Source of the DNA: Pseudomonas sp. MM213
GTDB taxonomy: Bacteria > Pseudomonadota > Gammaproteobacteria > Pseudomonadales > Pseudomonadaceae
DNA: 64,000 nt
Assembly: GCF_020423045.1 (NCBI RefSeq)
Contig: NZ_CP081943.1
Coordinates: 2,294,001 to 2,358,000, forward strand
Direction of reading: 5' to 3'
The translations under genes were made by a program, and so were the position numbers. Under the pieces are notes generated by a model that did not search any database, was not told where the DNA came from, and saw nothing but the letters and a program-made list of their open reading frames with translations. Shown here one piece after another: positions 1-64,000 of the stretch (the stretch's first letter is position 1; the number at the start of each line of letters is the position of its first letter).

Positions 1-606
1 ACCGACGCTAACGCGGCTGACCTGCTGACTTCCGACTGCGACCCGTACGACCAGCCATTCGTGACTGGCGAACGTACCCAGGAAGGCTTCTACAAAGTGC
101 GCGCTGGCCTGGACCAGGCAATCGCTCGCGGCCTGGCTTACGCTCCGTACGCCGACCTGATCTGGTGCGAAACCGCCAAGCCGGACCTGGACGAAGCCCG
201 TCGCTTCGCTGAAGCGATCAAGAAGGAATACCCGGACCAACTGCTGTCGTACAACTGCTCGCCTTCCTTCAACTGGAAGAAAAACCTGGACGACGCGACC
301 ATCGCCAAGTTCCAGCGCGAACTGTCCGCCATGGGTTACAAGCACCAGTTCATCACCCTGGCCGGCATTCACAACATGTGGCACAGCATGTTCAACCTGG
401 CGCACGACTACGCCCGCAACGACATGACTGCCTACGTGAAGCTGCAAGAGCAGGAATTCGCCGACGCCGCCAAGGGTTACACCTTCGTGGCTCACCAGCA
501 GGAAGTGGGCACCGGCTACTTCGACGACATGACCACCGTGATCCAGGGCGGCTCTTCGTCGGTTACCGCACTGACCGGTTCGACTGAAGAAGAACAGTTC
601 CACTGA
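1..606 (+). CDS. aceA: Isocitrate lyase, C-terminal part (5' end outside window)
   Basis: The reading frame is open from base 1 and ends with TGA at 604-606, so this is the last 201 codons of a protein usually about 440 residues long in Pseudomonas. Isocitrate lyase splits isocitrate into glyoxylate and succinate, the first step of the glyoxylate shunt used on acetate and fatty acids. The visible part contains the active-site motif [10 protein letters not shown] near codons 86-95 and the family's typical end TEEEQFH. The catalytic KKCGH segment lies upstream of the window. A strong intrinsic terminator follows at 674-703. Identification by motif and overall similarity is firm. Confidence 0.95.
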
Positions 607-673
607 TCTGCTTCGCCTGAACGAACGGCCGTTGCGGACCGAATAAAAAGCTAACCGCAACGCCGCACATCTG

Positions 674-703
674 ACGCCCCGACTGGTTCGGGGCGTTTTT
701 TTT
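674..703 (+). terminator. Rho-independent terminator of aceA
   Basis: A seven-pair GC stem CGCCCCG/CGGGGCG (675-681 with 689-695), extended by an A-T pair, is followed by eight T residues at 696-703. It lies 70 bases after the aceA stop. Confidence 0.9.
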
Positions 704-730
704 GCGTTCATTTTTTACACGATACGGCCC

Positions 731-837
731 CTGTAGGAGCGAGCGGTGCGGCGATCCGACTTGCCCGCGAAGAATGCGCCGCCGTGCTTCTGGCATACCG
801 CGTCATCGTTCTTCGCGGGCAAGCCTCGCTCCTACAG
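731..837. repeat. REP pair (BIME), long variant on the left arm
   Basis: Two inverted REP elements: CTGTAGGAGCGAG at 731 and the complementary CTCGCTCCTACAG ending at 837. The right arm is the usual GCGGGCAAGCCTCGCTCC form. The left arm carries extra bases (GGTGCGGCGATCCGA) between GAGCGAGC and CTTGCCCGCG. The same long variant recurs at 41460-41504. Confidence 0.85.
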
Positions 838-1267
838 AGGGTGGGGACGGTGGTGATTCAGGAAAAATCCTTGATCCAGCGCAGTTTCACGATCAGAAAA
901 ACAGGGTAAAACGGTGCCGCCCGCTACTTGCAGTAACGCGCATATAAGACAACTTTCCACCCACCTACCCGTTAAACAGTTTGAAAACCGCTTCAAACAA
1001 TATTGATTATCATTTAGCTCAAACTATGTTCGTTACATTCCCTACAAAACATAATTGATGAAAAGCCTGCTAATGCCCGCAACGCATGGGCTGCGGGACT
1101 TTGGAGGTGCGCTATGTCCTTATTCCTATAAATAATTTCGCTATAGGAATTTTACTTGCACGGTGTTGTGCCATAAAATCAGCGGGATTGATTGCTGCGA
1201 CATATCGTCACTGCTTTGTTTCTTTTTCAAGCTCAGAGACCTTTGCTCTCTGTTAAGGATTACCAGC
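838..1267 (+). promoter_or_regulatory. Leader region of the nuo operon
   Basis: This AT-richer 430-base stretch between the REP pair and nuoA must carry the nuo promoter, although I cannot fix one convincing -35/-10 pair. It contains a perfect 7-bp inverted repeat GTTTGAA/TTCAAAC (979-998), a CCCGCA/TGCGGG hairpin (1076-1097), a five-codon open frame with a strong ribosome site (GGAGG at 1103-1107, ATG at 1114, TAA at 1129-1131), and a perfect 9-bp inverted repeat ATTCCTATA/TATAGGAAT (1122-1150) overlapping the end of that mini-frame. No larger gene is visible. Confidence 0.5.
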
Positions 1268-1681
1268 ATGCCCGAAGCGACAGGACTCATGGCCCACAAC
1301 TGGGGCTTTGCCATTTTCCTTCTGGGCGTCGTCGGCCTTTGCGCCTTCATGCTCGGCGTCTCCAGCCTCCTCGGGTCAAAAGCCTGGGGCCGCAGCAAAA
1401 ACGAACCGTTCGAGTCCGGCATGCTACCTACAGGTGGCGCCCGCTTACGGCTCTCAGCCAAATTCTATCTGGTCGCGATGCTCTTCGTGATCTTCGATAT
1501 CGAAGCCCTTTTTCTCTTTGCCTGGTCTGTGTCCGTCCGCGAAAGCGGCTGGACCGGATTCGTCGAAGCTCTCGTTTTCATAGCAATTCTGTTGGCAGGC
1601 CTTGTCTACCTATTCCGAGTGGGCGCCCTTGACTGGGCTCCGGAAGCTCGTCGTAAGCGGCAAGCGAAGCTGAAACAATGA
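1268..1681 (+). CDS. nuoA: NADH-quinone oxidoreductase subunit A
   Basis: A 137-residue membrane subunit of respiratory complex I with three hydrophobic segments (about residues 12-34, 64-85 and 93-113). NuoA helps form the quinone-proximal end of the membrane arm; the acidic stretch FDIEALFLF near residue 76 is family-typical. I chose ATG 1268 because AAGGA (1255-1259) sits eight bases upstream. The frame is open further upstream from 1163, but that extension is not hydrophobic in the family pattern and has no ribosome site. It is the first gene of a complete 13-gene operon; nuoB follows after 10 bases. Confidence 0.95.
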
Positions 1682-1691
1682 GGCTTTGGCA

Positions 1692-2366
1692 ATGCAATAC
1701 AATCTCACCAGGATCGACCCCGATGCTCCTAACGAGCAGTATCCGATTGGCGAACGGGAAACCGTTTCCGATCCGTTAGAAGATCAAGTCCACAAAAACA
1801 TCTTCATGGGCAAGCTCGAAGACGTGCTTAACGGCACGATCAACTGGGGGCGCAAGAACTCCCTGTGGCCGTATAACTTCGGCCTTTCGTGCTGCTACGT
1901 GGAAATGACCACCGCCTTCACGGCGCCCCACGACATCGCGCGCTTTGGCGCGGAGGTTATCCGGGCATCGCCGCGTCAGGCGGATTTCATGGTTATCGCC
2001 GGTACCTGCTTCATCAAGATGGCGCCGATCATTCAGCGTCTCTACGAGCAAATGCTCGAACCTAAATGGGTCATCTCCATGGGTTCGTGCGCCAACTCCG
2101 GTGGCATGTACGACATCTACTCAGTCGTTCAAGGGGTGGACAAGTTCCTGCCCGTGGACGTCTACGTGCCTGGCTGCCCGCCTCGTCCTGAAGCTTTTCT
2201 GCAAGGCTTGATGCTCTTGCAGGAGTCGATTGGACAGGAGCGTCGTCCGCTTTCCTGGGTCGTTGGCGATCAAGGCGTGTATCGCGCCGAGATGCCTTCC
2301 GAGAAGGACAAGCGCCGCGAACAGCGAATCGCAGTCACCAACCTGCGCAGCCCCGACGAAGTCTGA
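1692..2366 (+). CDS. nuoB: NADH-quinone oxidoreductase subunit B
   Basis: A 224-residue peripheral-arm subunit that binds the terminal [4Fe-4S] cluster N2, which hands electrons to quinone. The four expected ligands are present: the adjacent pair Cys67-Cys68 in GLSCCYVEM, Cys133 in GSCANSGG and Cys162 in VPGCPPRPE. The start at ATG 1692 is favoured because GAGG at 1680-1683 lies eight bases upstream and overlaps the nuoA stop codon, suggesting translational coupling. An in-frame TTG two codons earlier is the only alternative. A 72-base gap separates it from nuoCD. Confidence 0.96.
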
Positions 2367-2432
2367 TCCAGATCTGCTTCTTATATAGAACGAGACACTG
2401 GCTTCATTCTTTACGTTGACCGAAAGCGATAA

Positions 2433-4223
<1,791 letters not shown>

Positions 4224-4225
4224 GC

Positions 4226-4723
4226 ATGAACAGCACGCTTATCCAGACAGACCGTTTCACCTTGAGTGAAACCGAGCGCTCGGCCATCGAGCACGAGCTG
4301 CATCACTACGAAGACCCGCGCGCGGCGTCGATCGAAGCCCTGAAGATCGTCCAGAAGGAACGTGGCTGGGTGCCTGACGGCGCCCTGTACGCGATCGGCG
4401 AGATCCTCGGCATCCCGGCGAGCGACGTTGAAGGCGTGGCGACTTTCTATAGCCAGATCTTCCGTCAGCCAGTCGGTCGCCACATCATTCGCGTCTGCGA
4501 CAGCATGGTCTGCTACATCGGCGGCCATGAATCGGTAGTCAGCGAGATCCAGAGCAAACTCGGCATCGGCCTGGGCCAGACCACCGCCGACGGTCGTTTC
4601 ACCCTGCTGCCGGTCTGCTGCCTCGGCAACTGCGACAAGGCGCCGGCGTTGATGATCGACGACGACACTTTCGGTGATGTGCAGCCTGCCGGCGTTGCCA
4701 AATTGCTCGAGGGCTACGTATGA
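4226..4723 (+). CDS. nuoE: NADH-quinone oxidoreductase subunit E
   Basis: A 165-residue thioredoxin-fold subunit of the NADH-dehydrogenase module, carrying the [2Fe-2S] cluster N1a. The ligand pattern is visible as CDSMVC (C-x4-C, about residues 91-96) and CLGNC (C-x3-C, about 132-136). It works with NuoF and NuoG at the tip of the cytoplasmic arm. Its TGA overlaps the ATG of nuoF in an ATGA arrangement (4720-4723), so the two are translationally coupled. Confidence 0.95.
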
Positions 4724-6075
4724 CCCTGACTTCCTTCGGTCCTGCCAACCGCATCAAGCGTTCGGCCGAGACTCACCCGCTGACCTGGCGTCTGCGTGAC
4801 GACGGCGAAGCTGTCTGGCTCGACGAGTACCAGGCCAAGAACGGTTACGCGGCTGCGCGCAAAGCCTTCGCCGACATGGCTCAGGACGACATCGTCCAGA
4901 CCGTGAAAGACGCCGGCCTGAAAGGTCGCGGCGGTGCAGGCTTCCCCACGGGCGTGAAGTGGGGCCTGATGCCGAAAGACGAATCCATCAACATCCGCTA
5001 CCTGCTGTGCAACGCGGATGAAATGGAGCCGAACACCTGGAAAGACCGCATGCTGATGGAGCAACTGCCCCATCTGCTGATCGAAGGCATGCTGATCAGT
5101 GCCCGCGCGCTGAAAACCTACCGTGGCTACATCTTCCTGCGTGGCGAATACACCACCGCCGCCAAGCACCTCAACCGTGCCGTGGAAGAAGCCAAGGCAG
5201 CTGGCCTTTTGGGCAAGAACATCCTGGGCAGCGGCTTCGATTTCGAGCTGTTCGTCCACACCGGCGCCGGGCGTTACATCTGCGGTGAAGAAACCGCACT
5301 GATCAACTCCCTCGAAGGCCGCCGCGCCAACCCGCGCTCCAAGCCGCCCTTCCCTGCCGCCGTTGGCGTGTGGGGCAAGCCGACTTGCGTGAACAACGTT
5401 GAAACCCTGTGCAACGTCCCGGCGATCATTGCCGATGGCGTGGACTGGTACAAATCGTTGGCTCGCGAAGGCAGTGAAGACATGGGCACCAAGCTCATGG
5501 GCTTCTCCGGCAAGGTCAAGAACCCGGGCCTGTGGGAATTGCCATTCGGCGTCACCGGTCGCGAGTTGTTCGAAGACTACGCCGGCGGCATGCGCGACGG
5601 TTACAAGCTCAAGGCCTGGCAGCCAGGCGGCGCCGGTACCGGCTTCCTGTTGCCTGAACACCTGGACGCACAAATGTACGCCGGCGGCATCGCCAAAGTG
5701 GGCACCCGTATGGGTACCGGCCTGGCCATGGCGGTGGATGACAGCGTCAACATGGTTTCCCTGCTGCGTAACATGGAGCAGTTCTTCGCCCGCGAATCCT
5801 GCGGCTTCTGCACCCCTTGCCGCGATGGCCTGCCATGGAGCGTCAAGCTGCTGATGGCCATCGAGAACGGCGAAGGCCAGCCAGGCGACATCGAGACCCT
5901 GCTGGGTCTGGTCGGTTTCCTCGGCCCAGGCAAGACCTTCTGTGCTCACGCACCGGGTGCCGTGGAGCCGTTGGGCAGCGCAATCAAATACTTCCGCCAT
6001 GAGTTCGAAGCCGGCATCGCGCCTGTCAGCGCCGTCGTCCCGCCTCTGGCAAGGCCGATCGTAGTCGGCGCTTAA
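4720..6075 (+). CDS. nuoF: NADH-quinone oxidoreductase subunit F
   Basis: A 451-residue flavoprotein subunit that oxidises NADH with FMN and passes electrons to cluster N3. The NADH/FMN glycine-rich loop [10 protein letters not shown] is near residue 70, and a second conserved block [14 protein letters not shown] near 187. The [4Fe-4S] ligands are [10 protein letters not shown] near residue 358 plus a later cysteine in KTFCAHAPG near 407. It overlaps nuoE by four bases. A 137-base gap with a strong hairpin separates it from nuoG, the largest gap in the operon. Confidence 0.96.
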
Positions 6076-6080
6076 CGCTT

Positions 6081-6112
6081 AAAAAAGGCGAACGGTCCGT
6101 GCCGTTCGCCTT
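6081..6112 (-). terminator. Hairpin between nuoF and nuoG, terminator-like on the minus strand
   Basis: An 11-bp perfect stem AAGGCGAACGG (6085-6095) / CCGTTCGCCTT (6102-6112) with a six-base loop. Reading the minus strand, it is followed at once by six T residues (complement of 6081-6086), the textbook intrinsic terminator form. Reading the plus (coding) strand there is no T tract after the stem, so it should not stop nuo transcription strongly. Confidence 0.55.
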
Positions 6113-6212
6113 CTCGTGTGATGACGCCTTGAACGGCTGTGTTGATTCACGCGAATAACAAGATTCCATTAGCCACGCCCGCTGACACCGGGCCAACGAA
6201 GAACTTTGAACC

Positions 6213-8927
6213 ATGGCCACTATCCACGTAGACGGCAAAGAGCTCGAAGTCGATGGGGCAGACAACCTGTTACAGGCATGTCTGTCGCTAGGCCTCGATA
6301 TCCCTTATTTCTGCTGGCACCCTGCCCTTGGCAGCGTTGGCGCTTGCCGCCAGTGCGCGGTCAAGCAGTACACCGACGAGAACGACACCCGTGGTCGCAT
6401 CGTCATGTCCTGCATGACCCCTGCCACCGACGGCACCTGGATCTCCATCGAAGATGAAGAGTCCAAGGCCTTCCGCGCCAGTGTTGTTGAATGGCTGATG
6501 ACCAACCACCCGCACGACTGCCCGGTCTGCGAGGAAGGCGGTCACTGCCACCTGCAAGACATGACCGTGATGACCGGCCACAACGAGCGCCGTTATCGCT
6601 TCACCAAGCGTACCCACCAGAACCAGCAACTGGGCCCGTTCATTTCCCACGAAATGAACCGCTGCATCGCTTGCTACCGCTGCGTACGCTTCTATAAGGA
6701 TTACGCTGGCGGCACCGACCTTGGTGTGTTCGGCGCCCACGACAACGTGTACTTCGGTCGCGTTGAAGACGGCGTACTGGAAAGCGAATTCTCCGGCAAC
6801 CTCACCGAGGTCTGCCCGACCGGTGTGTTCACCGACAAGACTCACTCCGAGCGCTACAACCGCAAGTGGGACATGCAGTTCTCGCCGAGCATCTGCCATG
6901 GCTGCTCCAGCGGTTGCAACATCTCCCCGGGCGAGCGTTACGGCGAACTGCGTCGGATCGAAAACCGCTTCAACGGTTCGGTCAACCAGTACTTCCTGTG
7001 CGACCGTGGCCGTTTCGGCTATGGCTACGTCAACCGCGAAGACCGCCCGCGTCAGCCTCTGCTGGCCAACGGCACCAAGCTGAGCCTCGACGAAGCGCTG
7101 GATAAAGCGGCTGACCTGCTGCGCGGTCGCAACATCGTCGGTATCGGTTCGCCGCGTGCCAGCCTCGAAAGCAACTACGCGTTGCGCGAGCTGGTCGGCG
7201 CCGAGCACTTCTACTCCGGTATCGAAGCCGCCGAGCTGGAACGCATTCGTCTGGTCATGCAGGTGCTGAAAGACAGCCCGCTGCCGATCCCGAACATGCG
7301 CGACATCGAAGATCACGACGCCATCTTCGTCCTCGGCGAAGACCTGACCCAGACCGCCGCCCGTATGGCGCTGTCCCTGCGTCAATCGGTCAAGGGCAAG
7401 GCAGAAGACATGGCCGACTCCATGCGCGTTCAGCCTTGGCTCGACGCTGCGGTGAAGAACATCGGTCAGCACGAGCTGAACCCGCTGTTCATCGCCAGCC
7501 TGGCTGAAACCAAGCTCGACGACATCGCCGAAGAGTGCGTTCACGCCGCTCCAGACGACCTGGCCCGCATCGGTTTCGCCGTGGCTCACGCCCTCGATGC
7601 CAGCGCCCCAGCGGTTGAAGGCCTCGACGCCGAAGCCCTCGAACTGGCCAAGCGCATTGCCGACGCCCTGCTCGCGGCCAAGCGCCCACTGATCATTGCC
7701 GGTACCTCGCTGGGTTCCAAAGCATTGATCGAAGCCGCCGCGAACATCGCCAAAGCCCTGAAGCTGCGCGAGAAGAACGGTTCCATCAGCCTGATCGTGC
7801 CAGAGGCCAACAGCCTCGGCCTGGCCATGCTCGGTGGCGAATCGGTCGACGCCGCGCTGCAAGCGGTGATCGATGGCAAGGCCGACGCCATCGTCGTGCT
7901 GGAAAACGATCTGTACACCCGTACCGACAAAGCCCGTGTCGATGCCGCCCTGACCGCCGCGAAAGTGGTGATCGTTGCCGACCACCAGAAAACCGCCACC
8001 AGCGATCGCGCGCACCTGGTTCTGCCAGCCGCCAGCTTCGCTGAAGGCGACGGTACGCTGGTCAGCCAGGAAGGCCGCGCCCAGCGCTTCTTCCAGGTCT
8101 TCGATCCGAAGTACATGGACGCGAGCATCCTGGTTCACGAAGGCTGGCGCTGGCTGCATGCCCTGCGCGCTACCTTGCTGAACCAGCCGATCGACTGGAC
8201 CCAACTGGACCACGTCACCGCTGCCGTCGCTGCAAGCACGCCGCAACTGAACCGCATCGTCGATGCCGCACCGTCCGCCTCGTTCCGCATCAAGGGCATG
8301 AAGCTTGCCCGCGAACCGCTGCGTTACTCGGGTCGTACCGCCATGCGCGCTGACATCAACGTGCACGAACCGCGTACCCCGCAAGACAAGGACACCGCGT
8401 TCGCCTTCTCCATGGAAGGTTACTCGGGCTCGGCCGAACCGCGTCAGCAAGTGCCTTTCGCCTGGTCTCCGGGCTGGAACTCGCCGCAAGCCTGGAACAA
8501 GTTCCAGGACGAAGTTGGTGGTCACATCCGCGCTGGCGACCCGGGCACCCGCCTGATCGAAAGCACCGGTGATTCGCTGAACTGGTTCTCGGCTGTTCCG
8601 CGCGCCTTCAACCCGGCGCCGGGCACCTGGCAGGTCGTGCCGTTCTTCCACCTGCTCGGCAGCGAAGAGAACTCTTCGAAAGCCGCACCGGTTCAGGAAC
8701 GCATCCCGGCCGCCTACGTCGCCTTGGCCAAGTCCGAAGCGGATCGCCTGGGTGTCAACGACGGTGCCCTGCTGAGCTTGAACGTTGCCGGCCAGACCCT
8801 GCGTCTGCCGCTGCGCATCAACGAAGAGCTGGGTGCTGGCCTGGTCGCATTGCCGGCCGGTATCGCGGGCATTCCGCCAGCGATCTTTGGCAAATCCGTT
8901 GACGGTCTGCAGGAGGCAGCTCAATGA
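6213..8927 (+). CDS. nuoG: NADH-quinone oxidoreductase subunit G
   Basis: A 904-residue iron-sulfur subunit of the NADH module, distantly related to molybdopterin oxidoreductases. The N-terminal [2Fe-2S] ligands lie around residues 33-65 ([20 protein letters not shown]). The HxxxCxxCxxxxxC set ([12 protein letters not shown]) is near residue 100, and the N6 set ([10 protein letters not shown] and later CPTGVF) near 150-205. The extra cluster N7 is represented by CHGCSSGC near 228 plus FLCDRG near 264; only some bacterial NuoG proteins keep it. The start is ATG 6213, with no strong ribosome site. Its stop overlaps the nuoH start by four bases. Confidence 0.96.
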
Positions 8928-9931
8928 CCTGGTTCACGCCTGAAGTGATTGACGTGATCATCGCGGTCCTCAAGGCCATCGTGATTCTGCTCGCCGTGGT
9001 GGTGTGCGGCGCGCTGCTGAGCTGGGTCGAGCGTCGTCTGCTCGCCCTCTGGCAGGACCGTTACGGTCCGAACCGCGTCGGCCCGTTCGGCGCGTTCCAG
9101 ATCGCGGCCGACATGATCAAGATGTTCTTCAAGGAAGACTGGACCCCGCCGTTCGCCGACAAGATGATCTTCACCCTGGCACCGGTCGTGGCCATGAGCG
9201 CCCTGCTGATTGCCTTCGCGATCATCCCGATCACCCCGACCTGGGGCGTGGCGGACATCAACATCGGCATCCTGTTCTTCTTCGCCATGGCCGGTCTGTC
9301 GGTCTACGCGGTGTTGTTCGCCGGCTGGTCGAGCAACAACAAGTTCGCCCTGCTGGGCAGCTTGCGGGCCTCGGCACAGACCGTGTCGTACGAAGTGTTC
9401 ATGGGCCTGTCGCTGATGGGCATCGTGATCCAGGTCGGCTCGTTCAACATGCGCGACATCGTTGAATACCAAGCGCAGAACCTGTGGTTCATCATTCCGC
9501 AGATCTTCGGTTTCCTGACCTTCTTCATCGCCGGCGTCGCCGTGACTCACCGTCACCCGTTCGACCAGCCGGAAGCGGAGCAGGAACTGGCTGACGGTTA
9601 CCACATTGAATACGCCGGCATGAAATGGGGCATGTTCTTCGTCGGCGAGTACATCGGCATCGTGTTGATTTCGGCGCTGCTGGTGACCTTGTTCTTCGGT
9701 GGCTGGCACGGTCCGTTCAACATTCTGCCGCAGATCCCGTTCATCTGGTTTGCACTGAAAACCGCGTTCTTCATCATGATCTTCATCCTGTTGCGCGCCT
9801 CGATTCCGCGCCCACGGTATGACCAAGTGATGGACTTCAGCTGGAAGTTCTGCCTGCCGCTGACCCTCGTCAACATGCTGGTGACCGCTGCGATCGTGTT
9901 GCTCAACACGCCCGCCGTCGCGGCTCAGTGA
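8924..9931 (+). CDS. nuoH: NADH-quinone oxidoreductase subunit H
   Basis: A 335-residue integral membrane subunit with about eight transmembrane segments. NuoH lies at the junction of the two arms and helps build the quinone channel. Conserved stretches include [19 protein letters not shown] near residue 28 and the acidic loop [12 protein letters not shown] near 211. AGGAGG at 8911-8916 precedes the ATG, which overlaps the nuoG stop (ATGA), so translation is coupled. Confidence 0.96.
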
Positions 9932-9943
9932 GGATAGAGAATC

Positions 9944-10489
9944 ATGAAGTACATATTTGACATCGTGCATGGCTTCTTCACCCAGCTTCGCAGCCTGGTG
10001 ATGATTTTCGGCCACGCCTTCCGCAAGCGCGACACGCTGCAGTACCCGGAAGAACCGGTCTACCTGCCGCCGCGCTACCGTGGCCGTATCGTCCTGACCC
10101 GCGACCCTGATGGCGAAGAGCGTTGTGTAGCCTGCAACCTGTGCGCCGTGGCGTGCCCGGTCGGGTGCATCTCGCTGCAGAAAGCTGAAACCGAAGACGG
10201 TCGCTGGTACCCGGACTTCTTCCGCATCAACTTCTCGCGCTGCATTTTCTGCGGCCTCTGCGAGGAAGCCTGCCCGACCACCGCGATCCAGCTGACACCG
10301 GATTTCGAGATGGCCGAGTTCAAACGTCAGGACCTGGTTTACGAGAAAGAAGATCTGCTGATCTCCGGCCCCGGCAAAAACCCTGATTACAACTTCTATC
10401 GTGTTGCAGGTATGGCGATTGCCGGGAAGCCGAAAGGCTCCGCGCAGAATGAAGCCGAACCGATCAACGTGAAGAGCTTGCTGCCTTAA
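9944..10489 (+). CDS. nuoI: NADH-quinone oxidoreductase subunit I
   Basis: A 181-residue ferredoxin-like subunit with two [4Fe-4S] clusters (N6a and N6b) that link NuoG to NuoB. The two ligand sets are [15 protein letters not shown] near residue 61 and [12 protein letters not shown] near 102, each in the CxxCxxCxxxCP form. An N-terminal amphipathic stretch probably docks it on the membrane arm. It sits 12 bases after nuoH, with a GAGGATAG ribosome site; nuoJ follows after nine bases. Confidence 0.96.
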
Positions 10490-10498
10490 GGAAGAAAG

Positions 10499-11002
10499 AT
10501 GGAATTCGCTTTCTATTTCGCATCGGGTATCGCTGTGGTGTCCACGCTTCGCGTGATCACCCACACCAACCCTGTGCACGCCCTGCTCTACCTGATCATT
10601 TCGCTGATCGCCGTGGCCATGACGTTCTTCGCCCTCGGCGCACCGTTTGCCGGTGTTCTGGAAGTGATCGCCTACGCTGGCGCCATCATGGTGCTGTTCG
10701 TGTTCGTGGTGATGATGCTGAACCTGGGCCCCGCCTCGGTTCAGCAAGAGCGCGTCTGGCTCAAGCCCGGCATCTGGCTCGGCCCGGTGATTCTCGGCGC
10801 CCTGCTGCTGGCTGAACTGCTGTACGTGCTGTTCAGTCACCAGAGCGGCCAGGCCGTCGGCCACACCACCGTAGACGCCAAGGCCGTGGGCATCAGCCTG
10901 TTCGGTCCGTACCTGCTGGTGGTCGAACTCGCCTCGATGCTGCTGCTCGCCGCAGCCGTGACGGCGTTCCACTTGGGCCGTAACGAAGCCAAGGAGCAAT
11001 GA
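10499..11002 (+). CDS. nuoJ: NADH-quinone oxidoreductase subunit J
   Basis: A 167-residue membrane subunit with five predicted transmembrane segments. NuoJ contains the flexible third helix near the quinone site, here the block [18 protein letters not shown] near residue 59. AAGGAAGAAAG directly precedes the ATG at 10499. Its stop overlaps the first of two candidate nuoK ATGs. Confidence 0.95.
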
Positions 11003-11004
11003 CG

Positions 11005-11313
11005 ATGCCTGCTATCCCTTTGGAGCATGGTCTGGCGGTCGCCGGCATCCTGTTCTGCCTCGGTCTGGTCGGCCTGATGGTCCGCCGCAACATTCTCTTC
11101 GTGCTGATGAGCCTGGAGGTCATGATGAATGCCTCCGCGTTGGCGTTCATCGTTGCCGGTAGCCGCTGGGCGCAACCGGATGGACAGATCATGTTCATCC
11201 TGGTGATCAGCCTGGCAGCCGCCGAGGCCAGTATTGGCCTGGCGATCCTGCTGCAACTGTATCGCCGCTTCCACACGCTCGATATCGACGCTGCCAGTGA
11301 GATGCGCGGATGA
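11005..11313 (+). CDS. nuoK: NADH-quinone oxidoreductase subunit K
   Basis: A 102-residue subunit with three transmembrane helices. Membrane-embedded glutamates in [10 protein letters not shown] (near residue 36) and [10 protein letters not shown] (near 72) belong to the proton pathway. I prefer ATG 11005: AAGGAG (10991-10996) lies eight bases upstream of it but only two bases from the alternative ATG at 10999, which overlaps the nuoJ stop. The gene's own stop overlaps the nuoL start (ATGA at 11310). Confidence 0.93.
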
Positions 11314-13163
11314 ATCTTCTCTATCTGACTTTCGTATTCCCTCTCATCGGTTTCCTGCTGCTGTCGTTCTCCCGTGGACGCCTCTCGGAAAACCTGTCGG
11401 CGCTGATCGGCGTCGGTTCCATCGGCCTGTCTGCCATCGTCACCGCTTACGTGATCTGGCAGTTCAACGTTGCGCCACCTGAAGGCGGTCACTACACCCA
11501 GGTGTTGTGGCAGTGGATGGCGGTGGAAGGCTTCACGCCGAACTTCGCGCTGTACCTGGATGGTCTGTCCCTGACCATGCTCGGTGTGGTCGTCGGCGTC
11601 GGCTTCCTGATCCACCTGTTCGCGTCCTGGTACATGCGCGGTGAAGCCGGTTACTCGCGTTTCTTCGCCTACACCAACCTGTTTATCGCCAGCATGCTGT
11701 TCCTGGTCCTGGGCGATAACCTGTTGTTCCTGTACTTCGGCTGGGAAGGCGTGGGCCTGTGCTCGTACCTGTTGATCGGTTTCTACTACAGCAACCGCAA
11801 CAACGGTAACGCGGCACTCAAAGCCTTCATCGTGACCCGCATCGGCGACGTGTTCATGGCCATCGGCCTGTTCATCCTGTTCGCCCAACTGGGTACGCTG
11901 AACGTCCAGGAACTGCTGGTGCTGGCACCGCAGAAATTCCAGGCCGGCGACTTCTGGATGGTCATGGCCACCCTGATGCTGCTGGGCGGCGCTGTCGGTA
12001 AATCCGCGCAACTGCCACTGCAAACCTGGCTGGCGGATGCGATGGCCGGCCCTACTCCGGTTTCGGCACTGATCCACGCCGCGACCATGGTGACCGCCGG
12101 TGTCTACCTGATCGCCCGTACCCACGGCCTGTTCACCCTGGCGCCGGAAATCCTACATCTAGTAGGAATCGTCGGTGGCGTGACCCTGGTACTCGCCGGT
12201 TTCGCGGCACTGGTTCAGACCGACATCAAACGTATCCTCGCCTACTCGACCATGAGCCAGATCGGCTACATGTTCCTGGCGTTGGGCGTTGGCGCATGGG
12301 ATGGCGCGATCTTCCACCTGATGACCCACGCCTTCTTCAAGGCGCTGCTGTTCCTTGCGTCCGGTGCGGTGATCGTTGCCTGCCACCACGAGCAGAACAT
12401 CTTCAAGATGGGCGGCCTGTGGAAGAAACTGCCACTGGCCTACGCCAGCTTCATCGTCGGCGGCGCGGCCCTGGCGGCCCTGCCACTAGTGACCGCAGGC
12501 TTCTACTCCAAGGACGAAATCCTGTGGGAAGCGTTTGCCAGCGGCAACCAGGGTCTGCTGTACGCAGGTCTGGTCGGTGCGTTCATGACTTCGCTGTACA
12601 CCTTCCGCCTGATCTTCATCGCGTTCCACGGTGAAGTGAAGACCGAAGCGCACGCCGGTCACGGCATCGCTCACTGGCTGCCACTGTCGGTGCTGATCGT
12701 ATTGTCCACCGCCATTGGCGCGATGATCGTTCCGCCACTGCACGGCGTGCTGCCGGAAAGCGTTGGCCACGCCGGCGGCGAAGCCAAGCACAGTCTGGAA
12801 ATCGCCTCGGGCGCCATCGCCCTGGCCGGTATCCTGCTGGCCGCGTTGCTGTTCCTCGGCAAGCGTCGTTTCGTCACTGCAATCGCTAACAGCGGCATCG
12901 GCCGCTTCCTTTCGGCCTGGTGGTTCGCTGCCTGGGGCTTCGACTGGATCTACGACAAACTGTTCGTCAAGCCATACCTGGCGATCAGCCATGTACTGCG
13001 CAAAGACCCGCTCGACCAGACCATCGGTCTGATCCCGCGTATGGCCAAAGGCGGTCACACCGCCCTGAGCCGTACCGAAACCGGTCAACTGCGTTGGTAC
13101 GCGGCATCGATGGCAGCCGGCTCCGTGCTGGTCATCGGCGCCATCGTGCTGGTAGCGGTCTGA
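11310..13163 (+). CDS. nuoL: NADH-quinone oxidoreductase subunit L
   Basis: A 617-residue antiporter-like proton-pumping subunit at the far end of the membrane arm, with a long C-terminal lateral helix. The antiporter core includes [20 protein letters not shown] near residue 135 (the key Glu is in GWEGVG) and the lysine/histidine block [15 protein letters not shown] near 251. Length and motif order are normal. It begins inside the nuoK stop codon and is followed by a 40-base gap before nuoM. Confidence 0.95.
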
Positions 13164-13203
13164 ATATGAACCTTGCGAACTTGCGAAAGGAATTGAGCCC
13201 GTC

Positions 13204-14736
13204 ATGATTCTGCCTTGGCTAATCCTGATCCCCTTCATCGGCGGCCTGCTGTGCTGGATGGGTGAGCGCTTCGGCGCCACCCTCCCCCGCTGGATTGCGC
13301 TGATCACCATGTCCCTGTTGCTTTCCCTCGGCCTCTGGCTGTGGGCCACCGGTGACTATTCATTTGCCCCGGCGCCTGGCGCCGACCCGACCTGGGCGCT
13401 TGAGTTCAAGCACATCTGGATCGAGCGCTTCGGCATCAGCGTGCACCTGGCCCTCGACGGCCTGTCGCTGCTGATGATCATGCTGACCGGTCTGCTGGGT
13501 GTGCTTTCGGTACTCTGCTCGTGGAAAGAGATTCAACGTCACGTTGGCTTCTTCCACTTGAACCTGATGTGGATCCTGGGCGGTGTCGTCGGCGTGTTCC
13601 TCGCCCTCGACCTGTTCATGTTCTTCTTCTTCTGGGAAATGATGCTGGTGCCGATGTACTTCCTCATCGCGCTCTGGGGTCACAGTTCTTCGGACGGCAA
13701 GAAAACCCGGATCTACGCGGCGACCAAGTTCTTCATCTTCACTCAGGCTTCCGGCCTGATCATGTTGGTGGCGATCCTGGGTCTGGTACTGGTCAACTTC
13801 AACGACACCGGCGTGATTACCTTCAACTACGCCGACCTGTTGAAAACCAAGATGTCGCTGACCACCGAGTACATCCTGATGCTCGGTTTCTTCATCGCCT
13901 TCGCGGTCAAGCTGCCAGTCGTACCGTTCCACTCCTGGTTGCCTGATGCTCACGCCCAGGCGCCGACCGCAGGTTCCGTCGACCTGGCCGGTATCTTGTT
14001 GAAAACCGCTGCGTACGGTCTGCTGCGTTTCGCCCTGCCGCTGTTCCCGAATGCGTCGGCCGAGTTTGCGCCGATCGCCATGACCCTCGGTCTGATCGGT
14101 ATTTTCTACGGCGCGTTCCTGGCTTTCGCACAAACCGACATCAAGCGTCTGATCGCCTTCTCGTCCGTTTCCCACATGGGTTTCGTACTGATCGGCATCT
14201 ACTCCGGCAGCCAACTGGCGCTGCAGGGCGCGGTGATGCAGATGCTGGCGCACGGTCTGTCGGCCGCGGCACTCTTTATCCTGAGCGGTCAGTTGTACGA
14301 GCGCACCCACACCCGCGACATGCGTGAAATGGGTGGCCTGTGGTCGAAGATCGCTTACCTGCCGGCCCTCAGCCTGTTCTTCGCAGCCGCGTCGCTGGGC
14401 TTGCCGGGCACCGGTAACTTTGTCGGTGAGTTCCTGATCCTGATCGGTACCTTCCCTGCTGCACCGTTGGTCACCATCATCGCGACGTCTGGCCTGGTGT
14501 TCGGTTCGGTCTACTCGCTGATCATGATCCACCGTGCGTACTTCGGTCCGGCCAAATCGGACGCGGTGCTGCATGGCATGGACGGTCGCGAACTGATCAT
14601 GGTGGTCGGTCTGGCGGCATTGCTGATCTACATCGGCGTGTACCCGCAACCGTTCCTCGATACCTCTGCTGCGACGATGCATGGCGTGCAGCAATGGCTC
14701 GGCACCGCCTTCACTCAACTCGCTTCGGCCCGGTAA
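13204..14736 (+). CDS. nuoM: NADH-quinone oxidoreductase subunit M
   Basis: A 510-residue antiporter-like proton-pumping subunit related to NuoL and NuoN. Conserved features are [20 protein letters not shown] near residue 141 (catalytic Glu in FWEMMLVP), the [15 protein letters not shown] block near 240 and the lysine in [10 protein letters not shown] near 313. AAAGGAATTGAG upstream of ATG 13204 provides a ribosome site. nuoN starts seven bases after its stop. Confidence 0.95.
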
Positions 14737-14743
14737 GAGCGCT

Positions 14744-16207
14744 ATGGAATTCACGACTCAACACTTTATCGCGCTAGCGCCGTTGTTGATCACCAGCGCC
14801 ACGATCATCGTGGTGATGCTGGCGATTGCCTGGCGCCGCAACCACTCGCAGACCTTCCTGATTTCCGTGGCGGGCCTGAACCTGGCGTTGCTGTCGATCC
14901 TGCCAGCCTTGAAAGTCGCGCCATTGGCCGTGACCCCACTGCTGCAGATCGATAGCTTTGCCTGCTTGTACATGGCGCTGATCCTGGTCGCCACCCTGGC
15001 CTGTGTGACCCTCGCCCACGCCTACCTCGGCGATGGCGGTTCGGGTTACCCGGGCAACCGCGAAGAACTGTACCTGCTGATCCTGATGGCCGCCGCCGGT
15101 GGCCTGGTTCTGGTCAGCGCGCAGCACCTGGCCGGGTTGTTCATCGGTCTGGAACTGCTCTCGGTGCCGGTCTACGGTCTGGTGGCCTACGCCTTCTTCA
15201 ACAAGCGTTCGCTGGAAGCCGGTATCAAGTACATGGTGCTGTCGGCCGCCGGTTCCGCGTTCCTGTTGTTCGGTATGGCCCTGCTCTACGCCGATTCCGG
15301 CAGCCTGAGCTTTGTCGGTATCGGCCAGGCCCTCGCGGCCACCGGCCTGCCAAGCTCCCTGGCGCAGATGGGCCTGGGCATGATGCTGATCGGTCTGGCG
15401 TTCAAACTGTCGCTGGTACCGTTCCATCTCTGGACTCCGGACGTTTACGAAGGTGCTCCGGCACCGGTAGCGGCGTTCCTGGCGACCGCTTCCAAAGTCG
15501 CTGTGTTCGCGGTGATGGTGCGTCTGTTCCAGATTTCGCCAGCGGCGAGCAGCGGTGTACTCAGCGACGTGCTGACCATCATCGCCATCGCCTCGATCCT
15601 GTTCGGTAACCTGCTGGCCCTGACCCAAAGCAACCTCAAGCGTCTGCTGGGTTACTCGTCCATCGCGCACTTCGGCTACCTGCTGATCGCCCTGGTGGCG
15701 AGCAAGGGTCTGGCCGTGGAAGCCATCGGCGTGTACCTGGTCACCTACGTGATCACCAGCCTCGGCGCCTTCGGCGTGATCACCCTGATGTCCTCGCCGT
15801 ACAACGGCCGTGACGCGGATGCCCTGTACGAATACCGCGGCCTGTTCTGGCGCCGTCCGTACCTGACCGCCGTCCTGACCGTGATGATGCTGTCCCTGGC
15901 CGGTATCCCGCTGACCGCGGGCTTCATCGGCAAGTTCTACATCATTGCCACCGGTGTCGAGTCGCACCAATGGTGGCTGGTCGGTTCCCTGGTACTGGGC
16001 AGCGCCATCGGCGTGTTCTACTACCTGCGCGTCATGGTCACTCTGTACCTGATGGAGCCAAACCTGCGTCGCCACGATGCGCAACTGCATTGGGAGCAAC
16101 GTGCAGGCGGCGTGATGCTGCTGGCCATCGCCGTACTGGCGTTCTTCCTCGGGCTGTATCCGCAGCCGTTGCTGGCTCTGGTTCAACAGGCTGGTCTGGC
16201 GGGTTGA
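14744..16207 (+). CDS. nuoN: NADH-quinone oxidoreductase subunit N
   Basis: A 487-residue antiporter-like subunit, the last gene of the nuo operon. It carries the family blocks [20 protein letters not shown] near residue 131 (Glu in GLELLS), [14 protein letters not shown] near 226 and [20 protein letters not shown] near 296. The start is ATG 14744; the frame is open upstream within nuoM but that stretch is out of family. A strong terminator at 16236-16261 ends the operon. Confidence 0.95.
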
Positions 16208-16235
16208 TCGCTTAGCGGTAGATCGTAGAAAACAG

Positions 16236-16261
16236 AAACGGCACCTTCGGGTGCCGTTTTT
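16236..16261 (+). terminator. Rho-independent terminator of the nuo operon
   Basis: A perfect stem AAACGGCACC / GGTGCCGTTT with a stable TTCG loop (16246-16249), followed by five T residues, 29 bases after the nuoN stop. Confidence 0.93.
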
Positions 16262-16306
16262 GCGTTTGTGGGGTTTGGTACTGATGTTTTTCCCCCTCCT
16301 CCGGCG

Positions 16307-16609
16307 TACATATCCATTTTTGCGGTAACGGCGGCTATGGGTTTCGCCCTTACGGCGAGTCACTTTCGAAAAGCGCGAAAGTAACCAAAGCGCTCTTGCC
16401 CCTTTCGTTCGGTGCCTCGCTGTGGCTCGGCATGCCCTCGCTCCGGTCCTGCTCCGTGGGCCCGCCGCCATCGGCCATCCATGGCCGGGGGCGGCTAACC
16501 CGGCATCCATGCCGGGTTGCCCACTGCGCAGAACCTGCGCTCGGCCTCTCGAGGGGGCGCTCAGATCAAAAGCTGAAGGCGAGCTAACGCTCGGCCTGAT
16601 GAGTGGTGG
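16307..16609 (+). repeat. 300-bp dispersed intergenic repeat, copy 1
   Basis: This block, from TACATATCC to GATGAGTGGTG, is repeated almost base for base at 44001-44300 and, shortened and inverted, at 44600-44850. It is rich in palindromes, including AACCCGGCAT/ATGCCGGGTT and the stems described in the findings. It has open frames on both strands whose peptides are conserved among copies, but there is no ribosome site and such frames look like by-products of the structure. I know repeats of this type to be common between genes in the P. fluorescens group, but no established name comes to mind. Confidence 0.85.
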
Positions 16610-16632
16610 AAAGCAAAAGCGTATGGGATTCC

Positions 16633-16733
16633 CTGTAGGAGCCGGCTTGCCGGCGAAAAGCGTCTAGGCGACGCGTTCACTCAGACAGCACGCGTTATCG
16701 TTGACGTCCATCGCTGGCAAGCCAGCTCCTACA
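16633..16733. repeat. REP pair (BIME), GAGCCGGCTTGCCGGCGAA subtype
   Basis: Inverted elements CTGTAGGAGCCGGCTTGCC at 16633 and its complement TGGCAAGCCAGCTCCTACA ending at 16733 flank a spacer containing the shorter inverted repeat ACGCGTT/AACGCGT. It lies between the 300-bp repeat and a second pair. Confidence 0.8.
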
Positions 16734-16758
16734 ATTTCGAACCGTGTGAACCCAATCC

Positions 16759-16866
16759 CCTGTAGGAGCCGGCTTGCTGCGGGCGGCGTTCCGACGATAG
16801 CGGTGGATCAGTCAACGTATGTATTGGCTGGACAGATGCTATCGCCAGCAAGCCGGCTCCTACAGG
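16759..16866. repeat. REP pair (BIME), GAGCCGGCTTGC subtype
   Basis: CCTGTAGGAGCCGGCTTGC at 16759 pairs with GCAAGCCGGCTCCTACAGG ending at 16866. The left arm has CTGCGGGCGGCG where other members have CCGGCGAA, so the inner part of the two arms no longer matches well. Confidence 0.8.
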
Positions 16867-16917
16867 GGAACGTGTGCAACTGGGTAATCAGGTTGGCTGA
16901 TACTGAAAAAGGCACAA

Positions 16918-16942
16918 ACAAAAACGGCACCTTACGGTGCCG
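16918..16942 (-). terminator. Rho-independent terminator of the ABC importer operon
   Basis: On the minus strand a 7-bp stem CGGCACC/GGTGCCG (16925-16942) runs into a T tract (complement of 16920-16924). It lies about 25 bases after the stop of the last transporter gene. Confidence 0.85.
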
Positions 16943-16965
16943 TTCGCCTTTCTCAGTCCCGCCGT

Positions 16966-18708
16966 TTACTTACGCGCATCTGCCCACGATTTCAGCAGTT
17001 CGTTGTAGCTCACGGTTTCACCCTTAGGCTTTTCGTTCGCCAGTTTCGGTTTTGGTGCACCCGGCTGATCGAACCAGTATTGCGCATCGCGCTCAGGGTT
17101 CATTTTCGGGGCGCAGGTGGCTTGGGCCTTTGAGCGTTCCAGGCGGGACATGATCGCGTCCTGATCCTTGGCCAGGCCGTCGAGCGCCTGTTGAGGGGTT
17201 TTGTCGCCGCTGGCGGCTTCGGCGATGTGGCTCCACCACAGTTGCGCCAGACGCGGATAGTCCGGCACGTTGGTCCCGGTCGGGGTCCATTGCACACGGG
17301 CCGGGCTGCGGTAGAACTCCACCAGACCACCGAGTTTCGGTGCCAGGTCGGTCATCGCTTGCGAGTTGATGTCCGACTCGCGGATCGGTGTCAGGCCGAC
17401 GATGGTTTTCTTCAGCGACACGGTTTTCGACGTCACGAACTGCGCATAGAGCCAGGCAGCCAGTTTCTGTTTCTCAGGCGTGGACTTCATGAACGTCCAG
17501 GAACCCACGTCCTGATAACCCAGCTTCATGCCCTCTTCCCAATACGGACCGCGCGGCGAAGGCGCCATGCGCCATTTCGGTGTGCCGTCGGCGTTCACCA
17601 CGGGCAGACCCGGTTTGGTCATGTCGGCGGTGAATGCGGTGTACCAGAAGATCTGTTGGGCGATGTTGCCCTGGGACGGTACCGGGCCGGACTCGGAGAA
17701 GGTCATGCCCGCCGCTTCCGGTGGTGCGTAGGCCTTGAGCCAGTCGACGTATTTGGTGGTGGCAAATACCGCCGCCGGGCCGTTGGTGTCGCCACCGCGA
17801 GTCACGCTGGAACCGACCGGGTGGCAGTCCTCGACGCGGATGCCCCACTCGTCCACCGGCAAACCGTTAGGCAAGCCCTTGTCGCCACCACCCGCCATGG
17901 AGAACCAGGCATCGGTGAAGCGCCAGCCCAGGGACGGGTCTTTCTTGCCGTAGTCCATGTGCCCGTAGACCCGCTTGCCGTCGATTTCCTTGACGTCTTC
18001 GCTGAAGAATTTGGCGATGTCTTCATAGGCCGACCAGTTCACCGGAACGCCCAACTCGTAACCGTACTTTTCCTTGAACTTGGCTTTAAGGTCGGCGCGC
18101 TCGAACCAGTCGGCGCGGAACCAGTAGAGGTTGGCGAACTGTTGGTCGGGCAGTTGATAGAGCTTGCCGTCGGGCGCGGTGGTGAAGGAAAGGCCGATGA
18201 AATCCTTGAGGTCCAGGGTCGGCGAAGTGAAGTTTTTACCTTCATTGGCCATCAGGTCGGTAATGGATTCGGTCTTGCCGTAACGGAAGTGCGTACCGAT
18301 CAGGTCCGAGTCGTTGACCCAGCCGTCATAGATGCTCTTGTCCGACTGCATCACGGTCTGCAGCTTTTCCACCACGTCGCCTTCCTGCAGCAAATCGTGG
18401 GTCACCTTGATCCCGGTGATCTCGGTAAAAGCCTTGGCCAACACCTTGGACTCATATTCGTGAGTGGTCAGGGTTTCCGAGACGACCTTGATGTCCATCC
18501 CGCGAAACGGCTCGGCGGCCTTGATGAACCACTTCAGTTCCGCGAGCTGCTGATCCGCCGACAGGGTGGACGGTTTGAACTCGCTGCCGATCCATTTTTT
18601 CGCGGCTTCTTCGTAGGCATCGGCCCAGGCCGAAGCGCTCAAACCGCTGAGTGCCAGCATGGCTGCCAATGAAATGCTATGTCGCAGCTTATTGTTTTTG
18701 TCGAACAT
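16966..18708 (-). CDS. ABC transporter substrate-binding protein (GlpV-like)
   Basis: A 580-residue periplasmic binding protein with a clear signal peptide (hydrophobic core about residues 12-26, probable cleavage after AWA near residue 29). It is larger than ordinary sugar-binding proteins and matches the layout of the rhizobial glycerol-binding protein GlpV. It is the last gene of an operon in the order ATPase, ATPase, permease, permease, DUF2160, binding protein, identical to glpSTPQUV of Rhizobium leguminosarum. Glycerol or a related polyol is therefore the likely ligand, but that is inferred from gene order and not read from binding residues. Confidence 0.88.
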   Translation of the reverse strand: MFDKNNKLRHSISLAAMLALSGLSASAWADAYEEAAKKWIGSEFKPSTLSADQQLAELKWFIKAAEPFRGMDIKVVSETLTTHEYESKVLAKAFTEITGIKVTHDLLQEGDVVEKLQTVMQSDKSIYDGWVNDSDLIGTHFRYGKTESITDLMANEGKNFTSPTLDLKDFIGLSFTTAPDGKLYQLPDQQFANLYWFRADWFERADLKAKFKEKYGYELGVPVNWSAYEDIAKFFSEDVKEIDGKRVYGHMDYGKKDPSLGWRFTDAWFSMAGGGDKGLPNGLPVDEWGIRVEDCHPVGSSVTRGGDTNGPAAVFATTKYVDWLKAYAPPEAAGMTFSESGPVPSQGNIAQQIFWYTAFTADMTKPGLPVVNADGTPKWRMAPSPRGPYWEEGMKLGYQDVGSWTFMKSTPEKQKLAAWLYAQFVTSKTVSLKKTIVGLTPIRESDINSQAMTDLAPKLGGLVEFYRSPARVQWTPTGTNVPDYPRLAQLWWSHIAEAASGDKTPQQALDGLAKDQDAIMSRLERSKAQATCAPKMNPERDAQYWFDQPGAPKPKLANEKPKGETVSYNELLKSWADARK

Positions 18709-18755
18709 AGAGACCTCCTTTTAGGGTTTCGGAGCAACATTGCCGAGCGATTCGA

Positions 18756-19028
18756 CTAGCCCCAACGCATCACAGCCAACAGCCACACCAGGGACAACGC
18801 GAACGCTACCCAGATGCTCCAGTCGGTGACGCCGATTACCAGCAAATGCAGGTAGGCGCTGCCGAGAAGACCGATAAACAGCCGATCGCCACGGGTGGTG
18901 GCAATCGGCAAAAAACCACGCCGAAGAACGCTCGGCGAGCGTAGTTCCCACGTCGTCATGCCCACCAGAATCAGGCCAATGACGGTGAAGAACGCCGCTG
19001 TGGGGACAGTCCAACTCATCCATTCCAT
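18756..19028 (-). CDS. DUF2160 small membrane protein (GlpU-like)
   Basis: About 90 residues with two or three hydrophobic segments (roughly 8-26, 48-63 and 67-86), matching the DUF2160 family that accompanies this type of importer. Its role is unknown; because it always travels with the permeases it may be a small accessory subunit. GAGGA lies seven bases before the ATG at 19028 and four bases before the adjacent ATG at 19031; either could be used. It starts about ten bases after the preceding permease stop (19039-19041). Confidence 0.8.
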   Translation of the reverse strand: MEWMSWTVPTAAFFTVIGLILVGMTTWELRSPSVLRRGFLPIATTRGDRLFIGLLGSAYLHLLVIGVTDWSIWVAFALSLVWLLAVMRWG

Positions 19029-19038
19029 CATCAGTTCC

Positions 19039-19839
<801 letters not shown>

Positions 19840-19847
19840 GGTGGGCC

Positions 19848-20714
19848 TCAGCGGTTGGCGTCAGAGTGAGTCATGGCGGTGTAGAACAGCCAGGACACCA
19901 ACAGGATGATCAGGAAGTACACCAGCGAGAACGCCGCCGCCGGGCCAAGGTCGAATTGGCCGATGGCCATTTGCGTCAGGGTCTGGCTGAGGAAGGTCGT
20001 GGCATTGCCCGGCCCGCCGCCCGTGAGCACGAACGGCTCGGTGTAGATCATGAAACTGTCCATGAACCGCAGCATCACCGCGATCAACAGCACGCTCTTG
20101 AGCTTGGGCAACTGGATGTGTCGGAACACCGCCCAGGCCGATGCGCGATCAATCCGCGCCGCCTGGTAATACACGTCCGGAATCGCCCGCAGCCCGGAAA
20201 AACACAACAGCGCCACCAGCGAAGTCCAGTGCCAGACGTCCATCACCAGCACCGTGACCCAGGCGTCCATGGTGTTGGCCGCATAGTTATAGTTGATGCC
20301 CATCGCGTTGAGGCTCGAACCAAGCAAGCCAATGTCGGCCCGGCCGAAGATCTGCCAGATAGTGCCGACCACGTTCCATGGAATCAGCAGCGGAATCGCC
20401 AGGATGATCAGCACCAGGGAAGACCAGCGGCCCTTGGTCGGCATGGTCAGGGCGATGGCGATGCCCAGCGGGATTTCGATCAGCAGCACGCAGCCGGAGT
20501 AGATGAACTGTCGCAGCAGCGAGTCGTGCAGCCGTGGGTCGAGCAGCACCTGTTTGTACCAGTCGGCGCCGACGAAGTAGCGGCTGGACTGGTCGAAGAT
20601 GTCCTGCACCGAATAGTTGACCACGGTCATCATCGGGATCACCGCACTGAACGCCACCAGCAAAAACACCGGCAGCACCAGCCACCAGGCCTTGTTGTTC
20701 TGCACCTTGTTCAT
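19848..20714 (-). CDS. ABC transporter permease (GlpP-like)
   Basis: A 288-residue inner-membrane permease of the MalF/UgpA type with six predicted helices. The EAA coupling motif reads YYQAARIDRASAWAVFRHI near residue 192. Its ATG overlaps the stop of the upstream ATPase gene by four bases, so translation is coupled. It should form the transmembrane heterodimer with the next gene product. Confidence 0.9.
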   Translation of the reverse strand: MNKVQNNKAWWLVLPVFLLVAFSAVIPMMTVVNYSVQDIFDQSSRYFVGADWYKQVLLDPRLHDSLLRQFIYSGCVLLIEIPLGIAIALTMPTKGRWSSLVLIILAIPLLIPWNVVGTIWQIFGRADIGLLGSSLNAMGINYNYAANTMDAWVTVLVMDVWHWTSLVALLCFSGLRAIPDVYYQAARIDRASAWAVFRHIQLPKLKSVLLIAVMLRFMDSFMIYTEPFVLTGGGPGNATTFLSQTLTQMAIGQFDLGPAAAFSLVYFLIILLVSWLFYTAMTHSDANR

Positions 20715-21808
20715 GGCAGCACCTCCAGCAGGTAATCATCGGCATAGACCATCAACCATTGCGCCGGAAAGCTGATGTACGCCGTGCCCTCCGGCACCGG
20801 TTTGTCTTCGGCCAACCGCACTTTCAACGTCACGCCGTCGAGGTTCAGGGTCATGATCTTGTAGGTGCCGAGGTCTTCGACGTGTACGACCTTTGCCTGC
20901 ATCGCGTCGTCAAACGGTTCGTCCCACACGTGTACGAACTCGGGTCGGATGCCAACCTTCAGGGTTTTCCATTCGGACCCGACGATGCGTTGCAGTTGCG
21001 CCTCGGACAACGGCAAATGCGTCGAGGCAAAACCGACACCGCCCGGTTGCGGCTGCACGTCGATCAGGTTCATCCCCGGGCTGCCGATGAAATAACCGAC
21101 AAAGGTATGGCTCGGCCGTTCGAACAATTCCCGTGGCGTGCCGAATTGCACGATCTGCCCGCCGTACATCACCGCGATCTTGTCGGCGAAGGTCGAGGCT
21201 TCGAGTTGATCGTGGGTGACGTAGACCATGGTGATGTTGAATTGCTCGTGGATCTGTTTGAGCTTGCGCCGCAGCTTCCACTTCAAGTGCGGGTCGATCA
21301 CCGTCAGCGGCTCATCGAAGAGGATGGCGGAGACGTCATCGCGCACCAGCCCGCGACCCATCGAGACTTTCTGTTTTTCGTCAGCGGTGAGGTTGCGCGC
21401 CTTCTTGCTCAGCAACGCCTGGAGGTCGAGGACCTCGGCAATTTCCTGCACCTTGCTGTGAATTTTCGCTTCGGCCATGCCCTGATTGCGCAGCGGAAAG
21501 GCCAGGTTATCGAACACCGTCATGGTGTCGTAGACCACCGGAAACTGGAAAACCTGAGCGATGTTGCGCTTCTCCGGGGTCAGGTCGTTGACCGCTTTGC
21601 CATCGAACAGGACATGGCCCTGGGACGGGCTGAGCAACCCGGAAATGATGTTGAGCAAGGTCGATTTGCCGCAGCCCGACGGGCCGAGCAAGGCATAGGC
21701 GCCGCCCTGCTCCCAGATGTGATCCATCTCGCGGATCGCGTAATCCTCGGGGCCGCTCGGTGTGCGCGTGTAACTGTGGGCGAGGTTCTGCAAACGGATT
21801 TCGGCCAT
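20711..21808 (-). CDS. ABC transporter ATP-binding protein (GlpT-like), degenerate signature motif
   Basis: A 365-residue ATPase of the MalK/UgpC class with a C-terminal regulatory (OB-type) domain from about residue 240. The Walker A motif GPSGCGKST (42-50), Walker B ILFDEP (Asp165, Glu166) and switch histidine His199 in VTHDQ are intact. The ABC signature, normally LSGGQ, is LTADE (140-144). Its partner, encoded upstream, has the opposite pattern, so the pair probably forms one catalytic and one inactive ATP site. Its ATG shares a base with the partner's stop codon. Confidence 0.92.
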   Translation of the reverse strand: MAEIRLQNLAHSYTRTPSGPEDYAIREMDHIWEQGGAYALLGPSGCGKSTLLNIISGLLSPSQGHVLFDGKAVNDLTPEKRNIAQVFQFPVVYDTMTVFDNLAFPLRNQGMAEAKIHSKVQEIAEVLDLQALLSKKARNLTADEKQKVSMGRGLVRDDVSAILFDEPLTVIDPHLKWKLRRKLKQIHEQFNITMVYVTHDQLEASTFADKIAVMYGGQIVQFGTPRELFERPSHTFVGYFIGSPGMNLIDVQPQPGGVGFASTHLPLSEAQLQRIVGSEWKTLKVGIRPEFVHVWDEPFDDAMQAKVVHVEDLGTYKIMTLNLDGVTLKVRLAEDKPVPEGTAYISFPAQWLMVYADDYLLEVLP

Positions 21809-22902
21809 CAGGCAACCCTCGATATACGGCGACCGGGCGCCTGGACCAGCCGCCCCTGCGCATCGAACACAAACAGTTTATGGGTCGGGATATAGATGCG
21901 GATCGGCGCATCGACGTCGTATTCGTGAACCCCGGGCAAATGCAGCACCAGCAGGAAATGCTCGTTGCGCACGTGGAGGAAGGTTTCCGAGCCGCTGATC
22001 TCCGCGACCTCGACGGTCACTGCCAGTTCGAGGTCATCGTCGTTGCTCGGCACCAGCGAGATATGGCTCGGACGCACGCCGAAGCGGAACTCGCCTTCGC
22101 CCACCGGACGCAAATCGACGTTCAACGGGAAGTGCACGAAATTGGCGAAGCTGACTTCGTTGCCGGCGATGCGCCCGGGCATCAGGTTGATCGGCGGTTC
22201 GGAGAACAGCTCGGCGGCCAGCACCGATTGCGGCTGGTGATAGACCTCGGAGGACTTGCCGCTCTGGATCACCCGGCCTTCGTGAAGAATGGTCGTGGTG
22301 CCACCGAGCGCCAGCGCTTCGTTGGGTTCGGTGGTGGCGTAGATGGCGATGGTGTGCCGCGCCTTGAACAGCTCGCGCATTTCCTGGCGCAGTTCTTCGC
22401 GCAACTTGTAGTCGAGGTTGACCAGCGGCTCGTCGAACAGGATCAGCTCGGCGTCCTTGACCAGCGCCCGGGCCATCGCGGTGCGCTGTTGCTGACCGCC
22501 GGAGAGCTCGAGCGGATAGCGCTGGAGAAACTTCTCGATGCGCAGCATCTTCGCGGTTTCCAGCACTTTGCTCTGGATCAGTTCGTTGGACACGCCGGCC
22601 TGACGCAGCGGCGAGGCGATGTTCTCGAACACCGTCATGGTCGGGTAGTTGATGAACTGCTGATAGACCATCGACACGTTGCGCAAACGCACCGGGCGTT
22701 GGGTGACGTCGACGCCGTTCATCAGGATGCGGCCGCTGTCGGGCTTGTCCAGGCCCGCCATCAGGCGCATGAGACTGGTTTTGCCGGACAGCGTGCGGCC
22801 AAGCAAAACGTTGAAAGATCCAGGTTCGAAACTCAGGCACGCATCGTCGATCCAGGTCTGGCCCTCGACGGTGCGGCTGACGTGCTCCAGAGTGAGTGAC
22901 AT
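21808..22902 (-). CDS. ABC transporter ATP-binding protein (GlpS-like), H-loop histidine missing
   Basis: A 364-residue ATPase of the MalK/UgpC class and first gene of the importer operon. It has an unusual but complete Walker A (GRTLSGKT, 35-42), a canonical signature LSGGQ (133-137) and Walker B LILFDEP (Asp157, Glu158). The switch histidine is replaced by Thr191: ATTEP where related proteins read VTHDQ. A C-terminal regulatory domain follows from about 235. The start ATG has AAGG eight bases upstream. A sigma54-type promoter lies 45 bases before it. Confidence 0.92.
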   Translation of the reverse strand: MSLTLEHVSRTVEGQTWIDDACLSFEPGSFNVLLGRTLSGKTSLMRLMAGLDKPDSGRILMNGVDVTQRPVRLRNVSMVYQQFINYPTMTVFENIASPLRQAGVSNELIQSKVLETAKMLRIEKFLQRYPLELSGGQQQRTAMARALVKDAELILFDEPLVNLDYKLREELRQEMRELFKARHTIAIYATTEPNEALALGGTTTILHEGRVIQSGKSSEVYHQPQSVLAAELFSEPPINLMPGRIAGNEVSFANFVHFPLNVDLRPVGEGEFRFGVRPSHISLVPSNDDDLELAVTVEVAEISGSETFLHVRNEHFLLVLHLPGVHEYDVDAPIRIYIPTHKLFVFDAQGRLVQAPGRRISRVA

Positions 22903-22946
22903 GGCTCGGCCTTTTTATTATTGGAGTCAAGCGACCGGAGCAGTAG

Positions 22947-22962
22947 AGCGAGTTTCATGCCA
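22947..22962 (-). promoter_or_regulatory. Sigma54 (-24/-12) promoter of the ABC importer operon
   Basis: The minus strand reads TGGCATGAAACTCGCT, with the invariant GG and GC separated by exactly ten bases and two mismatches to TGGCACG-N4-TTGCW. It lies 45 bases upstream of the first transporter ATG and next to a gene for a GAFTGA-type sigma54 activator. Confidence 0.65.
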
Positions 22963-23026
22963 GAAATTGCAAGTGGTTGATCTGGTTTGGAAATCCTTGA
23001 TACAGCAGTGGAAGCGCTTTCGTTGC

Positions 23027-23115
23027 TGAACAGAAATGAACAACGACGGCTGAACAATTGAACAATCGAACCGTTGACAATGAACAATAGTGAACAACAC
23101 TCTACGGACTGTTCA
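23027..23115. promoter_or_regulatory. Array of TGAACA half-sites, probable activator-binding region
   Basis: TGAACA occurs six times at 23027, 23037, 23051, 23059, 23081 and 23091, and once inverted (TGTTCA) at 23110. GTGAACA (23090-23096) and TGTTCAC (23110-23116) form an inverted repeat. The array lies roughly 65-170 bases upstream of the sigma54 promoter, the usual place for an enhancer-type site. Confidence 0.55.
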
Positions 23116-23120
23116 CGGTC

Positions 23121-23193
23121 CCTGTAGGAGCCAGGCTTGCCGGCGAAGGCGTCTTTGAAATCGCCTTCGCCGGCAAGCCTGGCTCCTACAGGG
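23121..23193. repeat. REP pair (BIME), GAGCCAGGCTTGCCGGCGAA subtype
   Basis: Near-perfect inverted repeat: CCTGTAGGAGCCAGGCTTGC at 23121 and its complement ending at 23193, with only a short loop (about GTCTTTGAAAT) between the arms. Confidence 0.85.
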
Positions 23194-23214
23194 CGCAGGC
23201 ACAGAATTGCAGTA

Positions 23215-23307
23215 CCTGTGGGAGCGAGCCTGCTCGCGATTACGGTGGGTCAGTCAATTTGATTTCGACTGACCCACCGTAATCGCGAGCAGGCTCGCTC
23301 CCACAGG
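23215..23307. repeat. REP pair (BIME), CTGTGGGAGCGAGCCTGCTCGCGAT subtype
   Basis: A very long inverted repeat: about 41 bases from CCTGTGGGAGCGAGCC to GGGTCAGTC pair perfectly with the mirror copy ending at 23307, leaving an 11-base loop. It lies 48 bases upstream of the activator gene start. Confidence 0.88.
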
Positions 23308-23355
23308 GGGAATACCTATAACAACAATAAAAGCGTTATTCAGAGGCTGACTGTA

Positions 23356-25194
23356 ATGGCCGCACCTGCCCCCGTTTTGTCCCACGACGCCATCATCCAG
23401 GACTCCTGGTCCCGTTGCCGCGCGTTCGGGCTCGATCATCAGAGTGCCCCGGCATTCGACCAGCTACCGGCGGCGGACATCGCGCAGTTGCTGGAAAGCC
23501 AGCATTCATTGGTGCAGACCACCCATCAGGAGGTCCTGCCCTACTACGAAAACATCCTCAGCAATTCCAATTGCCTGATCATGCTCGCCGACAATCAGGG
23601 CCAGGTCCTGACCTCCTGGGGCACCCAGCGCTTCATCGAGCCGAGCCTGACCCGCGGCTTCAGCGCCGGCGCCAGCTGGATGGAGCGCTGCAGCGGCACC
23701 AATGCGATCGGCACCGCACTGGCCTGTGAGCAGGCGGTGCACATCGAGCACGATGAACACTTCCTCAAGGCCAACCGCTTCATGACCGGTTCCGCCGCGC
23801 CGATTTTCGATGCCGAACGCAAGGTCATCGCGGTGCTGGACGTGTCCAGTGACAGTTACCTGCCGCCGTCCCACACCCTCGGCATGGTCAAGATGATGAG
23901 CCAGACCGTGGAGAACCGGCTGATCCTCAACCTGTTCCATGGCCAGCACTTTCAACTGACGTTCAATACCGGGTTGAACAATCTCGACAGCCAATGGGCG
24001 GGATTGTTGATTTTCGATGAGACCGGCCAGGTGCTCTCAGCCAATCGCCGCGCCGACAATCTGCTGGGCATCAGCCTGTCGCGGGTCAGTGTCGAAAGCC
24101 TGTTCAAGGTCTCATTGCTGGAACTTCTGAATCAGCCGGACGGCCTGCCCTTCTCCCTCCAGGCGTCCGGGCGCAACCGCTTCCAGTGCCTGTTGAAGCG
24201 GCCGAAACAGGCACCGATCCAGGCAAGAATGTTCGCCGAGCCCGCCGTGACGGCACCCGCACCCGCCGCGATCAGCCTCAATACCCTGCACTTCGGCGAC
24301 AGCCGTGTGGAAAAAGCCGTGCGCCAGGCCGAGCGCCTGCTGGAGAAAGACATTCCGCTGTTGATCCACGGCGAAACCGGGGTCGGCAAGGAAGTGTTCG
24401 TCAAGGCGCTGCATCAGGCCAGTTCTCGCAGCAAACAACCATTCATTGCCGTCAACTGTGCAGCGATCCCCGCCGAACTGGTGGAGTCCGAGCTGTTTGG
24501 CTACGAGAAAGGCGCGTTTACGGGTGCCAATCAGAAAGGCAGCATCGGGCTGATTCGCAAGGCCGACAAAGGCACGCTGTTTCTCGATGAAATCGGCGAC
24601 ATGCCATTGCCGACCCAAGCCCGGCTATTAAGGGTTTTGCAGGAACGCTGCGTGCAGCCGGTGGGCAGCAGCGAGCTGTTCCCGGTGGATATCCGCATTA
24701 TCTCGGCGACTAACCGTTCGTTGCGCGAGCAGGTTCAGTTGGGACGGTTTCGCGAAGACCTGTATTACCGGATCGGCGGCTTGACCCTGGAATTGCCGCC
24801 GCTCAGGGAACGCAGCGACAAGCAGGCGCTGTTCAAACGCTTGTGGGAACAACACCGTGAACCGTCGCAGTGGGCCGGGCTGAGCCGTGAGGTGCTGGAG
24901 TTGTTCGGCCGTCATCCGTGGCCGGGGAATTTAAGGCAGGTCAGCAGCGTGATGCAGGTGGCGCTGGCCATGGCGGAAGAGCAACCGGTGCGGCCGGAGC
25001 ATTTGCCGGATGATTTTTTTGTCGATCTGGAGATGGAACCGGTGGAGGTGGATGAGCCGCTGGCGGTTGATTTGAATGATGTGGAGGATTTGAATCGGCA
25101 GTTGCAGGCGGCTGGGGGGAATATTTCCCATCTGGCGCGGCGGTTGGGGGTTAGTCGCAATACCCTTTACAAGCGGTTGCGCCAGTCGGAATGA
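23356..25194 (+). CDS. Sigma54-dependent transcriptional activator, AcoR type
   Basis: A 612-residue enhancer-binding protein. Residues about 10-200 form the AcoR-like sensory part with a GAF domain, and a PAS-like segment follows (about 210-280). The AAA+ domain (about 310-530) has Walker A GETGVGKE, the sigma54-contact loop GAFTGA and Walker B LFLDEIGD. A Fis-type helix-turn-helix closes the protein (NISHLARRLGVSRNTLYKRL). It is divergent from the polyol importer operon, whose promoter region holds a sigma54 element, so it very probably activates that operon. The effector is unknown. No receiver domain is present, so a small molecule rather than phosphorylation is the likely signal. Confidence 0.92.
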   Translation: MAAPAPVLSHDAIIQDSWSRCRAFGLDHQSAPAFDQLPAADIAQLLESQHSLVQTTHQEVLPYYENILSNSNCLIMLADNQGQVLTSWGTQRFIEPSLTRGFSAGASWMERCSGTNAIGTALACEQAVHIEHDEHFLKANRFMTGSAAPIFDAERKVIAVLDVSSDSYLPPSHTLGMVKMMSQTVENRLILNLFHGQHFQLTFNTGLNNLDSQWAGLLIFDETGQVLSANRRADNLLGISLSRVSVESLFKVSLLELLNQPDGLPFSLQASGRNRFQCLLKRPKQAPIQARMFAEPAVTAPAPAAISLNTLHFGDSRVEKAVRQAERLLEKDIPLLIHGETGVGKEVFVKALHQASSRSKQPFIAVNCAAIPAELVESELFGYEKGAFTGANQKGSIGLIRKADKGTLFLDEIGDMPLPTQARLLRVLQERCVQPVGSSELFPVDIRIISATNRSLREQVQLGRFREDLYYRIGGLTLELPPLRERSDKQALFKRLWEQHREPSQWAGLSREVLELFGRHPWPGNLRQVSSVMQVALAMAEEQPVRPEHLPDDFFVDLEMEPVEVDEPLAVDLNDVEDLNRQLQAAGGNISHLARRLGVSRNTLYKRLRQSE

Positions 25195-25231
25195 TGGGGC
25201 ATCCGTAGCGGCGGCGCCCGGTTTGAGACCA

Positions 25232-25323
25232 TTCGCGGGCAAGCCTCGCTCCTACAGGGACCGTGCCGTTCGCCAACTCCGTGAACGACGCGGTCCCTGT
25301 AGGAGCGAGGCTTGCCCGCGAAG
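25232..25323. repeat. REP pair (BIME), GAGGCTTGCCCGCGAA subtype
   Basis: Arms TTCGCGGGCAAGCCTCGCTC at 25232 and the complement GAGCGAGGCTTGCCCGCGAA ending near 25322 are arranged tail-in. It lies between the convergent activator and cysS genes. Confidence 0.85.
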
Positions 25324-25364
25324 ACGTCAGCCCTGTCACCGCTGAATCAATCCCACCCCAAAAA

Positions 25365-25395
25365 CAAAAACCCGCACAAGGCGGGTTTTGTTTGT
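25365..25395 (-). terminator. Bidirectional terminator between the activator gene and cysS
   Basis: Stem AACCCGC/GCGGGTT with T-rich flanks on both strands (GTTTTTGTTTTTG on the minus strand, TTTTGTTTG on the plus strand). It lies about 15 bases after the cysS stop and serves the two convergent genes. Confidence 0.85.
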
Positions 25396-25409
25396 AACAA
25401 ACGCAGCAA

Positions 25410-26792
25410 TCAGTCAGCCAGACGCCAGGTCGTGCCACCCTTGCCATCTTCCAGCACCACACCCATCGCGGTCAGTTGATCGCGAATACGGTCGGATTCA
25501 GCCCAGTCCTTACCCGCACGTGCCGCCAGACGCGCAGCAATCAGCGCATCAACCTCAGCCGCATCAACCCGCCCTTCGGCACCGGCCTGCAGGAAGTCAT
25601 CGGCCTCAAGCTGCAACACACCCAGCACGCTCGCCAGCTCTTTCAGACGCGCCGCCAGACCTGCCGCCGCATCAAGATCGCTCTCACGCAGACGGTTGAT
25701 CTCGCGAACCATCTCGAACAGCACCGCGCAGGCTTCCGGCGTGCCGAAGTCGTCGTTCATCACCTGAGTGAAGCGCTCGACGAACGCTTCGCCGCCAGCA
25801 GGCGCGACAGTCGGCAGGCCTTTCAACGCATGGTAGAAACGCTCGAGTGCGCCTTTGGCGTCCTTGAGGTTGTCTTCCGAATAGTTGATCGCGCTGCGGT
25901 AGTGGCTCGACACCAGCAGGTAACGCACGACTTCCGGGTGGTACTTTTCCAGCACGTCGCGAATGGTGAAGAAGTTGTTCAAGGACTTGGACATCTTCTC
26001 GCCATTGATGCGAATCATGCCGCAATGCATCCACGCGTTGGCGTAGGTCTTGCCGGTGGCCGCTTCGCTCTGGGCGATTTCGTTTTCATGGTGCGGGAAC
26101 TCAAGGTCGCTGCCGCCGCCATGAATGTCGAAGGTCTCGCCCAGGCAGCAGGTCGACATCACCGAGCATTCGATGTGCCAGCCCGGACGACCGTCGCCCC
26201 ACGGCGATGGCCAGCTCGGTTCACCCGGCTTGGCGCCTTTCCACAGCACGAAGTCCAGCGGGTCCTGCTTGGACTCGTCGACTTCGATCCGCGCGCCGAT
26301 GCGCAGGTCTTCGATCTTCTTGCGCGACAGCTTGCCGTAGCCCATGAACTTGGCGACGCGGTAGTACACGTCGCCATTGCCCGGTGCGTAGGCGTAACCC
26401 TTGTCGATCAGGGTCTGGATCATGGTCTGCATGCCAGCGATGTGATCGGTGGCCCGCGGTTCCATGTCCGGCTTGAGGATGTTGAGGCGCGCCTCGTCCT
26501 CGTGCATCGCGGTGATCATGCGCTCGGTCAGCACGTCGAACGGCTCGCCGTTCTCCTTGGCCCGATTGATGATCTTGTCTTCAATGTCGGTGATATTGCG
26601 CACATACGTCAGGTTATAACCGCTGAACCGCAACCAGCGGGTCACCAGGTCAAACGCGACCATGCTGCGGCCGTGGCCAATGTGGCAGTAGTCGTACACG
26701 GTCATCCCGCAGACGTACATGCGCACATTGTTGCCATCCAGCGGCTTGAATACTTCTTTGCTCTTGGTGAGCGTGTTGTAGATCGAAAGCAC
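25410..26792 (-). CDS. cysS: Cysteinyl-tRNA synthetase
   Basis: A 460-residue class I aminoacyl-tRNA synthetase that charges tRNA-Cys. The HIGH motif (CHIGHGRS, near residue 36) and the KMSKS motif (EKMSKSLNN, near 267) are present. Zinc ligands are expected at the cysteine of YVCGMTVYD and at WHIECS and HHENE further on. I place the start at GTG 26792, since AAGGAA lies eight bases before it and the family begins LSIYNTL; the frame is open ten codons further upstream. glnS ends 17 bases upstream, so the two are one transcription unit. Confidence 0.95.
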
Positions 26793-26809
26793 GTTAGAGG
26801 TTCCTTGAA

Positions 26810-28510
26810 TCACTGGCCCCACGAATCACGCAAGGTCACGGTACGGTTGAATACCGGAGCACCTGGTTTCGAGTCCTTGATATCCGCGCAGAAGTAACCT
26901 TCGCGCTCGAACTGGAAACGGTCTTCCGGCTGTGCATTGCCCAGCGAGGGTTCAGCACGACAACCAGTGAGTACTTGCAGCGAATCAGGGTTGATGTTGT
27001 CCAGGAAACTGGCGCTGTCTTCGGCCTTTTCAGGGTTCGGCGAGCGGAACAGGCGATCGTACAGACGCACTTCGCACTCGACGCTGGCCGCGGCCGGCAC
27101 CCAGTGAATCACGCCTTTGACCTTGCGGCCTTCAGGGTTCTTGCCCAGGGTTTCCGGGTCGTACGAGCAACGCAGTTCGACGATGTTGCCATCGGCGTCC
27201 TTGATCGCTTCGTCGGCACGGATCACATAGCTGCCACGCAGACGCACTTCACCAGCCGGTTCCAGGCGCTTGTAGCCTTTTGGCGGCTCTTCCATGAAGT
27301 CATCGCGGTCGATGTAGATTTCACGGGCGAACGGCAGCTTGCGCACGCCGAGTTCTTCTTTCTGCGGGTGACGAGGCAGTTCGAGGTGGTCGACCTTGTC
27401 TTCCGGGTAATTGGTGATCACGACCTTCAGCGGACGTAGGACGCACATGGCGCGCGGGGCGTTCGCGTCGAGGTCCTGACGGATGCTGAACTCAAGCATG
27501 CCGAAGTCAACCACGCCGTCGGAACGGTTGGTGCCGATCATGTCGCAGAAATTGCGGATCGACGCCGGGGTGTAGCCACGGCGGCGGAAGCCGGACAGCG
27601 TGGACATGCGCGGATCGTCCCAGCCATTGACGTGCTTCTCATCGACCAACTGCTTGAGCTTGCGCTTGCTGGTGATGGTGTAGTTCAGGTTCAGGCGGCT
27701 GAACTCGTACTGGCGCGGGTTCGCCGGCACCGGCAGGTTCTCGAGGAACCACTCGTACAGCGGACGGTGGCTTTCGAACTCCAGGGTGCAGATCGAGTGG
27801 GTGATGCCTTCGATGGCGTCCGACTGACCGTGGGTGAAGTCGTAGTTCGGGTAGATGCACCACTTGTCACCGGTCTGGTGGTGATGCGCATGACGGATGC
27901 GATACATGATCGGATCGCGCAGGTTCATGTTCGGCGAAGCCATGTCGATCTTGGCCCGCAGCACACGTGCGCCGTCCGGGAACTCGCCGGCGCGCATGCG
28001 AGCGAACCAGTCGAGGTTTTCTTCGACGCTGCGATCACGGAACGGGCTGTTGCGGCCCGGCTCGGTCAGAGTGCCACGGTATTCCTTGGCTTGTTCAGGG
28101 CTCAGGTCGTCAACGTAGGCCTTGCCGGCCTTGATCAGTTCAACGGCCCAGTCGTGCAACTGGTCGAAATACTGCGAGGCATAGCGCACTTCGCCGGACC
28201 ATTCGAAACCCAGCCATTTGACGTCGCTTTCGATGGCGTCGATGTATTCCTGGTCTTCCTTGGCCGGGTTGGTGTCGTCGAAACGCAGGTGGGTGACGCC
28301 GCCAAACTCCTGGGCCAGACCGAAGTTCACACAGATCGACTTGGCGTGACCGATGTGCAGGTAGCCGTTGGGCTCAGGCGGGAAACGGGTGACGATCTGC
28401 GTGTGCTTACCCGAGTCCAGGTCCGCCTGGATGATCGGGCGCAGGAAATTGACCGGCACGGCAGGGCCGGTCTTGGAATTCGAGGTAGGGTCGACAGTGG
28501 GCTTGCTCAT
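26810..28510 (-). CDS. glnS: Glutaminyl-tRNA synthetase
   Basis: A 566-residue class I synthetase that charges tRNA-Gln directly. The HIGH motif is in [14 protein letters not shown] near residue 42, and the KMSKS equivalent is the SKRKL stretch near residue 273. The C-terminal anticodon-binding beta-barrel domain is complete. The ATG at 28510 is preceded by AAGGA. The frame is open 12 codons further upstream but that extension is not family-like. The promoter should lie in the 250-base divergent gap shared with ppiB. Confidence 0.95.
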
Positions 28511-28760
28511 AGGATCCTTGAACGTACAAGTGCGCGGCCGGAACACGGGCCTGATAAAACAAAGCCGCTATCATAGCCGAAGCCGTCAAGTCGCTGACAG
28601 TACAGGCCCGAAAACGGCTGCATTTAATCGGATGCAAATGAAAAACAGCCTCGAAATTGGCGTCTGTCGCGCTAAACTGCGCACCTTGGCCGACATCGGC
28701 CGGACCGGTTGAGGGCTCGACAGCCCTGAAACCCACGAATTCCCAGAAAGAGTACCGATC

Positions 28761-29264
28761 ATGACCCAAGTCAAACTGACCACCAACCACGGCGACATCG
28801 TCCTGGAACTGAACGCTGAGAAAGCCCCGATCACCGTGGCCAACTTCATCGAGTACGTTAAAGCCGGTCACTACGAAAACACTGTTTTCCACCGCGTCAT
28901 CGGTAACTTCATGATCCAGGGCGGCGGTTTCGAGCCAGGCATGAAAGAAAAGAAAGACAAGCGCCCAAGCATCCAGAACGAAGCCGACAACGGTCTTTCC
29001 AACGACAAATACACCGTCGCCATGGCCCGCACCATGGAGCCGCATTCGGCTTCCGCCCAGTTCTTCATCAACGTCGCTGACAACAGCTTCCTGAACCACA
29101 GCGGCAAGAACGTTCAGGGCTGGGGCTACGCAGTGTTCGGCAAAGTGACCGCCGGTACCGACGTTGTCGACAAGATCAAAGGCGTGTCCACCACCTCCAA
29201 GGCCGGCCACCAGGACGTACCAGCAGACGACGTGATCATCGAGAAAGCCGAGATCATTGAGTGA
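28761..29264 (+). CDS. ppiB: Peptidyl-prolyl cis-trans isomerase B (cyclophilin)
   Basis: A 167-residue cytoplasmic cyclophilin that speeds proline isomerisation during folding. The catalytic block [13 protein letters not shown] (near residue 39, with the active arginine) and the substrate-pocket blocks SAQFFINV and GYAVFGKV are intact. There is no signal peptide. AGAAAGAG precedes the ATG. Its stop TGA overlaps the GTG start of lpxH (29261-29264), so the pair is translationally coupled. Confidence 0.95.
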
Positions 29265-30013
29265 TATTGCTGATTTCAGACTTGCATCTGGAAGAGGAGC
29301 GCCCGGACATCACCCGGGCGTTTCTGGATTTGCTCGCCGGACGCGCCCGCTCGGCGAGTGCGTTGTACATCCTCGGCGACTTTTTCGAAGCGTGGATTGG
29401 CGACGATGCCATGACGCCCTTCCAGCGTTCCATCTGCCAGGCCCTGCGCGACCTCAGCGACAGCGGCACGGCGATTTTTCTGATGCACGGCAATCGTGAC
29501 TTCATGCTCGGCCAGGCCTTTTGCAAACAGGCCGGTTGTACATTGCTGAAGGACCCGAGTGTCGTGCAGTTCAACGGCGAGCCGGTGCTCTTGATGCACG
29601 GCGACAGCCTCTGCACCCGCGACGAGGCTTACATGAAGCTGCGTCGTTACCTGCGCAACCCGATCACCCTGTTCATCCTGCGCCACTTGCCATTGCGCAC
29701 CCGCCATAAACTGGCGCGCAAACTGCGCAGCGAAAGCCGTGCGCAGACGCGGATGAAGGCCAATGACATTGTCGATGTCACGCCGGACGAAGTGCCACGG
29801 GTGATGCAGGCCTATGGCGTGAAAACCCTGATCCACGGGCACACCCATCGCCCGGCCATCCACAAGTTGCAGATTGGCGAGCAAGCGGCCAAGCGCATTG
29901 TGCTGGGGGATTGGGATCGCCAGGGCTGGGCGTTGCAGGTGGATGAGAGCGGGTTTGCGTTGGCGCCGTTTGATTTCCCGCCGACACCTGGACTTGCAAT
30001 ACAACACCTGTAG
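29261..30013 (+). CDS. lpxH: UDP-2,3-diacylglucosamine diphosphatase
   Basis: A 250-residue metallophosphoesterase that makes lipid X in the Raetz pathway of lipid A synthesis at the inner membrane face. The five metal-binding blocks are visible: [28 protein letters not shown] and HGHTHRP. The start is GTG 29261, inside the ppiB stop. The final leucine codon and the TAG stop lie within the flanking REP element (CTGTAG at 30008-30013). Confidence 0.95.
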
Positions 30014-30102
30014 GAGCGAGGCTTGCCCGCGAAGGCGTCGTGTCAGTCAACATCAATGCTGAATGATACGACGCTTTCGCGGGCAAGCCTCGCTCCTACA
30101 GG
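30007..30102. repeat. REP pair (BIME), GAGGCTTGCCCGCGAA subtype
   Basis: CCTGTAGGAGCGAGGCTTGC at 30007 and its complement ending at 30102. The inner part also pairs (GAAGGCGTCGT with ACGACGCTTTC). It supplies the lpxH stop codon and sits 15 bases from the end of the convergent emrB gene. Confidence 0.85.
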
Positions 30103-30117
30103 GCGTCTGCGGTGGGC

Positions 30118-31647
30118 CTAGTGGCCGGAGGCCGCGGGCCCGGCCTTTGCCGCGAACGGTGGTTTCGCCAGCCACACCAGCACGATCAACCCCATGAACG
30201 CCCACCCCAGCAACGTGAAGTAATCCACGGTGGAGAGCATGTACGCCTGACTGGTCAGCACATGATCGAGCTGCGCATACGCCGGGTTGTTCGCACCGCC
30301 CAGCGCATTCAGGGCCTCGCGGGTCGCCGGTTCGTAGGTGCTGATGCTCTCGCTCATGTACGCGTGATGCTGATCCGCCCGACGAATCCAGATCCACGTG
30401 GTCAACGACGCCGCAAAACTGCCGCCCAGTGTCCGCAGGAACGTCGCGAGGCCCGCGCCATCGGCAATCTGGCTCGGTGGCAGGTCCGACATCAAAATGC
30501 TCAAGGTCGGCATGAAGAACAGCGCCACGCCAATACCCATGAACAGTTGCACCAGGGCGATGTGCTGGAAGTCCACTTCGTTGGTGAACCCGGCGCGCAT
30601 GAAGCAGCTGAGGCCAATCGCCAGGAACGCCAGGCCCGCCAATAACCGCAGGTCGAACTTGTGCGCGTACTTGCCGACAAACGGCGAGAGGATCACCGGC
30701 AGAATCCCGATCGGCGCCACCGCCAGCCCGGCCCACGTTGCCGTGTAGCCCATCTGCGTTTGCAGCCATTGCGGCAGGATCAGGTTGATGCCGAAGAACC
30801 CGGCGTAACCCAGCACCAGCACAATCGTGCCGATGCGGAAGTTGCGATACGCGAACAAGCGCAGGTTGACCACCGGGTGTTTGTCGGTCATTTCCCAGAT
30901 CACGAACACCGCCAGCGCAATCGCGGAAATGGCCGCGCCGATGAGGATGAAATTCGATTCAAACCAGTCGAGGTCGTTGCCCTTGTCGAGGATCACCTGC
31001 AACGCGCCGACACCGATGATCAACGTGATCAGACCGACGTAATCCATTGGCTGATAACTGGTCACCACCGGCCGCGCCTTGAGCTGCGAACGCACCACCA
31101 TCACCGCGAAAACCCCGATTGGCACGTTGATGAAGAAGATCCACGGCCAGCTATAACTGTCGGTAATCCAGCCGCCCAGAATCGGCCCGGCAATCGGCGC
31201 CACCACCGTGACCATCGCCAGCAACGCCAGGGCCATGCCGCGCCTGGCGGGGGGATAGACCGCGATCAGCAGCGTCTGGGTCATCGGGTACAACGGCCCG
31301 GCCACCAGACCTTGCAGCACCCGAAAGCCAATCAGCTCCGGCATCGAGGTGGAAATACCGCAGAGAAACGAAGCCAGCACAAACAGGATCGTCGCCCACA
31401 GAAACAGTTTCACTTCGCCAAAGCGCCGACTGAGCCAGCCAGTCAGCGGCAGCGCAATCGCATTGCTCACCGCAAACGAGGTGATCACCCAGGTGCCCTG
31501 CTCCGAACTCACGCCCAGGTTGCCGGAAATCGTCGGCAACGCCACGTTGGCGATGGTGGTGTCGAGCACTTGCATGAAGGTCGCCAGCGACAGGCCGATG
31601 GTGCTGAGCAGCAGGCTGGGCGGGGTGAAAGACGCGTTATTGCTCAT
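30118..31647 (-). CDS. EmrB-type multidrug MFS transporter (DHA2, 14 TM)
   Basis: A 509-residue proton-drug antiporter with about 14 hydrophobic segments. The DHA2 hallmarks are visible: LDTTIANVALPTISGNL near residue 28 and the family motif GWLSRRFGEVKLF near 71. With the HlyD-type adaptor and outer-membrane factor encoded upstream it should form a tripartite efflux pump spanning both membranes. The gap to the adaptor gene (31648-31822) carries a REP pair, which may lower expression of this last gene. Confidence 0.9.
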   Translation of the reverse strand: MSNNASFTPPSLLLSTIGLSLATFMQVLDTTIANVALPTISGNLGVSSEQGTWVITSFAVSNAIALPLTGWLSRRFGEVKLFLWATILFVLASFLCGISTSMPELIGFRVLQGLVAGPLYPMTQTLLIAVYPPARRGMALALLAMVTVVAPIAGPILGGWITDSYSWPWIFFINVPIGVFAVMVVRSQLKARPVVTSYQPMDYVGLITLIIGVGALQVILDKGNDLDWFESNFILIGAAISAIALAVFVIWEMTDKHPVVNLRLFAYRNFRIGTIVLVLGYAGFFGINLILPQWLQTQMGYTATWAGLAVAPIGILPVILSPFVGKYAHKFDLRLLAGLAFLAIGLSCFMRAGFTNEVDFQHIALVQLFMGIGVALFFMPTLSILMSDLPPSQIADGAGLATFLRTLGGSFAASLTTWIWIRRADQHHAYMSESISTYEPATREALNALGGANNPAYAQLDHVLTSQAYMLSTVDYFTLLGWAFMGLIVLVWLAKPPFAAKAGPAASGH

Positions 31648-31702
31648 CGCGAATCCTTTGAAACCTGATGGGCGCTGCGCCTGTTACAGACGCAGCTGAC
31701 CG

Positions 31703-31805
31703 TGTAGGAGCGAGCTTGCTCGCGATGGTGGTCCAGACAACGCGGGTATCCAGACAGCCGCGCGTTATCGTTGACATCCATCGCGAGCAGGCTCGCTCCC
31801 ACAGG
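31703..31805. repeat. REP pair (BIME) inside the efflux operon
   Basis: TGTAGGAGCGAGCTTGCTCGCGAT at 31703 faces ATCGCGAGCAGGCTCGCTCCCACA ending near 31804. It lies between emrA and emrB and is the only REP pair in the window placed inside a clear operon. Confidence 0.8.
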
Positions 31806-31822
31806 GTCGGTGTCATGGCGAA

Positions 31823-33025
31823 TCAGCGTTGCGCGGTTTTGCTGACCGCTGCGCTGTTGTCGTGGATCAACTGCGTGATCATCGCGTCGGCCTCGGCCAA
31901 CTGACGGTCGTAGACGCTGGTGCTGAACGACGCCTTTTGCGGCGGCTGTTGCGCCAGCACCGGGCCGCTCTGGTCGCGCAGGTTCACATCGACCTGAGTC
32001 GACAGGCCCACGCGCAACGGGTGCCTGGCCAGTTCTTCGGCGTTGATGTGAATCCGCACCGGCACACGCTGGACGATCTTGATCCAGTTCCCGGTGGCGT
32101 TCTGCGCCGGTAGCAGGGCAAACGCGCTGCCGGTGCCCGCGCCGAGGCTGTCGATGGTGCCGCTGAATTTCACGTCGCTGCCGTACAGGTCAGCCTGGAT
32201 ATCCACCGGCTGGCCAATGCGCATGTCGCGCAGTTGGGTTTCCTTGAAGTTGGCGTCGATCCACAACTGATCCAGCGGAATCACCGCCATCAGCGCGGTG
32301 CCCGGCTGGACCCGTTGACCGAGTTGTACCGAGCGCTTGGCGACGTAACCGGTCACCGGTGCAATCAGAGTGCTGCGGGAATGGTTCAGGTACGCCTGGC
32401 GCAGTTGCGCGGCGGCCGACATCACGTCCGGGTGCGACGACACCACGGTGTCATCCACCAGGGCGCTGGTGGTTTTCAGTTGCTGTTTGGCGTTGGCCAG
32501 GGCGTTTTGCGCCGAGGTCAGGTCATCGCGAGCGTGGGACAGTTCTTCCTGGGAAATCGCCCCGCCCGCCGCGAGATTTTTCCGGCGATTGAAGTTGTCC
32601 TGAGCCTTCTGCACTTCCGCCTGCTGGGCGTTGACCTGGGCTTTCATGCCGTCGACGTTGCTGTACAAGCCGCGCACCTGACGCACGGTGCGAGCGAGGT
32701 TGGCCTGGGCACTTTGCAGACCGACTTCGGCGTCGTTCGGGTCGAAATTCACCAGCACCTGGCCTTCATGGACCAGGTCGCCGTCATCAGCGCCGATGCT
32801 CACGACGGTGCCGGTGACCAGCGGCGTGATTTCCACCACGTTGCCGTTCACATAGGCGTCGTCGGTGCTTTCGTTCCAGCGCCCGAAGAATTCGTGATAA
32901 CCCCAGACGCCGACACCGGCGAGGACCACCACGATGGCCAGGACCACCAGCATGACTTTGCGTTTGCGCGGGTTGCTGGTGTCCTGCGGGTTGCCGGAGG
33001 TTTGTGTGTTTTGTGCAGTGGCCAT
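31823..33025 (-). CDS. EmrA-type membrane fusion protein (HlyD family)
   Basis: A 400-residue periplasmic adaptor. One membrane anchor (about residues 24-45) is followed by the lipoyl-like half VEITPLVTGTVVSIGADDGD, a long coiled-coil hairpin (about 100-200), the second lipoyl half and a beta-barrel domain. It links the inner-membrane pump to the outer-membrane channel. I chose ATG 33025, eight bases after AAGG; the ATG at 33031 lies too close to that ribosome site. The gene is 15 bases after the outer-membrane factor gene. Confidence 0.92.
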   Translation of the reverse strand: MATAQNTQTSGNPQDTSNPRKRKVMLVVLAIVVVLAGVGVWGYHEFFGRWNESTDDAYVNGNVVEITPLVTGTVVSIGADDGDLVHEGQVLVNFDPNDAEVGLQSAQANLARTVRQVRGLYSNVDGMKAQVNAQQAEVQKAQDNFNRRKNLAAGGAISQEELSHARDDLTSAQNALANAKQQLKTTSALVDDTVVSSHPDVMSAAAQLRQAYLNHSRSTLIAPVTGYVAKRSVQLGQRVQPGTALMAVIPLDQLWIDANFKETQLRDMRIGQPVDIQADLYGSDVKFSGTIDSLGAGTGSAFALLPAQNATGNWIKIVQRVPVRIHINAEELARHPLRVGLSTQVDVNLRDQSGPVLAQQPPQKASFSTSVYDRQLAEADAMITQLIHDNSAAVSKTAQR

Positions 33026-33040
33026 GACCATTACCTTGAA

Positions 33041-34510
33041 TTAGTTGTGCTGCGTGGCTGGGGTTGCGTTGGCCGCGGTCAGGGTTTCGCCCTGAAAACC
33101 GCCGCCCAGCGCCTGCATCAGTTGGATCGACAGGTCGATCTGCTCGGCATTCAGGTTGGCCAGCTGACGCTGGGCCTGGAGCAATTGCTGCTCGATGCTG
33201 AGCACGTCCAGGTAGTTGCCGATGCCGGAACCGTACCGCTGGACCACGGTGTTGTAAGAATCCTGGGCAATGTCGGTGGCGTGCTGCTGAGCGCCGATCT
33301 GCCGGCCGATGTCACGCAACTGGTTGATGGTGTCGCTGACATCACCGAGGGCTTTCACCAGGCTTTTGTTGTACTGCGCAACGGCGAGGTCGTAATCGGC
33401 GTCGCGGGCATCGAGGTCGGCGCGCAGGCGGCCGCCGTCGAAAATCGGCAGGGAAATGGTCGGTGCGATGTTGAAGAATCGACTGGCCGACCCGAACATC
33501 GCATCACCCAGCAACGATTCGGCACCGGCCGCCGCGCTGAGGTTCAGGTTGGGATAGAACCGGGTCTTGCCGGCGTCGATGTTCTTGCTGGCCGCCTCGA
33601 CCCGCCAGCGCGCGGCCACCAGATCGGGACGACGACCGAGCAACTCGGCGGGCAGGACCGACGGCAATGCGACGGCGCTGGCCTGTAAAATCTTCGGCCG
33701 GGCGATTTCGTTGCCGCGATCCGGGCCTTTGCCAAGCAAGACCGCCAAGGCGATTTTCGCGCTTTGCAGGCGTTTCTCGGCGTCGATCAGGCTGGCTTCA
33801 GACGTGGCTTCCAGGCTTTCGGTTTGCTGGAACTGGTACTGGCTGTCGATCCCGGAACTCAGGCGACGCTGGCTCAGGTCGAGCATTTGCCGGGTGCGCT
33901 TGAGGTCTTCGTTGGCGAGGTCATAAACGATGTGCGCCTGCCCCAGATCGCTGTAGGCGCGGGCGACGTCGGCAGACAGCGTCAACTGCGCGGCCTGCTG
34001 ATCGACTTCGGCAGCGCGGGCCTGGCCCAACGCGGCTTCCCAGGCGTCGCGCTGACCGCCCCAGAGGTCGAAGTTGTAGTTGAAACTGGCACCGATGTTG
34101 CGCACGGTCGAGTAGGCATCGCCCTCGCCTCTCGGGTCTTGATCCCGGGCCAGACGCGAACGGCTGACGCCGGCGCTGGCATCGAGGGTCGGCATCCGCG
34201 CAGCGTCGGCGGCATACGCAGCGGCACTGGCCTGATGGGCGCGGGCGTCGGCGATCTGCATGTCGGGGCTGTCGTGCAGGGCTTCGCGAATCAGACCGTC
34301 GAGCTGCGGGTCGCCGAGGCTTTTCCACCAGTCGCTTTTCGGCCAGGCCGCAGGCGACAGGGTCACGCCGCTGAGGGATTGCCCGGCCTTGAGGGTTTTC
34401 GCATCGAGGCTTTTGCCTTCGGTGGTCAGGCCGCTGTAGCTGGCGCAACCGGCCAGGGTCATGGCCGCGAGCACCAGGCTCAGGCCGGCGCGCAAGGTTT
34501 TGCTGCTCAT
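33041..34510 (-). CDS. Outer-membrane efflux lipoprotein (OprM/NodT family)
   Basis: A 489-residue TolC-like channel subunit made as a lipoprotein: signal peptide with lipobox LAGC, so the mature N-terminus is Cys22. Two repeated coiled-coil halves (about residues 60-260 and 270-465) are typical of the RND/EmrAB outer-membrane partners. Its ATG overlaps the stop of the marR gene by four bases (34507-34510). Length is normal. Confidence 0.92.
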   Translation of the reverse strand: MSSKTLRAGLSLVLAAMTLAGCASYSGLTTEGKSLDAKTLKAGQSLSGVTLSPAAWPKSDWWKSLGDPQLDGLIREALHDSPDMQIADARAHQASAAAYAADAARMPTLDASAGVSRSRLARDQDPRGEGDAYSTVRNIGASFNYNFDLWGGQRDAWEAALGQARAAEVDQQAAQLTLSADVARAYSDLGQAHIVYDLANEDLKRTRQMLDLSQRRLSSGIDSQYQFQQTESLEATSEASLIDAEKRLQSAKIALAVLLGKGPDRGNEIARPKILQASAVALPSVLPAELLGRRPDLVAARWRVEAASKNIDAGKTRFYPNLNLSAAAGAESLLGDAMFGSASRFFNIAPTISLPIFDGGRLRADLDARDADYDLAVAQYNKSLVKALGDVSDTINQLRDIGRQIGAQQHATDIAQDSYNTVVQRYGSGIGNYLDVLSIEQQLLQAQRQLANLNAEQIDLSIQLMQALGGGFQGETLTAANATPATQHN

Positions 34511-34980
34511 TTGTCACCTACCCGCAGCAGCGTGATCGAGTCACCGGCTGCCACCAAAATTTTCTTCAGGATCTGTTCCAGGGTTTTCAGCTCATCCGGA
34601 GTGATCGCACCGGCCAGTTCGTTCATCGCGTCGGCGCCGATCACCGGCAAGCGGTCAGCCAACTGCTGGCCTTGCTCAGTCAACACAAGCTGCACCTGAC
34701 GGCGGTCCGCTTCGGAGCGTTGGCGGGCGAGGAAACCTTTCTGTTCCAGACGATCGAGCATGCGGGTCATCGAACCGCTGTCGAGTGACAGGTGCCGGCA
34801 CAGCTCGGCCGGGGTATCGACGCCGTATTGGGCGATGATGATCAGCACTTTGAACTGCGCGGCGGTGATGCCGTGGGGCTCCATGTGCGTGTCGATGATC
34901 CGGTCCTTGAGCAGCGCGGCGCGCCCGAGCAGGAGACCGAGATGGCAGTTCTTGAATTCGTCCGGGGTGAAATGTTTCAT
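34507..34980 (-). CDS. MarR-family regulator of the efflux operon (EmrR-like)
   Basis: A 157-residue winged-helix repressor. The DNA-reading helix is in SLDSGSMTRMLDRLEQKG (about residues 66-83), and the wing contains RSEADRRQVQLVLT. It is first in the operon with the outer-membrane factor, adaptor and pump genes. Two perfect CTGCCTAGGCAG palindromes lie just upstream, one inside the promoter spacer, so it almost certainly represses its own operon. The inducing drug or metabolite cannot be read from sequence. Confidence 0.92.
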   Translation of the reverse strand: MKHFTPDEFKNCHLGLLLGRAALLKDRIIDTHMEPHGITAAQFKVLIIIAQYGVDTPAELCRHLSLDSGSMTRMLDRLEQKGFLARQRSEADRRQVQLVLTEQGQQLADRLPVIGADAMNELAGAITPDELKTLEQILKKILVAAGDSITLLRVGDK

Positions 34981-34995
34981 CTGACCACCAATTAG

Positions 34996-35050
34996 CTGCC
35001 TAGGCAGAGAATGTATGTCGAGATGTTACTGCCTAGGCAGCCAATGTCAA
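34996..35050 (-). promoter_or_regulatory. Promoter and twin operators of the marR-efflux operon
   Basis: On the minus strand TTGACA (35050-35045) and TAACAT (35028-35023) are 16 bases apart. The palindrome CTGCCTAGGCAG fills the spacer at 35029-35040 and recurs at 34996-35007, 33 bp away (about three helical turns), around the start of the transcript. Confidence 0.8.
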
Positions 35051-35117
35051 CGTAATAGTTAGGTTGCTTTGTATTAGATGGATAAATGGTGCGGGTTTTT
35101 GTGGTGAACACGCTGAC

Positions 35118-35200
35118 GCCATCGCGAGCAGGCTCGCTCCCACATTGGTTCTGCGGTGTACACAAATCCACTGTGGGAGCGAGCCTGCTCGCGATGGCAG
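35118..35200. repeat. REP pair (BIME), GAGCCTGCTCGCGAT subtype
   Basis: GCCATCGCGAGCAGGCTCGC at 35118 and its complement GCGAGCCTGCTCGCGATGGC ending at 35199, tail-in orientation. It lies between marR and tamB. Confidence 0.85.
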
Positions 35201-35226
35201 CAACTCGGTTTCGGAAAGGACGGGAC

Positions 35227-38200
35227 CTAGAAATCCCGCTTGTAAAAGATATCCAGCGAACTGGCCACGCCACCCGCCGCTTCGAGGTACACCTTCTTGC
35301 TCAGCTTGTAGCGCAGGGCAATGGTGTTGGCCGGCTCAAACACGCCAACGCCATAACGCAGGCTGAGCTTCTCGGAGATATTGCCGCTGGCGACCACACT
35401 CGTCGTATTGCCGCTGCCCTCGGTATCGAGCTGGAAATCCTGAATCCCCAGATCGCTGGCCAGTTTGCCGGTCACCCCGGCACTGCCCATCAGGCCCAAC
35501 CCCAGCGCGGCCTGCGCCAGCATGTTGTTGTCTTCACCGGTGGTGCTCAGCGGACGCCCGAGCACCAGATAGGACAAGGCCTGTTCCTGGCTCATCGCCG
35601 GTTCGGAGAATATCTGCGTGGTCGGCTGCTCGGCGCTGCCGCTCAGGCGAATACCGGCGATGACGTCGTCGGTCTGGCGAATCGCCTCGATGTCCAGGTA
35701 CGGCTGATCGATCGGGCCGGCAAACAGCAAGCGCGCCCGGCGCACCGTCAGCCGCTGGCCGTAGGCCCGATAACGCCCGTCGTTGAGCCACAGCTCGCCG
35801 CGGGTGTCCATGTTGTCGCCGATGTGCACGTGCCCTTGCAGGTTGGCGGTCAGGCCAAACCCGGCGAAGCTGAGTTTGTCTTCGCCGACCGCCACGTCGA
35901 TGTCCATTTTCATCGCCAGCGGCGGTTTGCCCTCTTCGGTCTGCGCGCCAATGATCACCGTGTCATCAGAGACCTTGACCGTCGACGGCGGCAACTCGCG
36001 CACGGTGATTTCGCCTTTCGGCACCAGCACTTTGCCAGCGATGGCCAGCTCGTCGCCCTTCATCGAAATCTTCAAGTCCGGCGCCACTTCGAGCTTGGCG
36101 TACGGTTCGACAGTGACCGGCAATTGCGTGCCTTTGAGCGCCAGGTCCACCACCAGCGCCTGACCCCAGGCGATGCTGCCGGTCAAGCTGCCCTGCCCGC
36201 TCTTGCCGCTTTTCCAGCCACCGTTCAACTGCACGGTTTCGCCGGCGATCAGCGCTTGAAGCTGCAACGCTTCAAGGTCCATCGGCAATTCAGGGCCGGA
36301 AATCTCGCCGTCGCTGAGCAACAGATTGCCGTTGACCAAAGGCGCCAGCAGCCCACCGGAAATCGTGCCGCTGCCATTCAGGCGTCCGGTGAGCTTCTCG
36401 ACCATCGGCACAAACGGTCGCGCCACGGACAGGTCAAGGCCATTGAGGCGGAACGCGCCGGTCAGCGGTTTGTTCTTCGGCAATGGATTGATCTGCGCCT
36501 GCACACTCAATTCGCCGAGCTTGCCGCCGACGAAGTTGAGGTCGGTGTCGATGCGCTTGGGCGTGAGTTTGCTGGTGAGTTTCAAGGTCTGGTAGGGGAA
36601 GTCCAGCCACTGATCCTTTTCCTTGATGCGCAGGGTGCCGCCGCTGGCATCGAGGCTGATCTGGCCGTTCGGGCCGCTGGCCGGCAGGTCCAGTTGCAGA
36701 TCGGCGTTGAGCCGGCCCTTCCAGGCGAAATCCTTCGGCAGCCATTGCGCAAGGCTTTCAATCGGGAATTGCTTGAGGTGATAACGCAACTTCGGTTCCG
36801 GCATCAGGCGCTGGTCTTCACCGCAAAGACTGGCCGGGCCGGACATCCAGCAATGGGCGCCGAAGTTGATTTTGCCGTCCGCCAGCCGTTCGAGTTTCGC
36901 CGGGTTTTGCAGCTTCCAGTCCTGGCCACCGGCCTGAATGTCACCGCTGGCCAAACGTCCGCGCCAGTTGCCTTTGTCCAGATTGCCGTCGAGGCCCAGG
37001 GCCAGTTTCAGTTGCGGGCCTTGCAGGTCGAGTGTCAGTTTCTGGTTTTTGATATCGCCCTGACCGCTGGCCGTCAGCGTGCCCAGCGACGTGTCGCCGG
37101 CCTGAATGCCCGAGCCCTTGAAATCGATTTTCGCCCGTTGCGCACTGTCGAGGGTCGCGTCGAGGTTCAGGCTTTGCAGGCGATTGTCTTCGAACGCCAG
37201 TTGCGTGCCTTGCAGCCCGAGCTTGCCTTGCGGCGCCTTGAGCGTGCCGGCGACATCGACGCGACCATTGAGCTGGCCGCGCAGTTGCGGCCACAGCTGC
37301 GCCAGGCGCGACAGCTTGATGTCGATCTGACCGGCGAGTTTCTGTTGCAGGCTGCCTTTGCCGGTGATGCTGTTGTCACCGAGGCGGATTTGCAGCGCAG
37401 TGAGGTTCCATTGCTCGCCGCTACCATCGGCCTTGGCTTGCAGGATGGCCGGCTGGCCACGCAGTTTGCCCTTCAGATCAAGGTCCGCGTTCAGGCTGAG
37501 TTGTTCATTCTTCATCTCGCCTTTGCTGCGCAGCGGTCCGGCCAGGGTGCCCGGCAATTCCGCGACCCAATACGCCGGGTTGATGGCCGACAGGTCCAGT
37601 GCGGTGTCCCAGGCAATGCCATCGGCAAACTGCAGGTTCAGGTGGCCTTCGGCCTTGCCCTGCCCGGCTTCGAGCTGGATTTGTTGCAGGTAGATTTTCG
37701 TCAGGTCGCCGGCGAACGGACTGCTCAGGCTGAACGCCCCGGCCGGACCATCCAGTGCAGCCTTGAAGTTGCCGAGGTATTTGCCGTCGGTGTAAGAGAC
37801 TTCGCCGTTGAAGCTGCGCAACGCCACTTCAGGTTCGTCGATCAGCGGATAGAGCCGGTGCCAGGGGAAATCCAGCCAGTCGATTTTCGCCGTGGCGTTC
37901 AGGCCTTTACTCCAGTCCAGAACACCCGTGAGTTTGAGACTTTGCTTGTCGTTGGCGGTCAGGTCCAGCGCGGCGATCTGCGCGCCGTTGGCGTCGACTT
38001 TGCCTTGCAGCATCAGTGCAACCGGGCCTTGCTCAGCGGGCAGCGTGGCGTTGCCGCGCAACTGGTAGCCATTTTTCAGGTCGCCGTCACCGGTCAGTTC
38101 AAGCTGATTGAATTGCAGGGTGTCCGGCAGGTCCGCACTGGGTTTGAAGCCGTCGGCGACGATCCGCACCTTGGCCGGCAGGTTGTCCACCAGCGGCTGC

Positions 38201-38895
38201 AACTCGCCGGTCAGTTGGCCGTTCAGGTAACCGCTGCTGTCGGCGGTGAGCTTCAGGGTTTTCAGCAGGTCGCCGTTTATTTTCAGCGTCAGCGCCCAGG
38301 GCTCGGGCGCCGGCAGGGTCAGTTTGCCCTCAGCCTTGAGCGGCCAGTTGCCGTTGGGTTGCAGGAGGCCGGACAGATTCAGGCTGAGGTCGTCGCGTTG
38401 CAGTTGCACCGAGTCGATCTGCATCCCCTGCTCGGTCCAGTGCGCCGCCAGTTGCAGGCCTTTGAGTTCTTCGCTGCCGTTGAACAGCAAGCTGCCGACC
38501 TGCACGTCGCCCAGCTCGATGGCCAGTGGCAATTTCAGATCCGGCAAGGTGATTGGTCCGCTGCTCTGCTCTTCAGGACCCGGTGGAAATTGCAGGCTGA
38601 CCTGATCGGTTTTCAGTTGCCCGATGCACAGGGCCATGCGCGTCAGGCACAACGGCGACCAGGCGAAAATCACCTTGCTCAGCTCAACCCGGCTGGTGTC
38701 CTGCTGCCAGACCAGATGATCGGCGCTCCACTGACCGCCCAGACGGCCCTGGAAATTCTCGACCGTCAAACCCGGCACAAAGCCGAGCGCCCAGCGGCTG
38801 CCCGTCGCGGTGCCCAGCACCGTGGTCACGGTCAGCAGCACCAGCATCAGCAGCGCCAGAATCGTCAGCAGCGTTACTTTCAAACCACGCTTCAC
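35227..38895 (-). CDS. tamB: Translocation and assembly module subunit TamB
   Basis: A 1222-residue protein with one N-terminal membrane anchor (about residues 8-28), a very long beta-strand-rich periplasmic body and a C-terminal DUF490 domain (about 900-1222) ending in phenylalanine (YKRDF). TamB spans the periplasm and works with TamA in outer-membrane protein insertion and probably lipid transport. The length is within the family range. Its start overlaps the tamA stop by four bases (38892-38895), giving a tamA-tamB operon. Confidence 0.95.
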   Translation of the reverse strand: MKRGLKVTLLTILALLMLVLLTVTTVLGTATGSRWALGFVPGLTVENFQGRLGGQWSADHLVWQQDTSRVELSKVIFAWSPLCLTRMALCIGQLKTDQVSLQFPPGPEEQSSGPITLPDLKLPLAIELGDVQVGSLLFNGSEELKGLQLAAHWTEQGMQIDSVQLQRDDLSLNLSGLLQPNGNWPLKAEGKLTLPAPEPWALTLKINGDLLKTLKLTADSSGYLNGQLTGELQPLVDNLPAKVRIVADGFKPSADLPDTLQFNQLELTGDGDLKNGYQLRGNATLPAEQGPVALMLQGKVDANGAQIAALDLTANDKQSLKLTGVLDWSKGLNATAKIDWLDFPWHRLYPLIDEPEVALRSFNGEVSYTDGKYLGNFKAALDGPAGAFSLSSPFAGDLTKIYLQQIQLEAGQGKAEGHLNLQFADGIAWDTALDLSAINPAYWVAELPGTLAGPLRSKGEMKNEQLSLNADLDLKGKLRGQPAILQAKADGSGEQWNLTALQIRLGDNSITGKGSLQQKLAGQIDIKLSRLAQLWPQLRGQLNGRVDVAGTLKAPQGKLGLQGTQLAFEDNRLQSLNLDATLDSAQRAKIDFKGSGIQAGDTSLGTLTASGQGDIKNQKLTLDLQGPQLKLALGLDGNLDKGNWRGRLASGDIQAGGQDWKLQNPAKLERLADGKINFGAHCWMSGPASLCGEDQRLMPEPKLRYHLKQFPIESLAQWLPKDFAWKGRLNADLQLDLPASGPNGQISLDASGGTLRIKEKDQWLDFPYQTLKLTSKLTPKRIDTDLNFVGGKLGELSVQAQINPLPKNKPLTGAFRLNGLDLSVARPFVPMVEKLTGRLNGSGTISGGLLAPLVNGNLLLSDGEISGPELPMDLEALQLQALIAGETVQLNGGWKSGKSGQGSLTGSIAWGQALVVDLALKGTQLPVTVEPYAKLEVAPDLKISMKGDELAIAGKVLVPKGEITVRELPPSTVKVSDDTVIIGAQTEEGKPPLAMKMDIDVAVGEDKLSFAGFGLTANLQGHVHIGDNMDTRGELWLNDGRYRAYGQRLTVRRARLLFAGPIDQPYLDIEAIRQTDDVIAGIRLSGSAEQPTTQIFSEPAMSQEQALSYLVLGRPLSTTGEDNNMLAQAALGLGLMGSAGVTGKLASDLGIQDFQLDTEGSGNTTSVVASGNISEKLSLRYGVGVFEPANTIALRYKLSKKVYLEAAGGVASSLDIFYKRDF

Positions 38896-40619
38896 AGCTC
38901 AGGCCCCATGGAAAAGTGCAGTCGTATGCCGCCGTCGTCGTCCATCGCGTGGGCCAGGTCGAGGCGAATCGGCCCCACCGGTGACACCCAGCGCACGCCG
39001 ATACCGACGCCGGTCTTGAGGTCGGGCAGTTCGAGTTTGTTGAAGGAGTTGCCCTGGTCGACGAACGTTGCGACCCGCCATTTTTCGGCGATGGAGTATT
39101 GATACTCGACGCTGCCGGCAATCATGTAGCGACCACCGATGCGGTCGCCGTCGGAGTTTTCCGGGGACAGGCTCTGGTAGTCGTAACCGCGCACGCTCTG
39201 ATCGCCACCGGCGAAGAAGCGCAGCGACGGCGGCACCGATTTGTAGCCATTGGTGGCACTGCCACCCACCTGCACCCGACCGAGGAAACGGTGTTTATCG
39301 AACACCGTGGTCAGGCCTTTGACCAGCGCGGTGCCGTAAAGCAGGTTGTTGTCGGAACCCAAGCCTTCCTTGGCCACTTTGGTTTCGAACTGCAGGCGAT
39401 AGCCGTTGTGCGGGTCGATGCGGTTGTCGCTTTTCAGGTAGGAATAGCTGACGCCGGGCATCAGCAGATTGCTCAGCCCCGAGTCATCGCCGAGTCGATA
39501 TTCTTCGCGCTGCCATTTCAGCGACACCACCCGCTGCCAGCCGCTGGGCAACTTGCTGTGCCATTCGGGGCCCAGGGTCAGGAGTTTACTCAGGCTGTCC
39601 TTGTCGGCGATTTCTTCGCTCTGATAACCACCGGCGAAACGCAGTTTGTCGGTCAGTGGCGGGTCCAGCGGAATGTCATAGAACAGCCCGACGTTTTGCC
39701 GTGGCGCCGAGACTTCGGTTTCCCAGCCATAGCTGTGGCCTTGAGGGTTGACCCAGTGCCGGGTCCAGTTGGCCTTGACCCGTGGGCCGACGTCTGTGGA
39801 ATAGCCCAGGCCGAGGCCCATGGTCCGCGGCTTGCGGGTGTCGAGCTTGACGTCCACCGGGATCACATCGTTCTTGGACGCCGTCGGCGCGGCGTCGACG
39901 CGCACGCCTTCGAAGTACCCGCTTGCCTGCAGATTCTGATTCAGTTCGGCGATCAGTTCGGAGTCATAGGGCTCACCCGCCTTGAACGGCACCATGCGTT
40001 GCAGCAACTCTTCGTCGAACGGCGTATCGCCTTCGAAACTGACTTTACCCAAGGTGTAACGCGGGCCGCTTTCGTAGATCAGTTCGATGTCGGCAACGCC
40101 GGCTCGCGGGTCGACCGCCAGTTTCTGCCGGGTGAAATAACCGCTGAAGAAACCGTAACGCGAAGCCTGGTTCTGGATCAGCCGCTTGGCGTCTTCGTAG
40201 CGGCCATGATTGAGCACCGCGCCGGTTTTCAGCGCATTGCTTTTGGGCACACGAAAGGTTTTGAGGGAGGCCGCAGGGCCGTCGATGCGAATAGTGACAT
40301 TGCGCAAATGCACAGGCTCGCCGGGATCGATGTTCATGACCAGGCGCGGTGTCTTGCCGCCCTTCACGTCCGTGTCGATCTGTGGCTGGTAATAACCCAA
40401 GGCCTGGGCGGCCTTGCGCGCCTGTTCTTCGGCGCCACGACTGAAGCGCAACAAGGCCTCCTCGTCACGATCGCCGAGGCTGCCGATATAGCCCTCTATA
40501 TTGGCCTTCAGTTCATCGTTGGACGGTTTGATCCGCACATCCAATTCACTTTGCGCCAGCGCCGCGCAGCTGGTGATCAGCATCAGCACGCCGCTGGTAA
40601 TTCTTCCTGGAAACTTCAT
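38892..40619 (-). CDS. tamA: Translocation and assembly module subunit TamA
   Basis: A 575-residue outer-membrane protein of the Omp85 superfamily. A signal peptide (about residues 1-22, cleavage near ALA) is followed by three POTRA domains (about 25-260) and a 16-stranded barrel. The lid-loop motif SVRGYDYQSL, the VRGF equivalent, is near residue 485. I prefer ATG 40619, which gives a clean signal peptide. A GTG six codons upstream (40637) is possible, and neither has a strong ribosome site. Confidence 0.94.
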   Translation of the reverse strand: MKFPGRITSGVLMLITSCAALAQSELDVRIKPSNDELKANIEGYIGSLGDRDEEALLRFSRGAEEQARKAAQALGYYQPQIDTDVKGGKTPRLVMNIDPGEPVHLRNVTIRIDGPAASLKTFRVPKSNALKTGAVLNHGRYEDAKRLIQNQASRYGFFSGYFTRQKLAVDPRAGVADIELIYESGPRYTLGKVSFEGDTPFDEELLQRMVPFKAGEPYDSELIAELNQNLQASGYFEGVRVDAAPTASKNDVIPVDVKLDTRKPRTMGLGLGYSTDVGPRVKANWTRHWVNPQGHSYGWETEVSAPRQNVGLFYDIPLDPPLTDKLRFAGGYQSEEIADKDSLSKLLTLGPEWHSKLPSGWQRVVSLKWQREEYRLGDDSGLSNLLMPGVSYSYLKSDNRIDPHNGYRLQFETKVAKEGLGSDNNLLYGTALVKGLTTVFDKHRFLGRVQVGGSATNGYKSVPPSLRFFAGGDQSVRGYDYQSLSPENSDGDRIGGRYMIAGSVEYQYSIAEKWRVATFVDQGNSFNKLELPDLKTGVGIGVRWVSPVGPIRLDLAHAMDDDGGIRLHFSMGPEL

Positions 40620-40686
40620 AGGCGCGGATGCTATCACGAGCGTGGGAGCGTGATAGAGCCTCGCGCCCCGCGAAAGTTCTACCGTT

Positions 40687-41337
40687 TTATGCCGTGGCGG
40701 TTTGCAGCACCTGTGGGTTGGCGTGGAAAAACACGTGCTCGCGGATCGGTCCTACCGCCACTTCACCGATTTCCTCGTAGCCCTGACGTTTATAGAACTC
40801 CAGATAACGCGGATTCCCGGTATCGAGGACTACACCCTGGGAATGCTCATCGACCGCGCACCAGTTATGGACCGCCTGCAGCAGTTGTTCGCCGAAGTGC
40901 TTGCCCTGAAATTGCGGGTGAACCCCCAGCAAGGGCAGCAGGTGCACCGAATCGGACGGCACGCAGGCCATCACCGCGTCGTGGTATTCGAGGTAGCGGC
41001 GGGTGCAGCGAAACCCGGTGCTGAGCACCATCCGCAGGCGCCACGCCCAGCTTTCAGTGATGCCCAGGCGTCGTTGCGGCGGCGCGATCAGCGCGATACC
41101 GATCAAGCGGTCGTTGACCAGCAGGCCGATGGCCGGCAAATCCTGAAGAAAGTGTTGCTTGACCAGTTCCCGCACGGTGGCGCGTACACGCTGTTCATAA
41201 CCGGGGCGTTCGGCTTCGAAGAGGTAACCGAAGGTCGGTTCATGGCGGTAGGCCTGGTACAACAGGGAGCGGGCTTCGCGGGAGTAGCCGCTGTCGAGCA
41301 TGTGGATATCGGCGATGACGGTCGAGGTTTCGGGCAT
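40687..41337 (-). CDS. GNAT-family N-acetyltransferase
   Basis: About 216 residues with the GNAT acetyl-CoA signature: LLPLLGVHPQFQGKHFGEQL (about residues 132-151, the Q/RxxGxG/A region) and the late NPRYLEFYKRQGYEEIG block typical of the fold. The substrate is unknown. GGGGAG lies ten bases before ATG 41337; a second ATG at 41346 sits almost on the ribosome site and is less likely. It stands alone between tamA and xthA. Confidence 0.88.
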   Translation of the reverse strand: MPETSTVIADIHMLDSGYSREARSLLYQAYRHEPTFGYLFEAERPGYEQRVRATVRELVKQHFLQDLPAIGLLVNDRLIGIALIAPPQRRLGITESWAWRLRMVLSTGFRCTRRYLEYHDAVMACVPSDSVHLLPLLGVHPQFQGKHFGEQLLQAVHNWCAVDEHSQGVVLDTGNPRYLEFYKRQGYEEIGEVAVGPIREHVFFHANPQVLQTATA

Positions 41338-41459
41338 AACGGTCATTCTCCCCGGCGCGGCTCGGGTGGCTGCGCTCTTATTGGTACGAGCGTTTGGGTG
41401 GCTTTACAGTTCCCCAGACAGGTATAGACCAAGTCAGGATCTTCATCGACTGAACTGGC

Positions 41460-41564
41460 CTCTTCGCGGGCAAGTCGAATCGTCGCACCGCTCGCTCCTA
41501 CAGGTTCACATATTTTGTGTAGGGCACCGCTCCTGTAGGAGCGAGGCTTGCCCGCGAAGAGGCC
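41460..41564. repeat. REP pair (BIME), one arm the long variant
   Basis: The left arm reads CTTCGCGGGCAAGTCGAATC then GTCGCACCGCTCGCTCC, i.e. the same internal insertion as at 731-775. The right arm is the standard GGAGCGAGGCTTGCCCGCGA form ending near 41564. Confidence 0.82.
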
Positions 41565-41670
41565 GGGACTGCCAATGAAGATCTGACAGAACACCGCGAA
41601 TCCCCTCACCCCACACTGGCCCCAATCCCACAGGTCAGCTAGCATCGCCCTTTTGCCAGGACTGCCGACC

Positions 41671-42483
41671 ATGAAGATCGTCTCCTTCAACATCAACGGG
41701 CTGCGCGCTCGTCCTCATCAGCTGGCGGCGCTGATCGAAAAGCATCAGCCGGACGTGATCGGCCTGCAGGAAACCAAGGTCCACGACGATCAATTCCCGC
41801 TGGCCGAGATCCAGGCGCTGGGCTATCACGTGTATTTCCACGGGCAGAAAGGTCACTACGGCGTCGCCCTGCTCTCGCGCAAGGAACCGCTGGAACTGCA
41901 CAAAGGTTTCGTCACCGATGAAGAAGACGCCCAGCGCCGCTTCATCTGGGGCACCTTCGCTGATGCCAATGGCGTGCCGGTGACCATCATGAACGGCTAT
42001 TTCCCACAGGGTGAAAGCCGCGACCATCCGACCAAATTCCCGGCCAAGGAACGTTTCTACAACGATCTGCAGCACCTGCTGGAAAGCCAGTTCAGCAACG
42101 AACAGCCGCTGGTGGTGATGGGCGATGTGAACATTTCCCCGGAAGACTGCGACATCGGTATCGGCCCGGACAACATGAAGCGCTGGCTGAAAACCGGTAA
42201 ATGCAGCTTCCTGCCGGAAGAACGCGAGTGGATGGCACGCCTGAAGAACTGGGGCCTGGTGGACAGCTTCCGCCACCTGAACCCGGACGTGGCCGACCGA
42301 TTCAGCTGGTTCGACTACCGCAGCCGTGGCTTTGAGGATGAACCGAAGCGCGGGCTGCGGATTGACGTGATCATGGCGTCCCACGGCTTGTTGCCGCGCG
42401 TGAAGGATGCCGGTGTGGATTACGAGCTGCGCGGGATGGAAAAACCATCGGACCACGCGCCGATCTGGCTTGAGTTGAGCTAA
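41671..42483 (+). CDS. xthA: Exodeoxyribonuclease III
   Basis: A 270-residue AP endonuclease / 3'-5' exonuclease of base-excision repair, in the exonuclease-endonuclease-phosphatase fold. Catalytic blocks are NINGLRA near residue 7, QETKV near 33 (metal Glu), DVNIS near 151 (Asp and Asn) and SDHAPIWL near the end (catalytic His). I chose ATG 41671, with CCAGGA about ten bases upstream; the frame is open six codons earlier. A large inverted repeat follows the stop. Confidence 0.94.
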
Positions 42484-42488
42484 AAGCA

Positions 42489-42561
42489 AAAGATCGCAGC
42501 CTGCGGCAGCTCCTACACGGATGTACCAGTCCTGTAGGAGCTGCCGCAGGCTGCGATCTTT
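42489..42561. repeat. REP-like inverted repeat, GATCGCAGCCTGCGGCAGCTCC subtype
   Basis: A near-perfect 28-base stem (AAAGATCGCAGCCTGCGGCA onward) closes a loop of about 17 bases. The CTGTAGGAGC core is shared with the other REPs, but the rest differs, so it is a separate subfamily. It begins five bases after the xthA stop and could act as its terminator. Confidence 0.82.
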
Positions 42562-42633
42562 CTATTTGTCATCTTTCAGAAACCTTACTGACTTAATCTC
42601 CCGGCACTTTCTTTGTTCTTTAAAGGTGCCGGC

Positions 42634-43974
42634 ATGACGCTGCGCGTTTTCTTCCTGTTAATGCTGTGCGCCGGGTTGCCAATCACCGCGTCGGCCGGTG
42701 ACTTGCCGACGCCCAAACAGGGACCGGTGTTGCGCATCCAGGGTTCCAACACCATTGGCGCGGCATTGGGCCCGGCGCTGGTCGAGGGCTTGATGCGCGA
42801 GCAAGGCTTGTTCAAGGTCCACAGCGAAACCCCGGACAAAGCCAACGAATTGCGCGTGGTCGGTGAAACCGCTCAGGGCCGCCGGGTTATGGTGGACATC
42901 GCGGCCCACGGTTCCAGCACCGGTTTCACCGCCCTGAAAAACGCCACGGCGGACCTCGCCGCCTCTTCGCGCCCGATCAAGGACAGCGAACTGCTGGCCC
43001 TGCAATCCCTCGGCGACCTGAAGAGCCCCGGCGCCGAGCAGGTGATCGCCATCGACGGCCTGGCAATCATCCTTCATCCGCAAAACCCGCTGAATCAACT
43101 CAACACCGAACAACTGGCGCAAATCTTCAGCGGCGAAGTGAAAACCTGGGAAGAACTCGGCGGCAGCGGTGGGACCATTCACCTGTATGCGCGGGATGAC
43201 CAATCGGGCACGTACGACACGTTTAAGGAAGTGGTGCTCAGCCGTCGTGGGAAAACGCTGAACAGCGCAGCGAAACGTTTCGAATCCAGCGAGCAGTTGT
43301 CCGACGCGGTCAGCCTCGATCCGCAAGGCATCGGTTTTATCGGCCTGCCCTACGTGCGTCAGGCTAAAGCCGTAGCGATCGTCGATGGCCAATCCCAGGC
43401 CATGCCGCCGCTCAACAGCCTGATCGCCACGGAAGACTATCCATTGTCGCGGCGGTTGTTCTTTTACCTGCCGCCCAACGCCAAAAACCCCTGGGCCGAA
43501 GCATTGGTGGCGTTTGCGCAAAGCAGCAACGGTCAGGCCATCGTTGCGGCCAACGGGTTTATTGCCCAGACCGTCCAGGCGATGGCCGTTACGCCCAATG
43601 CATTGATGCCCGAGGGTTATCAGGCGCTCAGTCGCCACGCCCAGCGCTTGACCGTGAATTTTCGTTTCGAGGAAGGCAGCGCAACGCTGGACAACAAGGC
43701 CCGACAGGATCTGACGCGGGTGCTTGATTACCTTCAGCAGAACCAGAAAACCAACCGGCAGGTGACGTTGGTGGGGTTTGGCGATGCCAAGAGCGATCCG
43801 GCGCGGGCTGACCTGCTGTCGAAATTGCGGGCCATGGCGGTGCGGCGGGAGTTGGTGAAAAGCGGCGTGGTGTTTCGCGAGATTCGCGGTTTTGGCGCCG
43901 AGATGCCGGTGGCGGCCAATAGTGCGGATGAGGGGCGGATCAAGAATCGGCGGGTTGAGGTTTGGGTGTATTGA
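42634..43974 (+). CDS. PstS-like phosphate-binding domain fused to OmpA domain
   Basis: A 446-residue secreted protein. A signal peptide (cleavage near ASA, residue 20) is followed by a PstS-like periplasmic binding fold (about 30-290; the phosphate-binding segments GSNTIG near 37 and DDQSGTYDTF near 191 are recognisable). The C-terminal OmpA-type peptidoglycan-binding domain (about 335-446) ends in GAEMPVAANSADEGRIKNRR. It should sit in the periplasm tethered to the cell wall. No transport genes are nearby, so scavenging or sensing of phosphate is only inferred. AAAGG lies seven bases before ATG 42634, within a CCGGCAC/GTGCCGG hairpin. Confidence 0.87.
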   Translation: MTLRVFFLLMLCAGLPITASAGDLPTPKQGPVLRIQGSNTIGAALGPALVEGLMREQGLFKVHSETPDKANELRVVGETAQGRRVMVDIAAHGSSTGFTALKNATADLAASSRPIKDSELLALQSLGDLKSPGAEQVIAIDGLAIILHPQNPLNQLNTEQLAQIFSGEVKTWEELGGSGGTIHLYARDDQSGTYDTFKEVVLSRRGKTLNSAAKRFESSEQLSDAVSLDPQGIGFIGLPYVRQAKAVAIVDGQSQAMPPLNSLIATEDYPLSRRLFFYLPPNAKNPWAEALVAFAQSSNGQAIVAANGFIAQTVQAMAVTPNALMPEGYQALSRHAQRLTVNFRFEEGSATLDNKARQDLTRVLDYLQQNQKTNRQVTLVGFGDAKSDPARADLLSKLRAMAVRRELVKSGVVFREIRGFGAEMPVAANSADEGRIKNRRVEVWVY

Positions 43975-44000
43975 CACCCTGTTCGATCAAACGAATTGAG

Positions 44001-44300
44001 TACATATCCGTTGCTGCGGTAACGGCTTCTATTGGTTTCGCCCTTACGGCGAGTCACTTGGAAGAGCCCCAAGTAACCAAGGGCTCTTGCCCCTTTCGTT
44101 CGGTGGCTCGCTAAGGCTCGGCATACCCTCGCTCCGGTCCTGCTCCGTGGGCCCGCCGCCATCGGCCATCCATGGCCGGGGGCGGCTAACCCGGCATCCA
44201 TGCCGGGTTGCCCACTGCGCAGAACCTGCGCTCGGCCTCTCGAGGGGGCGCTCAGATCAAAAGCTGAAGGCGAGCTAACGCTCGGCCTGATGAGTGGTGA
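44001..44300 (+). repeat. 300-bp dispersed intergenic repeat, copy 2
   Basis: Same order and orientation as copy 1 (16307-16609), with near identity across most of the length. The clearest block difference is at 44056-44088, where both sides of a hairpin have changed together. It begins 26 bases after the PstS-OmpA gene. Confidence 0.85.
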
Positions 44301-44321
44301 AGATCAAAGGCGTACGCGCGC

Positions 44322-44424
44322 CCTGTAGGAGCCGGCTTGCCGGCGAAAATCGTCTGGGCAACGCGTTCATCCAGACAGCCCGCGTTATCGTTGGAGTCCA
44401 TCGCCAGCAAGCTGGCTCCTACAA
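44322..44424. repeat. REP pair (BIME), GAGCCGGCTTGCCGGCGAA subtype
   Basis: CCTGTAGGAGCCGGCTTGCC at 44322 faces GCAAGCTGGCTCCTACA ending at 44424. The spacer is closely similar to that at 16633-16733, and the pair likewise follows a copy of the 300-bp repeat, so the two elements appear to have been duplicated together. Confidence 0.82.
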
Positions 44425-44459
44425 GGGAAATGCATATGCATTTGGATAAATACGATCAA

Positions 44460-44489
44460 CTGTAGGAGCCGGCTTGCCGGCTCCTACAG
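44460..44489. repeat. Minimal self-paired REP hairpin
   Basis: CTGTAGGAGCCGGC (44460-44473), two T residues, then GCCGGCTCCTACAG (44476-44489): a perfect 14-bp stem with almost no loop. It looks like a BIME collapsed by deletion of everything between the two REP cores. Confidence 0.8.
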
Positions 44490-44599
44490 GGGAGCGGTGT
44501 ACATGTCGGGAATGAGTGAACGCATCAAAGAAGGACAACGCGTACAACTGAAGAGCCAGGTCGGCTTTCAGGCCGCCTCGGCGGCTGTGGCGGTAGTCG

Positions 44600-44850
44600 C
44601 CCCCTCGAGAGGCCGAGCGCAGGTTCTGCGCAGTGGGCAACCCGGCATGGATGCCGGGTTAGCCGCGCACGGCCAAGGATGGCCGATCGCGGCGGGCCCA
44701 CGGAGCAGGACCGGAGCGAGGGTATGCCGAGCATTAGCGAGGCACCGAACGAAAGGGGCAAAAGCGCTTTGGTTACTTTCGCGCTTTTCGAAAGTGACTC
44801 GCCGTAAGGGCGAAACCAATAGAAACCGTTACCACAACAACGGATATGTA
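44600..44850 (-). repeat. 300-bp dispersed intergenic repeat, copy 3 (inverted, 3'-truncated)
   Basis: On the minus strand this runs from GTACATATCCG (44850) to GCCTCTCGAGGGGGCG (44600), then departs from copies 1 and 2, so about 50 bases at the 3' end are missing. It has diverged more than copies 1 and 2 have from each other, and carries compensatory changes in the GCCGCC/GGCGGC stem. Another REP half (44884-44910) follows. Confidence 0.82.
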
Positions 44851-44883
44851 CTCCGACAAAAAAAATGATCGACTATCAGGCCG

Positions 44884-44910
44884 CCATCGCCAGCAAGCCG
44901 GCTCCTACAG
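44884..44910. repeat. Single REP element
   Basis: CATCGCCAGCAAGCCGGCTCC followed by TACAG, one unpaired REP arm between repeat copy 3 and the ankyrin gene. Confidence 0.65.
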
Positions 44911-44933
44911 AGGTTCCGAGGCCAGATGCTCAA

Positions 44934-45452
44934 TCAGCCCAGCAGCTTCTCCAATTGCGCAACAGTATCCACCGCACCCAGCGTTTTCGCAGCATCCAAC
45001 GCCGAAACCCCATTGGCATCCTTGGCCTTCGGATCCGCCCCTTTGCTGATCAGGTAATCAACGATTTCCACGCGGTTGAACATCGCCGCCATCATCAACG
45101 CCGTGCGACCGTCAAACGATGCACCTTCCACCAGCGCACCGCCCTCGACCAACGACTTGACCACCGCCAGGTCCCCTTTGAACGCCGCGCCGGCAATCGG
45201 GCTCTGGCCATTGTCGTTGCGGATTTCCGGATCAGCCTTGTGCTCAAGCAGCACTTTCACCGTGTCCACATGGCCGTGGTAAGCGGCCAGCATCAGTAAC
45301 GTGTCACCCTTGTGGTTGCGCAGGTTCGGCGGCAGGCCTTTGGTCAGCAGCGCAGCCATCATCGCCGCATCGCCCTCGCGCGCCTTGTTGAAAACCTGTT
45401 CGGCAAATTCGGCGGCTTCTTCGGGGGTCATCTGGCGGCTTTGATCGGACAT
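44934..45452 (-). CDS. Ankyrin-repeat protein
   Basis: A 172-residue cytoplasmic protein with no signal peptide, made of about four ankyrin repeats (clear units begin near residues 35, 68, 101 and 135, e.g. GDTLLMLAAYHGHVDTVKVL and GRTALMMAAMFNRVEIVDYL). Ankyrin repeats mediate protein contacts; the partner is unknown. GGAG lies six bases before ATG 45452. It is followed by repeat DNA and preceded by the convergently unrelated acyl-CoA synthetase gene. Confidence 0.88.
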   Translation of the reverse strand: MSDQSRQMTPEEAAEFAEQVFNKAREGDAAMMAALLTKGLPPNLRNHKGDTLLMLAAYHGHVDTVKVLLEHKADPEIRNDNGQSPIAGAAFKGDLAVVKSLVEGGALVEGASFDGRTALMMAAMFNRVEIVDYLISKGADPKAKDANGVSALDAAKTLGAVDTVAQLEKLLG

Positions 45453-45548
45453 TGGAAACTCCACTTACAGTTATTCGCAAAGCCGACAGTTTCCCGAGCG
45501 CCCCCGACACTGTCACTTGTTTTTTCTCAAGGCACGCCATAGCCACAA

Positions 45549-47387
45549 TCAATAGCGGTACTTGCCACCGTGAATATCCGCCAGCAATTGTTCGTCGACC
45601 TGCACGTAAGTGTCGGTTCCCGGCAGCCAGGCATAGATCGGGTCGTCGCCGGTTTTGCCAGGGTCGAAGGCTTCGTCCTTGAGACGGGTCTTCTGGTATT
45701 TGAAGGTGCCGGTGGTCTCCATCTTCACTTTCACCCGCAGGAACAGCGGCACCGCATACGCCGGCATTTGCTCACGGGCGAAGGCCAGCAGCTCGCTGAA
45801 ATCCAGGGTCGCCAGGGACTCGGCGGGTGTGATCGCCGCCATCCCGGCGCGCCCGTTGGTGTTGCGGACCTCCACGCCATAAGCCACGGCTTCGGAAATG
45901 TTCGGGTGTTGCAGCAGGATGTTTTCGACCTCGGTGGTCGAGACGTTTTCACCCTTCCAGCGATAAGTGTCCCCCAGGCGGTCGACGAACTGCGCGTGAC
46001 CAAAACCGATGTTGCGCAGCAGGTCACCGGTGTTGAAGTAACGGTCACCCTTCTCGAACACGTCGTGCAGCACGACTTTTTCAGTCTTCTGCGGATCGGT
46101 GTAGCCATCCAGCGGCGCCTTGTCGTCGATCTTCGCCAGCAACAGCCCCTGCTCACCCTTGGCCACCTTGCGCATGAAGCCGTTGGCGTCACGCGTCGGC
46201 GCCCCGCTGTCATGGTCGTAGGCCGCAAGCTCCCAAGACATCAGGGAAAACCCGACGGTGTTGTCGAAGTTGAGGATGTTGGTGAAACCGATATTGCCGT
46301 CGCTGGCCGCGTACAACTCGCAGATGTGGTTCACGCCAAAGCGTGTCTTGAATTCGTGCCATGCGCCGGGGCGCAGGCCGTTGCCGATCATTTTCGTCAC
46401 GCCGTGCTGGTTGTCCTCGGCGCTGGGCGGTTGATCCACGAGGTAGCGGCACAATTCGCCGACGTAACCGAGGGTGGTCGCGCGGTAATTGCGCACGTCG
46501 CTCCAGAACTGACTGGCGCTGAACTTGCGGCGGATGGCAAACCCCGAGGCGCCGCTGATGGCAGAGCCCCAGCACACGCACAGCCCGGTGGCGTGATACA
46601 GCGGCAAGGTGCAATAGACGATGTCCTCGGGGCGCATGTCCAGTGCGATCAAGCCGAAACTGGCCGAGCTGCGCATCCAGCGGCCGTGTTTGAACACCCC
46701 GGCCTTGGGCAGCCCGGTGGTGCCCGAGGTGTAGATGTAGAAACACGGGTCGTCGAAAAAAACCTGCTGGCTGCTGACGGGGTTGTCGCTGGGGCTGTCG
46801 GCAATCGCGGTCATCAGGTTGATGAAACCGTCGGGGGCAATGCCCGGTTGGCGGTAGGTGTCCTGGTCGGCGACGAACCAGGTGCGCGCCGCGTCGATCG
46901 AGACCCGTTCGCGCACTGCCGCAAACGCCGGCACCAGTTCCTCACCAACAATGATCGCTGCCGGCGCCACCAGGTTCAGGCTGTGGGCCAGGGTATCGCG
47001 GGTTTGAGACGTGTTGAGCAAGGCACTGATCGCCCCGACCTTGGCCACCGCCAATATGTTCACCAACAGTTCCGGACGGTTTTCGATGAACACCGCGACC
47101 ACATCGCCCTTGCCGATGCCTTGGGCAATCAAGTGATGGGCGATGCGATTGGCCCATTGATTGACTTGCGAGTACGTGAGCACCACCGCGCCCTGGAGCA
47201 AGGCCGGGCCGGCGGGATTGCGCAACGTCGCTTGTTCGAAGCTCCAGCCCAGGCCACACGGTTGGGTCGGGTCCTTGACGTTGGCGGCCTTCATGCCTTT
47301 CACCACCCGGGGGATGGCTTTGGCAATGGACGGCAGCTTGCGGAGCATCATGCCCCAGGTAATCGTGTCGTTCGTCGTGCGGCTCAT
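45549..47387 (-). CDS. Long-chain acyl-CoA synthetase (FATP/FadD6 type)
   Basis: A 612-residue adenylate-forming enzyme that activates long-chain fatty acids to acyl-CoA. The AMP-binding P-loop YIYTSGTTGLPKA is near residue 217, the FATP-type block YELYAASDGNIGF equivalent (ICELYAASDGNIGF) near 355, and the GDLLRNIGFGHAQFVDRLGD motif near 447. The catalytic lysine region is TGTFKYQKTRLK near 567. The closer match is to the very-long-chain FATP subgroup rather than classical FadD. GGGAG precedes the ATG. Substrate chain length is not determinable here. Confidence 0.9.
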   Translation of the reverse strand: MSRTTNDTITWGMMLRKLPSIAKAIPRVVKGMKAANVKDPTQPCGLGWSFEQATLRNPAGPALLQGAVVLTYSQVNQWANRIAHHLIAQGIGKGDVVAVFIENRPELLVNILAVAKVGAISALLNTSQTRDTLAHSLNLVAPAAIIVGEELVPAFAAVRERVSIDAARTWFVADQDTYRQPGIAPDGFINLMTAIADSPSDNPVSSQQVFFDDPCFYIYTSGTTGLPKAGVFKHGRWMRSSASFGLIALDMRPEDIVYCTLPLYHATGLCVCWGSAISGASGFAIRRKFSASQFWSDVRNYRATTLGYVGELCRYLVDQPPSAEDNQHGVTKMIGNGLRPGAWHEFKTRFGVNHICELYAASDGNIGFTNILNFDNTVGFSLMSWELAAYDHDSGAPTRDANGFMRKVAKGEQGLLLAKIDDKAPLDGYTDPQKTEKVVLHDVFEKGDRYFNTGDLLRNIGFGHAQFVDRLGDTYRWKGENVSTTEVENILLQHPNISEAVAYGVEVRNTNGRAGMAAITPAESLATLDFSELLAFAREQMPAYAVPLFLRVKVKMETTGTFKYQKTRLKDEAFDPGKTGDDPIYAWLPGTDTYVQVDEQLLADIHGGKYRY

Positions 47388-47655
47388 GGGTGCTCCCGTT
47401 CGATCTTTTTATTGTCGGGCGACGGTGATTGAGCCCGAAAATACGTCAACGGTTCTTGAGCTGTACACGCGGTTTTTGAAATGTTTTGTATCCGCGAAAA
47501 ACGCGAACCCGGAGGATGTGAATGGTTCCATCGAACCGACATCGACCCCGCAAAATGCAGGATGCACGATGGCCATTCATGCAGATTGCACGAAAGCAAA
47601 AAATTGGCTTTAAATTAACTTATTGATTTATAACGTTTTTTAAAAAAACAGGTGC

Positions 47656-47671
47656 TGGCACAATCACTGCA
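47656..47671 (+). promoter_or_regulatory. Sigma54 (-24/-12) promoter candidate for the DUF3509 gene
   Basis: TGGCACAATCACTGCA matches the consensus TGGCACG-N4-TTGCW closely, with the GG and GC doublets exactly ten bases apart, and predicts a transcript starting about 37 bases before ATG 47719. The 331-base gap 47388-47718 is AT-rich here and also holds the inverted repeat GGTTC-CATC-GAACC (47524-47537). Confidence 0.55.
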
Positions 47672-47718
47672 ACTACCTCTGCATGCTTGCCATTCAAGCG
47701 CTTACGGAGCTGATAGAC

Positions 47719-47997
47719 ATGAACCTGATCCAGGAAAAATTTTCGTCCCTGTTCTCCAACTTCGAAGTCACCACCCAGCCACGTCCCGACGGTGGCATTC
47801 TGCTGACCTTGCGCAGCAGTGAAGGCAGAGTCTTCAAGCGCTCGGTTTCCTACCAGCAGCTGCATGCCGGTGATCAGCTGTCGTGGGTAATCAGTGCGAT
47901 CCGCCGTGACCTGGCCGAACAGGCCAGCGAATTGCCGCAGATCTCCATGCTGCAAAGCCAACAGCGCTTTGCGCTGCCGACGTATCACTCGGCATAA
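47719..47997 (+). CDS. DUF3509 domain protein
   Basis: A 92-residue soluble protein of the Pseudomonas-typical DUF3509 family, no known function. It has no signal peptide or membrane segment; the sequence alternates beta-like stretches (GGILLTLRSSEGRVFKRSVS) with a helix (SWVISAIRRDLAEQ). GGAG at 47706-47709 lies nine bases before ATG 47719. It stands alone and has a good sigma54 promoter candidate upstream, suggesting control by a nutritional or surface-related signal. Confidence 0.82.
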   Translation: MNLIQEKFSSLFSNFEVTTQPRPDGGILLTLRSSEGRVFKRSVSYQQLHAGDQLSWVISAIRRDLAEQASELPQISMLQSQQRFALPTYHSA

Positions 47998-48022
47998 ACC
48001 GTTTCAACGCCGCAAACCAGCC

Positions 48023-48117
48023 CTTGTAGGAGCGAAGCTTGCTCGCGAAGGCGGCGTATCAGTCAACATTAATATCGCCTGATACGCCGCCTTCGCGAGC
48101 AAGCTTCGCTCCTACAG
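48023..48117. repeat. REP pair (BIME), GAAGCTTGCTCGCGAAGG subtype
   Basis: A near-perfect inverted repeat of about 37 bases per arm (CTTGTAGGAGCGAAGCTTGC onward) with a short AT-rich loop. It separates the DUF3509 gene from the convergent mtnC gene and may terminate both. Confidence 0.88.
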
Positions 48118-48131
48118 GTTAGCGTCGTGAA

Positions 48132-48815
48132 TTAGTACGCGGAAGGGTTGATCCGGGCGAAGCTGTCCACGGTCACATGCCCTGCCAACTCCCCGCCTTC
48201 ACGTGCCAGTCCGCAGGTTGCCATACCCGCCGTGCGCGCCGCGTCCAGCTCTTCGACGATGTCCGACAGGAACAGAATCTGCGCCGCTTCAAGGCCGATG
48301 GCCTGGGTGATGCGCTGGTACGACTGCGCTTCACGCTTGGGTCCCGATGTGGTGTCGAAATAGCCGCTGAACAACGGCGACAAATCCCCCGCCTCGGAGC
48401 AGCCGAAGATCAGTTTTTGCGCCTGAATCGAACCCGAGGAATAAACAAACAGTTTGAAACCCTGCTGATGCCAGCGCTTGAGCGCTTCAACGGCGTCCGG
48501 GTACACGTGACCTTTCAACTGCCCGGCCTGATAGCCCTGCTCCCAGACCATGCCTTGCAACGCCTTCAGCGGCGTGGCTTTGCGGTCTTCGGCGATCCAG
48601 CCCAGGAGAGTCTCGATGACGCGCTCGACATCGGCGTCCGGCTCATGGCTATCCCGGCGCACGGCGTCCAGTTGCTCCGCCACATCGGCGCGCGCGGCGT
48701 GCTGGCGAACGAAGTCCGGCAGGTGTTTGGCAGCGTAGGGAAACAGCACGTCGAACACAAAACTCACCGCGCTGGTGGTGCCTTCGATGTCGGTGAGAAT
48801 CGCTTTGATCGGCAT
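48132..48815 (-). CDS. mtnC: Enolase-phosphatase (methionine salvage)
   Basis: A 227-residue HAD-superfamily enzyme that enolises and dephosphorylates 2,3-diketo-5-methylthiopentyl-1-phosphate to acireductone. HAD motif I is ILTDIEGTT near residue 6 and the late acidic motif [16 protein letters not shown] near 190. The start ATG 48815 lies four bases after the mtnD stop. It is the last of three salvage genes in a row with mtnD and mtnB. Confidence 0.94.
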
Positions 48816-48819
48816 CGAC

Positions 48820-49365
48820 TCAGTCCTCAAGACGCGGGAAGCGGCTGGCGATGTCTTCGCCGGTGAAATTGGCCACCCAGCCTTCCGGGTTGTTGAACAG
48901 CCGGATCGCGACGAAATGCGGATGCTCGCCCATGTCGAACCAGTGCGGCGTGCCGGCCGGTACCGAGATCAGGTCGTTTTTCTCGCAGAGCACGGCGTAG
49001 ACATAATCGTCGATATGAAGGGTAAACAAGCCACGGCCGGCGACGAAAAATCGTACTTCGTCTTCGCCATGGCGGTGCTCGTCGAGGAACTTGGCGCGCA
49101 ATTCGGCTTTTTGCGGATGATCGCTGTTCAGGCTGACCACATCGACGGTGATGTAACCGCGTTCAGTCATCAGCTTGTCGATTTGCTCCTGGTACGCGGC
49201 AATCACTTCTTCCTGACTGGCGCCGGGCTGGATTTTCGCCGCCGCTTGCCAGCGGTCGAAGCGCACACCCTGCTCGGCCAGGGTCGAGGCGATGTCTTCG
49301 AAATGGGTCAGCACCTTGTTCGGAATGTCAGGGCTTGAGACATGGTAGACGGACAGGCTGCTCAT
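48820..49365 (-). CDS. mtnD: Acireductone dioxygenase
   Basis: A 181-residue cupin metalloenzyme that converts acireductone to the 2-oxo acid precursor of methionine and formate (Fe form), or to an off-pathway product (Ni form). Metal ligands are in [11 protein letters not shown] (His, His, Glu near residues 97-103) and the later [10 protein letters not shown]. It lies between mtnB (12-base gap) and mtnC (4-base gap). Confidence 0.95.
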
Positions 49366-49377
49366 CAGGGCAACTCC

Positions 49378-49998
49378 TTAACGGTTTAGGATCGAACGCG
49401 TCTTCAACTCGCACTCGAACAAAAATTCAAAGGCCTCGATCTGCCGCAACGCATCACTCATGCGGGCGCCCCAGGTGTAGAGGCCGTGACCGCGAATCAG
49501 ATAGCCGACGCAATCGGGATGGGCTTCCAGCCAAGGCTGCACCTTGGCGGCCAAGCGCGCAATGTCCTGATCGTTGTCGAAAATCGGCACACGCACCCGG
49601 GATTCGTGAGTCGAGATGCCGTTGAAAGCCTTTTGCAGCTCGTAGTCTTCGAACTCGATGAAATCTTCCGGCGTCAGGCGCGACAGCACCGTGGCGTTCA
49701 CCGAATGGGTGTGCAGCACCGCGCCGATCTCCGCACGCCAGCTATAGAGTTGGGTGTGCAACAAGGTTTCGGCGGACGGTTTCTTGCCCGGTTCCAGACT
49801 GTTGCCCGACAGATCAGTGGCCAGCACATCGTCGATGCCCAACTGGCCTTTGTGCTTGCCGGACACGGTCAGCAAGGCTTCGCTCGGCGACAGTCGGGTC
49901 GAATAGTTGCTGCTGGTGGCCGGCGACCAGCCGCGGCCATACAAAAAACGCCCGGCGTCGATGATTTCCTGGGCGAGGTGTTCACGGGTCAGGCTCAT
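49378..49998 (-). CDS. mtnB: Methylthioribulose-1-phosphate dehydratase
   Basis: A 206-residue class II aldolase-fold zinc enzyme of methionine salvage. The zinc histidines are in LHTHSVNATVLS near residue 95 and IRGHGLYTWG near 168. Its start overlaps the stop of the upstream transporter gene by four bases (49995-49998), so transporter and salvage enzyme are translationally coupled. mtnA and mtnP are not in the window. Confidence 0.94.
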   Translation of the reverse strand: MSLTREHLAQEIIDAGRFLYGRGWSPATSSNYSTRLSPSEALLTVSGKHKGQLGIDDVLATDLSGNSLEPGKKPSAETLLHTQLYSWRAEIGAVLHTHSVNATVLSRLTPEDFIEFEDYELQKAFNGISTHESRVRVPIFDNDQDIARLAAKVQPWLEAHPDCVGYLIRGHGLYTWGARMSDALRQIEAFEFLFECELKTRSILNR

Positions 49999-51146
49999 GG
50001 CCGGTCCTCTTGCATACGTGTGGCAATGATAACGGCAGCCGCGAAGGCTGCCAGACTGGCAATACTAAAGGTGAACGAGGCCCCGAGGGCATTCCAGCTG
50101 TAGCCGGAGTACAACGCGCCCAGTGCGCCGCCGGTGCCGGCCAGTGCTGCGTACAACGCCTGGCCCTGCCCTTGCTGGCGCGCGCCGAAGCTACGTTGCA
50201 CGAACTGGATGGCAGCGGCGTGAAAGCTGCCGAACGTCGCCGCGTGCAATACCTGGGCAAACAGCAGCACCGATAAAAATTCAGCGAGCGACCCCAGCAG
50301 CAACCAACGCAGCGCCGCCAGCAGAAAACTCGCCAGCAGCACCCGGCGCACGGAGAAGCGCGCAAGGATCTTGCTCATGGCCAGAAACATCAACACTTCG
50401 GCCACCACGCCCACTGCCCAGAGCAGGCCGATCAAGCCACGGCTGTAACCCAATCGCTCAAGGTGCAACGTCAGAAAGGTGTAATACGGGCCGTGGCTCA
50501 TCTGCATCAGCGCCACGCACGCGTAAAACGCCAGCACACCGGGGCTGCGCAACTGCTTGAGAAACCCGTCAGCCGCCAGTCTTTCACTCTGGACCGGTTG
50601 CGCGTTCGGCACCCACAGGCTGCTGACGACGATCCCGGCCATGATCAGCACCAACGCCACCGGGTAGATGTCGAGGCTGAGCCATTCGAACAAGCGACCG
50701 AGCGCGACCACGGTGATGATGAAACCGATGGAACCCCACAAACGGATCTGACTGTAACGGGACGTCTGCCCTTTCAGATGCGCCAGGGTGATGACTTCGA
50801 ACTGCGGCAACACCGCGTGCCAGAAGAACGCATGCAACGCCATGACCATCGCCAGCCAGGCGTAGGTTTTGCTGACGAAAATCAGCGAGAACGTCAGCAG
50901 CGTGCAGACCGCGCCGAAGCGCACGATGGCCAGGCGCTGGCCGGTGTAATCCCCGAGCCAGCCCCAGATGTTCGGCGCGACGCAACGCATCAGCATCGGG
51001 ATCGCCACCAGCTCACCGATGCGCGCGGCAGAAAAACCCAGGTGATCGAAGTACAGCGCCAGGAACGGCGCTGTCGAACCGAGCAAGGCGAAATAGAACA
51101 GATAGAAACTGGAGAGCCGCCAGTACGGGAGCGCCGCCACGGTCAT
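49995..51146 (-). CDS. MFS transporter (LacY/HcaT-like), coupled to methionine salvage
   Basis: A 383-residue permease with about 12 hydrophobic segments, of the MFS_1-like group that includes the phenylpropionate transporter HcaT and nucleoside/sugar symporters. The first-loop motif GWLGDYTGQRLAIVR is near residue 62. It overlaps mtnB by four bases and follows aroC by 28 bases, so it is read with the methionine salvage genes. A role in moving a methylthio-compound is a reasonable inference from this coupling but cannot be read from the protein itself. Confidence 0.88.
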   Translation of the reverse strand: MTVAALPYWRLSSFYLFYFALLGSTAPFLALYFDHLGFSAARIGELVAIPMLMRCVAPNIWGWLGDYTGQRLAIVRFGAVCTLLTFSLIFVSKTYAWLAMVMALHAFFWHAVLPQFEVITLAHLKGQTSRYSQIRLWGSIGFIITVVALGRLFEWLSLDIYPVALVLIMAGIVVSSLWVPNAQPVQSERLAADGFLKQLRSPGVLAFYACVALMQMSHGPYYTFLTLHLERLGYSRGLIGLLWAVGVVAEVLMFLAMSKILARFSVRRVLLASFLLAALRWLLLGSLAEFLSVLLFAQVLHAATFGSFHAAAIQFVQRSFGARQQGQGQALYAALAGTGGALGALYSGYSWNALGASFTFSIASLAAFAAAVIIATRMQEDRP

Positions 51147-51174
51147 CAGACCGCAGCGACTGAGAGGTCAGCCA

Positions 51175-52266
51175 TTAAAGCTGACCCAGCACCGGCGTGC
51201 TCACGCGCACATCGGCGTTCTGCCCGCGGTGACGCAACAGGTGATCCATCAGCACGATGGCCATCATCGCTTCGGCAATCGGCGTGGCGCGGATGCCGAC
51301 GCACGGGTCGTGACGGCCCTTGGTGATGACCTCCACCGGGTTGCCATTGATGTCGATGGAACGGCCCGGCGTGGTGATGCTCGATGTTGGCTTCAACGCC
51401 AAATGCGCAACGATTGGCTGGCCGGAGGAGATGCCGCCGAGGATGCCGCCAGCGTTGTTGCTGAGGAATCCTTCCGGGGTCATTTCATCGCGATGCTCGG
51501 TGCCGCGCTGGGAAACACTGGCGAAACCGGCGCCGATTTCCACGCCTTTGACCGCGTTGATGCTCATCAGCGCGTGGGCCAGTTCGGCGTCGAGACGGTC
51601 GAAGATCGGCTCGCCAAGGCCTGGCATCACGCCTTCGGCAACGACGGTGATCTTCGCGCCAACCGAATCCTGGTCGCGGCGCAACTGGTCCATATAGGCT
51701 TCCAGTTCTGGCACCTTGTCCGGATCAGGGCTGAAGAACGCGTTTTCTTCCACCGAATCCCAGGTCTTGAACGGGATTTCGATCGGGCCGAGCTGGCTCA
51801 TGTAACCGCGAATGACGATGCCCTGGGTGGCCAGGTATTTCTTGGCAATCGCGCCAGCCGCCACACGCATGGCGGTTTCCCGCGCCGAGCTGCGGCCACC
51901 ACCACGGTAATCGCGTTCGCCGTACTTGTGGTGATAGGTGTAGTCGGCGTGGGCCGGGCGGAACAGGTCCTTGATCGCCGAGTAGTCCTTGGACTTCTGG
52001 TCGGTGTTGCGGATCAACAGGCCGATAGAGCAGCCCGTGGTGCGACCTTCGAAAATGCCGGAGAGGATTTCGACTTCGTCGGCTTCCTGGCGTTGGGTGG
52101 TGTGGCGGCTGGTGCCGGGTTTGCGGCGATCGAGGTCGCGCTGCAAATCTTCCAGGGAAATTTCCAGCCCCGGCGGGCAGCCGTCGACAATGGCGACCAA
52201 CGCCGGACCATGGCTTTCGCCCGCGGTGGTGACAGTGAACAGCTTGCCGTAGGTATTGCCGGACAT
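51175..52266 (-). CDS. aroC: Chorismate synthase
   Basis: A 363-residue FMN-dependent enzyme for the last step of the shikimate pathway, turning EPSP into chorismate. Family blocks [18 protein letters not shown] near residue 15, RPGTSR-type [17 protein letters not shown] near 45 and [17 protein letters not shown] near 123 are intact. ATG 52266 has GGAG eight bases upstream. A hairpin GGTCAGC/GCTGACC (51166-51186) spans the stop codon but lacks a T tract. Confidence 0.95.
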
Positions 52267-52394
52267 GCAGGACGCTCCGTGAAATGAACCTGAATACGTA
52301 ATGCGCGCCAGTATACGCAGGCTACCCAACTAGTTCATCCTCGAACCTTATGGGTGCCTGCGAGTCCAACCGGCATCTTGTTCATGATGGCGTG

Positions 52395-53348
52395 ATGATG
52401 CTGCGAGTTTTAGCCTTGAGCCTTACCTTGTTTACCGGCTTTGTACAGGCCACCGTCCTGCAACGGCCGATCACATTGGATACCGGCACCGGGGAGCTTT
52501 TCGGCTCGTTGTTGCTGCCAAAATCCGACAAACCCGTACCGGTTGTCCTGATCATTTCCGGCTCCGGTCCTACAGACCGTGACGGCAATAACCCCGACGG
52601 CGGACGCAACGACAGCCTCAAGCGCCTCGCCTGGGTACTGGCCAAACACAACATCGCCAGCGTGCGTTACGACAAACGCGGCGTGGCGGCGAGCCTCGCG
52701 GCGACCCCGGACGAACGCAATCTGTCGGTGGAAGCCTATGTGGCCGACGCCGAGGCCTGGGGCCACAAGCTCAAAAGCGATCCGCGCTTTGGCCAGTTGA
52801 TTCTGCTGGGCCACAGCGAAGGCGCATTGATCGCCAGCCTCGCGGCGCCGAGCGTCGATGCCGCCGGGGTGATTTCCCTGTCCGGCAGCGCCCGGCCGAT
52901 CGATCAGGTGCTGCGTCAGCAACTGAGCAATCGCTTGCCTCCTCCGCTGATGCTGCGCAGCAATGAACTGCTCGACAGCCTCAAGGCCGGTCGCACCGAT
53001 GACAACGTACCGCCGCAACTTCAGGTGATATTCCGCCCGAGCGTACAGCCGTACCTGATCTCACTGTTCCGCCAGGACCCCGCCGCCGCATTCGCCAAAT
53101 TGAAAATGCCGGCGCTGATCATTCAAGGCAGCAACGACATCCAGGTCGGTGTCGGCGACGCCAGGTTGTTGCAGGCCGCCAAACCGGACGCCGAACTGGC
53201 GTTGATCGAGGGCATGAACCACGTCATGCGCATCGTGCCCAACGACGTCAAACGGCAATTGGCCTCCTACAAAGATCCGCAATTGCCGCTGGCAGCCGAA
53301 CTGGGCACACGGATCCTCGGGTTTATTGACGGACTTCGCTCCAGTTGA
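52395..53348 (+). CDS. Secreted alpha/beta hydrolase
   Basis: About 317 residues with a signal peptide (cleavage near VQA, residue 19-20). The alpha/beta hydrolase fold is shown by the oxyanion region ISGSGPTDRDG near residue 54, nucleophile elbow LLGHSEGALI (Ser) near 138, and the late IIQGSNDIQV (Asp) and EGMNHVMR (His) blocks. The substrate is unknown; esterase or peptidase activity is plausible. Start choice between ATGs at 52395 and 52398 is uncertain since the ribosome site is weak. The gene diverges from aroC. Confidence 0.83.
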   Translation: MMLRVLALSLTLFTGFVQATVLQRPITLDTGTGELFGSLLLPKSDKPVPVVLIISGSGPTDRDGNNPDGGRNDSLKRLAWVLAKHNIASVRYDKRGVAASLAATPDERNLSVEAYVADAEAWGHKLKSDPRFGQLILLGHSEGALIASLAAPSVDAAGVISLSGSARPIDQVLRQQLSNRLPPPLMLRSNELLDSLKAGRTDDNVPPQLQVIFRPSVQPYLISLFRQDPAAAFAKLKMPALIIQGSNDIQVGVGDARLLQAAKPDAELALIEGMNHVMRIVPNDVKRQLASYKDPQLPLAAELGTRILGFIDGLRSS

Positions 53349-53369
53349 GCGCTTTTTTAAGCGCTTTTT
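53348..53369 (+). terminator. Rho-independent terminator of the hydrolase gene
   Basis: Stem AGCGCTT/AAGCGCT with a TTTT loop, then TTTT. It starts on the last base of the stop codon. Confidence 0.85.
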
Positions 53370-53458
53370 CCCTCCAGTCCTGAAAAAAACGGCCGATAAG
53401 CCTTTGTCGCCAGCGTTATGACTGGCGACAAGCTGAGCTTGGACAGGATCTCGCCGTT

Positions 53459-54250
53459 ATGACTGATACCCCGACTTCACCCGACACCACCGCTGAAAAA
53501 GACGCACCGCCAGCGGTCGAGCTGCCGTGGGCGGACGTCCACGTCGAGCACCACAAGATGCTCCGCCTGGCACCGTTGCAGACCGACCGCAACACCGGCG
53601 GGCGGCCACTGCGCTTTGTCGAATTCGGTTATGCCGAACGCAACGACAAGAAACACAGTCTGTTGCGCATGACCATTTCCCTGCCCGGCCAGCGCGTGCG
53701 CAAGGAACAGAACCACCTCGACGTGTGGGTCGACCACACCACAAAACGTGTGCATTTCGGACCGGAAAGCGGTTTGCAGATCGAACCGATGAACCGTGGC
53801 ATCGGCCGCTACATGGCAGCCCAGGGCATTACCTGGGCGAAAAAGCGCTGGCCCGGCTACACCGTCGACGGCACCGACCTGAACAACAAGGACGCGCTGA
53901 ACGAAGACACGCGCCTGCGCCGTGATCGCTTTTTGAAAGCGCATGGTTTTGAGGTGGTGTATGCCGACGCCCAGCATTTGAAGGGCAGCGTCAAAGAGGT
54001 GCAGGTCGGCGACCTGTTGGCCGACTGGAACACCGAGAAGTTGCAGCAGGTGGAAATTCTCGAAGCGGCGCAGATGCTGCAGCAGGCCGAGCAGAACCTG
54101 GCCGAGCAGGAAGTGAAGCTGAAGAAACACGAAGAAAAGGTCAGCAAATACAAACGCGAAGACGCGGGGCTGCGGTTCACCATTACGTGCCTGGTGGCGT
54201 TTGCGGTGTTTCAGGCGGGGTTGTTGATCTGGATTGCCACACACCGTTGA
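53459..54250 (+). CDS. Membrane-anchored GNAT-like protein of unknown function
   Basis: 263 residues, not matched to a named protein. Residues about 30-190 look like a GNAT-type acyltransferase fold: an early hydrophobic strand region, a GIGRYMAAQGITWAKK helix where acetyl-CoA binders have their pyrophosphate loop, and the late FLKAHGFEVVYAD strand. From about 195 to 230 there is a charged coiled coil, and the last 25 residues form a single transmembrane helix ending in THR, i.e. a C-tail anchor. The catalytic part would face the cytoplasm. The acetyltransferase reading is inference. Confidence 0.7.
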   Translation: MTDTPTSPDTTAEKDAPPAVELPWADVHVEHHKMLRLAPLQTDRNTGGRPLRFVEFGYAERNDKKHSLLRMTISLPGQRVRKEQNHLDVWVDHTTKRVHFGPESGLQIEPMNRGIGRYMAAQGITWAKKRWPGYTVDGTDLNNKDALNEDTRLRRDRFLKAHGFEVVYADAQHLKGSVKEVQVGDLLADWNTEKLQQVEILEAAQMLQQAEQNLAEQEVKLKKHEEKVSKYKREDAGLRFTITCLVAFAVFQAGLLIWIATHR

Positions 54251-54270
54251 AGGCTTGAGACCGCGGCGCG

Positions 54271-54344
54271 GCCTTCGCGGGCAAGCCTCGCTCCTACAAG
54301 GGATCACCAATAACCTGTAGGAGCGAGGCTTGCCCGCGAAGGCG
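54271..54344. repeat. REP pair (BIME), GAGGCTTGCCCGCGAAGG subtype
   Basis: GCCTTCGCGGGCAAGCCTCG at 54271 and its complement ending at 54344, tail-in, between two convergent genes. Confidence 0.85.
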
Positions 54345-54352
54345 TCCTCAGG

Positions 54353-55261
54353 TCAGACGCGGGACGCGAACAACGCCTGATGCTCCCGGCACTGCTGCGC
54401 CGTCAACATGAACACGCCATGCCCGCCGCGCTCGAAATCGAGCCAGGCAAAGTCGACTTCCGGGTACAACGCGTCAACGTGAACCTGGCTGTTGCCCACT
54501 TCGACAATCAGCAAACCCTTCTCGGTCAGATGATCCGCCGCTTCGGCGAGCATCCGTCGTACCAGGTTCAAGCCATCGTCGCCACAGGCCAGTCCCAGCT
54601 CGGGTTCATGCTGATACTCCTGCGGCATGTCGGCGAAATCTTCCGCATCGACGTAAGGCGGGTTCGACACGATCAGGTCGAAACGCTGACCCGGCAAGCC
54701 ATCGAAACCATCGCCCTGCACGGTGTAGACCCGCTCATCGACACCATGGCGCTCGATGTTCTGATTGGCCACTTCCAGCGCTTCAAACGACAGATCCGCC
54801 AGCACGACTTCGGCGTTCTGGAATTCATAGGCGCAGGCGATACCGATGCAACCGGAGCCAGTGCACAGGTCAAGAATCCGCGCAGGCGCGGCGCCCAGCC
54901 ACGGTGCGAAACCCTTTTCAATCAGCTCACCGATCGGCGAACGCGGAATCAATACACGCTCATCGACGATGAACGACATGCCGCAGAACCACGCCTCACC
55001 CAACAGGTAAGCGGTGGGAATGCGTTCTTCGATGCGCCGCTTGAGCAAACGCTGCAGCTTGACCAGCTCATCGTCTTCCAGATTGCAGTCGAGGTAGCTG
55101 TCAGCAATTTCCCACGGCAAGTGCAAGGCACCCAACACCAGTTGACGGGCTTCGTCCCAGGCGTTGTCGGTCCCATGGCCGAAAAACAGATCCTCCCCAT
55201 GGAAGCGGCTGACGGCCCAACGGATATGGTCACGCAGGGTACGAAGTCGGGAAGTGATCAC
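54353..55261 (-). CDS. prmB: Ribosomal protein L3 (uL3) glutamine methyltransferase
   Basis: A 302-residue SAM-dependent N5-glutamine methyltransferase. The SAM loop [14 protein letters not shown] is near residue 138 and the catalytic NPPY motif ([13 protein letters not shown]) near 203. I place the start at GTG 55261, with GGAG eight bases upstream and the family start [17 protein letters not shown]. The frame runs 24 codons further upstream without support. Confidence 0.94.
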
Positions 55262-55499
55262 GGGGTAAACTCCAGAAAAAACGACTGGCGATTCTAACAG
55301 CCAAAACGCGTTACGACGACGCAGGAAAAACACCGGCTCAGATGTAGGACATATCCATTTTTATCGCTGGCTATTGAACAAAACGAGGATATTGACAAGG
55401 CTGCAGGCCAGTAACGACGGCGCCTACGATGGTAGCGATTCACAGAAGCGCTCAGCCAGAGGACAATGTCGCAAAAGCCCCACTCCAAGGAGCCCCAGA

Positions 55500-56090
55500 A
55501 TGTCCGTTCCAAAAACGATGTTTCAACTCAGCGGTCGCGGTTATGCCGCCGCCAATCTGAGCCATGCGACCCTTGTCATCATCGATGCCCAGAAAGAATA
55601 CCTCAGCGGCCCCCTGGCCCTGGTCGGCATGGATGCTGCCGTCGCGAACATCAAGCAGCTGGTGAGCGCTGCCCGCGCAGCCGGCCGTCCTATCGTGCAT
55701 GTGCGCCACCTCGGCACCGTCGGCGGGCTGTTCGATCCGCAAGGCGAGCGCGGTGAATTCATCCCGGGCCTCGAACCACAGAGCGACGAAACCATCATCG
55801 GCAAGTTGCTGCCGAGTGCGTTTCACGGCACCGAACTGCTGGACCGCCTGCAAAATCTCGGCTCCCTGGACCTGATCGTGTGCGGTTTCATGAGTCATTC
55901 CAGCGTCAGCACCACCGTGCGCGCCGCGAAAAACCTGGGCTTTCGCTGCACCCTCGTTGAAGACGCCTGTGCAACGCGCGATTTGCCCTACAAGGGTGGC
56001 GTGTTGAGCGCTGACCACGTTCAACAGACCGAAATGGCGATCATGGCGGACAACTTCGCCACCCTCGCCCTGACCCACGATCTGATCTGA
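55500..56090 (+). CDS. Isochorismatase-like hydrolase lacking the catalytic cysteine
   Basis: A 196-residue cytoplasmic protein of the isochorismatase-like/cysteine hydrolase family. Asp29 (IIDAQ) and Lys102 (GKLLPSAF) of the usual triad are present. At the position of the nucleophilic cysteine (G-x-x-T-x-x-C-V) the sequence reads GFMSHSSV, with Ser135. It may therefore work like isochorismatases proper, which need no cysteine, or be a non-hydrolytic member. AAGGAG lies seven bases before ATG 55500. No metabolic neighbours give a substrate. Confidence 0.85.
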   Translation: MSVPKTMFQLSGRGYAAANLSHATLVIIDAQKEYLSGPLALVGMDAAVANIKQLVSAARAAGRPIVHVRHLGTVGGLFDPQGERGEFIPGLEPQSDETIIGKLLPSAFHGTELLDRLQNLGSLDLIVCGFMSHSSVSTTVRAAKNLGFRCTLVEDACATRDLPYKGGVLSADHVQQTEMAIMADNFATLALTHDLI

Positions 56091-56221
56091 TCGACGCTTG
56101 ATGAGCGGTTCATGCCGCCGCTCATCCGCAAAAGCCTCTCGTTCGCTGTAAATGTCATAGCCTCAGGAACATCCCGGTCAACTCCCGGTCGAAGGGCCGA
56201 TACCCATTGAGGAAGGTCGGA

Positions 56222-56542
56222 ATGAAGTTATCCGATGGTTTTGACGCACGCCGCTTGCGGCCCAAAGGCCAAAGCAACTGGCGTTTTCGATTCGGCGCAG
56301 CCTTTGCTGCCTTGCTGGCAACGTGCGGTGTGTTGCTGGCGATGGCCGGCGCCGCCAGCCTGCTGGGCCACCCGCCGGCACTCGGCGAGTTGAATGCCAG
56401 CCCGCTGGGCTCGGCAATCATTCTGGCGGTCGGTCTGTTCCTGCTCTACCTGGGCGTTTGGCTGTGGCGGCGTTGCCGTCGCCGCGCGCGCCAGTCGCAA
56501 GAGCTGAACATGTCCCCGCATCTGATGAAAAAACACGACTGA
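56222..56542 (+). CDS. Small membrane protein of unknown function
   Basis: 106 residues with two transmembrane segments (about 26-46 and 62-82), an arginine-rich start and an RRCRRRAR cytoplasmic stretch after the second. I do not recognise the family. AGGAAGG lies close before ATG 56222. Both termini probably face the cytoplasm by the positive-inside rule. Confidence 0.72.
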   Translation: MKLSDGFDARRLRPKGQSNWRFRFGAAFAALLATCGVLLAMAGAASLLGHPPALGELNASPLGSAIILAVGLFLLYLGVWLWRRCRRRARQSQELNMSPHLMKKHD

Positions 56543-56628
56543 ATTGACGGCCTGACGTTTACCGGGCCCCAATTGTTATCGGTCGTGTCTCGACTTGGGT
56601 AAACTGGCCGCCCTTCGCGGAGGCTGAT

Positions 56629-57186
56629 ATGCAAGACAACGATTTTTCCCTGTTCAAAAGCGCGATCCAAGGCGTCAAGCCGATCAAGCACGATCGCGCC
56701 GAAACCGGCAAACCCAAAGCTGACCGCGCGCAGATCGCCAAGCTGCGTCAAGCCGCCACCGTGCGCACCGATGCCACCACCGTTGACGGCCTGTCCGATC
56801 AGTTCGTGATCGACGTCGGCCCGGAAGACGAGCTGATGTGGGCGCGTGACGGCGTACAGGAAAGCCAGATGCGCAAGCTCAAGATCGGGCAAATCCCCTT
56901 CGAAGGCAGCCTCGACCTGCACGGCATGAGTGTGGAAAAGGCCCGGGAAACCCTCTGGGCATTCCTGGCGGAAGCGACCAAATTCGAAATCCGCTGCGTG
57001 CGCGTCACCCACGGCAAAGCCGTGCGCCTGGACGGCAAGCGGCCGATGATCAAAAGCCACGTCAACACCTGGCTGCGCCAGCATTCACAGGTACTTGGCT
57101 TCACCTCGTGCCAGGCGAAACATGGTGGTGCCGGAGCAGTTTATGTGATGCTCAAACGCACCATGATGGAAGGTCGCGACGAGTAA
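56629..57186 (+). CDS. Smr-domain DNA endonuclease-like protein (SmrA type)
   Basis: 185 residues: a flexible charged N-terminal part (1-90) and a C-terminal Smr domain (about 92-178). The domain hallmarks LDLHGMSVEKAR, VRVTHGKA and KHGGAGAVYVML are intact. Standalone Smr proteins are nicking nucleases related to the MutS2 tail, with proposed roles in RNA or DNA processing. GGAGGC precedes the ATG. The gene stands between the small membrane protein and the phage-repressor-like locus. Confidence 0.9.
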   Translation: MQDNDFSLFKSAIQGVKPIKHDRAETGKPKADRAQIAKLRQAATVRTDATTVDGLSDQFVIDVGPEDELMWARDGVQESQMRKLKIGQIPFEGSLDLHGMSVEKARETLWAFLAEATKFEIRCVRVTHGKAVRLDGKRPMIKSHVNTWLRQHSQVLGFTSCQAKHGGAGAVYVMLKRTMMEGRDE

Positions 57187-57267
57187 AGTCGTTGCGCCAC
57201 GCTTGCAGCGTCGTATCCGCCACATCGATCTGGCTACTGGCTGACCACTCAGTGCAGGTATACCGAC

Positions 57268-57303
57268 TTGCAATGATATGGGAGCTCCCGTAATACTTCG
57301 CAG
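57268..57303 (+). promoter_or_regulatory. Promoter of the repressor gene with internal operator
   Basis: TTGCAA (57268-57273) and TAATAC (57291-57296) are 17 bases apart. The palindrome TATGGGAGCTCCCGTA (57277-57292) fills the spacer and touches the -10. Transcription would start at about 57303, i.e. directly at the ATG (57304), and there is no ribosome site, so the message looks leaderless, as for lambda cI made from PRM. Confidence 0.75.
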
Positions 57304-58016
57304 ATGGAATTTAAAGAAAGACTCAAAACAGCCCGCCAACACGCCAAGCTCAATCAGACCGAGCTTGCCGAGCGCGCGGGGCTGACTCAAACCTCAATCT
57401 CCGACCTCGAGCGCGGGAAATCGAAAGCGACAGCCTTTGTTGCCCAGATCGCTTCAGTGTGTGGCGTTTCACCGATGTGGCTGGCTGAAGGTGTCGGTGA
57501 CATGCTTAAAGGGGTCTCCCCCCTCCAGGCATTTCAATGTCAGACATCCAGCCTTGGGACGACAGCACACCCCTGGATGACGATGAGGTTTATGTCCCCT
57601 TCCTGCGTGAAGTTGAGCTGGCGGCGGGTTCAGGCCGATTCGTGATCGCAGAAAACGACAGCGCCAGGCTGCGTTTCTTCAAGAAAGACCTGCGTCACAA
57701 TAACGTGCAGTTCAACAACGCCAGGTGCGTGTCGGTGAGTGGGAACAGCATGTTCCCGGTACTGCGCGACGGCGCCACCGTCGGCATGAACATTGGCAAG
57801 AATTCGCTGGGCGACATCGTCGACGGCGACATGTACGCGATCAACCACAACGGCCAGCTCCGTGTGAAACAAGTCTACCGACTGCCCAGCGGGATCCGTC
57901 TACGCAGCTTCAACCGTGACGAGCATCCGGACGAGGACTACACCTTCGCCGAGATCCAGGAGCAGCAGATTGCGATCCTGGGTCATGTCTTTTGGTGGGC
58001 AATGTATTCGCGGTGA
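57304..58016 (+). pseudogene. CI/LexA-like S24-family repressor, split by a frameshift
   Basis: Two overlapping frames make up one phage-type repressor of about 237 residues. Frame 1 (from ATG 57304) encodes an XRE helix-turn-helix (residues about 14-60, [20 protein letters not shown]) and runs out of frame to 57645. Frame 2 (57537-58016, ATG 57537) encodes the S24 autoprotease: cleavage site Ala30-Gly31 (LAAGSG), nucleophile Ser71 (GNSMF) and general base Lys111. The break falls in a run of six C residues (57518-57523); one extra C would give continuous ...[12 protein letters not shown].... It may be a true mutation, a phase-variable tract, a sequencing error or two separately made domains (CAGG lies before ATG 57537). 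Confidence 0.85.
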
Positions 58017-58090
58017 ACCGAGTTGCGGTGATTCGTGAACGTCCAGTGCCATGACGTGCAATACAGCAAATCGACGCACATCCAAGAGGA

Positions 58091-58115
58091 GCCCGCCAAG
58101 CGCGGGCTTTTTTTT
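58091..58115 (+). terminator. Rho-independent terminator of the repressor gene
   Basis: Stem GCCCGC/GCGGGC with a five-base loop, followed by eight T residues, 75 bases after the repressor stop. Confidence 0.9.
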
Positions 58116-58143
58116 GCACCTGAAATACAGGCGCAGAATAAAA

Positions 58144-58186
58144 TATGGGAATACCCGTTTACACAAAATATGGGAACGCCTATATT
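58144..58186 (+). promoter_or_regulatory. Promoter of the PL7 gene covered by two repressor-type operators
   Basis: TTTACA (58158-58163) and TATATT (58181-58186) are 17 bases apart, a good sigma70 promoter. TATGGGAATACCCGTT (58144-58159) overlaps the -35 and TATGGGAACGCCTATA (58169-58184) covers spacer and -10. Both resemble the palindrome in the repressor's own promoter and are 25 bp apart within a direct repeat of AAAATATGGGAA. The rest of the 314-base gap (58017-58330) holds the terminator above and a leader of about 140 bases with no feature I can name. Confidence 0.75.
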
Positions 58187-58330
58187 CGTATTCAAGCCAA
58201 CGGGAAATCGATCGGAAGCTGCCAACTATCACTTCTGCCCATTCATTGAGTGGGCAGTGGGATGTAGGCCTGCATCAAACGCAAGGCTCACCAGAGCAAA
58301 AAGCGACATCAATGGACTGAGGTAAAAACC

Positions 58331-59005
58331 ATGACTGTAGACATCAGCAACTTCACCATCGCTACCCCGCTTCCAATCTCCGACACCAACCCGATTGCGC
58401 TTGAGCTCATCGGCTGGCGCGCACTGCTCGAATGCCCCGACGTCATCTCAATGCTTGAAGATGGTTCGCTGCAGATGACGGCGCCGACGCTTGGAGCGTC
58501 CAGCAAGAGCACGCTACGAACTCGCTGTGAGTGGAAGGAGCCAGGTTACTGGCTGTTCTCCAGCGCAGCGGACCACTGGAACCGCCAGGAAATGCGACTG
58601 ACCAAAGTCAACTCGCTGCAGAAAGTCGTGATTGGCCAAATTCATGTGAAGGGTTCAGAACGACCTCCAGTGAAGGTGTTCTGGAACAAAGGAAAAATCA
58701 CCATGGGGTTCCGGTCAAGCTACCTCCAGGACGACCCGGTCAACTCGACGGTGTTGGAGAATGTACCGCTCGGTGCACTTTTCAAAATCAACATTCACGC
58801 AAACTCGAGCGGCGCCGTTTCTGTATCGGCCAGCTGTAACGGCGTCAAATCCACTTCCGCGATCATGCGCCTCGACAACACTTGGGACACGAAAACGCTT
58901 GCCTTTCACGGCGGCGTGTACAACCAGATCGATTACTCCGACACCACCGACCCGCTAGACGGTTCCGTCTGCATCATCAGCGATCTGTCGATCACTCACG
59001 CCTGA
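58331..59005 (+). CDS. Polysaccharide lyase family 7 (alginate lyase-like) protein
   Basis: A 224-residue beta-jelly-roll protein. The three PL7 catalytic blocks are recognisable in altered form: RTRCEW (Arg63/65, for RxELR), VIGQIH (Gln103, His105) and GGVYNQ (Tyr197, for KAGxYxQ). Known PL7 enzymes cleave alginate by beta-elimination; activity here is inferred. There is no signal peptide, so the protein would stay in the cytoplasm unless cells lyse. TGAGG precedes ATG 58331. It is preceded by a promoter bearing repressor-type operators and follows the split repressor gene. Confidence 0.8.
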   Translation: MTVDISNFTIATPLPISDTNPIALELIGWRALLECPDVISMLEDGSLQMTAPTLGASSKSTLRTRCEWKEPGYWLFSSAADHWNRQEMRLTKVNSLQKVVIGQIHVKGSERPPVKVFWNKGKITMGFRSSYLQDDPVNSTVLENVPLGALFKINIHANSSGAVSVSASCNGVKSTSAIMRLDNTWDTKTLAFHGGVYNQIDYSDTTDPLDGSVCIISDLSITHA

Positions 59006-59399
59006 TAGACCTGCCCGGCCTGATGAGCAAAACAGGTTTCAGGGGAACATCACTGCTGCAGCCTGGCGACAGGCTGTAGCGGGATGCGGATAAAATCCGG
59101 CAGGCCTGCGCGACCGACAAACACTTGCAGGCCGCAACGACCGATTTTGGGCTTCGCGCCCGCTGGCAATACAACTGCCGTCACACATACGCTACCATGT
59201 GCCTCATGTCGGGGATGAACCCTGCGTTTTATTGCCACTCGGCTCGGTCGTAGCGTTCAGATGTTGCTATCGACCACGCCCGACGAATCAACTCCGGCAT
59301 CGACCAGAGTGAACGGGCCGTTTGAAACGAGCTCGATTGGTACAACATTGGTACAGACAGAAACAGTACCCCTCTGAAACCCTTATGGAATCAGCCCCT
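59006..59399. other. Gene-free stretch between PL7 gene and folE
   Basis: 394 bases without a convincing gene. It holds a stable hairpin, GCTGCAGCCTG/CAGGCTGTAGC closed by a GCGA tetraloop (59055-59080), the inverted segment GCCTGC...GCAGGC (59107-59139), and a small GGGC...GCCC hairpin near 59146-59158. A 62-codon minus-strand frame (59050-59238) has no ribosome site. The folE promoter must lie near the right end. Confidence 0.4.
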
Positions 59400-59945
59400 G
59401 TGACACTGGAACAGAATTACACCGCGATTCTCGGCCAATTGGGCGAGGACGTCTCCCGCGAGGGCCTGCTCGACACGCCAAAACGTGCCGCCAAAGCCAT
59501 GCAGTACCTCTGCCGCGGTTATGAACAGACACTGGAAGAAGTCACCAACGGTGCCTTGTTCAGCTCCGACAACAGCGAAATGGTGCTGGTGAAAGACATC
59601 GAGCTCTACTCGTTGTGCGAACATCACCTGCTGCCGTTCATCGGCAAGGCGCATGTCGCCTACATCCCGAGCGGCAAAGTGCTGGGCCTGTCGAAAGTCG
59701 CGCGGATCGTCGATATGTACGCCCGCCGCCTGCAGATCCAGGAAAACCTCAGCCGCCAGATCGCCGATGCGGTCCAGCAAGTCACCGGCGCCCTGGGCGT
59801 TGCGGTGGTGATCGAGGCCAAGCACATGTGCATGATGATGCGCGGTGTGGAGAAGCAGAATTCGACGATGATCACCTCGGTGATGCTCGGTGAGTTCCGC
59901 GAAAACGCGGCGACCCGCAGCGAGTTTCTCAGCCTGATCAAGTAA
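59400..59945 (+). CDS. folE: GTP cyclohydrolase I
   Basis: A 181-residue enzyme that converts GTP to dihydroneopterin triphosphate, the first step of folate (and pterin) synthesis. Zinc ligands are the cysteine and histidine of [10 protein letters not shown] near residue 74 and the later cysteine in KHMCMMMRG. The start GTG 59400 gives the family length ([13 protein letters not shown]) and has GGA about nine bases upstream; an ATG at 59385 would add five residues. The gene has its own terminator. Confidence 0.93.
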
Positions 59946-59960
59946 TTCGCAGCAACGAGG

Positions 59961-59989
59961 AAAACCGGCATTCATCGCCGGTTTTTTTT
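59961..59989 (+). terminator. Rho-independent terminator of folE
   Basis: Stem AACCGGC/GCCGGTT with a seven-base loop and a run of eight T residues, about 17 bases after the stop. Confidence 0.92.
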
Positions 59990-60046
59990 CGTCTGCGAAA
60001 AATCAGGTAAGCTGCGCGCCTTCTTTCGCCCCGTGAGGCTTGTACC

Positions 60047-60418
60047 GTGTTCGTTAAAGCGCTTCGTGTCGGCCTCGGCCAACTGATCATTTTCATCGAC
60101 TTCATCACCCGTCCCGGCAAAAAGCAGCGCCCTGCCGCCGCCCAGGCTCAGGTTGAAGCGGCTGCCAAGGACCTGACGCTGTATCAGTTCCACGCCTGCC
60201 CGTTTTGCGTGAAAACCCGCCGCACCCTGCGCCGCCTGAATGTGCCGGTGGCGTTGCGTGATGCGAAGAACAACGAGCAGGATCGTCAGGTTCTGCTGGA
60301 GCAAGGCGGCAAGATCAAGGTCCCGTGCCTGCGCATTGAAGAGAATGGCCAGACCACCTGGATGTATGAGTCCAAGGTGATCATTGATTATCTGGACAAG
60401 CGATTCGCGGCGGCGTGA
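60047..60418 (+). CDS. Membrane-anchored glutaredoxin
   Basis: A 123-residue protein: a hydrophobic N-terminal anchor (about residues 3-22), a linker rich in Ala/Gln, and a glutaredoxin/GST-N thioredoxin fold (about 42-120) with active site CPFC at residues 51-54, cis-proline in VPCLRI near 92 and the DYLDKRF end. It probably reduces disulfides or glutathionylated proteins at the cytoplasmic face of the membrane. The start is GTG 60047, with GAGG about nine bases upstream. It is often annotated only as a GST N-terminal domain protein. Confidence 0.87.
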   Translation: MFVKALRVGLGQLIIFIDFITRPGKKQRPAAAQAQVEAAAKDLTLYQFHACPFCVKTRRTLRRLNVPVALRDAKNNEQDRQVLLEQGGKIKVPCLRIEENGQTTWMYESKVIIDYLDKRFAAA

Positions 60419-60441
60419 GGTTTGTGGTGTGGCTGACGGCC

Positions 60442-60510
60442 TCTTCGCGGGCAAGCCTCGCTCCTACAGGTTATGCATCTTCTGTAGGAGCGAGGCTTGC
60501 CCGCGAAGGC
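60442..60510. repeat. REP pair (BIME), GAGGCTTGCCCGCGAAGG subtype
   Basis: TCTTCGCGGGCAAGCCTCGC near 60442 and its complement ending at 60510, tail-in with a very short spacer. Confidence 0.85.
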
Positions 60511-60542
60511 GTCGGATCAACCACCACAAATCTCAAACAAAA

Positions 60543-60570
60543 AAAAACCGGCCCATGAGCCGGTTTTTTT
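60543..60570 (-). terminator. Bidirectional terminator between glutaredoxin and aminotransferase genes
   Basis: Stem AACCGGC/GCCGGTT flanked by A7 on the left and T7 on the right, so it can stop transcription from both convergent genes. It lies about ten bases after the aminotransferase stop. Confidence 0.9.
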
Positions 60571-60580
60571 ATCTCTGCGA

Positions 60581-61747
60581 TCAGGCCGCTTCCGCAGCCT
60601 GCGCCTGTCGCACCACCGCCGCCAATCGCTTCAACCCTTCATCCAGCCGCGCCGGATCGATGTGGCTGAAGTTCAGCCGCAAATGCCCCGGGTGATTATC
60701 CGGCTCCGGAAAAAACGGCTCACCCGGCATGAACGCCACATCCGCCGCCAGTGCCGGCTTGAGCAACGTGCGTGTGTCCAGCGGTTGTTTCAGCGTCAAC
60801 CAGAAAAACAGCCCGCCCTGCGGCACGTTCCACTCTGCCAAATCAGAAAAATGCGTTTCCAGCGCCGACTGAAACGCATCCCGGCGCACCCGGTAAAAAT
60901 CCCGCAGCTCACTCAGGTGCTGCTGGAATTTCTCGGTGCCGATCCACTGCAGCGCTTGCCACTGGCCGACGCGGTTGGTGTGCAGATCGGCGGACTGCTT
61001 GAGTTTCAGCAAATGCGGAAACAGGTCCGGACTGGCAATCAGATAGCCGACCCGCAATCCCGGCAACAGGGTTTTCGACACGGTGCCGGTGTAGATCCAG
61101 CTGGTCTTTTTCAAGCGACTGACGATTGGCCTGGCACTGCCGCCATCAAACGTCAGTTCGCGATACGGCTCGTCTTCGATCAGGGTGACGCCAAACTCAT
61201 CCAGCAACGCGGCGACCGCATCGCGCTTGGCCTCGCTGTAGCGCACCGCCGACGGGTTCTGGAATGTCGGGATCAGGTAGATGAACGCAGGCTGGTGTTT
61301 TTCCAGACGCGTGCGCAGCTCAAGCAGGTTCGGGCCGTCGGCCTCCAGCGGCACGGTGATGCAGTCGGCGCCAAACAGTTGAAAGATCTGCAACGCCGCC
61401 AGGTACGTCGGCGCTTCGAGCAGGATCTCGGTGCCTTTGTCGATGTAGAGCTTGGCCGCCAGATCGAGGGTTTGCTGCGAGCCGCTGACCACCAATACCT
61501 GACTCGCCTCGCACGGCACGCCCAGCGCTCGCGCCTCGGCCGCCAAGGCCTCGCGCAATTCCGGTTCGCCTTCGCTCATGCCGTATTGGCCGATGGACAG
61601 CGGCATGTCGGCCCATTCGACGGTCGGCAGCATGACTTCGGCCGGCAAGCCACCGGCGAACGACATCACTTGCGGGCGCTGGGCGGCGGCGAGGATTTCA
61701 CGGATCAAAGAACTTTTAAGGCGCGAGACACGTTCGGAAAAAGCCAT
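60581..61747 (-). CDS. PLP-dependent aminotransferase (fold type I, 2-aminoadipate/LysN-like)
   Basis: A 388-residue class I/II aminotransferase without the N-terminal GntR domain seen in MocR proteins. The PLP lysine is Lys225 in TGTVSKTLLPGLRVG, the cofactor-binding aspartate is in LIEDEPYRELTF near 190, and the substrate-carboxylate arginine is in HLRLNFSH near the end. Closest general type is valine-pyruvate/2-aminoadipate aminotransferase; substrate not known. Start ATG 61747 has only GGTGA upstream, followed by seven C residues on the coding strand. Divergent from a marR gene with shared operators. Confidence 0.87.
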   Translation of the reverse strand: MAFSERVSRLKSSLIREILAAAQRPQVMSFAGGLPAEVMLPTVEWADMPLSIGQYGMSEGEPELREALAAEARALGVPCEASQVLVVSGSQQTLDLAAKLYIDKGTEILLEAPTYLAALQIFQLFGADCITVPLEADGPNLLELRTRLEKHQPAFIYLIPTFQNPSAVRYSEAKRDAVAALLDEFGVTLIEDEPYRELTFDGGSARPIVSRLKKTSWIYTGTVSKTLLPGLRVGYLIASPDLFPHLLKLKQSADLHTNRVGQWQALQWIGTEKFQQHLSELRDFYRVRRDAFQSALETHFSDLAEWNVPQGGLFFWLTLKQPLDTRTLLKPALAADVAFMPGEPFFPEPDNHPGHLRLNFSHIDPARLDEGLKRLAAVVRQAQAAEAA

Positions 61748-61783
61748 GGGGGGGTCACCGGTAGCGAGGCCTGAGGAAAATGA

Positions 61784-61840
61784 GTCAAACTGGTTGACCG
61801 AAATTACGACAACCCGAACGGATACGTCAACATGCTTGAC
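61784..61840. promoter_or_regulatory. Twin MarR operators and promoter in the divergent gap
   Basis: GTCAA-N5-TTGAC occurs at 61784-61798 and again at 61826-61840, centres exactly 42 bp apart (four helical turns); the second covers the marR start codon. A minus-strand promoter TTGACG (61830-61825) / TAATTT (61806-61801), spacing 18, lies between and overlaps the right site, so it would be blocked when both are bound. Confidence 0.7.
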
Positions 61841-62275
61841 CTTAAAAATCCCGCCTCCCAGCAACAGGCCATGGAAGCGTTTTTCTTCGGCTACCAGGCG
61901 TTCACCGCCAAGGCCGACGAAATGCTCGAGCGTCGCGGCTTGAGCCGGGTGCATCAACGCATCGTGTTTTTCATCGCCCGCTATCCGAACCTGAGCGTCA
62001 AGGAGTTGCTGGCATTGCTCGGCGTGAGCAAGCAGGCACTGAACATTCCACTGCGCCAGTTGGTGGAAATGCACTTGGTAGACAGCGTTGCGTCCGAGAC
62101 CGACAAGCGTAAACGGCTGCTGGAACTGACCGTGGAAGGGGCGCGGTTTGAGCAATCGTTGCGGCGTGAGCAGGTGAAACTGCTGGAGCGGGTGTTTGCC
62201 GAGGCTGGAGAGACGGCGGTGAATGGGTGGTTGGCGGTGAATCTGGCGCTTGGGGAGAACCAGCAAAAAATCTGA
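61832..62275 (+). CDS. MarR-family transcriptional regulator
   Basis: A 147-residue winged-helix regulator. The recognition helix lies in LGVSKQALNIPLRQLVEM (about residues 63-80) and the wing in SETDKRKRLLELT. It is divergent from the aminotransferase gene, and two GTCAA-N5-TTGAC palindromes lie in the 84-base gap and over its own start, so autoregulation and control of the aminotransferase are likely. No clear ribosome site precedes ATG 61832. Confidence 0.88.
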   Translation: MLDLKNPASQQQAMEAFFFGYQAFTAKADEMLERRGLSRVHQRIVFFIARYPNLSVKELLALLGVSKQALNIPLRQLVEMHLVDSVASETDKRKRLLELTVEGARFEQSLRREQVKLLERVFAEAGETAVNGWLAVNLALGENQQKI

Positions 62276-62287
62276 ATCCTGGAAACC

Positions 62288-62360
62288 GCCTTCGCGGGCA
62301 AGCCTCGCTCCTACAGGATATGCGCCGCTTTTGTAGGAGCGAGGCTTGCCCGCGAAGGCG
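62288..62360. repeat. REP pair (BIME), GAGGCTTGCCCGCGAAGGCG subtype
   Basis: CGCCTTCGCGGGCAAGCCTC at 62287 and its complement ending at 62360, tail-in, 12 bases after the marR stop. Confidence 0.86.
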
Positions 62361-62394
62361 TCCTTTCTGGCGATATATCCCTATTGCCAAACTT

Positions 62395-62448
62395 TTCGTC
62401 TACAAAATCAAAAACATTATTTGCATTATTTGTATACAAAAGCATAAT
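62395..62448 (+). promoter_or_regulatory. Promoter with palindromic operator, purine permease
   Basis: TTGCAT (62421-62426) and CATAAT (62443-62448) are 16 bases apart. The perfect palindrome TTTGTATACAAA (62429-62440) fills the spacer, and a poorer copy, TTCGTCTACAAA, lies at 62395-62406. The form TNGT..ACNA suits a GntR-family (FadR subgroup) repressor. Confidence 0.6.
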
Positions 62449-62568
62449 CCACTGCGTGCGAGTTCCTGACCAAGCGGTCAACAAATTCGCGAATGCCTCA
62501 AAGGGCCGCTGCCACCCTCATGGGTCCGGCCCTGGAAATAACAATAAAACTCTTGAGGAGTACTCGCT

Positions 62569-63918
62569 GTGGAAAGCCGCAAATCCGAAGCCCCGTCGCT
62601 GGAACTCTCGCCGCCATTACGCAATGGCTGGCTGGAACGCATCTTCAAACTCAGCTTGCATGGCACCACGGTGAAGACCGAGTTGATTGCCGGTCTGACA
62701 ACCTTCATCACCATGGCTTACATCATCTTCGTCAACCCCAACATCATGGCCGACGCCGGGATCGATCACGGCGCGGCATTCGTTGCAACGTGCATCGCGG
62801 CTGCGCTGGGTTGTCTGTTGATGGGCCTGTACGCCAACTGGCCGGTCGGCCTCGCGCCGGGCATGGGCCTCAACGCCTTCTTCACCTACACCGTGGTCGG
62901 CACCATGGGCTACAACTGGGAAACCGCACTCGGTGCAGTGTTCGTGTCCGGTGTGTTGTTCATGATCCTGACCTTCTCCAAGATCCGCGAATGGCTGCTC
63001 AACAGCATTCCGGTGAGCCTGCGCTTTGCGATGGGCGCCGGCGTAGGTCTGTTCCTCGGCCTGATCGGCTTGAAAACCGCCGGCATCGTCGTCGATAGCC
63101 CGGCGACGCTGATCAAGCTCGGCTCGCTGCGTGAGCCCGGCCCGCTGCTCGCCGCCATCTGCTTCCTGATGATCGCCGTGCTCAGCTACCACAAGGTGTT
63201 CGGTGCGATTCTCATCAGCATCATCACCGTAACGCTGGCCGGTTGGGGTCTGGGACTGGTGCATTACGAAGGGATCATGTCGGCACCGCCGAGCCTGGCA
63301 CCGACCTGGATGGCCATGAACGTTGCCGGCGTATTCAACGTCAGCATGATCAGCGTAGTGCTGGCCTTCCTCTTCGTGCACATGTTCGACACCGCCGGCA
63401 CTTTGATGGGCGTCGCCCAGCGCGCCAACCTGGTGAACGCGGACGGTCGCATCGAAAACCTTTCCCGCGCCATGAAAGCTGACAGCGCCTCCAGCGTATT
63501 CGGTGCCGTGGTGGGTGTTCCTCCGGTAACAAGCTACGTGGAAAGTGCCGCGGGTGTAGCCGCTGGTGGTCGGACTGGTCTTACCGCAGTGACCGTAGGT
63601 GTGCTATTTATTGCAGCCATGTTTTTCGCACCGCTGGCTGGCATGATCCCCGCTTATGCAACAGCCGGCGCGCTGATTTACGTGGCAATGCTGATGATGG
63701 GCGGCATGGCGCACATCGAATGGGACGAAGCGACCGACAGCATTCCGGCGATCGTCACCGCGATCATGATGCCGCTGACCTTCTCGGTCGCCGACGGTAT
63801 TGCGCTGGGCTTCATCACCTATGTGGCGTTGAAAGCCGGCACCGGTAAATACAAGGAAATTTCCGTGAGCCTGTGGGTGCTCTGCGCGATCTTCATCGCC
63901 AAGTTCATCTTCTTGTAA
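62569..63918 (+). CDS. Purine permease, AzgA/NCS2 type
   Basis: A 449-residue transporter with about 12-14 membrane segments, close to the adenine/guanine/hypoxanthine permeases of the AzgA group. Family blocks: ELIAGLTTFITMAYIIFVNP near residue 38, GLAPGMGLNAFFTY near 91, HMFDTAGTLMGVAQRANL near 271 and the GVPPVTSYVESAAGVAAGGR loop near 316. The start is GTG 62569, with GAGGAG about nine bases upstream. A promoter with a TTTGTATACAAA palindrome lies about 120 bases before it. Confidence 0.92.
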   Translation: MESRKSEAPSLELSPPLRNGWLERIFKLSLHGTTVKTELIAGLTTFITMAYIIFVNPNIMADAGIDHGAAFVATCIAAALGCLLMGLYANWPVGLAPGMGLNAFFTYTVVGTMGYNWETALGAVFVSGVLFMILTFSKIREWLLNSIPVSLRFAMGAGVGLFLGLIGLKTAGIVVDSPATLIKLGSLREPGPLLAAICFLMIAVLSYHKVFGAILISIITVTLAGWGLGLVHYEGIMSAPPSLAPTWMAMNVAGVFNVSMISVVLAFLFVHMFDTAGTLMGVAQRANLVNADGRIENLSRAMKADSASSVFGAVVGVPPVTSYVESAAGVAAGGRTGLTAVTVGVLFIAAMFFAPLAGMIPAYATAGALIYVAMLMMGGMAHIEWDEATDSIPAIVTAIMMPLTFSVADGIALGFITYVALKAGTGKYKEISVSLWVLCAIFIAKFIFL

Positions 63919-63940
63919 ACACAGGTACTCGCTTGAAAAC

Positions 63941-63967
63941 AGCCTCACCCCGTCGGGTGAGGCTTTT
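63941..63967 (+). terminator. Rho-independent terminator of the purine permease gene
   Basis: A ten-pair stem AGCCTCACCC/GGGTGAGGCT with a CGTC loop, then TTT, 22 bases after the stop. Confidence 0.85.
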
Positions 63968-63986
63968 GTGCAAATGGAGGAAAGTG

Positions 63987-64000
63987 ATGAGTCTGGAAAC
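63987..64000 (+). CDS. Start of a further gene (cut by window end)
   Basis: GGAGGAAAGTG followed by ATG 63987 begins a frame reading M-S-L-E. Only four codons are visible. LysE-type amino-acid exporters in Pseudomonas can begin this way, but four residues are too few to claim it. Confidence 0.45.

Follow-up and report, generated by a model that had tools for sequence, protein, structure and literature searches.

A lambdoid prophage remnant pairing a split CI-type repressor with a PL7 lyase-like gene in Pseudomonas

The closest described counterpart of the locus analyzed here is lambda-type immunity, with its CI repressor, the OR1-3 and OL operators, and the PRM and PL promoters. Viral relatives of the locus resemble that system in having an S24 repressor, three OR and two OL palindromes, a Cro-like gene divergent from the repressor gene, and an operator in the PRM spacer. 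The locus itself, found in the window (the 64-kb stretch of Pseudomonas sp. MM213 DNA that was analyzed), differs in retaining a single OR site with two OL sites, in lacking cro, and in having a broken cI. Judged by cI, the nearest isolated phage is PseuP_222 (OP626800), whose cI is 81.6% identical and which has three OR sites of this type; it differs in being absent from the phage records with a PL7 match and in showing, over the stretch read, a single site beyond those three. The available part of its description (PMC10305613) states that treatment of its host strain with mitomycin C or UV gave no plaques, and gives no lysogen induction.

Control of chromosomal cargo by a repressor that autocleaves upon DNA damage is described, in the accessible part of PMC7969949, for the AlpR-AlpA-alpBCDE self-lysis system of P. 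aeruginosa. In that system, however, the cargo as described there consists of an antiterminator and lysis genes, with no PL7, and the likeness noted here is one of described regulation. The enzymatic counterpart is PA1167 (1VAV), a P. aeruginosa PL7 alginate lyase that shares with the window protein its fold, a similar length, the QIH motif, and the Tyr residue of the C-terminal motif. The window protein differs from it in having His193 for the usual Lys, in being phage-derived, and in being apparently CI-operated. The window PL7 is also a member of PHROG 31475, together with proteins of the phages Psa21 and vB_PpuM-Aura. That family, which many prophages carry in their left operon, is annotated as "unknown function"; its regulatory context and fold are added here. 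Literature searches listed no report on a cI-PL7 cassette, as judged from titles and abstract openings, and the main text of PMC6544186 contains no lyase words.

Operators and promoters of the cI-PL7 locus

The original prediction held that a self-regulated repressor controls PL7 through a shared operator, with one palindrome in the spacer of the repressor's own promoter and two relatives over the -35 and -10 boxes in front of PL7. All three palindromes are where it placed them, at 57277, 58144, and 58169 (Table 1). The first lies within the 17-bp spacer of TTGCAA-N17-TAATAC, immediately 5′ of the repressor ATG (57304), and the other two lie on the -35 box and on the spacer and -10 box, respectively, of TTTACA-17-TATATT. 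The latter is the sole promoter-like site in 57150-58400, an interval for which shuffled sequences gave 0.6 on average. The PRM-like sequence is a weak promoter match and went unreported in the consensus scan of the same interval.

Table 1. Features of the window locus (coordinates within the window; a dot marks features without strand)
Feature	Coordinates	Strand	Evidence or remark
smrA-type gene (Smr domain), left chromosomal flank	56629..57186	+	PF01713, 2.3e-24
PRM-like repressor promoter, TTGCAA-N17-TAATAC	57268..57296	+	Sequence; identical hexamers in L009 and L099
Putative operator, OR3-like (cI-proximal OR site of L099)	57277..57292	.	1 mismatch to TATGGGA-N2-TCCCATA
Repressor fragment 1, HTH domain then out-of-frame tail	57304..57645	+	HTH_3, 1.9e-12; about 72 codons match relatives
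22-bp deletion/frameshift, approximate site	57512..57518	+	Alignment with 7 relatives having the same remnant; offsets 233 vs 255
Repressor fragment 2, S24 peptidase/dimerization domain	57537..58016	+	Peptidase_S24, 1e-16; Ala-Gly, Ser, and Lys in place
Putative OL-type operator, upstream copy, on -35 of PL7 promoter	58144..58159	.	3 mismatches to TATGGGA-N2-TCCCATA
PL-like promoter before PL7, TTTACA-N17-TATATT	58158..58186	+	Promoter scan; phage L099 has TTGACA-N17-TATATT
Putative OL-type operator, downstream copy, in spacer and over -10	58169..58184	.	2 mismatches to TATGGGA-N2-TCCCATA
Covarying hairpin element (TATCAC...GGGATG) in PL7 leader	58227..58264	+	Covariation count
PL7 (Alginate_lyase2), 224 aa	58331..59005	+	PF08787, 6.8e-41; phrog_31475, 5e-137
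Second covarying hairpin element, 3′ of PL7	59048..59086	+	Covariation
Decayed phage integrase, C-terminal part, internal stops, ends at folE	59095..59385	+	46% over 97 aa, E 8e-21, to L101 integrase
GTACCC, likely att core (inferred)	59366..59371	.	L101 integrase 3′ end; empty smrA-folE gaps
folE (GTP cyclohydrolase I), right chromosomal flank	59385..59945	+	PF01227, 3.2e-75

The pattern TATGGGA-N2-TCCCATA, at up to three mismatches, has five matches in the 64-kb window versus 0.77 (SD, 0.94) expected. At least five were reached in none of 100 window shuffles, and three of the five real matches sit at the cI-PL7 locus. Genome-wide (6.75 Mb, up to two mismatches) the pattern is not enriched, with four palindromic places, two of them at this locus, and seven for a reversed control. 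It is clustering and conservation, and not the bare count, that carry the operator claim. All three sites, at up to three mismatches, are present in each of the seven scanned relatives with the same remnant (L009 to L014 and L032). Chance palindromes were ruled out by the clustering in the window, the shuffles, and the recurrence of the sites in prophages and in other lineages. The palindromes look like repressor operators common to the cI and PL7 promoters. An Rfam search of the locus, which also has two covarying hairpin elements, gave no family up to an E value of 0.1.

An intact prophage accounts for the arrangement. The loci L099 and L159, both of which derive from a single 56.8-kb viral contig, have a cI 89% identical to that of the relative L009, a PL7 at about 94% identity, and a Cro-like gene (YdaS/P22-Cro profiles) divergent from cI. 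The cI-cro gap of L099 contains three operators, TACGGGAATGCCCATA, TATGGGAATACCGATT, and TATGGGAGCGCCCGTA, at 24-bp spacing, and two more, TATGGGAATACCCGTT and TATGGGATTGCCTATA, lie 25 bp apart on TTGACA-17-TATATT before PL7. Seen against this contig, the palindromes appear to be lambda-like OR and OL sites, and of this set the window retains the two OL copies and, among the OR copies, the one next to cI.

We extended the comparison to a viral set of 31 loci (L159 to L189; cI at 82 to 89%), some of which are near-duplicates and some short. Of the 31 loci, 30 have three OR sites and 28 have the OL pair, whose spacing is 25 bp in every case. With repeats at both the cI and the left promoters, the sites thus have the apparent layout of lambdoid operators. 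Like sites recur in intact prophages, and the same places are occupied by other palindromes in two further cI-PL7 lineages (see below), in keeping with the predicted sharing of an operator by the repressor and PL7. Among the 22 viral loci listed for the first gene or genes after OL, PL7 occupies that place in L159 only, and various small genes do so elsewhere. Because the contents of this early left-operon slot vary, PL7 appears to be one of several cargoes. In six viral loci read gene by gene, cI is followed by small genes, PL7, and then other early genes; L099 includes RecT, and some of the six have integrase-like genes close to their far end. Gene calls in the viral loci and relatives come from a simple ORF scorer and not from a gene finder.

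A prophage remnant with a split repressor

The locus had been thought to have no integrase or lysis genes nearby. The part of this statement concerning lysis genes stood, as none was seen in the remnant of the window, but the part concerning the integrase was wrong because an integrase tail occupies 59095-59385. It begins about 90 bp downstream of PL7 and covers residues 308 to 401 of the 401-residue integrase of L101, a viral contig with an intact integrase (PF00589) and a PL7 at 92%. A PHROGs search with the raw remnant gave no family. The integrase piece is truncated in all seven loci compared. Stops interrupt the copy in the window, the copies in L011, L013, and L014 change frame, and those in L009, L012, and L032, though truncated, are still open. 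The tail beside folE, with its match to L101, ruled out a phage-free locus.

We surveyed the smrA-folE gap, measured from match end to match start, in the best 30 folE loci from a search of 57 genomes. It is 72 to 81 bp long in 16 of these loci, 111 bp in one, 323 to 679 bp in four, and 1365 bp in one, and eight loci, the window included, have no smrA match within 1.5 kb. The L101-type integrase or its tail adjoins folE in 7 of the 30, again including the window. From the short empty gaps and the integrases or tails beside folE, we therefore take the smrA-folE gap to be the integration site. With a phage integrase next to it and an unoccupied site in relatives, the locus qualifies as a prophage remnant.

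A working self-regulated repressor had been predicted for this genome. Instead, a 22-bp deletion separates the HTH and S24 domains, so that the repressor is encoded in two overlapping frames and no single protein of the window contains both domains. In contrast, the other eight genomes with the same remnant (L009 to L014, L032, and L249 from genome G046) all have an uninterrupted cI of 244 residues. The deletion is unlikely to be a sequencing error. The S24 half shows ordinary divergence, with dN values of 0.014 to 0.025 to the seven relatives, and because it is not unusually diverged, the break is taken as recent. Self-cleaving repressors have as their consensus an Ala-Gly cleavage site and catalytic Ser and Lys residues. 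By inspection, the S24 half retains all of these, in ELAAGSG (Ala-Gly), GNSM (Ser), and RVKQ (Lys), which are also present in lineage B described below.

The next best CI elsewhere in the genome is 64% identical and has a different HTH, and there are no operator sites of this type near its locus; rescue of repression by another genomic CI was ruled out on these grounds. As the repressor is split here and whole in all eight relatives, SOS control is probably lost in the window strain. Its PL7 is most likely derepressed or weakly repressed and not SOS-inducible, and either half of the repressor, HTH or S24, might still be partly active on its own. Among relatives that keep cI whole, PL7 would likely still be SOS-inducible, a plausible and reasonable expectation.

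The PL7 protein and recurrent cI-PL7 pairs

The match of the PL7 protein to PF08787 is full length (residues 3 to 223) and scores 141 bits versus a curated cutoff of 29.7. An AF2 model (pLDDT, 94.9; pTM, 0.91) has a beta-jelly-roll fold, and the nearest solved fold is 1VAV (TM, 0.82), with 24% identity in the structural alignment. The PL7 motifs are given as RXEXR, QXH, and YXKAGXYXQ in the accessible part of PMC8618178. Their counterparts in the window protein are RCEWK, QIH, and AFHGGVYNQ, in which the R, E, Q, H, G, Y, and Q residues are kept. Because the protein departs from the textbook motifs at four places, with Lys69 for R, Ala191 for Y, His193 for K, and Gly194 for A, its substrate may be other than alginate. 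All 17 aligned PL7 members have R65, E67, Q103, H105, Y197, and Q199 in common. The protein is probably a lyase, of uncertain substrate. An NCBIfam search with PL7 gave no match. By inspection, the N terminus does not look like a signal peptide, as had been noted in the original prediction.

PL7 loci number 35 in named genomes and 52 in viral contigs, and some PL7 match, mostly distant, occurs in 167 of 199 genomes of the genus. PL7 is found in 12 of 50,697 phage records, all from Pseudomonas phages, two of them records of the jumbo phage Psa21 (61%). There were no matches in 72,556 plasmid records, which ruled out a plasmid gene origin. A cI-like match precedes PL7 on its strand in 18 of 22 genome and 39 of 45 viral loci when PL7 identity is at least 79%, as against 4 of 13 and 1 of 6, respectively, in the 55 to 65% class. 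These counts accept E values up to 1e-6 over upstream stretches of varied length, include some short or weak matches, and leave L125 unscored. The four close genome loci that have no upstream cI match include L015.

The pairs fall into lineages. Lineage A comprises the window and eight relatives beside smrA, seven of which also show folE (the contig of L010 ends before it). Lineage B (L016, L017, L019, L023, L024, and L025) has a different HTH and partly different flanks, with sites of the TAGCAGC-GCTGCTA type, one to three before cI and one or two before PL7 at up to three mismatches. Lineage C (L031, L033, L034, L036, and L121) has 17-nucleotide sites of the TTTAGC-N5-GCTAAA type before cI and PL7. 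Six of 11 fetched genome stretches also belong to lineage C, with shared upstream neighbors and C-type sites before both genes in all six; at least two of them (L239 and L241) coincide with named loci in gene content. Chance alone would yield 0.4 matches per 10.7-kb locus for A, 0.5 for B, and 1.95 for C at up to three mismatches. Three-mismatch sites alone therefore mean little in lineage C, where those with zero to two mismatches carry the claim.

Operators and cI type thus co-vary, with lineages B and C having other palindromes at both promoters. Palindrome sharing between the upstream regions of a locus's own cI and PL7 averages 8.6 versus 5.9 for mismatched pairs. In this test, some of whose cI starts were assigned by rule and could be misplaced (that of L016, for one), 24 of 61 own pairs lie above the 95% point of 366 controls and 37 do not, and the loci are not independent. 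In a tree of 65 distinct PL7 sequences, A (9 tips; support, 0.999) and B (6 tips; support, 1.0) form separate clades inside the phage diversity. The tree was rooted with the lineage C tips and so informs on A and B, and not on the unity or origin of C. These data suggest that cI-PL7 remnants arose independently at least twice, with two clear origins and a probable third, each with its own operator.

All six lineage C stretches have cI, a DUF1654-like gene, and PL7, according to ORF calls. Four also have a holin-like gene and two an endolysin-like gene, divergent from cI with operators in the gap. Family matches were run on the L034 copies (phrog_2658, "hol-like chemotaxis"; phrog_90, endolysin; PF07867), and other copies were named by near-identical sequence. 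Lineage C may thus be the nearest, if indirect, counterpart of the lysis-released effector originally envisaged. By inspection, its CI has the Ser and Lys residues and lacks a clear Ala-Gly where cleavage would be expected, which makes an SOS response less certain in this lineage.

Proposed mechanism, alternatives, and meaning

We propose, with a probability of about 0.82, that the locus is what remains of a lambdoid Pseudomonas prophage whose immunity switch carried PL7 as a cargo held by CI, opened by damage, and released by lysis. The DNA sequence itself shows the architecture and the operator repeats, as well as the prophage origin and the split repressor. We infer CI binding, SOS cleavage, enzyme activity, and release at lysis. 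The survivors are cI with its promoter and OR3-type operator, PL with two OL operators, PL7 as the first gene of the left operon, and the integrase tail. In a lysogen of the intact phage, CI would keep PL off. DNA damage would cause RecA-stimulated self-cleavage of CI and thereby open PL, so that PL7 would be made early. The enzyme would stay cytoplasmic, leave the cell at lysis, and there cleave a polymer resembling alginate that surrounds the dying cell.

PL7 could also be a passenger left over from a dead prophage, in decay and functionless today, with operators that are fossils. The reduction of the prophage to two genes and an integrase tail, the broken repressor of the window, and the close PL7 loci devoid of an upstream cI match would agree with this. 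However, PL7 is intact in all nine genomes with the lineage A remnant, and its dN/dS ratio (pairwise NG86, ratio of means; the pairs are not independent tests) is 0.067 in this lineage (36 pairs), near the 0.053 of the folE control (21 pairs). The corresponding PL7 ratios are 0.058 in lineage B and 0.18 in lineage C (15 pairs each), and those of cI are 0.074 for the lineage A S24 domain (36 pairs), 0.14 for its HTH domain (28 pairs), and 0.067 in lineage C (7 pairs of equal length). The ratios indicate purifying selection on PL7 and, in relatives, on cI. As the integrase piece is, in contrast, truncated in the seven loci compared, and as A and B are separate cI-PL7 clades, we consider a dead passenger improbable. 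The working SOS-switched effector of the original prediction would profit from intact operators and promoter and from the presence of both repressor domains, if in separate frames. Nevertheless, it is very unlikely to exist in the window strain, given the deletion that parts HTH from S24 and a next best CI of different HTH with none of these sites nearby.

The site of action of PL7 is the subject of two other alternatives. It could be an early intracellular phage protein involved in host takeover, antirestriction-like, or other functions, and no lysis-released depolymerase. Such a role, which we regard as conceivable but not probable, would explain an N terminus unlike a signal peptide and a place in the first left-operon slot, which varied small genes fill in related phages; the Psa21 homologue lies amid tRNA and hypothetical genes. 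It fits less well with the PL7 fold, with His and Tyr positions that are invariant in 17 of 17 aligned members, with the lack of any PADLOC match at an E value of 0.01 that would mark a known anti-phage defense protein, and with the absence of an obvious polyuronate substrate in the cytoplasm. Conversely, PL7 could be a depolymerase attached to the virion, since alginate-degrading enzymes of Pseudomonas phages are classed as virion-associated in the accessible part of PMC5380687 and the vB_PpuM-Aura homologue adjoins a minor tail protein and a lipase gene. That tail gene, however, is on the opposite strand, in the temperate-phage loci read PL7 is flanked by cI on one side and by early genes, of recombination or other kinds, on the other, at a distance from structural genes, and PL7 is retained in remnants where no structural gene was seen. 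A virion enzyme is thus the most doubtful of the alternatives, and a CI-held cargo freed at lysis remains our preferred reading.

More tentatively, cI-PL7 may have been domesticated repeatedly as an SOS-triggered, altruistic matrix degradation cassette, with a few damaged cells releasing the enzyme as a public good, although we would not bet on it. The two clear cases and the probable third have three repressor/operator specificities and little beyond a repressor and a cytoplasmic PL7. Part of lineage C adds holin-like and endolysin genes under the same operators.

The analysis thus places PHROG 31475, a widespread phage family of unknown function, in a regulatory setting and assigns it a fold and a probable type of enzyme. 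The locus suggests that an alginate lyase-like gene can be a CI-controlled early cargo and not a tail spike, and the natural series of cI and operator swaps makes the claim of SOS control directly testable. The recurrent retention of cI together with PL7 is the interesting part of the finding. If the remnants are functional, a domesticated phage switch would link DNA damage to the breakdown of the biofilm matrix.

A covarying hairpin in left-arm leaders

The window carries two copies of a 38- to 39-nt hairpin of the form CATCAC-stem-xGGATG, in which the ends are conserved and the stems covary. The same hairpin is found in L028, L086, L109, L113 and many viral loci, in the leaders of prophage left arms. 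In 24 elements, most of which were selected with a hairpin filter, 97.9% of the stem cells were paired, 57 stem cells were changed on both sides, and covariation reached 0.496 versus at most 0.080 when the elements were slid. Without that filter, 167 loci gave 46 distinct flank matches at the element's length, 43 of which form at least seven of the nine stem pairs, and eight control spacings of the flanks yielded 0 to 4 matches each. No Rfam family matched the window's hairpin-bearing stretch. Among 99 genomes from the genus, 6 carry one of the stem variants. Elsewhere in the window, TAAGGGCGAAACCAATA occurs as two identical, inverted copies about 760 bp apart.

Positions of the features in the window
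Feature	Position	Strand
Hairpin copy 1	58227-58264	
Hairpin copy 2	59048-59086	
smrA-folE gap	57187-59384	
TAAGGGCGAAACCAATA	44030-44046	-
TAAGGGCGAAACCAATA	44805-44821	+

Integration between smrA and folE

The smrA-folE gap, in the window as in relatives, is an integration site used repeatedly. Integration may supply folE with a new 5′ end, because the match to the window's folE starts at residue 1 in six of the seven integrase-bearing loci (the window included) and at residue 2 in the seventh, versus residue 6 in all 16 short-gap loci.

PL7 relatives and lysis-like genes

The PL7 family also occurs in jumbo and other large phages (L126, which is Psa21, L117-L120 and L128; about 36 to 65% identity), and no cI-like match was found upstream of PL7 in L117-L120. 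A second CI-like repressor lies outside the window in the same genome (L251, G000:C1:6024025-6024714; 64% identity, different HTH). In the lineage-C locus L034 (2390-4764), holin-like and endolysin-like genes adjoin PL7 and diverge from cI, with the operators in the gap between them; L033, L121, L240 and L241 are also cited for this arrangement. This arrangement is possibly a CI-held lysis cassette.
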